Source of the DNA: an uncultured Verrucomicrobiales bacterium
Lineage (GTDB): Bacteria > Verrucomicrobiota > Verrucomicrobiia > Limisphaerales > Palsa-1400
Length of the DNA stretch: 37,937 nt
NCBI GenBank assembly: GCA_903898185.1
Contig: CAIUEN010000438.1
Coordinates: forward strand, 1-37,937
Direction: 5' to 3'
The first letter of the stretch is position 1. Each line of letters starts with the position of its first letter. Below are positions 1-37,937 of the stretch, piece after piece. The position numbers were made by a program, and so were the translations under genes. Under the pieces are notes generated by a model, which saw only the letters and a list, made by a program, of their open reading frames with translations, did no database searches and had not been told where the DNA came from.

Positions 1-141
1 TCAATGAAATTCACAACGTGCTTATTATAAATGCGTTAATAGTTTTAATCCAAGAAACCAAGGAAGCACATCGTTTCTTTTGAGTCAACCAAACAGTTAG
101 AAAAACAAGTAAGAAAAAATGAAACCAAGCTAAACTGTTAC

Positions 142-173
142 AAAAAAAGAGCCCGTTCTATAGAACGGGCTCT
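142..173 (-). terminator. Rho-independent terminator of the ribosomal superoperon
   Basis: Perfect 13+13 nt palindrome AGAGCCCGTTCTA/TAGAACGGGCTCT (148-173), followed on the minus strand by a T7 tract (142-148), just downstream of rplQ. Confidence 0.92.
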
Positions 174-194
174 GCGGTACAGTTGAAGATCTGA

Positions 195-644
195 TTAAGT
201 CGTAGCTGCGGCCACAGGAGCGGGTTCTACCTTGCCGTCTGGCTTGGCTGCTTTATCCTTGGATTCTCCGGGCGCAGGAGCTGGAACGTCCACGAATTCC
301 AAAATGGCCATCTCGGCAGCATCTCCTGGGCGTTTCTGGGCAATGCGAATAATTCGGGTATAACCGCCGCGCCGATCCTTCTGAGTCGGAGCGATCTCAT
401 TAAAGAGAATTCTCACAGCTTCCTCGTCCTGAAAGAGTCTGGCCGATGCCAGTCGGCGATCGTGCAGCGTGCCCGCTTTACCCAAGGTGATCATTTTTTC
501 AGCAACGGAACGGGCGACCTTGGCCTTGGCCACAGTCGTAATGATCCGGCGATGTTTGATGAGGCTGCATACCATGTTCCCCAACATCCGATTGCGATGG
601 GTTCCGGTGCGGCCCAATTTTGCCGTGCGTTTTAGATGGCGCAT
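195..644 (-). CDS. rplQ: 50S ribosomal protein L17, with Ala/Pro/Lys-rich C-terminal tail
   Basis: MRHLKRTAKLGRTGTHRNRMLGNM and GGYTRIIRIAQKRPGDAAEMAILE signatures; downstream of rpoA. Confidence 0.97.
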   Translation of the reverse strand: MRHLKRTAKLGRTGTHRNRMLGNMVCSLIKHRRIITTVAKAKVARSVAEKMITLGKAGTLHDRRLASARLFQDEEAVRILFNEIAPTQKDRRGGYTRIIRIAQKRPGDAAEMAILEFVDVPAPAPGESKDKAAKPDGKVEPAPVAAATT

Positions 645-652
645 AATTTTGA

Positions 653-1672
653 CTATTCCGTCAGCTTGACTTCGCCTTCTTTAGGAAGCTCCAACAACGC
701 TGGATCAATGTTCATTCCCAAGGATAGAGCAAGGCTGGCTAGTTTTTCTTTGATTTCGTTAAGCGACTTTTTGCCGAAGTTGCGGTATTTGAGCATCTCC
801 GCCTCTGTTTTCATGGCCAATTGACCCACAGTGGTAATATTGGCATTATTCAAACAGTTGGCCGCGCGAACGCTCAGTTCAATTTCGTTAACGCTCATAT
901 TGAGCAACTTCTTGAGCTTGGCTTTCTCATCGTCCTGTTTGGTTTCGGTTTCCTCAAATTCAACGGCATTTTTGTCATATCCGACAAACACGTCCAAGTG
1001 ATGTTGAAGAATAGCCGATGCTTGAGTAAGAGCATCATCGGGGGAAATGCGACCATCAGTCCATATCTCCATGATCAACCGGTCATAATCGGTGCGCTGA
1101 CCGACTCGAGCATTTTCCACCGCGTAACGGACTCGGGTCACTGGCGAAAAAAGTGAATCAATAGCAATAACGCCAATCGCCTGGTCAGGCTTCTTATTCT
1201 CGACTCCAGGACAAAAACCGCGACCGACCTTGATCTCCAACTCCATCTCGAACTTTTTCTTCTTGTCGAGGGTGCAAATCTTCTGCTTGGGATTCACCAA
1301 CTCCATGTTATGGTTGAGTTCGATGTCGCCTGCAGTCACGTCACCTTCCTTATTGACGGATAGTAGAACGGTCTGAGGCTCACGAGTGTGACATTTGAGG
1401 AGTACCTTCTTGAGGTTCAAGACGATATCGGTGACGTCTTCGACGACACCCTCTACGGTGGTAAACTCATGCATGGCACCGTCAATCTTGATCGAGCTGA
1501 TGGCGGCTCCTTCGAGCGACGAGAGAAGCACACGGCGCAGTGAATTGCCAACAGTGTGTCCATAGCCGGTTTCAAAGGGCTCAGCGACAAACTTGGCGTA
1601 AGTATTATTTGCGGTTGCCTCATCTTTGGTCAACCGCTTGGGCATTTCAAAACGTCCTAAACGTACTGGCAT
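653..1672 (-). CDS. rpoA: DNA-directed RNA polymerase subunit alpha
   Basis: GYGHTVGNSLRRVLLSSLEGAAI N-terminal motif and alpha-CTD (ELSVRAANCLNNANITTVGQL). The start may be the internal Met at MPKRL. Confidence 0.98.
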   Translation of the reverse strand: MPVRLGRFEMPKRLTKDEATANNTYAKFVAEPFETGYGHTVGNSLRRVLLSSLEGAAISSIKIDGAMHEFTTVEGVVEDVTDIVLNLKKVLLKCHTREPQTVLLSVNKEGDVTAGDIELNHNMELVNPKQKICTLDKKKKFEMELEIKVGRGFCPGVENKKPDQAIGVIAIDSLFSPVTRVRYAVENARVGQRTDYDRLIMEIWTDGRISPDDALTQASAILQHHLDVFVGYDKNAVEFEETETKQDDEKAKLKKLLNMSVNEIELSVRAANCLNNANITTVGQLAMKTEAEMLKYRNFGKKSLNEIKEKLASLALSLGMNIDPALLELPKEGEVKLTE

Positions 1673-1771
1673 TTTATTTCTTTCAACAATTTTTAACTGG
1701 CTTTCCGGCTTCCCGCAACCGGCTAGCCCATCTAATTGTTCATGCTCTCCCCGGGAGAGCGGTTTGTTTAA

Positions 1772-2380
1772 TTAGCGGGAGTAAAATTCAACCACAGCCT
1801 GCTCGTTGGCGATAGGCTGTATCTCGGCACGGGTCGGAATCCGGAGGATGGTTCCTTTGAACGTCTCCTTGCTCAAAGTCAACCAATCCGGCACAACGCG
1901 ACTAGTCGAAAGCTCAATGTTCTTCGAAGCCAATTGGCGCGATACATTCACATCCTTGACCTCAATGAAATCATTAACCTTCAGCGCATAAGAAGCAACA
2001 TCGACCTTGCGACCGTTGACCTTAATATGACCGTGGCAAACTAATTGGCGCGCCGCTGCGCGGGTCGTTCCAAAGCCGAGCAAATAAACCACGTTATCCA
2101 AACGCGTTTCCAGAATTTGAAGCATCTGCTCGCCAGTTACGCCACGGCGTTTGAGTGCCTTTTCGTAAACACCACGAAACTGCTTTTCCATCAAACCATA
2201 GTAATAGCGCAACTTCTGCTTTTCAATTAATCCAAGACCGTAATCGGTGTGCTTGCGGCGAGATTTTGGGCCGTGAACACCGGGGCCATAGTTGCGGCGT
2301 TCAAGATACTTGTCCGGACCAAAGATTGGGATGCCAAATCGGCGGCTAATGCGAGTGCGGGGACCTGTGTAACGAGCCAT
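1772..2380 (-). CDS. rpsD: 30S ribosomal protein S4
   Basis: MARYTGPRTRISRRFG...S4 domain RLDNVVYLLGFGTTRAAARQLVCHGHIKVNG. Confidence 0.98.
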   Translation of the reverse strand: MARYTGPRTRISRRFGIPIFGPDKYLERRNYGPGVHGPKSRRKHTDYGLGLIEKQKLRYYYGLMEKQFRGVYEKALKRRGVTGEQMLQILETRLDNVVYLLGFGTTRAAARQLVCHGHIKVNGRKVDVASYALKVNDFIEVKDVNVSRQLASKNIELSTSRVVPDWLTLSKETFKGTILRIPTRAEIQPIANEQAVVEFYSR

Positions 2381-2417
2381 AATGAAATATCAAATTGCTG
2401 ATTCCAAATTCTGAATT

Positions 2418-3062
2418 CTACACACGGCGCTTTTTGCGAGGACGGCAGCCATTATGCGGCACGGGTGTAATATCTTTGATCGTGGTGATTTCAAGGCCGA
2501 TGGCCTGAAGCGCACGAATGGCAGACTCGCGGCCGGAGCCGGGCCCCTTGACGCGCACTTCAACTTCACGCATGCCATGAGACATGGCTTGACGAGCGGC
2601 ATCTTGAGCAACCTGTTGTGCGGCAAAAGCCGTGCTCTTGCGGGAGCCTTTAAATCCAACACGTCCAGCGCTCGACCAACCGATTACATTGCCCTGCATA
2701 TCAGTAATGCTCACGTTAGTGTTATTGAACGTGGCAAGAATATTGGCGATTCCGACGGCAACGTTCTTTGCGCCCTTAACCTTGATAATCTTCTTGGAAG
2801 CCGCGTCATCAGCGAGCAGTTCGGCAGCCGTTGGAGCTGCGGCAGCGACCGGTCCGGTCGGCTCAGTTGGCGCGTTAGCCGCCTTTTTCTCAGAGCCTTC
2901 AGCAGCAGGCTTCTTGCCTTCACTTGCTTCAGTAGCCAAGACTGATTTCTTGGCGGCCTTGCCTTCTTCAGCACCTGCAGCCTTGTTAGGAGCTGAATGC
3001 TCGGACTTGCCATCCTTCTTTGCCGAAGGAGGCGTTTTTTTGGATTTTGTTTCGTCAGCCAT
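2418..3062 (-). CDS. rpsK: 30S ribosomal protein S11 with ~90 aa low-complexity N-terminal extension
   Basis: S11 core [35 protein letters not shown]...[13 protein letters not shown], preceded by a Lys/Ala/Glu-rich extension. Confidence 0.96.
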
Positions 3063-3074
3063 ACAGAATGAAAA

Positions 3075-3470
3075 TTAGTGAATGCCAGTCTTAGCGTTAG
3101 GATTGCGCTGCACGCCAACAGTCTTGCGCGGCCCCTTGCGGGTGCGGGCGTTGGTGGACGTGCGCTGTCCCCGAACCGGCAAACCGCGCAAATGCCGCAC
3201 TCCGCGATAGCATTTAATGCCTTGAAGGCGCTTAAGGTTCATGCCCAGCTCCCGACGCAAATCGCCTTCAATGATGTATTTGCCTTCTTGAATGGCGTGA
3301 ACAATCTGCGATAGCTGCTGCTCGGTCAAGTTCTTGGCTCGAATCGATGGATCGATACTAGCCTTGACAAGGATGTCCTTCGCGTTAGATGGACCAATGC
3401 CGTAAACATACCTCAAAGCGATATCAATTCGCTTTTCGCCAGGAATTTCAACACCGATGATGCGTGCCAT
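3075..3470 (-). CDS. rpsM: 30S ribosomal protein S13
   Basis: [26 protein letters not shown]...[19 protein letters not shown]. Confidence 0.98.
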
Positions 3471-3477
3471 AAATCAA

Positions 3478-3591
3478 TTAACCTTGTCTCTGTTTGTGAC
3501 GTGCATTCGAGCAAATCACTCGTATCACGCCTTTGCGTTTCACAATTTTGCAGTTTTCGCAAAGCTTCTTCACTGATGCGCGAACTTTCAT
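3478..3591 (-). CDS. rpmJ: 50S ribosomal protein L36
   Basis: Too short for the supplied ORF track. Minus-strand translation is [37 protein letters not shown], a zinc-ribbon L36 between infA and rpsM. Confidence 0.95.
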
Positions 3592-3595
3592 AAAA

Positions 3596-3814
3596 TTATT
3601 CGTCTTTCACTGAGATGCATCCTTTCGACAAGTCGTAAGGCGACATCCGAATTTCCACCACATCTCCGAGCGACATCTGCTCGAAGCTCAACCGCCGTCT
3701 GCTGGACACATGCGCCAGCAAGCGATGGCCATTAACCAACTCAACCCAATAAAGCCGAGTTGACAAAACCTCTACGATTTTGCCAGCAACTTCGATGGCG
3801 TCTTCTCGGGCCAT
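3596..3814 (-). CDS. infA: Translation initiation factor IF-1
   Basis: [41 protein letters not shown]...[10 protein letters not shown]. Confidence 0.97.
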
Positions 3815-4551
3815 GTCAAAATCTCGGGCTCAGACTTGGTCACTAGAACCGTATGCTCAAAGTGAGCTGATAGTTGACCATCTTTAGTCACCACTGTCCA
3901 GCCATCATTCAAAAACTCTACGCCGCTCTCGCCAAAATTAACCATAGGTTCGATGGCCAGCGTCATCCCAAGCACCAACTTCGGCGACGACTTGCGCTCG
4001 ACGTAATTCGGTATCTGCGGTTCCTCATGCATTGACCGCCCAACGCCGTGTCCCACAAATTCGCGAACTACGCTAAATCCATAAGACTCAACATAGTTCT
4101 GAACAGCCCTTGATATATCCATCACCCGGTTGCCTGCCACTGCCTTCGCAATGCCTTCATGCAACGCCTTTTCCGTCACATCCATCAACCGCTGTCCCTC
4201 AACACTACACCCCCCAACAGCAACAGTTCGTGCGGTGTCCCCAATAAACCCATTAAAAACAACGCCCACGTCCAAACTTACTATATCTCCAAATTCAAGC
4301 CGCCGATTTCCGGCAAGGCCATGAACCACCTGTTCATTGACCGAGATGCATGTATGGCATGGGTACTTTCGATAACCAAGAAATGCGCTCTTGCCACCAT
4401 AAGCTTTAATCCGTGTCGCCGCAAAATCATCCAACTCACGCGTCGTCAACCCCGGACTAACAAAGGCAGCCATGTCGGCCAAAACGGTCGCCGCCATAAC
4501 GCAGGCCGGCCGCATCGCTTCCAAATCTTTTGCGCTTTTTAACACGCTCAT
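3772..4551 (-). CDS. map: Methionine aminopeptidase type I
   Basis: CISVNEQVVHGLAG, DVGVVFNGFIGDTARTVAVG, GHGVGRSMHEEPQIPNY, TLAIEPMV motifs. Confidence 0.97.
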   Translation of the reverse strand: MSVLKSAKDLEAMRPACVMAATVLADMAAFVSPGLTTRELDDFAATRIKAYGGKSAFLGYRKYPCHTCISVNEQVVHGLAGNRRLEFGDIVSLDVGVVFNGFIGDTARTVAVGGCSVEGQRLMDVTEKALHEGIAKAVAGNRVMDISRAVQNYVESYGFSVVREFVGHGVGRSMHEEPQIPNYVERKSSPKLVLGMTLAIEPMVNFGESGVEFLNDGWTVVTKDGQLSAHFEHTVLVTKSEPEILTWPEKTPSKLLAKS

Positions 4552-4591
4552 CGCTTTGAGATGCGATTTAGAACCGCACGCGTGCTACCCA

Positions 4592-5968
4592 TCAAAACCG
4601 ACCGCGGATTCGACCCTTTTTCAAAAAACCATCGTAATGCCGCATTAACAGATGCGATTCCATTTGTCGCATTGTATCTAGCATAACGCCAACCATGATC
4701 AGCAGGCTGGTTCCGCCAAAAAACTGAGCAACATTGTACGGTATGCGCATCGCCTCATTCAATAAAATCGGTATGACCGCAATGACAGTCAGGAAAATAG
4801 CTCCTGCCAAGGTAATACGCGTCATCGTTTTGTGTAGGAAATCGCTGGTGGCATTACCGGGTCGAACACCAGGAATGTAACCACCTGACTTTTTCATATC
4901 ATCAGCGATTTGCAGTTCGTTAAACTGTGTCGCAACCCAAAAATATGAAAAGAATAGAATCATCAAGCCATATAGAGTCAGATAAATAGCTGAGCCGCGT
5001 TGAAGCTCATTGGCGATCTCCATCAGAAACTTCTTCTCATACCGAGCTCCCAACTGCTGTAAAATCATCGCTGGAAACATCAAAATCGCTTGAGCGAAAA
5101 TGACTGGCATGACGCCCGCGTAGTTTACGCGTAAGGGCATGAAAGAACTGCTGCCTGAAAAAACCTTGCGTCCCACAGCGCGCTGAGCGTATTGAACCGG
5201 AATTTTTCGTTGCGCCTGAGTTACTGCAATAACACCACCAATGACGACCGCCAGAAGACCAATTAACGCGATTCCGTGAAAAAACATAAAACCAGTTTCA
5301 GCGCCGTGGCCTTTAGGGATAAACATATCCAGCAATCCTTGGGCTGCTGCAGGAAGCCGAGCCAAGATGCCGATCGTTATCACCAGTGAAATACCATTGC
5401 CAATGCCCCTTTCGGTAATTTGCTCCCCAAGCCACATCAGCAGCATAGTACCGGTAGTCAGAATGATGGTCGTCTGTATGCGATACCACCAGCCAGGATG
5501 ATAAACCAAGTCACCCACAAAATTTGGGAAGACTGTTGATGCATTTTCCCAGCCAATGGCCATGACTGCGCCCTGCCCTACACAAAGCAAGAGAGTTAAC
5601 ACACGTCCGTATTGAACAATCTTGGAGCGCCCGCCTTCCTCGCGTGCCAACTTGCTCAAGAACGGAACGACCGCCGTCAACAATTGAATAATAATGGTGG
5701 CGCTGATGTAAGGCATAATGCCCAACGATCCCACCGCACACCGTTCAAATCCACCACCGGTAAAGAGGCTGTACATTCCCATCAACGAATTGGCGCTGCC
5801 CCCTTGCTTTTGGAAGTAATCCACCAGTGCCGCGCCGTTCAACCCGGGGGTCGGAATCAGCGAAGAAAGCCGACAGATAGCCAGCACTGCAAGTGTAAAA
5901 AGAATCCTTGATTTGAGCTCAGGAATCTTGAAGCAATTGCCCAATGTGTTGAAGATGGCGGAAAACAT
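4592..5968 (-). CDS. secY: Protein translocase subunit SecY
   Basis: Multi-TM protein with LGIMPYISATIIIQLL, ERGIGNGISLVI, GGYIPGVRPG motifs. Confidence 0.98.
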   Translation of the reverse strand: MFSAIFNTLGNCFKIPELKSRILFTLAVLAICRLSSLIPTPGLNGAALVDYFQKQGGSANSLMGMYSLFTGGGFERCAVGSLGIMPYISATIIIQLLTAVVPFLSKLAREEGGRSKIVQYGRVLTLLLCVGQGAVMAIGWENASTVFPNFVGDLVYHPGWWYRIQTTIILTTGTMLLMWLGEQITERGIGNGISLVITIGILARLPAAAQGLLDMFIPKGHGAETGFMFFHGIALIGLLAVVIGGVIAVTQAQRKIPVQYAQRAVGRKVFSGSSSFMPLRVNYAGVMPVIFAQAILMFPAMILQQLGARYEKKFLMEIANELQRGSAIYLTLYGLMILFFSYFWVATQFNELQIADDMKKSGGYIPGVRPGNATSDFLHKTMTRITLAGAIFLTVIAVIPILLNEAMRIPYNVAQFFGGTSLLIMVGVMLDTMRQMESHLLMRHYDGFLKKGRIRGRF

Positions 5969-5980
5969 TGAGTTTTGACC

Positions 5981-6454
5981 TTACTTCGCTTTTACGGCTT
6001 CAACTTTGGAAACGATAAGATTGCAAACGCCGCCAAGACTTTCGATTTTCGCGCGAGCTGTTGCACTAAATGCATGTGCGGTCACCGTTAGTTTTTTCTC
6101 CAATTGGCCGGTTCCGAGTATCTTGATCAGTTTGACGGGGCCGTTGGCCAACCCGAGACTGCGCAATGCGACTTCATCAACGACAGCGCCGTTTTCAAAA
6201 GAGTTCAATGATTTCAAGTTCACCGCAACGAAACGCACAGTAAAACGTGCGTTATTGAATCCCCGTTTTGGCATACGTCGAATCAAAGGCATCTGACCGC
6301 CTTCAAAACCGATGCGAATAGAACTACCAGACCGCGCGGTTTGTCCTTTGCCACCGCGACCCGATGTTTTTCCGTGTCCGCTGGATTCACCCTGGCCCAA
6401 CCGTTTGCGGCGGTGCTTGGCTCCTGGACGTGGTTTAAGATCGTGTAAACGCAT
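5981..6454 (-). CDS. rplO: 50S ribosomal protein L15
   Basis: MRLHDLKPRPGAKHRRKRLGQGESSGHGKTSGRGGKGQ...GFEGGQMPLIRRMPKRGF; start placed at the internal Met so it does not overlap rpsE. Confidence 0.96.
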   Translation of the reverse strand: MRLHDLKPRPGAKHRRKRLGQGESSGHGKTSGRGGKGQTARSGSSIRIGFEGGQMPLIRRMPKRGFNNARFTVRFVAVNLKSLNSFENGAVVDEVALRSLGLANGPVKLIKILGTGQLEKKLTVTAHAFSATARAKIESLGGVCNLIVSKVEAVKAK

Positions 6455-6461
6455 ATAAAAA

Positions 6462-7148
6462 TTAGGGCGTTGCCGGAGAAACGCCAATATCAGCCACTGG
6501 CTTCACTGGCGCAACTTGAGCAACTATGCTAGCTGCAGTTTTAATTTCCAAACCGCGACCGCGAAAAATTTCCTCGCGCGAACGCAGTTTTTGTAGTCCC
6601 GCCAAAGTAGCTTTAACCACATTGGATGGATTGTTTGATCCAAGCGATTTACTCAGAATGTCTTTAATGCCGACCGATTCGAGCACAGCACGAACGGTCT
6701 TTCCGGCAATAATTCCAGTGCCCGGCGAAGCGGGACGAAGAAGCACCTTTGCGCCGCCATAAGCGGTAAAGATTTCGTGCGGGATCGTAGCGTCTTTCAG
6801 CGAGACCGCGACCATGTGAGTTTTAGCCATTTCACCACCCTTGCGGATGGCTTCGGAAACTTCCATAGCCTTTCCCAAGCCCAAGCCAACTTTACCATGC
6901 TTGTCACCGGCTACAACCAATGCGCTAAAGCTAAAACGCCGACCACCTTTGACGACCTTGGCAGAACGGTTAATGAAAACAACCTTTTCGGTCAGTTCAT
7001 TCCCGTTGGCCCCGCCTTGTCCGCCATCAGGTTGGTCGCCGGGAGGACGCCCACGCCGATTGCCGCGATTGGGACCACGATTGCCACCGCCACGCGTACC
7101 GCCGCCACGCTGGCCACCGCCCATGCTGTTTGGAGTTAATTCAGCCAC
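6462..7148 (-). CDS. rpsE: 30S ribosomal protein S5 with Gly/Arg-rich N-terminal extension
   Basis: S5 core [41 protein letters not shown] preceded by an RGG-like tract. Confidence 0.97.
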
Positions 7149-7168
7149 AATTTTGATTCTCTACTGGG

Positions 7169-7534
7169 TTAAAATTTCAATCCGACCTCGCGCGCCGCAT
7201 CAGCCAATGCCTTAACCTTGCCGTGATAACGAGCACCACTCCGGTCAAACACCACCTCAGTCACACCAACCGCCTTTGCCGCTTGAGCAGCTAAGGTGCC
7301 GATAGTTATCGCGCTCTTGACATTTGCTCCGAGTTTATCTCTATCCAGAACCGTCTTGCCTCGAGTCGAGGCGGATGCCACCGTTTTGCCAATCGTGTCG
7401 TCAATGAACTGCACGTAAATATGTTCGTTGGTGAATCTCACAGCCATGCGCGGGCGCAGCGAAGTGCCAGAGACCTTTTTTCGAATGCGCCAATGACGCA
7501 ATTGCGCCAATTTCAGTTTCTTATCAGTTCTCAT
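7169..7534 (-). CDS. rplR: 50S ribosomal protein L18
   Basis: RIRKKVSGTSLRPRMAVRFTNEHIYVQFIDD...FDRSGARYHGKVKALADAAREVGLKF; start placed at MRTDKK. Confidence 0.96.
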   Translation of the reverse strand: MRTDKKLKLAQLRHWRIRKKVSGTSLRPRMAVRFTNEHIYVQFIDDTIGKTVASASTRGKTVLDRDKLGANVKSAITIGTLAAQAAKAVGVTEVVFDRSGARYHGKVKALADAAREVGLKF

Positions 7535-7573
7535 TTTATTCAGCCACGGTTTTTGCCGTAACATCAAAAGTTC

Positions 7574-8116
7574 TTATTGGACAGTCTTGCCTTCCTTGCG
7601 CACGACCTTCTCGCCAACATAGCGAACGCCCTTGCCCTTATACGGCTCAGGCGGGTAAAAGGCCCGGATTTCGGATGCGACCAATCCAACTGCTTGCTTG
7701 CTGGGGCCCTCAATGGTGATTTTGGTATTTTCTTCGACCGTGACTTTTACTTGGTCGGGAATGGGATAATTGACGGGATGCGAGTAACCCAAGCTCAAGT
7801 TGACGAGCTTACCCTGAACAGCGGCTTTAAAGCCGACACCCTGGATTTCAAGTTTTTTGACAAAGCCTTCATGAACCCCCTTAACCATATTGTTTATAAG
7901 AGCGCGGCTCAATCCGTGAAGTGCCTTGGCTTTGGCATCCTCGCCGTCGCGGGTGACAATGACGCTACCGTTCTCCAGCTTGGCGGAAGTCCTCTTTGGC
8001 AACTCGAAGTCGAGTTTGCCTTTAGGGCCTTGAACGAACACTTGTTGGCCTTTGATTTCCACCTTTACTGCAGGCGGAACCGGCACGGGCTGTTTTCCAA
8101 TTCGAGACATAAGCAA
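7574..8116 (-). CDS. rplF: 50S ribosomal protein L6
   Basis: MSRIGKQPVPVPPAVKV...PPEPYKGKGVRYVGEKVVRKEGK; MSRIGK is probably the true start, 2 codons in. Confidence 0.97.
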   Translation of the reverse strand: MLMSRIGKQPVPVPPAVKVEIKGQQVFVQGPKGKLDFELPKRTSAKLENGSVIVTRDGEDAKAKALHGLSRALINNMVKGVHEGFVKKLEIQGVGFKAAVQGKLVNLSLGYSHPVNYPIPDQVKVTVEENTKITIEGPSKQAVGLVASEIRAFYPPEPYKGKGVRYVGEKVVRKEGKTVQ

Positions 8117-8119
8117 ATC

Positions 8120-8506
8120 CTACCAAACGATACAGAGCATTTCGCCGCCAACATTCTTCTTACGAGCCTGAACAGCGGTCATAATCCCTTCAGAGGTTGA
8201 CATGATCGTGGTGCCCAGTCCACCCAAGACACGAGGTACTTCAGTAGCGCCTGCATAGCGGCGCAGCCCAGGTCGGCTCACGCGGCGCAAACCTTCAATG
8301 ATCGGCTTCCGACCAGAGTATTTTAGCTTGATTTTAATGGTTTTAAAGGGTGCGCCGTCCACTGTGTAGTCGGCGACATAACCTTCGCGTTTGAGAACAA
8401 CGGCAATGCTCTCTTTGAGCTTGGAGTGCGGAACAGCAACCTGCGGCAGCAAAGCCCGATTGGCGTTGCGAATGCGCGTAAGCATATCGGAAATGGGATC
8501 AGTCAT
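8120..8506 (-). CDS. rpsH: 30S ribosomal protein S8
   Basis: MTDPISDMLTRIRNA...STSEGIMTAVQARKKNVGGEMLCIVW. Confidence 0.98.
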   Translation of the reverse strand: MTDPISDMLTRIRNANRALLPQVAVPHSKLKESIAVVLKREGYVADYTVDGAPFKTIKIKLKYSGRKPIIEGLRRVSRPGLRRYAGATEVPRVLGGLGTTIMSTSEGIMTAVQARKKNVGGEMLCIVW

Positions 8507-8510
8507 AGTA

Positions 8511-8780
8511 TTACCAGCTTGCTTTAGTCACGCCAGGGATAAGTCCTTGCAGGGCTGCCTCACGAAAAGTCAATCGCGAGCAACCAAACTTGCGCAAATA
8601 ACCATGCCGACGTCCGGACATGGAGCAACGATTAACAACCCTGCTGGGGCTGGCGTTGCGCGGCAGCTTGGAAATCGCGGCGTAATCGCCCTTGGCTTTC
8701 AATTCTGCGCGGATAACCGCATATTTTTTAACGGTCGCGGCTTTCTTCTTATTTCGCTCAATCCAGGATTTCTTGGCCAT
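8511..8780 (-). CDS. rpsN: 30S ribosomal protein S14 (zinc-independent long form)
   Basis: [13 protein letters not shown]...[51 protein letters not shown]. Confidence 0.97.
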
Positions 8781-8786
8781 AAAAAA

Positions 8787-9329
8787 TTATTTTGCGGCAA
8801 ACGGCATTCCCATCAGTTTTAACAGGTCCAAAGCCTCATCATCAGTCGGTGCAGATGTGACAATCGTCACGTCCATCCCCTGAGTGCGCTTGATTTTTTC
8901 AAGTTCGATCTCAGGGAAAATGCTCTGTTCGGAAACACCCAGAGAATAATTGCCACGACCGTCAAACGACTTGGGCGAGACGCCGCGAAAATCGCGAATA
9001 CGCGGCAAAGCAGCACCGACAAGTCGGTCAAAAAATTCATACATGACCTCTCGACGAAGAGTGACACGGCAACCAATGGACTGCCCCAAGCGCAGTTTAA
9101 AGTTGGCGATGTTGTGGCGGGAAATGTTGATAACAGGCTTGCGACCGGTGATTTGTGCCAACTCCCGCGCCGCGTCCTCTAGCGCTCCCTTTTCCTGAGA
9201 TGCGCTAACACCCATATTCACAATGATCTTCTCAATACGAGGAACTTGGTGAACATTCTGGTATTTACGCTTTTCCTGCATTGCAGGACGCACTTCGCTT
9301 AAATATTTTTCTAAAAGTCTGGGTTTCAT
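8787..9329 (-). CDS. rplE: 50S ribosomal protein L5
   Basis: VPRIEKIIVNMGVSAS...ITGRKPVINISRHNIANFKLR...RDFRGVSPKSFDGRGNYSLGVSEQSIFPEI. Confidence 0.98.
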   Translation of the reverse strand: MKPRLLEKYLSEVRPAMQEKRKYQNVHQVPRIEKIIVNMGVSASQEKGALEDAARELAQITGRKPVINISRHNIANFKLRLGQSIGCRVTLRREVMYEFFDRLVGAALPRIRDFRGVSPKSFDGRGNYSLGVSEQSIFPEIELEKIKRTQGMDVTIVTSAPTDDEALDLLKLMGMPFAAK

Positions 9330-9380
9330 TAGTCGCTTATTCCCGGATTTTGCCGGGGCGTTTTATTAAATTCCTGGTTA

Positions 9381-9653
9381 TTATGAGGCAGGCGCTTCGC
9401 TGGAATTCTTTGCCATCAGGGCGTCGTGCTTGGAGGCCAGCACCACATTGGATATATGGATGGTGCCTTCCCGTTCGACGATGGATCCAGCTTGGGTCTG
9501 TGTCTTCTTGGTGTGGCGTTTGATCATTTTAAGCCCCTCGACCAAAACACGATCCTTTTTCTTCACGACTTCCAGAATCTTGCCGCGCTTGCCCAGCTCA
9601 GATCCAGCAATTACCACGACCTCGTCGCCCTTTTTGACATGAGATTTGATCAT
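9381..9653 (-). CDS. rplX: 50S ribosomal protein L24
   Basis: HVKKGDEVVVIAGSELGKRGKILEVVKKKDRVLVEGLKMIKRHTKKTQTQ...REGTIHISNVVL. Confidence 0.95.
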   Translation of the reverse strand: MIKSHVKKGDEVVVIAGSELGKRGKILEVVKKKDRVLVEGLKMIKRHTKKTQTQAGSIVEREGTIHISNVVLASKHDALMAKNSSEAPAS

Positions 9654-9656
9654 AAA

Positions 9657-10022
9657 CTAAATAACCTCCGGCGCAAGGGAAATAATCTTCATAAACTTCT
9701 TGTCGCGCAGTTCGCGGGCAACGGGTCCAAAAATGCGAGTGCCTCGCGGATTCTTTTCTTTATCAATTATAACGATGGCGTTATTGTCAAATCGCAGGTA
9801 GGAGCCGTCAGTTCGACGAATCGACTGCCTGGTTCTGACGATGACGGCGTCCACGACATCGCCCTTCTTTACGGTGCCGTCCGGAGCCGCTTCCTTGATG
9901 TGGGCCTTGATGACATCACCAATGTCGGCATACATTTGATTGCGGCCAATCACGCCGATGACCGCTGCCCGCTTGGCCCCGGTGTTGTCGGCCACGTCTA
10001 TAATGGATCGAAGTTGTAACAT
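9657..10022 (-). CDS. rplN: 50S ribosomal protein L14
   Basis: [24 protein letters not shown]...[29 protein letters not shown]. Confidence 0.98.
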
Positions 10023-10033
10023 AACCTTTAAAC

Positions 10034-10327
10034 TTAACTGGCAACAACAGCAGCTTCAGAATTGTGCTCAACCACTTGGAGCAGACGCCAGTGCTTGAGT
10101 TTGGATAAAGGACGGGTCTCTTGAATGAGCACTACGTCGCCAACTTTAGCCTCAGCCTTTTCGTCGTGAGCATAAAATTTGGAATACGCCGTAATGACTT
10201 TTTTAAAGCGGGGATGGGGAAAGCGTCGCTCCACGCTAACAACTATTGTCTTGGCCATTTTGCTGGAGATGACCTTGCCAAGGCGCTCTTTGCGGTGTCC
10301 GCGGGTAGTCTGGATAATTTCAGGCAT
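10034..10327 (-). CDS. rpsQ: 30S ribosomal protein S17
   Basis: [34 protein letters not shown]...[21 protein letters not shown]. Confidence 0.96.
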
Positions 10328-10333
10328 AACAGA

Positions 10334-10531
10334 TTAAGCCGCTTTAATGCGGGATTGCGAAATGCGGGTTTCCACTCGCGCCACATCACGACGCAGAATG
10401 CGCAGGCGCGCCGGCTTTTCAAGCTGACTGCTGGCCTGCTGCAAACGCAGGTTAAATATTTCGTGCCGCAGATCGCGGCCCTTTGCCGTCAATTCCTGCA
10501 TGGTCAAATCTTTAAGTTCCAACATCTTCAT
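10334..10531 (-). CDS. rpmC: 50S ribosomal protein L29
   Basis: MKMLELKDLTMQELTAKGRDLRHEIFNLRLQQASSQLEKPARLRILRRDVARVETRI; internal start chosen so it does not overlap rplP. Confidence 0.93.
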   Translation of the reverse strand: MKMLELKDLTMQELTAKGRDLRHEIFNLRLQQASSQLEKPARLRILRRDVARVETRISQSRIKAA

Positions 10532-10538
10532 AAATAGA

Positions 10539-10958
10539 TCAGCCGTGAAAGTGGCGAGATATAAAACGGGTTCTGATGGGCAGTTTGGTTGCAGCCAGAC
10601 GCATTGACTCACGCGCCACTGCTTCTGTCACGCCATCAACCTCGAAAAGAATGTTCGCCGGACGGACAACCGCAACCCAAGATTCGAGAGGACCCTTTCC
10701 CTTTCCCATTCGCGTTTCCAACGGCTTCTTGGTAAACGACTTTTGAGGAAAAATTCGAATCCAAACCTTGCCACGCCGCTTCATAAAGCGTGTGACCGCC
10801 ACACGTGCGGCTTCTATTTGCTTGGTGTCCAACCAAGCGCGTTCGAGCGTTTGGAGTCCGTATTCGCCGAAAGCCACCGTGGCCCCACTGTAGGCCAAAC
10901 CGGCCCGGCTTCCACGATGCATTTTGCGATACTTCACTCTTGCGGGCATCATTGCCAT
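10539..10958 (-). CDS. rplP: 50S ribosomal protein L16
   Basis: [23 protein letters not shown]...[36 protein letters not shown]. Confidence 0.97.
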
Positions 10959-10983
10959 AACTAAAAATCCTTCTAAAAAATTA

Positions 10984-11670
10984 TCAGGCGGCGATAGGAG
11001 CGGGTTGCGGCTCTCGCGTCTGGGGTTGCAGTTCCTTCTTCTCTAATTTTACGTCGCCCTTGCAAATCCAACATTTGATACCCAATTTTCCATACATGGT
11101 ATTGGCTTCGGCAAAGCCGTAGTCAATATTGGCCCGCAGAGTGTGCAACGGCACCCGGCCCTCGTGGTATTTTTCAACGCGCGCAATTTCAGCGCCGCCT
11201 AGACGACCACCAACGCGAACCTTTATCCCTTCCGCGCCAAAATCCATTGCCACCTGAACAGACTTCTTTAGAGCCCGGCGGAAAGACACACGACGCTCCA
11301 ATTGCACGGCAATATTTTCGGCTACCAATTGCGCATCCACTTCCGGCTGCTTTATTTCCTGGATGTCAACATAGACATCCTTTCCGGTCATTTTGCTAAG
11401 ATCTTCCTTGAGCTTGTCGATTTCAGCGCCTTTGCGACCAATGACAACGCCAGGCCGAGCCGTATAAATAGTGATTCGGCAGCGTGAGGCAGCACGCTCA
11501 ATTCCGATTTTGGAAACAGAAGCTCCTTCGAGCTTCGACTTAAGAATCTGACGGATCTTGCGGTCCTCGGCAAGTAGTTTGCCAAATTCTTTTTTCTCGG
11601 CGAACCACTTGGAGGCCCAGTCGTGATTAACACCGACGCGCAGACCGATTGGATTTGTTTTTTGACCCAT
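10984..11670 (-). CDS. rpsC: 30S ribosomal protein S3
   Basis: [24 protein letters not shown]...KH motif [17 protein letters not shown]. Confidence 0.98.
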
Positions 11671-11677
11671 ATACTAG

Positions 11678-12028
11678 TTATTCGTCTGAAAGAACAATTT
11701 TGACGTGGCAACCGCGCTTCAGAATGGGGCCCGCAGAACCGCGTGCCTTGGGAGTGAAACGTTTGATTGTTGTGGCGGCGCCAGCAACCGCTTCACGAAC
11801 TCGCAAGGATTCAGCTTTAACCGGGGTGAATTTACCATTGCGGCCCTGGTCTTCGGCGTTTGCGATAGCCGATTGGAGAGTTTTGGTAACTATCCTGGCA
11901 CCTTTGCGCGGAACGATGGCCAAGACGGCTTGCGCCTGCAAAGCGGGCAACCCTTGAATCTGGCGCACAACCTCGCGCATTTTCTGCGGAGACATGCGCA
12001 CATTGCGTGTGATGGCTTGAACTTGCAT
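11678..12028 (-). CDS. rplV: 50S ribosomal protein L22
   Basis: ITRNVRMSPQKMREVVRQIQG...RFTPKARGSAGPILKRGCHVKIVL. Confidence 0.96.
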   Translation of the reverse strand: MQVQAITRNVRMSPQKMREVVRQIQGLPALQAQAVLAIVPRKGARIVTKTLQSAIANAEDQGRNGKFTPVKAESLRVREAVAGAATTIKRFTPKARGSAGPILKRGCHVKIVLSDE

Positions 12029-12031
12029 ATT

Positions 12032-12313
12032 CTATTTGGCTTCTGCTTTGGCCGTATGGACACCGTGCTTCTTGAAAGTGCGAGTCAGAGAGAATTCGCC
12101 AAGTCGATGTCCCACCATATTTTCAGTGACAAAAACAGGATTGAAGATTTTGCCGTTATGCACGTTAAATGTCAACCCAACAAAGTCAGGTGTGATCATC
12201 GACCGCCGCGACCACGTCTTTATCGGCGTTTTCGACTTGGAATCTTTTGCTTTCTGGATTTTCTCCAGCAGGTGGCCGTCAACAAACGGACCTTTCTTAA
12301 TTGAGCGTCCCAT
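12032..12313 (-). CDS. rpsS: 30S ribosomal protein S19
   Basis: [57 protein letters not shown]. Confidence 0.98.
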
Positions 12314-12318
12314 AACGT

Positions 12319-13173
12319 TTACTTGTTCTTCATTGGCCGACCATCACGGCGGACTAAAATAAAACGGTTGGAGTATTTGCGCTTATTGCGCGTCCGATAG
12401 CCTTTGGCCAGCAAACCCCACGGAGAGGTCAACTGCTGCCAACCGCCACCGCTCTTGGCTTTTCCAGCGCCGCCACCATTGGGATGGTCCACGGGGTTGC
12501 GCACGACACCTCGACTGATCCCGCGAATACCGCGATGACGGGAACGACCGGCTTTACCTAATACAACATTCTCATGTTCGATATTGCCGACCTGACCGAC
12601 GGTCGCCAAACACGCCTCGTTAATTCTGCGGATTTCACCAGATGGCAACCGTATCGTAGCGTAACCCTCAGCGCGCGACATCAACGTCGCTGAGCCGCCA
12701 GCAGTGCGAACCAATTGCCCGCCACGACCGGGAGTAATCTCAAGATTGTGAATAGGAAGTCCAACTGGCACGTTTTTCAGAAACAGAGCATTACCGACTT
12801 CAGGCTCGGCGGTTGATCCGCTCAGCAACTTGGCACCGACCTTCAAGCCATTGGGTGCGATAATATAGCGTTTCTCGCCGTCTTTGTACTTCAGCAATGC
12901 CAGCCGCGCAGTGCGAATGGGATCGTATTCGATGGCCAAGACTTCGGCTTCAATACCGAGCTTGTTCCGTTTAAAATCAACAATGCGATAAAATTGTTTG
13001 TGTCCGCCGCCGATGCCTCGCGCAGTCACGCGCCCGTAGCAATTGCGACCGCCACTCTTTTTGCGAATCTCAGTCAGCTTGCGCTCTGGACGCGATTTAG
13101 TGATCTCGTCGAAGGACGCGATGGTCACATAGCGCGACGACGGAGTTAAAGGTCTGAAAGTTTTTACTGGCAT
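12319..13173 (-). CDS. rplB: 50S ribosomal protein L2
   Basis: [25 protein letters not shown]...[22 protein letters not shown]. Confidence 0.98.
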
Positions 13174-13186
13174 AGAATCACTCCGG

Positions 13187-13468
13187 TTAGGTCAAGACGA
13201 TCTTGTCGCCCTCTTTTAATGTCACGATGGCTTTTTTCCAATCCGATGTTTTACCTTCGGCGGGCTGACGCTGACGGCGAGGTTTTCCGCGAACATTCAT
13301 GGTGTTGACTTGAAGAACCTTAACCTTGAACAGTTCCTGTACGGCCTGCTTAATCTCGGGCTTGTTGGCGCGTCGATCAGCTACAACTGTGTATTTGTTA
13401 AGATTACTCGCCTGCCGGGTACCCTTCTCAGTGACCCTTACCGTTTTTATAATTTCAAAAGCGTTCAT
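13187..13468 (-). CDS. rplW: 50S ribosomal protein L23
   Basis: TVRVTEKGTRQASNLNKYTVVADRRANKPEIKQAVQELFKVKVLQVNTMNVRGKPRR. Confidence 0.96.
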   Translation of the reverse strand: MNAFEIIKTVRVTEKGTRQASNLNKYTVVADRRANKPEIKQAVQELFKVKVLQVNTMNVRGKPRRQRQPAEGKTSDWKKAIVTLKEGDKIVLT

Positions 13469-13471
13469 GGG

Positions 13472-14098
13472 CTATTCTTTGGTCAGACGTTGCTCGATGG
13501 CTTCAAAAGCGCCTTTGGTAATGAGTACCTTGTCGCTGCGCAGCAATTGATAGGTGTTGAGATTCTCCCCTGATGTCAGTTCAACATGCATGACATTACG
13601 TGATGCAAGGGTCAGGTTCTTGTCGGCTCCCTGCGAAACGATCAGCGCTGTTCCATCCACTTCCAAGGTGGAGAGCACGCCCAGAAATTCCTTGGTCTTG
13701 GGCGAGTTGAGCTTGATGTCATCAATGACCAATATGTCGCCCGCCTTGAGGCGCTCACTCAAAGCTTTGCGCAGTGCCAGATGTTTGGTTGAGCGGCTGA
13801 CTTTCTTGCTGAAGTCGCGCGGTCTTGGACCGAACACAACACCACCACCACGCCACAACGGAGATTGGAAGGATCCAGCGCGAGCGCGGCCAGTGCCTTT
13901 TTGACGCCACGGTTTCTTGTTGGTGCCGGCGACTTCGCCGACGGTTTTGGTGCAAGCAGTTCCCATGCGCTGCGCCGCTTGATACGCGACCACGACATCG
14001 TGAACGGCCTGGGTGCCACTTCCGTCTTCGATCAGCGGAATCTTGATTTCCAGTTCACCCTGGCTGTTACCCTGTATATCTTTAACCGGGAGCTTCAT
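13472..14098 (-). CDS. rplD: 50S ribosomal protein L4
   Basis: KTVGEVAGTNKKPWRQKGTGRARAGSFQSPLWRGGGVVFGPRPRDFSKKV. Confidence 0.97.
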   Translation of the reverse strand: MKLPVKDIQGNSQGELEIKIPLIEDGSGTQAVHDVVVAYQAAQRMGTACTKTVGEVAGTNKKPWRQKGTGRARAGSFQSPLWRGGGVVFGPRPRDFSKKVSRSTKHLALRKALSERLKAGDILVIDDIKLNSPKTKEFLGVLSTLEVDGTALIVSQGADKNLTLASRNVMHVELTSGENLNTYQLLRSDKVLITKGAFEAIEQRLTKE

Positions 14099-14101
14099 AA
14101 A

Positions 14102-14827
14102 TTACTTTTTCTTGGCCGCAGGTTTGGTTCCGGGAGCGGCAGGTTTCGGTGCGGCGGGTGTCGCAAAGGCCAGCCTGCGCTTGGCGCGTTCAGAACCCTT
14201 GAGCAGCTTTTTCGATTCGCGAATCACTACGTAATCATTTTCCGCGCCAGGAATGGAACCCCGGATCAGAAGTAGATTCTCAGCCTCTATGACTTGAACA
14301 ATTCGGAGATTCTGAGTGGTGCGCTGAATGTGGCCCATGTGGCCGGGCATCTTCATGCCACGCATGACGGTGCCTGGAAAAAGACGCTGTCCGATCGCTC
14401 CGGAACGACGCCGCCATCCTTTTGCGCCGTGGGTAGCATCACCGCCACGAAAATTATGCCGCTTCATTACGCCTTCGAAGCCTCGTCCTTTTGTAATACC
14501 GATGGCATCGACAAAGTCTCCCTGCGCAAAAACATTGGCACCAATTACATCACCAGGTTTAACCGCAAGAGTGAAATCGCGAAACTCGCGAATGCGCTTG
14601 GTGGGTGCCGCTCCAAATTTCTTGAAATGGCCAAGCAACGGTTTGGTAATACGTTGTTCTTTTTGATCGTCGAACCCGAGTTGAACGGCATTATAGCCAT
14701 CGCTTTCAACTGTCTTCGTTTGAATGACGCGGTTGGGGCCAACGTGAACAATGGTAACCGGTATCAAGACGCCGGCGGCGTCATAGACACTGGTATGGCC
14801 GAGTTTTTTTCCTAAGAGTCCGAGCAT
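14102..14827 (-). CDS. rplC: 50S ribosomal protein L3
   Basis: MLGLLGKKLGHTSVYDAAGVLIPVTIVHVGPN...RVMKRHNFRGGDATHGAKGWRRRSGAIGQ-type core. Confidence 0.97.
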   Translation of the reverse strand: MLGLLGKKLGHTSVYDAAGVLIPVTIVHVGPNRVIQTKTVESDGYNAVQLGFDDQKEQRITKPLLGHFKKFGAAPTKRIREFRDFTLAVKPGDVIGANVFAQGDFVDAIGITKGRGFEGVMKRHNFRGGDATHGAKGWRRRSGAIGQRLFPGTVMRGMKMPGHMGHIQRTTQNLRIVQVIEAENLLLIRGSIPGAENDYVVIRESKKLLKGSERAKRRLAFATPAAPKPAAPGTKPAAKKK

Positions 14828-14832
14828 ATGCT

Positions 14833-15141
14833 TTAAATCTTGATCGTGATATCGACGCCCGCAGGAAGGTTCAATTTCTTGAGTTCATCCACAGTTTTCG
14901 CAGTCGGCTCGATAATATCGAGCAACCGCTTGTGCGTGCGCTGTTCGAACGTTTCCTGGGATTTCTTATCCGAGTGAGGAGAGCGCAGCACTGTGAAACG
15001 CTCGACACGGGTCGGAAGAGGAATCGGGCCGCCAACGCGAGCACCGGTGCGTTTGACAGTTTCTACAATGTCATGTGCCGATTGGTCTATGACCCTATGG
15101 TCAAAAGCCTTAAGTCTAATACGAATACGTTGTGCAGCCAT
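14833..15141 (-). CDS. rpsJ: 30S ribosomal protein S10
   Basis: [68 protein letters not shown]. Confidence 0.98.
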
Positions 15142-15167
15142 AAATCAAAGAACAAGGTTAAGAATTT

Positions 15168-17354
15168 CTAAGTTCGCGCCGCAGGTTTCTTGCCGGCGGC
15201 CTCCAAAATCACGTTAAGAACGCTTTGCGGAACCTGCTCGAATGTGAGTGGCTCCATTGAGTAAGATGCGCGACCTTTGGAAAGTGATCGAATCGCAGTG
15301 GCATACCCGAACATTTCGGCCAGCGGAACATGTGCATTCAAAATTGTTTGTCCTGCCTTGCCGTCGATCCCTATGATCGTACCGCGTCGGCGGTTGACGT
15401 CCCCCAGCAAATCGCCTTGGTATTCGTCTGGAGTCGTGACTTCGACTTTCATGAGCGGTTCCAACAGTATCGGGTGGGCCTTCTTGAAAGCATCCTTGAG
15501 CGCAAAAATACCAGCCATTTTGAACGCCAGTTCATTCGAGTCAACTTCGTGGAAACTGCCGTCCACAATGCTCACCTTCATATCGATGACTTGGTAGCCG
15601 GCGTAAACGCCACTACGGCAGGCATCTTCAATGCCGTCGATGATTGCCGGAATATACTCCTTGGGAATAGCTCCACCAACAATAGCATTGACGATTTCAA
15701 TGCCCTTGCCCTTGACGTTGGGCTCAACGGTAATGCATGCATGACCGTATTGTCCGCGTCCACCGGACTGACGAATATACTTCCCTTCGCCTTCGGCGCT
15801 CTTGGTGATGGTCTCACGATAAGCAATTTGAGGCGCACCAGTGGAAGCTTCCACCTTGAACTCGCGTTTGAGGCGGTCGATGATGATTTCCAAGTGCAGT
15901 TCACCCATGCCGGCAATGATAAGCTGACTAGTCTCCTCGTTTGTGAAACAGCGGAACGTCGGATCTTCTTCAGCCAATCTCTGCAAACCTTCACCCATCT
16001 TGTCGCGGTCTGCGCGTGTCTTGGGCTCGACGGCCATACTGATGACCGGCTCTGGGAAAGTTGGCGGTTCGAGTGTTATCTCAAAGTCCTCATCGACCAA
16101 AGTGTCACCAGTAACGATGTTACGCAAACCAACCAGCGCGGCGATGTCGCCCGCATAGACCTGCTCGACATCCTTACGCTCGCTGCCCTGAATGATCATC
16201 AAGCGGCTGACCCGCTCACGTCTGCGTGTGCGCGCATTATAAATGGTGTCACCCTTCTTAAGCTGACCGGAATAGACTCGGAAGAAAACCAGCTTGCCCG
16301 CATACGGATCGGTCCACAACTTGAACGCGAGTGAACAAAACAGCGCGTGGTCATCCGCAGGAACAATGACTTCGTTGGTCGTGCCAGGCTCGAGCCCTCT
16401 AGCCGGAGGAATGTCGATCGGGCTGGGAAGATAATCAACTACTGCATCGACCAGCGGTTGTACGCCTTTCTTCTTAAAAGCAGAGCCGGGTATGACTGGA
16501 ACAAATTCGATTTTACAAACCAAGCGGCGAATGGCTGCCTTAAGGATCAAAGGACTAATGGGTTTGTCTTCAATGACCATTTCTGCAATGGCATCGTCCT
16601 TATTGGAGACGGCATCAATCAACTCGCGCAATGCAGTTTCAGAACGCTCCTTATGCTCTGCGGGAATTTCTGTAATGTCGTAGCGCAAACCTTCAGTAGT
16701 CACATCGCCAGCACCCCAAATGATCGCCTTTTGATTGATGATATCAATGACGCCAGCAAACTGATCTTCTGCCCCGATGGGCAGGTAAACCGGGTAGGCA
16801 TACGCATTCAGCTTCTTGCGCATGTCGCTCAAGGCATTTTCAAAATTCGCCCCAGTGCGGTCCATCTTATTAACGAACGCGATGCGGGGAACTTTGTACT
16901 TGGTAGCCTGGCGCCAGACGGTTTCCGACTGGGGCTGCACCCCAGCAACGCCGCAGAAGACGGCAACCGCGCCATCAAGCACCCTCATGGAACGTTCCAC
17001 TTCAGCGGTGAAGTCAACGTGCCCTGGAGTGTCTATAATATTAATGCGGTGATTTACACCGGTGTAAAGCTTCTCAAGCCCTGCTTCGGCTTTCTGAGTC
17101 CAGAAACACGTCACAGCAGCGGACGTGATTGTAATGCCGCGCTCACGCTCCTGTTCCATCCAGTCAGTTACGGTGTTGCCGTCATCGACATCGCCAATCT
17201 TATGAATAAGACCGGTATAAAAAAGGATTCGTTCTGTCGTAGTCGTCTTGCCTGCATCAATGTGCGCGGCAATGCCGATGTTGCGTACGTGCTCCATCGT
17301 GTGAACACGCCCTGCGGCGTTCACCGACTTTTTTTCTGTAACTGCGTCAGACAT
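15168..17354 (-). CDS. fusA: Elongation factor G
   Basis: G-domain motifs [32 protein letters not shown]; located between rpsG and rpsJ. Confidence 0.98.
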
Positions 17355-17416
17355 TTAAAATGAATAGAAATGCCCCGATGAGCTTCGGCCTTCGGGGCGA
17401 TGAAACTGTCCTTTTA

Positions 17417-17890
17417 CTACCAGCGGAAATGAGCGAAAGCCTTGTTGGATTGCGCCATTTTATGAACTTCGTCACGCTTGCGAATGGCATTCCCCTGCCC
17501 TTGAAACGCATCCATGATTTCTGCCGCCAGCGCTTCTTTCATCGCAATTCCCTTTCGAGCATCCGCAAAATCGACCAACCAGCGCATGGCCAGCGAGAGC
17601 TGCCGGTCCGTTGGCACTTCCATGGGCACCTGATAGGTTGCGCCACCAACGCGACGAGGTTTGACCTCCAAGCGAGGCTTCGCGTTATCGACAGCCCGCT
17701 GCAAAATTTCCATCGGATTGCTCGCAGGATTCTTTTCCGCGATCTGATCAAATGCGCCGTAAACGATTCTTTGCGCGATGGATTTCTTTCCAGAAATCAT
17801 GACCGTGTTCACCAACCGGGAGACCAGCGTGCTGTGGAACTTGCTGTCTTCCAAGAGCGGCCTTTTAACTGCTTGACGTCGTCGAGACAT
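17417..17890 (-). CDS. rpsG: 30S ribosomal protein S7
   Basis: MSRRRQAVKRPLLEDSKFHSTLVSRLVNTVMISGKKSIAQRIVYGAFD...PRRVGGATYQVPMEV. Confidence 0.98.
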   Translation of the reverse strand: MSRRRQAVKRPLLEDSKFHSTLVSRLVNTVMISGKKSIAQRIVYGAFDQIAEKNPASNPMEILQRAVDNAKPRLEVKPRRVGGATYQVPMEVPTDRQLSLAMRWLVDFADARKGIAMKEALAAEIMDAFQGQGNAIRKRDEVHKMAQSNKAFAHFRW

Positions 17891-17899
17891 AACAAAATT

Positions 17900-18298
17900 T
17901 TATTTCTTGGCTTCAGCCGGTTTGGCGGCTTTGGGCCGTTTCACACCGTATTTTGAACGGCTTACCCGCCGCTTTTCCACACCGGCGGCGTCGAGAGTCC
18001 CGCGCACGATATGATAGCGAACACCGGGCAAATCTTTAACACGCCCACCTCGCACCAGCACGATCGAATGCTCCTGCAAATTGTGGCCCTCATCCGGAAT
18101 GTAAGCTATAACCTCAAAGCCGTTGGTCAGGCGCACTTTGGCCACTTTGCGCATGGCCGAGTTTGGTTTCTTCGGCGTGCGAGTCATGACCTGAATGCAG
18201 ACGCCCCGGCGATAAGGCGAACTCTGCAAAGCCGGTGCCTTGGACTTGCTTCGCAACTTATTTCGTCCGTGTCGGACGAGCTGATTAATTGTCGGCAT
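17900..18298 (-). CDS. rpsL: 30S ribosomal protein S12
   Basis: [12 protein letters not shown]...[71 protein letters not shown]. Confidence 0.98.
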
Positions 18299-18348
18299 TT
18301 GACGTAACGTTTATTCCACCGAATCCTATTAAGGAAACGGAGCGCGGA

Positions 18349-18376
18349 ATATAATTAAAAGCCCCACCCATTGCAA
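18349..18376 (-). promoter_or_regulatory. Candidate sigma70-type promoter of the ribosomal superoperon
   Basis: On the minus strand: TTGCAA - 16 bp - TTATAT, about 50 nt upstream of the rpsL start. By-eye match only. Confidence 0.4.
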
Positions 18377-18731
18377 CAAGTATTTAAAAAAACTTTGCTT
18401 CAATAGTGGGCAAAAACCCCTGACTCTCCCTCGCGTCACCTTCTTCACAGGCATCCACGTTGAGAGCCAAAGCGCAATTCGATTCACCGACCCCAAGCCC
18501 AATTCATTGAGACTCAAAGTCTTCCGTATTGGCGAACCGCTTTTTCCTAAACCGCCCGAGCCTAAGACCTCAAGGGCGGACGGTTAATATGATAGAATCA
18601 CAGACAGAGCGCAAGAGGAAATTCTTAAAAACTTGATGGCCGATGCATTTTATTAAACTTACAGAGTTCCCAGCGGGATATTCATGCTGCTTTCACTAAT
18701 CCGCAAGATGCGGGTGTAACCGCCCAGACCG

Positions 18732-18754
18732 AGAACAGGCGAGACGCCTGTTCT
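18732..18754. repeat. Palindromic repeat, copy A (AGAACAGGCG-AGA-CGCCTGTTCT + ACCT)
   Basis: Perfect 10-bp stem with 3-nt loop; same layout and CTACCT tail as 31835-31858. Confidence 0.75.
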
Positions 18755-19523
18755 ACCTTAAGAAATGCTCCAGTCCATCGGCAACTCCGTGACCTTGCGA
18801 AAACGAGCTGATATAGCCGTTTTGGTTGCGAACGGTGGCTTTAACGGTGTCAATCGCGTTGTGCGGGGCAACCAGGTAATGGGCATACTGGCGCGAAAGC
18901 ATCGGCAGGTCGTTCAGGTGATCGCCAGCAGCAAAGGTATGATTGCTGCCGATGCCGTGGCGGCCTCCGATTTCGGCGAGCGCGCTGCCCTTGTTGAAAG
19001 CGTCGTGGCTGAACCGGGCATAAACGTCATTGCGGACAACTGTCAAATGAGGCACCGTTTCGCAGTAGGTATTGAGATACTCGTGAATTTTGTCCGCGTC
19101 GGCCAGTTTGTCGGCAATAAAGCAGAATGGTGAAAAGACATCGTCGTAAATAATCGCCGGGAAACGCTTGTGAACCCAGGCGGCCAGGGCGTGCAAGTCG
19201 CCTCGCACCCGACGGAACAGCTCGGCGTGCGCGCGCGTGCAAGCGTCATTCCATTCAGTGTGAGGAATGTATTCGTTGTTCTTCCGCATGTAGATTTCAC
19301 GTTCGACCAAGACGAGGTAGTCTGGCTTGACCGACAGATGCGAACGCCCCAGTGTTTCGAGCAAGCTTGAGAGATCGCGTCCGGTATTGATCACCCATCT
19401 GACCCCTTGGGCCTGGAGGTTGGCCAGCATCTCCTGCAATTTGCGCGGCACGGGCGGATTCTCAAATTCAGCAAAGAGCGTTCCGTCAAAATCGGTCGAA
19501 ATCAGTTTTATGGGCAAAGACAT
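18753..19523 (-). CDS. HAD superfamily (Cof/IIB-type) hydrolase
   Basis: LISTDFDGTLF motif I, VINTGRD motif II, late FNKGSALAEIGGRHGI...FAAGDHLNDLPMLS motifs III/IV. Confidence 0.85.
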   Translation of the reverse strand: MSLPIKLISTDFDGTLFAEFENPPVPRKLQEMLANLQAQGVRWVINTGRDLSSLLETLGRSHLSVKPDYLVLVEREIYMRKNNEYIPHTEWNDACTRAHAELFRRVRGDLHALAAWVHKRFPAIIYDDVFSPFCFIADKLADADKIHEYLNTYCETVPHLTVVRNDVYARFSHDAFNKGSALAEIGGRHGIGSNHTFAAGDHLNDLPMLSRQYAHYLVAPHNAIDTVKATVRNQNGYISSFSQGHGVADGLEHFLR

Positions 19524-19674
19524 CCAGACATGAAGAAACTATAGCTTGAGCAGACTGGCAAATAGAAATCGTGAAGAGATCGAAATCAACTTTGAACTTT
19601 CAACTCTCATCCGCCCGCGCATAGACTGGCAGCCGCACAGAGCGGTATGCAACCTCTCAAAAACGAATCTCAAC

Positions 19675-19956
19675 ATGAAATCCTCTTACGAACTCGCAAT
19701 GGAACGTCTGGCGAAAACCTCGCCCACGGTCAAAGTCACTGCCGCGCAAAAAACAGAACTGGCCGAACTCGAATCTCTTTACGCCGCCAAGATCGCCGAG
19801 CGGGACATTTTCCTCAAAAGTGAACTGGCAAAAGCCGTTGAAAAACAGGACCTTCCGGCTTACCAACAGATCGAAAAACAGATGGTCAGCGATCGCAAAT
19901 CGTTCCAAGCTGAACTCGAAGAAAAGAAAGACAGCGTAAGACAGCGAAATGTCTGA
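19675..19956 (+). CDS. Small conserved-looking coiled-coil protein of unknown function
   Basis: MKSSYELAMERLAKTSPTVKVTAAQKTELAELESLYAAKIAERDIFLKSEL...; charged helical composition; start chosen at the internal Met. Confidence 0.65.
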   Translation: MKSSYELAMERLAKTSPTVKVTAAQKTELAELESLYAAKIAERDIFLKSELAKAVEKQDLPAYQQIEKQMVSDRKSFQAELEEKKDSVRQRNV

Positions 19957-19988
19957 AACTGATAGTTGCTGCCAACTGACGGCAGCGG

Positions 19989-20162
19989 CCAGCAATTCTC
20001 ATTTTGAGCAAGGAAGGGGAAAAACGCTGATCTGCCTGCGCACGAAGTTTCCGACTCCCTGCGGAGCCAGAGGCACCGCAACAGTCAGCACAATAATCAT
20101 TGCACCTCGATAACGAGGTGCTGGCAGACCAGAGGTCTGCCCCACATAATGAGAACTGCTGG
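19989..20162. repeat. Composite palindromic element with imperfect ~15-bp terminal inverted repeats and two internal hairpins
   Basis: CCAGCAATTCTCATT (19989-20003) versus AATGAGAACTGCTGG (20148-20162), 14/15 complementary. Internal GCACCTCG-ATAA-CGAGGTGC (20102-20121) and GGCAGACC-AGA-GGTCTGCC (20123-20141). Confidence 0.5.
20123..20141. repeat. Palindromic repeat, copy C (GGCAGACC-AGA-GGTCTGCC + CCACA)
   Basis: Perfect 8-bp stem; near-identical to 21117-21134 inside rimO. Confidence 0.75.
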
Positions 20163-20215
20163 GTAGCGGCTGATATCCATATCCCAATTTGCTCAGCCCG
20201 GCTACACTTTTGGTG

Positions 20216-20986
20216 ATGGAACCAACTTTAGAGGTAACCTTTACGCCTGCGGATTTTGAAACGCTTCGCGGACGCGATTTGTCGCGCACGATATGCGTGA
20301 CATTCGATATTCTCCGGGCAACTACCAGCATGGTGACGGCGCTGGCGAACGGCGCTGCCCGGATTCTTCCGGTCCAGGAAATCGCCCAAGCGCTGGCATT
20401 GAAAGAGCGGCATCCCGAGGCGCTTCTGGCTGGCGAACGCCATGGATTGCGCATTCGCGCTTCCCAGACCGGTGGCACTGATTTTGATTTCGGCAATTCG
20501 CCACGCGAGTTCACAGCAGACCGCGTTCGAGGCATGACGATCATCATGACTACCACCAACGGCACACGCGCGCTCCAATCGTGTATCGGGGCAAAGTTGG
20601 TGTTTGCCGGGTCGTTTCTAAATATGGACGCCTTGATCACAACGCTCAAATCCACTCCGCTATCGCATCTGGTGATCGTTGGCGCGGGCACATTTGAAGA
20701 GGCTGCCTACGAAGACACCCTGGCAGCCGGAATGTTGTGCGACGCGCTTTGGGATCGCTTCGCCGAAAGTCAGATTGTCGATTCAGCCCGCATCGCGAGA
20801 GAGATTTTCCGGCGACATCACTCCGATATTCTGGGAGGGCTTGCGCGCGCTCGCAATGGACGGCGCTTGCTCGAAAAGCCCGAACTGCGGGATGACGTCG
20901 CTTTTTGCGCCCGTTTGAATGTTTGCCAATTCACCGCTGAACTTCGCGATGGAGCAGTCAGAATTCCGTCCGCACCTGCCCTGTAG
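20216..20986 (+). CDS. comB: 2-phosphosulfolactate phosphatase family protein (ComB-like)
   Basis: VTFDILRATTSMVTALANGAARILPV, LLAGERHG, FDFGNSPREF, TTTNGTRAL motifs of the ComB family; start at the internal ATG. Confidence 0.82.
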   Translation: MEPTLEVTFTPADFETLRGRDLSRTICVTFDILRATTSMVTALANGAARILPVQEIAQALALKERHPEALLAGERHGLRIRASQTGGTDFDFGNSPREFTADRVRGMTIIMTTTNGTRALQSCIGAKLVFAGSFLNMDALITTLKSTPLSHLVIVGAGTFEEAAYEDTLAAGMLCDALWDRFAESQIVDSARIAREIFRRHHSDILGGLARARNGRRLLEKPELRDDVAFCARLNVCQFTAELRDGAVRIPSAPAL

Positions 20987-21039
20987 CAAAAGACCATTGG
21001 CCTGGGTGAATCCGTTCACAAGCTGTCCGATATTTTACA

Positions 21040-22800
21040 ATGAAACACAGTAACCAAACGCCCAAGGATACTCTAAAGTCGGTTGGCGTCCACGGAACCG
21101 GAGTCTCAGGGAACCTGCAGACCGGAGGTCTGCCCCACAAGACAGCGACTTTACCGCCCCCCAGCCAAACGCCCCAATCGACACGCGTCGGTCTAATCTC
21201 CCTCGGCTGCGCCAAGAATTTGGTCGATGGAGAACTGATGCTAGGGGCGCTTTTGAATGACGGCATCCAAATCGTCAGCGACCCCGCGCTGGCCGACGTG
21301 GTGATTGTCAATACCTGCTCGTTCATCGATTCGGCGCAGGAGGAGAGCGTTGATGCCATTCTCGAATCAGCCGAGGCTCGCCGACAAACAAACCCCGGCC
21401 AGGCGCTGGTCGTCGCAGGCTGCCTGCCGCAACGTTTTCGCGAAGAGTTGGTCAAACTGCTGCCTGAAGTTGATGCCTTTGCGGGGATAGACCAAGTTCC
21501 AAGAATGGCAGGCATTATCCGCGAGGCGCTCGCGAGACGCAAGGAGATCGCCCAGTCTGAACGCCCCGCGCAGGCTACCGGACGGAAACGCAAGGTCATG
21601 GAGCGGATTTCGCACCTTCAGAAGGACACACCATTCACACCGATCGTCAAACCGGCAGCGCCGCTCTTTGAAGTCAACCAGCGCCCGACCTTCATTCCCG
21701 ATTTTGCAATGCCACGATTGCGATTGACACCATCGCATCTGGCCTATGTCAAAATTGCCGAGGGATGCAACCATCCATGCAGCTTTTGCATCATCCCGCA
21801 GATTCGCGGATCCCACCGCAGTCGGCCCCAGGCGGACATCGTAGCCGAGGCCAGACAGTTGATTGAGCAGGGTGTCAAGGAGCTGAACCTGATCTCGCAG
21901 GATTCGACCTACTACGGGATGGACCTCCGCGCCAGTGCCAGCCGCGCCATTTCATCACCCGAGAAGTTTTCGGCCACAACCAAAGCGCTGCCCGGAGGAG
22001 CGGCTACTCTCAGCAGTTTGATTGAGGAACTCAATGCGCTCCCGGGGAATTTCTGGATTCGACTCCTCTATACACATCCCGCGCATTGGACAGATGATCT
22101 GATCCGCGCCATTGAGCGGTCACCGAAGGTGGCCCGCTACATTGACATGCCACTGCAACACATTCACCCGGCAATGCTCGAACGGATGCGCCGCGAAACC
22201 TCACGCGAATACATCATCGATCTGATCGCACGGATTCGCGCGGGCATTCCAGGAATCGCCTTGCGCACAACGTTCATCGTCGGTTTCCCGGGCGAAACTG
22301 ACGAGGCGTTTGAATCACTACTGGATTTCATGCGCGAAACGCGCTTCGAGCGCGCGGGCGTTTTCGCTTACTCGCGCGAAGAAGGGACGCGCGCGGGCAA
22401 AATGGAGTCCCAGGTGCCGGACCGCGTCAAGAAACAGCGCCAGAAACGCGCGATGATCGAGCAACGCAAGATTGCACGCGCCGTCGCGGCGGCTTCATTG
22501 GGCCGCACCATGCGCGTTTTGATCGAACGTCCCGCCGGTTCGCGTGACCTGGAAAACGCCGGGATCAGTTCGTGGGAGCATGGCCTGATCCGACAGTCGG
22601 AAAAAGCGCAGGCAGTTCTTGAAACCTCATGCCTGATCGCTCGTGGTGAAGCCGACGCGCCGGATATCGACGGCCGCGTTTATGTGAAAGGCAAAGCTCC
22701 AATCGGACATTTTGCCGAAGTCAAAATCATCGGCCACACCGACTACGATCTGCTGGCTGAAGTAAAAACGACCACTTCAATTGGGACGCGGCAAGTTTAA
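21040..22800 (+). CDS. rimO: Ribosomal protein S12 methylthiotransferase RimO (radical SAM)
   Basis: VGLISLGCAKNLVDGELMLG, VNTCSFIDSAQEES, radical-SAM CNHPCSFCIIPQIRG, HPAMLERMRRETSR, C-terminal TRAM-like region. About 50 aa N-terminal extension and extra inserts. Confidence 0.92.
   Translation: MKHSNQTPKDTLKSVGVHGTGVSGNLQTGGLPHKTATLPPPSQTPQSTRVGLISLGCAKNLVDGELMLGALLNDGIQIVSDPALADVVIVNTCSFIDSAQEESVDAILESAEARRQTNPGQALVVAGCLPQRFREELVKLLPEVDAFAGIDQVPRMAGIIREALARRKEIAQSERPAQATGRKRKVMERISHLQKDTPFTPIVKPAAPLFEVNQRPTFIPDFAMPRLRLTPSHLAYVKIAEGCNHPCSFCIIPQIRGSHRSRPQADIVAEARQLIEQGVKELNLISQDSTYYGMDLRASASRAISSPEKFSATTKALPGGAATLSSLIEELNALPGNFWIRLLYTHPAHWTDDLIRAIERSPKVARYIDMPLQHIHPAMLERMRRETSREYIIDLIARIRAGIPGIALRTTFIVGFPGETDEAFESLLDFMRETRFERAGVFAYSREEGTRAGKMESQVPDRVKKQRQKRAMIEQRKIARAVAAASLGRTMRVLIERPAGSRDLENAGISSWEHGLIRQSEKAQAVLETSCLIARGEADAPDIDGRVYVKGKAPIGHFAEVKIIGHTDYDLLAEVKTTTSIGTRQV
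21117..21134. repeat. Palindromic repeat, copy D (GCAGACC-GGA-GGTCTGC + CCCACA), inside the rimO reading frame
   Basis: CTGCAGACCGGAGGTCTGCCCCACAA matches CTGGCAGACCAGAGGTCTGCCCCACAT at 20121 except for two small differences. Confidence 0.75.
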
Positions 22801-22951
22801 ACAAGAAATGGTTAAGATTTGGCAAATGCGGTGAAGCTTTCCAAGACAGTATTCGTCAAGACTATGAATGAACATTGGGTTAATGGTGTGATACCGGTGC
22901 GTCTGCTGTCCGGCGCTTGGATTGTCGCAGTTGGTTCAATAATTCGATTTT

Positions 22952-23281
22952 ATGAAGTTAACCGCTATCTGCGTAAGTGTTTTTTCTCTGGCCGCCGCGA
23001 CCGCGACGCTGTCCGCCGCCGATGCCAAGGTGAGCTATGAAACCCTTTGCGCCAAATGTCATGGGGCTGATGGCAAAGGTGCCACCACCATGGGCAAAAA
23101 GACTGGTGCCAAAGACTGGACCGACCCTAAAGTTCAAGCCGAGCTCAAGGACGAAACATTGACCAAAGCCATCAAGGAAGGCGTCAAAGATGGCGACAAG
23201 AGCAAAATGAAGGCATACGCCGATCTCTCGGATGGCGAAGTGAAAGCCTTTGTCGATTATATCCGTGCGTTCAAGAAGTAA
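22952..23281 (+). CDS. Monohaem class I cytochrome c, exported
   Basis: Signal peptide followed by CAKCHGADGKGATTMGKK...VDYIRAFKK. Confidence 0.9.
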   Translation: MKLTAICVSVFSLAAATATLSAADAKVSYETLCAKCHGADGKGATTMGKKTGAKDWTDPKVQAELKDETLTKAIKEGVKDGDKSKMKAYADLSDGEVKAFVDYIRAFKK

Positions 23282-23355
23282 CCCTTTTTCCGTACTTCAG
23301 CCAGCTTAAGAAGGCAGGTTGGATATTGGATGATTTGAAAATATTACCTGATCAA

Positions 23356-23688
23356 ATGAAAAAGACTTTCTTTCTGGCGGTTGCGCTACTGGCCACTGCT
23401 TTCACCAGCAATGCCGCTGACGTGAAGGCAAATTGGGATCAGCACTGCGCCAAGTGCCACAGTGCCGACGGCAAAGGCCAAACTGCCATGGGCAAGAAGC
23501 TCAAGGCAAAGGATTACTCCGACGCCAAGGTTCAGGACGCTCTCAAGGATGAAGAACTTCTGAAAGCCATTGTCGAAGGCGTCAAAGATAAGGAGACAGG
23601 CAAAGGCCTCATGAGAGGCTATGGCGACGTGTTTACTGCGGACGAAAACAAAGCGTTCGTGCCATTTATTCGAGCTTTTAAGAAATAG
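23356..23688 (+). CDS. Monohaem class I cytochrome c, paralogue of the preceding gene
   Basis: MKKTFFLAVALLATAFTSNAA signal peptide; CAKCHSADGKGQTAMGKK...VPFIRAFKK. Confidence 0.9.
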   Translation: MKKTFFLAVALLATAFTSNAADVKANWDQHCAKCHSADGKGQTAMGKKLKAKDYSDAKVQDALKDEELLKAIVEGVKDKETGKGLMRGYGDVFTADENKAFVPFIRAFKK

Positions 23689-23789
23689 CCGGGGCTTCAC
23701 CCCGCAGGAGATAGGATTTCCTTGCGGACATTCGTAGCGGAATTGGGGTGTGCCGCGCCGGTGAATTAAGAAAGCTTCCTTTTTTCCTT

Positions 23790-25262
23790 ATGTCATCCGA
23801 AATATCCACCCCGGATTCCCGTCCATCGTTTTATTCCTCATTTCGTAACTGGTTGAGCCTGATTGGATTAGCAATCATGCTCGGCAGTTTGTTTTCGTTT
23901 TTGCTCCTCTTTTTGCTGGATTCGATGGGCCGTTCGTCCAATCCTTATGTTGGAGTGCTCACTTACCTGATCGCTCCGATGTTCCTGATGGGCGGCTTGG
24001 GCTTGGCCTTGCTCGGTGGTTTCTTGCGACATCGCAAGTTTATCAAAACCCACGGCTCGGTGCCATTGAAGATTGATCTTTCCCGTCGAACCGACCGCCG
24101 GATCATGCTGATTTTCGTTCCATCGGCAATATTTTTCCTGCTGGTTTCGGCTGTGGGCGTCTATCATTAATATCACTACACAGAATCTGTGCAGTTCTGC
24201 GGTCAGGCATGTCACGAGGTTATGCAACCGGAGATGGCCACCCACCAACACTCCTCACATGCCCGCATCGCGTGCAGTGAATGTCATATCGGCCCAGGAG
24301 CAACGTGGTATGTCAGATCGAAGCTCTCAGGCGCCTACCAGGTTTATGCCGTCATGGCCAACAAGTTTCCCCGTCCAATACCGACACCCGTCAAGAATCT
24401 TCGCCCCGCCCAAGAAACCTGCGAACAATGCCACTGGCCCAGGAAATTCATCGGCAACCTCGATCGAACTTACGATTATTACCAGGGTGACGAGACTAAC
24501 ACTCCTTTCTCGGTTCGGCTAATCCTGAAGGTGGGCGGAGCCGACTCCTCGCGTGGATTAGTCGGCGGAATTCATTGGCATGTGAATCCCGGACGTTCGA
24601 TTGACTACATCGCCAGCGACGAAAGCCGCCAGACAATTCCATGGGTTCGCGTCACCGATGCCCAAGGCAATGTGACCGAGTATCGCACACCAAAGTTCAC
24701 CAATGAAGCCAGCGCTTCAACCATCCGGAAGATGGATTGCATGGACTGCCATAATCGTCCGGCTCACAAATACGAGTCGCCAGCCAAAGCCGTGAACATG
24801 GCGATGTCTGTAGGCAGCATTGATACCTCCCTGGGTTACGTTAAAACCAACGCCGTTTATGCCCTGACCCAGACCTATGCCACCCAGGAAGAGGGTGTCA
24901 AAAAGATCGCCTCGTTCCTGACAGAACGCTACCCCGGCAAGCGGATCGAAGGCACCATCGCTGCTATCCAAGGCATTTTCACCAACAATTTCTTCCCTGA
25001 GATGAAGGCAAGTTGGAAAAGCTACCCCGATAACATCGGCCACAAGGATTGGCCCGGATGTTTCCGTTGTCATGATGGAAACCACAAGACTGCGGACAAG
25101 AAACTGGCCATCAAAGCCAGCGACTGCAACACTTGCCACACCATTATTTCTCAGGGCAGCGGAGCGCAACTTGATCAATTGACAACCGGTGGCCAGGAAT
25201 TCAAACATCCCGGCGGAGAGTTTGATTCATCGTGCATTGATTGCCACGGAGGGGGGCAATAA
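23790..25262 (+). pseudogene. NapC/NirT-type 7-haem inner-membrane cytochrome c, split by in-frame TAA at 24168-24170 (ORFs 23790-24170 and 24171-25262)
   Basis: Same frame on both sides of the stop: ...[61 protein letters not shown]. The N-terminal part has TM helices. The C-terminal part has CGQACH, CSECH, CEQCH, CMDCH, CFRCH, CNTCH, CIDCH and no signal peptide or visible ribosome-binding site of its own. Confidence 0.8.
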
Positions 25263-27421
25263 TGCGTTTTTCTCCCCTTTTTGCACCCATGACATTCTTA
25301 AAATTCGTTTTTTTCCTTTTGCTCTTTAGCATCACCCCGGAAACCACTTGGGCGGCTGAGACCTTTTCAAACCAAGATTGCCTCGGTTGCCACTTGGATT
25401 CCACGATCACCCGCAAGATTGGAGGTAAGATCGTGCCTGTGGCGATTTTCCCAACCAACACCTTTCCAAGGTCGGTTCATGCCAAGCTCTCCTGCGTCGA
25501 TTGCCACACTGGGGTGAAAGAGTTGGTGCATGAACCGGGTGTGCCGCCAGCCACATGCACTGGGTGCCACAACGCCCAAGCCGACCATGAACACGCCGCC
25601 ACCAATTATTCAAACAGCATTCATGGGATGAGCAGGAAGGCCAATGGCGAGTCTTCAGCCGCAACCTGCTCCGACTGCCACGGTTCCCACGAGATCATGC
25701 CGGTTAAGGATTTATCCTCGCCGGTCTTCAAGCTGAACTTGGCCCAGACCTGCGGGAAATGCCACAACAACGCCCGCCTTAACGCCAACTATCGCATGAA
25801 AGATCCCGATGTGGCGTCGCACTTCAATGACAGCATTCACGGACGGGCTTTGCTGCAGGGACTGGTGGTTGCGCCGTCTTGCAGCGATTGCCATACGGCG
25901 CATAACATCAAGTCCTCAAACATTCCCCAGTCCTCAGTTCATCACCAGAACATCGCCGACACCTGCGGAAAATGTCACTTTGGCGTCGAGCAAACCTACA
26001 ATAAGAGCGTTCATGGGCAACTCCTTGCCAAGGGCGACAGACGCGGTCCGGTCTGCTCGGATTGCCACAGCGCACATGAGATTGAGCGACCTCGCCTCGC
26101 GCATTTCAAAGCGGCCAGCGACGAGCGTTGTGGCAAGTGCCACCAGAATCGTCTCGATCACTATCGCGAGACCTATCACGGCAAAGCCATGGCCTTGGGC
26201 AAGGCAAACCAAGCCCAGGATGTTGCCGCTTGCTACGATTGCCACGGCCACCACGATGTCCAGCCAAGCAGCAATCCGGCCTCTCATCTTGCAACCAACA
26301 ACATTGTCGCAACCTGTCAGAAATGTCATCCCGGAGCTACTGCCAGTTTCGCCAAATTCAGCCCGCACGCCAACCCGATGGACCGCGCCAACTACCCATA
26401 TCTCCATCTTACGTTCGTGGCGATGACCTCACTGCTGATCGGAGTGTTTCTGTTCTTCGGCGGCCACACTGGACTCTGGTTCTTTCGATCAATCTACCTG
26501 TTCCTCAATGATTCCAAGAGTTTCCGCGAAGCCAGGATTCATACGCAAAAAGATGAGGAATGGTTTACCCGATTCCTGCCCTTCGATCGGTTCCTACACT
26601 TTCTTGTGGTCACCAGTTTCCTGCTTCTGGTTATCACCGGCATGCCGTTGAAGTTCTATTACGCTGATTGGGCGAAAATCTTTTTCAAAGTCATCGGCGG
26701 ACCCGATGTGGCGCGTATCCTCCACCGATTTGGCGCTCTGATCACCTTCCTGTATTTCAGTTTGCACTTAGTCAAATTGGGTGCCAACGCCTGGATCTGC
26801 CGCAGACTTGGTCGCGATCCCATCACAGGCAAATGGAGCGTCAAACGACTGAGCCTAGTCTTTTTCGGGCCAGACTCCATCATCCCCACCTCGCAGGATT
26901 TGAGAGAGTTCGTGGCTCATCAGAAGTGGTTTTTCGGCAATGGCCCCAAACCACAATTTGATCGCTGGACCTATTGGGAGAAATTCGACTACTTCTCCGT
27001 GTTCTGGGGCGTGGCCATCGTTGGCATATCCGGCATGATCATGTGGTTCCCCGTGTTCTTTTCCCGGTTCATGCCCGGCTGGATCATCAATATCGCCTTG
27101 ATTATCCACTCAGATGAAGCCCTGCTGGCGGCAGGGTTCATCTTCAGTGTCCACTTCTTCAATACGCACTTTCGCCTGGAGAAATTTCCGATGGACACCG
27201 TGATATTCTCCGGTCGCATCTCAAAATCCGAAATGCTCCATGAGCGCAAGCGGTGGTATGATCGTTTGGTCGCCGAAGGACGTTTGGATCAATATCGCGT
27301 CAAAGATGACTGGGAAGGTTGGAAAAGCATCGCCCGGGCCTTCGGCTACCTGTTCTTTGGCATCGGCGTCACTCTGCTGATCCTGATCATCTATGCAATG
27401 ATCTCGCGCTTGGCGCGTTGA
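25262..27421 (+). CDS. 11-haem cytochrome c fused to membrane cytochrome b (HydC/FdnI-like) domain; CbcL-like architecture
   Basis: ATG overlaps the upstream stop (TAATG). CXXCH x11 in the N-terminal half; then at least 4 TM helices with conserved His (FDRFLHF, ALITFLYFSLHLVK, HSDEALLAAGFIFSVHFFNTHFR). Confidence 0.85.
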   Translation: MRFSPLFAPMTFLKFVFFLLLFSITPETTWAAETFSNQDCLGCHLDSTITRKIGGKIVPVAIFPTNTFPRSVHAKLSCVDCHTGVKELVHEPGVPPATCTGCHNAQADHEHAATNYSNSIHGMSRKANGESSAATCSDCHGSHEIMPVKDLSSPVFKLNLAQTCGKCHNNARLNANYRMKDPDVASHFNDSIHGRALLQGLVVAPSCSDCHTAHNIKSSNIPQSSVHHQNIADTCGKCHFGVEQTYNKSVHGQLLAKGDRRGPVCSDCHSAHEIERPRLAHFKAASDERCGKCHQNRLDHYRETYHGKAMALGKANQAQDVAACYDCHGHHDVQPSSNPASHLATNNIVATCQKCHPGATASFAKFSPHANPMDRANYPYLHLTFVAMTSLLIGVFLFFGGHTGLWFFRSIYLFLNDSKSFREARIHTQKDEEWFTRFLPFDRFLHFLVVTSFLLLVITGMPLKFYYADWAKIFFKVIGGPDVARILHRFGALITFLYFSLHLVKLGANAWICRRLGRDPITGKWSVKRLSLVFFGPDSIIPTSQDLREFVAHQKWFFGNGPKPQFDRWTYWEKFDYFSVFWGVAIVGISGMIMWFPVFFSRFMPGWIINIALIIHSDEALLAAGFIFSVHFFNTHFRLEKFPMDTVIFSGRISKSEMLHERKRWYDRLVAEGRLDQYRVKDDWEGWKSIARAFGYLFFGIGVTLLILIIYAMISRLAR

Positions 27422-27454
27422 TAGCGCGAAGCTGGATGCAGGACTGCTCACGCC

Positions 27455-27571
27455 TCAACGAATTCCACCCGGACGAAAGCACATGTTCAGTTGTTGCTGT
27501 AAGGATTCGATTTGTTGTTCAATCGCAACAGCTCGTTCAAGCTGTTGCACGGAAAAATCTGAAAGTTGCAT
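27455..27571 (-). CDS. Possible 38-aa coiled-coil small protein
   Basis: MQLSDFSVQQLERAVAIEQQIESLQQQLNMCFRPGGIR; helical, Gln/Glu-rich; downstream of pilC on the same strand. Confidence 0.4.
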   Translation of the reverse strand: MQLSDFSVQQLERAVAIEQQIESLQQQLNMCFRPGGIR

Positions 27572-27614
27572 GTGTCTGTTGAAGCACAAATAGCAGTTCC
27601 ATGCAAAGTGAAAA

Positions 27615-28919
27615 TTACTCCCCCTTTTTGCCGCCTTGCTGCGCATCTTCACCGATGGTGCTCATCAGTTGAATCAGTGGCAGGAACATTGCGATGACAA
27701 TGCTACCCACGATGACTGCCAGGAACACGATCATGATCGGTTCCAGCAGGGAGGTCATGGACGAAACCGCGTTATCAACCTCTTCTTCGTAGTTGTCAGC
27801 GATTTTCATCAACATTTCGGGCAGCGCGCCGGTTTGTTCACCGACATCCACCATGCTGACCACCATGGGGGGGAAAATGCCCGAGGCTTCGAGCGGGGCG
27901 GTTATGGTCTCACCTTCCTTGACGCTTTCATGCACGGCCGCCACGGCATTTCCGATGATGACGTTGCCAGAGGTTTCCTTCACGATGGTCAGCGCCTGCA
28001 AAATCGGCACTCCGCTGCTTACCAAGGTCCCTAGTGTGCGGGTAAATCGCGCGATGGCCACCTTGCTAACCACCGGTCCGATGGCAGGCATGATCAGCTT
28101 AAACTTGTCAAATAATCGTCGCCCAATCCTGGTGCGAACCAACAGGTTGAACACCACAAAAAAGACGGCCACACCGACGAGCGTCGAGATGAAATGGAAC
28201 CGTATGATATCGCTGATGGTCATGACAAACTGCGTGAAATCCGGCAGGTTTTGACCGCCACCCAGCGCGCCCTCAAAGATTTCCTTGAACTTTGGAATAA
28301 CCTGCACCATCAGCACAGCCATGATCGCAACCGCAACCACCATGACGGCCACCGGATAAAACATGGCAGCGATGACCTTGCCTTTGATCTTTTCCGCCTT
28401 TTCCATGAATTCGGAAAGACGCTTGATGACGACTTCCAACACGCCGCCCATTTCGCCTGCCTTGACCATGTTGACGAATAGACGGTTGAAAACCTTGGGA
28501 TGTTGCGCCAGCGCCTCGGAAAAGGTGCTGCCGCCCTCAATGGACTGCCCCAATTGTCCGATAATGCGCTTGAGCGCCGGGCTGCGCTCCTGTTTCTGGA
28601 GCACTCGCAACCCGCGAAGCAGAGGAAGTCCGGCCTGCACCAGCGTGGCCAATTGGCGGGTGAAAACGCAAAGCGTTTTCGCTTTGACACCACTACCCAA
28701 GCCGGGGATGTTGATATTGATCTGACGGTTTAATCCCTTGCCTTTGAGTCCGGCTCTGCCCCCGGCGTCGGCCTGGTTTTTGTCAACTTCAACGACCTTG
28801 GTGGGGAATAACCCCATCTCTTTGATGCGCCCAATGGCCTCGTTCTGGGTGGCAACTTCAATGACACCCTTGGTCTCCTTGCCTCTCGAATCCAATGCTG
28901 CATAGCTGAATTTCGGCAT
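27615..28919 (-). CDS. pilC: Type IV pilus/type II secretion inner-membrane platform protein (PilC/GspF)
   Basis: FTRQLATLVQAGLPLLRGLRVL, GGSTFSEALAQHPKVFNRLFVNMVKAGEMGGVLE, second T2SF repeat FTRTLGTLVSSGVPILQAL. Confidence 0.93.
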   Translation of the reverse strand: MPKFSYAALDSRGKETKGVIEVATQNEAIGRIKEMGLFPTKVVEVDKNQADAGGRAGLKGKGLNRQININIPGLGSGVKAKTLCVFTRQLATLVQAGLPLLRGLRVLQKQERSPALKRIIGQLGQSIEGGSTFSEALAQHPKVFNRLFVNMVKAGEMGGVLEVVIKRLSEFMEKAEKIKGKVIAAMFYPVAVMVVAVAIMAVLMVQVIPKFKEIFEGALGGGQNLPDFTQFVMTISDIIRFHFISTLVGVAVFFVVFNLLVRTRIGRRLFDKFKLIMPAIGPVVSKVAIARFTRTLGTLVSSGVPILQALTIVKETSGNVIIGNAVAAVHESVKEGETITAPLEASGIFPPMVVSMVDVGEQTGALPEMLMKIADNYEEEVDNAVSSMTSLLEPIMIVFLAVIVGSIVIAMFLPLIQLMSTIGEDAQQGGKKGE

Positions 28920-28924
28920 AAATA

Positions 28925-30631
28925 TTAAGTATATTTGACTATTTCTTCCATGGTCGTCTCGCCGTCAAAGATGCTCCGCAACCCATCGTCGCGCAACGTG
29001 GTCATCCCCAACTCGACCGCTTTTTGACGCAGTACCACCGTCGGCGCGCGCTGGTTGATCAGCACACGAACCGGTTCGGAGGCTGCCAGCAACTCAAAAA
29101 TGCCTTTGCGCCCGCGGTAACCAGTGTCGTTGCATGCGCCGCAGCCACGCCCATAATAGAACGCCTTGTCACCAATATCATACGCCGATAGGTTGAGGAT
29201 TGACAGTTGGTTGGCTGTCGGCTCGAACGACGTGCGGCATTTCTTGCATATCGTCCTAACCAGGCGTTGCGCCAGCACCACCTGTAATGTTGAGGAAATC
29301 AGGAAAGGCTCGACGCCCATGTCGATCAAACGGGTGACCGCGCCGGGAGCGTCGTTGGTGTGCAACGTGCTCAGCACCAAGTGGCCGGTCAACGACGCTT
29401 GAATGGCGATCTGCGAGGTTTCCAAGTCTCGCATTTCCCCCAGCATGATCACGTCCGGGTCTTGACGCAGGAAAGCGCGCAACGCTTTGCCAAAAGTCAT
29501 CCCTACACCCTCATTCACCGGCACCTGGATAATGCCTTCGATATCGTATTCGACCGGATCCTCGATGGTCAAAAGCTTGGAATCCATCGTATTGATCAGG
29601 CGCAGGGCCGAGTAAAGAGTGGTCGTCTTGCCCGAGCCGGTCGGGCCGGTCACGATGAAAATGCCGTTGGGCTGCTGGACTGCTTTGACCACGTCATTGT
29701 AAATGGCACTGGGCAAACCAAGCGCCTTAAGATCGAGATTTGACGCCGCACGATCTAAAACGCGCAACACCACCGATTCGCCAAACTGCGTCGGCAGGGT
29801 GGAGACGCGCAAATCGACCTGCCGACCGGCAACGGTCATGCTGATGCGACCGTCTTGCGGCAAACGACGCTCGGCAATGTCCAAATCTGACATGACCTTG
29901 AGACGGGAGATAACCGGCAGCGCCAAGTGCTTGGGTGGCGGAGACATTTCATAAAGCGCGCCGTCCACGCGGTAGCGGATCTTGAATTCATCTTCAAACG
30001 GTTCGAAATGAATATCGCTCGCCCGATCCTGCACCGCCTGCGAGATAATCACATTCACGAATCGGATGATCGGAGTTTCGTTTGCAAGGCTGACGATGTC
30101 GGCAGCGGCGCCACTCTCCTTGGCGTCGGCGATTTCACGGGCAATTTTCTTGTCAGCGCCAAGTTCTTTGAGGATGTCGCTGACGTTGTTTTCGCCTTCG
30201 CCGTAATACTTGCTGATCGCCTTGTCGATGTCCCAAGGGTCGGCCACAACCGGCACAATTTCCTTGTGCGTCAGGAAACTCAGTTCGTCTGGAATCGTGG
30301 GATTGAGCGGATCCGCAAAGGCGACATGCAGCGAGGAATCGCGTAGCGCGACAGGCATGCACCGGTACATCCGCGCCGCATCGCCGGGGATCGCGCTGAG
30401 CAATTCGCGTGAGAATTCGCGCGAGTCCAATTCTACGACTTCAGAGCCGATGCTCTCGGCAATGATTTGCAATTGCGCGTCATAATCAACGAATCCAAAG
30501 TCCTGGAGCACTTCACCGATTGTCTTGCCATTGCGAGCGTGCTCTTGGATGACCTCTTCGAGTTGCAGGTCGTCCAGCAAGCTGCGTGACCGGATGAGGT
30601 TTAGCAATGGACTGGAAACTGGATCGGGCAT
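28925..30631 (-). CDS. pilB: Type IV pilus/type II secretion assembly ATPase (PilB/GspE)
   Basis: Walker [63 protein letters not shown], Zn tetracysteine CKKC...CGAC. Confidence 0.93.
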
Positions 30632-30637
30632 AAGAGC

Positions 30638-31750
30638 TTAATCGTTTTGTGCCCGTCCGGCCATTTCGGACTGGGCGGCTTCCCACTCAGCCAGCTTCTG
30701 AATGACTGTAGTGGGGTCCTGGCATTTGTTAATGACTTCCTCGCGCGCAATGATGCCATGCTGATACTTGTCTATGAGGAATCCATCGAGCGTCACCATT
30801 CCGTATTTGGCCCCGGTTTGAATATCCGAATTGATGCGGAAAGTCTTGTTATCGCGGATAAGCGCCGAGATGGCCGGGGTGTTGATCATGATTTCGTAGA
30901 TTGCCACGCGGCCCGGCTTGTCGCAACGAGGCACGAGCAATTGCGAAATCACCGCCTGCAACACCGTGGAAAGCTGAATGCGGATGGTTTCCTGCTGGCT
31001 GATCGGGAAGACGTTAACAAGACGGTCAATCGTCTTGGCAGCTCCGGTGGTGTGCAGAGTGGCAAACACCAGATGACCAGTCTCAGCCGCAGTGATCGCC
31101 GCTTCCATCGTTTCCAAGTCGCGCAATTCGCCGACCAGAACCACGTCTGGATCTTGACGCAACGAGCGGCGCAAAGCCTCGGCGAAATTCGGCACGTCAA
31201 TATGAACCTCGCGCTGGGTCACCAACGCTTTCTTGTGATTGTGGTAATATTCAATCGGATCCTCAACCGTGATGATATGGGCGTCTTCTCGTGTCTCGTT
31301 GATCACGTTGATCATCGAAGCCAGCGTGGTCGTTTTGCCGGAACCAGTGGGACCGGTGACCAGAATAAGTCCGCGCGGCCTGTTGAGCAAGGCGTGAGTG
31401 GTTGCCACTGGCAACCCAAGCTGTTCCAAGGTCAAAAGCTTGTTTGGGATCTGCCGCATGACCATTCCGAAGTTGCCTTTCTCCTTGAAAATGCTCACGC
31501 GGAAGCGGGCCAGTTCACCAAACGCAAAGCCGAAGTCGGCGCCGCCCTTTTCACGCGTCTGCTGAATATGGTCTTCGGTAGTGATGCTGCGCATCAGCTC
31601 CTCGGTGTCCTCGGGCTTCAAATTCGGCCCCTCAACGCGGTGAAGAGTGCCGTTAATCCGGATCACCGGTGGGACGCCCACGCGAATATGCAAATCAGAG
31701 GCGTTTTCAGACACCACCAACTGCAACAAATCTGACATCGAATAGGACAT
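30638..31750 (-). CDS. pilT: Twitching motility ATPase PilT
   Basis: [80 protein letters not shown]. Confidence 0.95.
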
Positions 31751-31834
31751 ACTCTATCAATTCGCTCTTCTATCATCGCAACTGTTCAGGTCAGCGGGAG
31801 AAATTAGCGTCTCGCTGACGCTCGCCGGAAAGGG

Positions 31835-31858
31835 GAGCACAGGCAAGGATGCCTATGC
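31835..31858. repeat. Palindromic repeat, copy B (AGCACAGGCA-AGGA-TGCCTATGCT + ACCT)
   Basis: 10-bp stem with one mismatch, CTACCT tail as in copy A; between pilT and the second pilB-like gene. Confidence 0.65.
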
Positions 31859-31879
31859 TACCTGAATAGTTACCGATCA

Positions 31880-33586
31880 TCAATCCACGTCGCCAATGGT
31901 GGCGCGGATTACTTCATCGGGCGTGGTTTGGCCTGCCAACGCCTTGCGCGCGCCGTCTTCGCGCAGGGTGCGCATGCCCATCTCGCGAGCTCGTCCTCGC
32001 AGTAACGAACTGGGCACCCGTTCATAAATCAGTTTCCGGGCCTCGTCGTCGATGACGAAAATCTCAAAAATTCCCATGCGCCCGCGATACCCATTCTTAT
32101 TGCAGTCAGCGCATCCCCTGCCCTTTCGAAAATTCGCATTGGCCAGCTTGTTGGGGTCGAACATCAGCCCGCGCAACTCCGAATCCGTGGGTGAATAGGG
32201 TTCGGAGCACCGCTTGCAGATTTTACGCACCAGCCGTTGTGCCATTAAGGCGCGAGTCGAGGAAGCCACAAGGAACGGCTTGACGCCGATATCGATCAAA
32301 CGGGTCACAGCGCTGGGGGCATCGTTGGTGTGCAGGGTCGAGAAAACCAAGTGGCCGGTCAGTGACGCGTTGATGGCGATGGTTGCGGTTTCCAAGTCGC
32401 GAATTTCTCCAAGCATGATAACATTGGGCGCTTGGCGCAGCATCGCGCGCAACGCGTGTGAGAACGTCAACCCAACCGTTTCGCTCACCTGCACTTGGTT
32501 GATGCCCGCCAAAATGTATTCCACCGGGTCTTCGACCGTAATGATCTTGCGGTCGGGTCGGTTGATGAAATTCAAGCAGGAATAGAGGGTCGTCGTCTTG
32601 CCGGAACCAGTCGGACCGGTGACCAGCAGGATGCCGTCAGGCAGAGCGATCAACCGTTCAAACGTCTGTTGGTCGTCGGTAAAAAATCCCAGTTCAGGCA
32701 GACCCAGCCGCAGGCTTTCCTTATCTAAAATACGCATGACGATGCTCTCGCCGTGGGTGGTCGGGATGCATGAGACGCGCAAGTCGATCAATTTGCCGCT
32801 CACCTTGGTCTGAATACGACCGTCCTGCGGAATGCGCCGCTCGGCAATCGACATGTTGGACTGGATTTTGAGACGGCTGATGATGGATGCCTGTAGCCGC
32901 TTGGGCGGACTCCTCATCTCATGGAGCACGCCGTCAATGCGATAGCGAACACGGAAAACTTTCGCCAGCGGTTCCAAGTGAATATCGGAGGCGCGAGCTT
33001 TGAAAGCTTCGACAATCAGGGTGTTGACGAGCTTGATGATGGGAGCGTCGGCGGCCATTGCCGCGCCGTCATCGGAGACGTCCAACTTGGGCATCGCAAT
33101 CTCGACTTCTCCCTCGGTGATGTCCTGGATCATCTTGCCGACCGAATCGTCCGCCGCGCCGTAGTAGCGGCTTAGGGCAGCTTCAATGTCTTCTTCAGTA
33201 GCAATGCGCAGCTCCACTTCGCCGGGAATGAGCCTTTGGAGATTGTCGATGTTATCGAGGTCGGAGGGATCGGAGACGGCTACCGCGACGGTATTATCGT
33301 GTTTGGAAACGGGAACAGCCCGGTAACGCTTGGCAACATCACGGCGGACGGTGGCAATGACTTCGTCCGAGAGGCGTAACTCAGCTAGGTTGACAAATTC
33401 ATAACCGAAATGCGCCGCCTTGGCCTGGCCAACATCAATCGTACGAATAGTCTTCCGCGCGACCAGATAGTCAACAATGCCATCGGCTGCCGAAGAGACG
33501 TCCCCCCGCGCGAATTCTACCTGCGCAGGGCTGATCTTCCCCATGTCAACCAGCAAATCGATCAAATAATCGTCTTTCGCGGACAC
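31880..33586 (-). CDS. Second PilB/GspE-type assembly ATPase paralogue
   Basis: [64 protein letters not shown], Zn motif CKRC...CADC. Confidence 0.92.
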   Translation of the reverse strand: MSAKDDYLIDLLVDMGKISPAQVEFARGDVSSAADGIVDYLVARKTIRTIDVGQAKAAHFGYEFVNLAELRLSDEVIATVRRDVAKRYRAVPVSKHDNTVAVAVSDPSDLDNIDNLQRLIPGEVELRIATEEDIEAALSRYYGAADDSVGKMIQDITEGEVEIAMPKLDVSDDGAAMAADAPIIKLVNTLIVEAFKARASDIHLEPLAKVFRVRYRIDGVLHEMRSPPKRLQASIISRLKIQSNMSIAERRIPQDGRIQTKVSGKLIDLRVSCIPTTHGESIVMRILDKESLRLGLPELGFFTDDQQTFERLIALPDGILLVTGPTGSGKTTTLYSCLNFINRPDRKIITVEDPVEYILAGINQVQVSETVGLTFSHALRAMLRQAPNVIMLGEIRDLETATIAINASLTGHLVFSTLHTNDAPSAVTRLIDIGVKPFLVASSTRALMAQRLVRKICKRCSEPYSPTDSELRGLMFDPNKLANANFRKGRGCADCNKNGYRGRMGIFEIFVIDDEARKLIYERVPSSLLRGRAREMGMRTLREDGARKALAGQTTPDEVIRATIGDVD

Positions 33587-33698
33587 AAATCGTATCTATA
33601 AGTATTTCAGGTGCAGACACTCTATTGACCCGCACCGCTCTATGTCAACGAGTACCAAACGATTTTCACGCAATATTACCTGCACAACCTGACATCGT

Positions 33699-34049
33699 TT
33701 ATTTCGCAGATCGCATCATCGTTAGCATCATTTTGAACGGTTTGATCGCTTTGACTGCGTGAGGCTGGTTTGCGGGCATCACCACCATTTCACCCGCCTG
33801 CACACGATACGGCGCGCCGCTGATGGTGATTTCGGCTTCACCCTCAATCACATGGGCCAAGGCGTCAAACGGCGCAGTGTGCTCGCTCAGCGCCTGATCC
33901 TCATCAAACGCAAAAACCGTAACTGATCCCGTTGGTTTCTTCATTACTTCCCGGCTGACAACGCACCCCTGCTGGAGATTGACCAACGCGGACAGTTTGA
34001 CGACAGTTGCAGTCGGCACTTGGGGACTTGTTTTGGGTTCTTGTTGCAT
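33699..34049 (-). CDS. Small cupin-domain protein
   Basis: HTAPFDALAHVIEGEAEITISGAPYRVQAGEMVVMPANQPHAVKAIKPFKMMLTMM beta-barrel motifs. Confidence 0.85.
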   Translation of the reverse strand: MQQEPKTSPQVPTATVVKLSALVNLQQGCVVSREVMKKPTGSVTVFAFDEDQALSEHTAPFDALAHVIEGEAEITISGAPYRVQAGEMVVMPANQPHAVKAIKPFKMMLTMMRSAK

Positions 34050-34129
34050 AGTGGCTACAATGTAACACAAGATGCTCTGAACTGAACACTGGCAAACTCG
34101 TTTTTCTCATGTCATTCTTTGGCCTTTGA

Positions 34130-35017
34130 ATGAGTGATCCCTCTGATAAACTGAGGCTGGCGCCGATGGAGACGACCGAGGAACTGGCCCATCGTTTTGC
34201 CCGCGAGACCCGTCCCGTGATCCTGCAACGCGAGGCCGATTTGAGCGACAGCATCGACGGTTTTCGCATTGGCTCGGTTCCTCATCTTAATGCCGTGCCT
34301 CTGACCCGTGGTCTGGAAGAACAGATCACCTTTCTTCCACCTTCACAACTTGCCGAAAAACTGCGCGCAGGCGAATTGGACGCCGCATTGCTCAGCGTCA
34401 CCGAATCTCTTTTCAATGATACTTACGATGTTCTCGATGGGGTTGGCATCTCGTCGCTCGGTGAGGTGAAGAGTGTTTTTCTGGCGCATCGCCAGCCCAT
34501 TGATCAATTACGCGAAATTTATTGTGACACAGCGTCGTTGGCCAGTTTCAACCTGCTCAAAGTGTTGCTGGCTGAGAAAGGCATAACGCCGGTGTTCAAG
34601 CCGCTGCCCTCGTATCAAGCCGCAAGAACTGTGGACAATGTGTTTCTAATCGGCGATCACGCGCTGGAATTCCTACTCGCGCCGCGTGAGCATGATTACG
34701 AGATTTGGGACTTGGGCGACGCTTGGTTTGAACTGACCGGATTGCCGTTTGTTTATGCCGTCTGGACCTTGCGCCGCAACCTTGACCATGCCCCTTTGCG
34801 CCGCATTCTACGCAATGCAAAGAGTTTTGGACTGGAAACTCTCGATCACATCATTTCGAGCCGCACCGAGTTCACCCACGATCTCCGAAAGGATTACTTG
34901 GGCTGGCACATCCATTTTCACCTTGGCGCCGACGAACGTCGCGGCCTGGCCAAATTCATTGAACTGCTGCGCAAACATAATTCCGTCCCCGTCCACGAAC
35001 CCAGGTTCGTTTGGTAA
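34130..35017 (+). CDS. mqnA: Chorismate dehydratase MqnA (futalosine menaquinone pathway)
   Basis: RIGSVPHLNAVPLTRGLE...AEKLRAGELDAALLSVTES...GEVKSVFLAHRQPIDQLREIYCDTASLASFNLLKVLL; start could be internal. Confidence 0.87.
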   Translation: MSDPSDKLRLAPMETTEELAHRFARETRPVILQREADLSDSIDGFRIGSVPHLNAVPLTRGLEEQITFLPPSQLAEKLRAGELDAALLSVTESLFNDTYDVLDGVGISSLGEVKSVFLAHRQPIDQLREIYCDTASLASFNLLKVLLAEKGITPVFKPLPSYQAARTVDNVFLIGDHALEFLLAPREHDYEIWDLGDAWFELTGLPFVYAVWTLRRNLDHAPLRRILRNAKSFGLETLDHIISSRTEFTHDLRKDYLGWHIHFHLGADERRGLAKFIELLRKHNSVPVHEPRFVW

Positions 35018-35047
35018 TACGCGCGAGGATTTGAGGGCGACCCCAAC

Positions 35048-35168
35048 TCCTCGCATAAGGAGATCAAAAACGGGATTTTCTCTCTCAAAATCAAGTCGCT
35101 CCATTTATACAAATTCTATGGAACCAAAAGCACCATTTTCCGTGGTGCAAGAATTCCTTATGCGAGGA
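35048..35168. repeat. Inverted repeat pair, 14 bp perfect (TCCTCGCATAAGGA ... TCCTTATGCGAGGA)
   Basis: Arms at 35048-35061 and 35155-35168; GCGAGGATTTG also occurs at about 35025, making a nested palindromic region. Confidence 0.6.
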
Positions 35169-35281
35169 TTTGGGTCGAAAATTACCGCTTGACGAGGTTT
35201 TTTCGGGTGGCAAGCTCAACATAAGCGAATGGAACCTAAGAAATGTTCTCCCGGACTGCAGAACGTCAAAAGTAATTCCCT

Positions 35282-35452
35282 GATTCTGCTGAAAAACCCC
35301 CTGTTTATTGAAAATTGGTGAGAGTATATCAAAATTGCTTTAAAAGTTCCGCTCCAGGATGCCCTACAAGCGACTTTTCTGGAGTGGGTGGACTGTTATG
35401 GTGGTGTTTTCAACTGTTCATTTTTGATCAGTTAGGGTTTTTCAGCAGAATC
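35282..35452. mobile_element. MITE-like element with 18-bp perfect terminal inverted repeats
   Basis: GATTCTGCTGAAAAACCC (35282-35299) and GGGTTTTTCAGCAGAATC (35435-35452); flanked by TTCCCT on both sides (possible target-site duplication); no transposase inside. Confidence 0.65.
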
Positions 35453-35468
35453 TTCCCTATCAGTTATC

Positions 35469-36122
35469 ATGCCGACACAGCTCACAATTAAACTACTGCA
35501 AGCGGAAGCTCCCAATTTCGCCAAGATAGAATCGAAGCACGCAGAGCCGAGTTTATTTGGCGTGACTGATGGCAAGGCTGTTGGCACATACTTGGAGCAT
35601 AAATTTCAAGCGTCGCTCCAGAGCCGTTATACTTACGCGCGCGGCAACTCCGCCAGAGGAATTGATTTTCCGGAACTCGGCGTTGACATCAAAATCACGA
35701 GCATCCGCCAACCACAGTCATCGTGTCCGTTCAAGAGCGCCCGACAGAAGATTTGCGGCTTGGGATATTCTTTGCTTGTGTTTGTTTATGACAAGCATGA
35801 CGATCCGAATAGCAATGCTTGCAAACTCGATATTCAACATACCATCTTCGTCCAGAAAGAGCAAACGGCGGACTTTCAGACGACATTGGGGCTTCGCAAG
35901 CTGATTGGAAACAAAGCGAACCGAGAAGACATCCTCGCATTCTTCCAAGAGCGGATGCTGCCGATGGACGAAGTCGAAGCTGAAACGCTTGCCGATGAAG
36001 TACTGCGTAATCCACCCGAAATTGGATATTTGACCGTCTCGAATGCACTTCAGTGGCGACTACAATACAGCCGAGTTATTGAACAGGCTGGCAAAGTTGG
36101 CGGCATTCTCCGGCTTGTATGA
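35469..36122 (+). CDS. Putative type II restriction endonuclease (PD-(D/E)XK-like)
   Basis: GNSARGIDFPELGVDIKITS resembles a PD-(D/E)XK active site; overlaps the downstream adenine methyltransferase by 4 nt (ATGA). Confidence 0.72.
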   Translation: MPTQLTIKLLQAEAPNFAKIESKHAEPSLFGVTDGKAVGTYLEHKFQASLQSRYTYARGNSARGIDFPELGVDIKITSIRQPQSSCPFKSARQKICGLGYSLLVFVYDKHDDPNSNACKLDIQHTIFVQKEQTADFQTTLGLRKLIGNKANREDILAFFQERMLPMDEVEAETLADEVLRNPPEIGYLTVSNALQWRLQYSRVIEQAGKVGGILRLV

Positions 36123-37663
36123 AAGCCAACGCCAAAATTGAATTCGGAGATTTTCAAACGCCATTGGCATTGGCGCGGGAAGTTTGTTCGCTACTAATCC
36201 GGCAGGGGATAGATGCCAATGCAGTCATGGAACCAACTTGCGGCGTTGGCGCATTCCTTGTCGCGGCCAGCGAATCGTTTCCGAACGCGCAACTTCTTGG
36301 CTGGGACATAAATACGAACTATGTTGAGCAAGCCAAGTCTGCATTGACTCAAATAGGCGTGGCTGAACGCGCGACTGTCGGCCAGCAAGATTTTTTCTCC
36401 CACGATTGGGAATCTGAATTGGCAGGCATTCACGGCAAACTGTTGGTCTTGGGAAATCTGCCGTGGGTCACCAATGCAACCGTGTCCGGCATGAACGGCT
36501 CAAACCTGCCAGTGAAAGAAAATTTCCAAAACTTTCGCGGCATCGAAGCCCGCACCGGCAAATCCAATTTTGATATTTCAGAATGGATGCTTATACAATT
36601 GGTCAAATCACTTCGCGGCAGAACGGCCATGATTGCCATGCTGTGTAAAACTGCCATTGCCCGGAAATTGCTGCGGTTCGCATGGCAGAATGACGGACGA
36701 ATCACCAAAGCATCACTTTATCGCATTGATGCCAAAAAGCATTTTGGAGCCGCAGTGGATGCATGTCTGTTTTTGGTTCAAACCGGCTCATCTGGTTCAA
36801 CCGAAGCGTCGGTATTTGATGATCTGAATGGTCAAACCCCATCAAAGTTTTTTGGACTGGCTGGAGAAGACCTTGTTTCCAATGTCCTCGTTTACAAAAA
36901 ACTAAAGCATCTTGAAGGACTATGTCCTTATCAATGGCGTTCGGGCGTAAAACATGATTGCGCTTCCGTGATGGAACTTAAACGCGATGAGAAAAACACG
37001 CTTCGCAACAAGCTTGAAGAAAAAGTTGAAATTGAATCGGATTTCTTGTTTCCACTGCTTAAATGTTCAGATCTGGCAAATGGGCGAACTGAACCAAAGC
37101 GTTTTGTTTTGGTAACACAGACACGGGTTGGCGAAGACACTTCCAGGATTTCCGCAATAGCTCCGCTCACTTGGAACTATCTATATTCGCATCGGAAACT
37201 TTTTGAAGCGCGAAAAAGTTCCATTTATGCCGCCCGGATTCCGTTCGCACTTTTTGGCATTGGCGATTATTCATTTGCGCCTTGGAAAGTGGCCATATCA
37301 GGACTCCATAAAACTCCGCGCTTTATTTTGGTCGAGCCATTTCAAGACAAACCAGTCTTTTTTGACGACACATGTTATTTCCTGTCTTTTCAAAATGAAG
37401 CCGAGGCCAGAGTTGTTGCCGACATTCTGAATTCAGAACCTTGTTTGCGTTTTATCTCGTCGCTATTATTTGAGGACTCAAAACGTCCGATTACCGTGGA
37501 TTTGTTACAGCGGTTAAACCTTCACGCGATTGCTCAAGAAGCGGGATTCGCCAATGAATGGACATCCGTTCGCAACCATCGTAATTTTTATCCTATTGAA
37601 CAAGTTGGGTGGCAATCCGAGTTCGCCATGGATCGACCCATTGGTGGCAGATTTGCTGAATAG
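36119..37663 (+). CDS. N6-adenine-type DNA methyltransferase of a type II R-M system
   Basis: FGDFQTP, SAM motif I VMEPTCGVGAFLVAA, motif IV-like GNLPWVTN, KSNFDISEWMLIQ. Confidence 0.85.
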   Translation: MKANAKIEFGDFQTPLALAREVCSLLIRQGIDANAVMEPTCGVGAFLVAASESFPNAQLLGWDINTNYVEQAKSALTQIGVAERATVGQQDFFSHDWESELAGIHGKLLVLGNLPWVTNATVSGMNGSNLPVKENFQNFRGIEARTGKSNFDISEWMLIQLVKSLRGRTAMIAMLCKTAIARKLLRFAWQNDGRITKASLYRIDAKKHFGAAVDACLFLVQTGSSGSTEASVFDDLNGQTPSKFFGLAGEDLVSNVLVYKKLKHLEGLCPYQWRSGVKHDCASVMELKRDEKNTLRNKLEEKVEIESDFLFPLLKCSDLANGRTEPKRFVLVTQTRVGEDTSRISAIAPLTWNYLYSHRKLFEARKSSIYAARIPFALFGIGDYSFAPWKVAISGLHKTPRFILVEPFQDKPVFFDDTCYFLSFQNEAEARVVADILNSEPCLRFISSLLFEDSKRPITVDLLQRLNLHAIAQEAGFANEWTSVRNHRNFYPIEQVGWQSEFAMDRPIGGRFAE

Positions 37664-37806
37664 TTACGGGGGGGCTTGGAACAGCACCGGAACAGCACGC
37701 TCTTATCCACAGTAGATACGGCGTTGTCATGGGCCGGGACCATGACTTGGAACGGACTGCACACTGTAGTGCGTTTATGCGATAAAGTCTCAGAACTGAA
37801 TGGCGC

Positions 37807-37937
37807 TTAAGTTAGTCCTAAGACTTTCTTTGTCAGTCGTTTACGGCGCTTGATGTCTGGCGCGGTTTCAAAGAGGGCTTGACGGCTGAGCTGCTGCATT
37901 TGCTTAAGGGTCTGTTGCACTTGACGCCAATTGGCAA
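37807..37937 (-). CDS. C-terminal fragment of an unidentified protein running off the window edge
   Basis: Minus-strand open frame ...ANWRQVQQTLKQMQQLSRQALFETAPDIKRRKRLTKKVLGLT* with a coding-like basic/helical composition. Confidence 0.35.
   Translation of the reverse strand, partial: ANWRQVQQTLKQMQQLSRQALFETAPDIKRRKRLTKKVLGLT

Follow-up and report, generated by a model that had tools for sequence, protein, structure and literature searches.

A premature stop codon in an ImcH-like inner-membrane quinol oxidase gene of an uncultured Verrucomicrobiota bacterium

The window, a 37,937-nucleotide stretch from an uncultured Verrucomicrobiales bacterium, carries on its forward strand two genes for small monohaem cytochromes c (22952..23281, matching PF13442/PF00034, and 23326..23688, matching PF00034/PF13442), followed by an imcH-like gene with an internal stop codon and by an intact gene for a CbcL/MtrH/MtoC-like partner (25289..27421). 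The imcH-like gene occupies positions 23790-25262 as a single reading frame, which opens with an ATG at 23790, ends with a TAA at 25260-25262, and contains one internal TAA at 24168-24170 (codon 127), beyond which the same frame continues with no second stop. The initial annotation had described this TAA as splitting one frame at the membrane/haem junction, and both sequence and translation agree with its coordinates and description.

The 5' part of the gene (23790..24170) encodes 126 residues with no haem motif and with three predicted membrane helices, placed by hydropathy peaks at residues 24-42, 56-74, and 105-123; the AF2 helices, of low confidence and in agreement with hydropathy, lie at 21-46, 52-88, and 100-131. 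Its identity to the matching N-terminal region of intact homologues is 34-55%. The internal TAA falls 4 residues past the third predicted helix and just ahead of the first haem motif. The 3' part (24171..25262) encodes a predicted periplasmic seven-haem domain, recognized by its motifs, its Cytochrom_NNT and TIGR03153 matches, and its conserved columns. One CX3CH (CGQACH, residue 137) is followed by six CX2CH, at residues 162, 211, 317, 424, 446, and 482 of the 490-aa read-through protein, so the motif scan bears out the earlier claim that the downstream part keeps seven haem motifs and suffers no further frame damage. Also as annotated, this part lacks a signal peptide, and it has no membrane anchor. 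The first listed start after the TAA in this frame is a GTG at 24189, 18 bases beyond it; that no ribosome-binding site had been noticed near this GTG is weak evidence, because no clear one is seen at the upstream ATG at 23790 either. The predicted structure of the read-through protein has a mean pLDDT of 60, and a PDB fold search with it returned nothing meaningful. No second imcH-like copy was found in the source genome, a 535-contig assembly from environmental DNA.

ImcH proteins have ~500 residues, with three membrane helices at the N-terminus, an atypical CX3CH adjoining the membrane domain, and six further motifs of the CX2CH type; the third helix and first motifs, only part of the protein, resemble NapC/NirT (PMC6295460). 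Outside Geobacter, ImcH proteins carry 5-9 typical CX2CH, while the Geobacter group has lengths of 495-519 aa, and similarity between groups is 31.5-49% (PMC6295460). The window gene shares with this seven-haem quinol oxidase of the inner membrane, present in Geobacter and other organisms, the three N-terminal helices (by hydropathy and the low-confidence AF2 model), an atypical CX3CH near the membrane domain, six typical CX2CH, and, at 490 aa when read through, the overall length. It also shares the NapC/NirT resemblance of the third helix and first motifs and the presence of cytochrome c genes close by. It differs from ImcH in its TAA at codon 127, its Verrucomicrobiota host, and the CbcL-like gene directly after it.

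Profile searches with the haem part gave a match to Pfam Cytochrom_NNT (8.9e-11), with the PF03264 domain cut-off exceeded (42.3 vs 24.1 bits). Matches to NCBIfam TIGR03153 NrfH (3.9e-13, 49.6 of 134.2 bits) and to NCBIfam NapC/NirT (23.8 of 310.6 bits) stayed under the curated cut-offs, and that of TorC was likewise missed. Around its first haem motifs the protein matches the NrfH structure PDB 2j7a chain C (E 5e-4) as well as TIGR03153, and in this it is like the NrfH and NapC/NirT quinol dehydrogenases. NrfH, however, is a far smaller protein that has four haems and a single membrane helix, whereas the window protein has seven haems and three membrane helices. The label 'NapC/NirT-type' in the initial annotation is therefore right for part of the protein but too broad for the whole, whose layout is that of ImcH. 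Judged by its architecture (helices, haem motifs, length), the interrupted gene is an ImcH-like inner-membrane quinol oxidase gene, and we file it as a broken member because the TAA at codon 127 interrupts a polypeptide that is continuous in relatives.

In those relatives, almost all of which, where titled, belong to Verrucomicrobiota, the intact product is one protein of ~490-520 aa with 47-63% identity to both window halves over its whole length, which confirms the annotation's view that the two halves form one protein. A non-redundant alignment of 100 sequences has T in 60, S in 21, A in 16, V in 1, and one gap at the stop column, in addition to the stop of the window itself. This was the comparison that the annotation had proposed, along with a search for the same stop in related genomes, and none of the 98 homologues has a stop codon at this column. 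None has Gln there, which makes the annotation's suggested origin of the TAA from CAA unlikely and argues against Gln as the ancestral residue at codon 127. Among the one-step neighbours of TAA, only TCA (Ser) encodes a residue observed at the column, and the ancestral codon would most simply have been TCA. Elsewhere the window protein deviates in 1 of the 89 strongly conserved columns (>=95% conserved), by a V to I change. Measured against 63 near relatives, its mean identity is unremarkable for both the N part (z = -0.6) and the haem part (z = -0.9), as is the ratio of the two (z = 0.1). Neither part evolves unusually fast, so the lesion appears young, and any loss of function of the imcH-like gene would therefore be recent, if there has been a loss at all.

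The imcH-like gene was found in 135 of the 320 genomes of the order, and the in-frame stops listed for it are only those of the source genome (TAA), G001 (TAA), G140 (TGA), and G111 (TGA). The stop in G111 sits in a second, partial copy, and the copy in G264 has the look of a frameshift. G001 is a member of the window's family; at its locus L144, the in-frame TAA is at codon 379, a different and variable position, the gene retains all seven haem motifs, and it is followed by a hemE-like sequence (by eye), the cbcL-like partner being missing. In G005, of the same family, it is the cbcL-like gene that carries a stop (locus L277), a TAG in place of the window's Ser (FGPDSMIPT*QDVKDF vs FGPDSIIPTSQDLREF). 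Stops in the module thus affect 3 of 9 copies in the window's family vs ~4 of 220 elsewhere (Fisher p ~0.001), a rough post-hoc count with approximate denominators, in which some copies are fragmentary and assembly completeness is lower for G001 (81%) and G005 (67%). This hints at recurrent loss of the imcH/cbcL-like module in the family, a lead and not a result.

We consider it probable that the imcH-like gene was broken by one recent nonsense substitution, in the genome itself or in a strain that dominates the sample. The residues found at the stop column in the 98 homologues support this, as does the retention of seven haem motifs and 88 of the 89 conserved columns; the different TAA in the imcH-like gene of G001 and the TAG in the cbcL-like partner in G005 point the same way. 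Counting against it, there is no decay beyond the stop, and the family pattern comes from a few fragmentary assemblies and was noticed afterwards. Under this explanation, a single substitution would, most simply, have changed Ser TCA to TAA at codon 127, and translation would stop past the third membrane helix, leaving a haem-less membrane stub of 126 residues and no working ImcH-like protein. Even with an internal restart of translation, the seven-haem domain would have nothing to direct its export and would be unable to acquire its haem in the periplasm. The intact product would be expected to oxidize menaquinol in the inner membrane and hand electrons to periplasmic multihaem cytochromes. 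Because the stop leaves ~1.1 kb untranslated, expression of the cbcL-like gene may drop by polarity, although the cbcL-like protein alone could perhaps still act as a quinol oxidase. As a conserved gene undamaged apart from a single premature stop, the locus resembles bacterial nonsense pseudogenes and shows nothing distinctive among them; most likely it is a young pseudogene or strain variant of this ordinary kind and not a new mechanism. A literature search on ImcH as a pseudogene gave nothing usable.

A sequencing or assembly error, in which case the organism would have a sense codon at 24168-24170 and make a normal ImcH-like protein, is a less likely but serious alternative. In a fragmentary assembly of 535 contigs, one wrong base call would look identical to a nonsense mutation, the change is a single base with no further damage, and no near-identical independent sequence was found to confirm the TAA. 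The initial annotation had listed nonsense mutation and sequence error first among its options, and these are the two that find support. We compared 504 kb of the source genome with 1.23 Mb from another genome of the family in ~134 matched stretches (~42,000 codons), a set that includes some spurious off-frame matches, and the TAA of the imcH-like gene was the sole stop inside a conserved gene. By eye, the other stops flagged in this comparison either preceded a start codon or fell in spurious alignments, antisense or off-frame. Control genes of the family (EF-G, the PilB/GspE family, and RimO) contained no in-frame stops, a RimO TGA in two relatives being located beyond the gene end. Together these results speak against a generally poor consensus, though they bound the error rate only loosely. 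For the stops in two related assemblies to be errors as well, this gene pair would have to have been hit independently each time. In the same-family assembly G002, frameshifts break EF-G (contig 79, 10302-12325) into three pieces, which points to indel errors there, so assemblies of this family are not error-free.

Readthrough or decoding of the TAA at codon 127 to give a full-length protein, an option that the annotation had also raised, is very improbable, and the joint production of the full seven-haem protein and the haem-less stub by such readthrough a shade more so. In its favour, the entire downstream frame is intact and conserved, but there is no stop-reading anticodon among the 36 tRNA genes called by ARAGORN in the source genome, an incomplete set in which, for example, Phe, Tyr, and Ile tRNAs were not seen. 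Nor does any other in-frame TAA occur in the compared genes, and these incomplete samples together argue against genome-wide recoding or a suppressor tRNA. The RNA fold after the TAA is unremarkable (z = -0.9), which gives no sign of a recoding structure, and no homologue has a stop at this column. In bacteria, besides, UAA with U as the next base usually terminates translation efficiently. Such readthrough of UAA in a respiratory cytochrome, if true, would be highly unusual. The remaining option of the annotation, a functional split gene whose membrane and seven-haem subunits are translated separately, draws on the break at a domain boundary and the GTG 18 bases past the TAA, but it is just as improbable as readthrough, since the ~98 homologues are all single proteins with no naturally two-gene form seen among them, the GTG would leave only three codons ahead of the first haem cysteine, and export for haem attachment goes unexplained for a part with neither signal peptide nor membrane anchor.

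The partner gene of the probable pseudogene is intact. ATG 25289 was the start used for it in searches, further-upstream in-frame starts being possible. By profile matches, motif scan, and hydropathy, its product has an N-terminal multihaem part with 11 CX2CH and a C-terminal membrane part like the HydC/FdnI cytochrome b, the layout of the CbcL/MtrH/MtoC family; the cytochrome b matches (formate dehydrogenase gamma and cytochrome b556 at residues 430-504, and PF01292) are all under their cut-offs. The multihaem part in this family carries 3-23 CX2CH, and most members have six helices (PMC6295460). Unlike most of them, the downstream gene shows only four clear helices by simple hydropathy, and it adjoins imcH. 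The order cytochrome c, imcH-like, cbcL-like (22952-27421) is conserved in dozens of Verrucomicrobiota loci. All three occur together in 42 of 111 related loci, and imcH-like with cbcL-like in 20 more, a count in which some cbcL-like matches are weak or on the other side; small cytochrome c genes were matched around the imcH-like gene in ~72 of the 111. A 2018 survey gave one ImcH and four CbcL homologues for Verrucomicrobiota, far fewer than the loci found here. About 7 kb downstream in the window lies an MqnA/MqnD-type gene for menaquinone biosynthesis (PF02621; 34130-35017), which fits a menaquinol-based chain.

If the stop is real, this bacterium would recently have lost its only detected ImcH-like quinol oxidase, and annotation alone would therefore overstate its capacity for electron export. 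The neighbourhood of cytochrome c, imcH-like, and cbcL-like genes, found in many Verrucomicrobiota, merits more attention than the stop.
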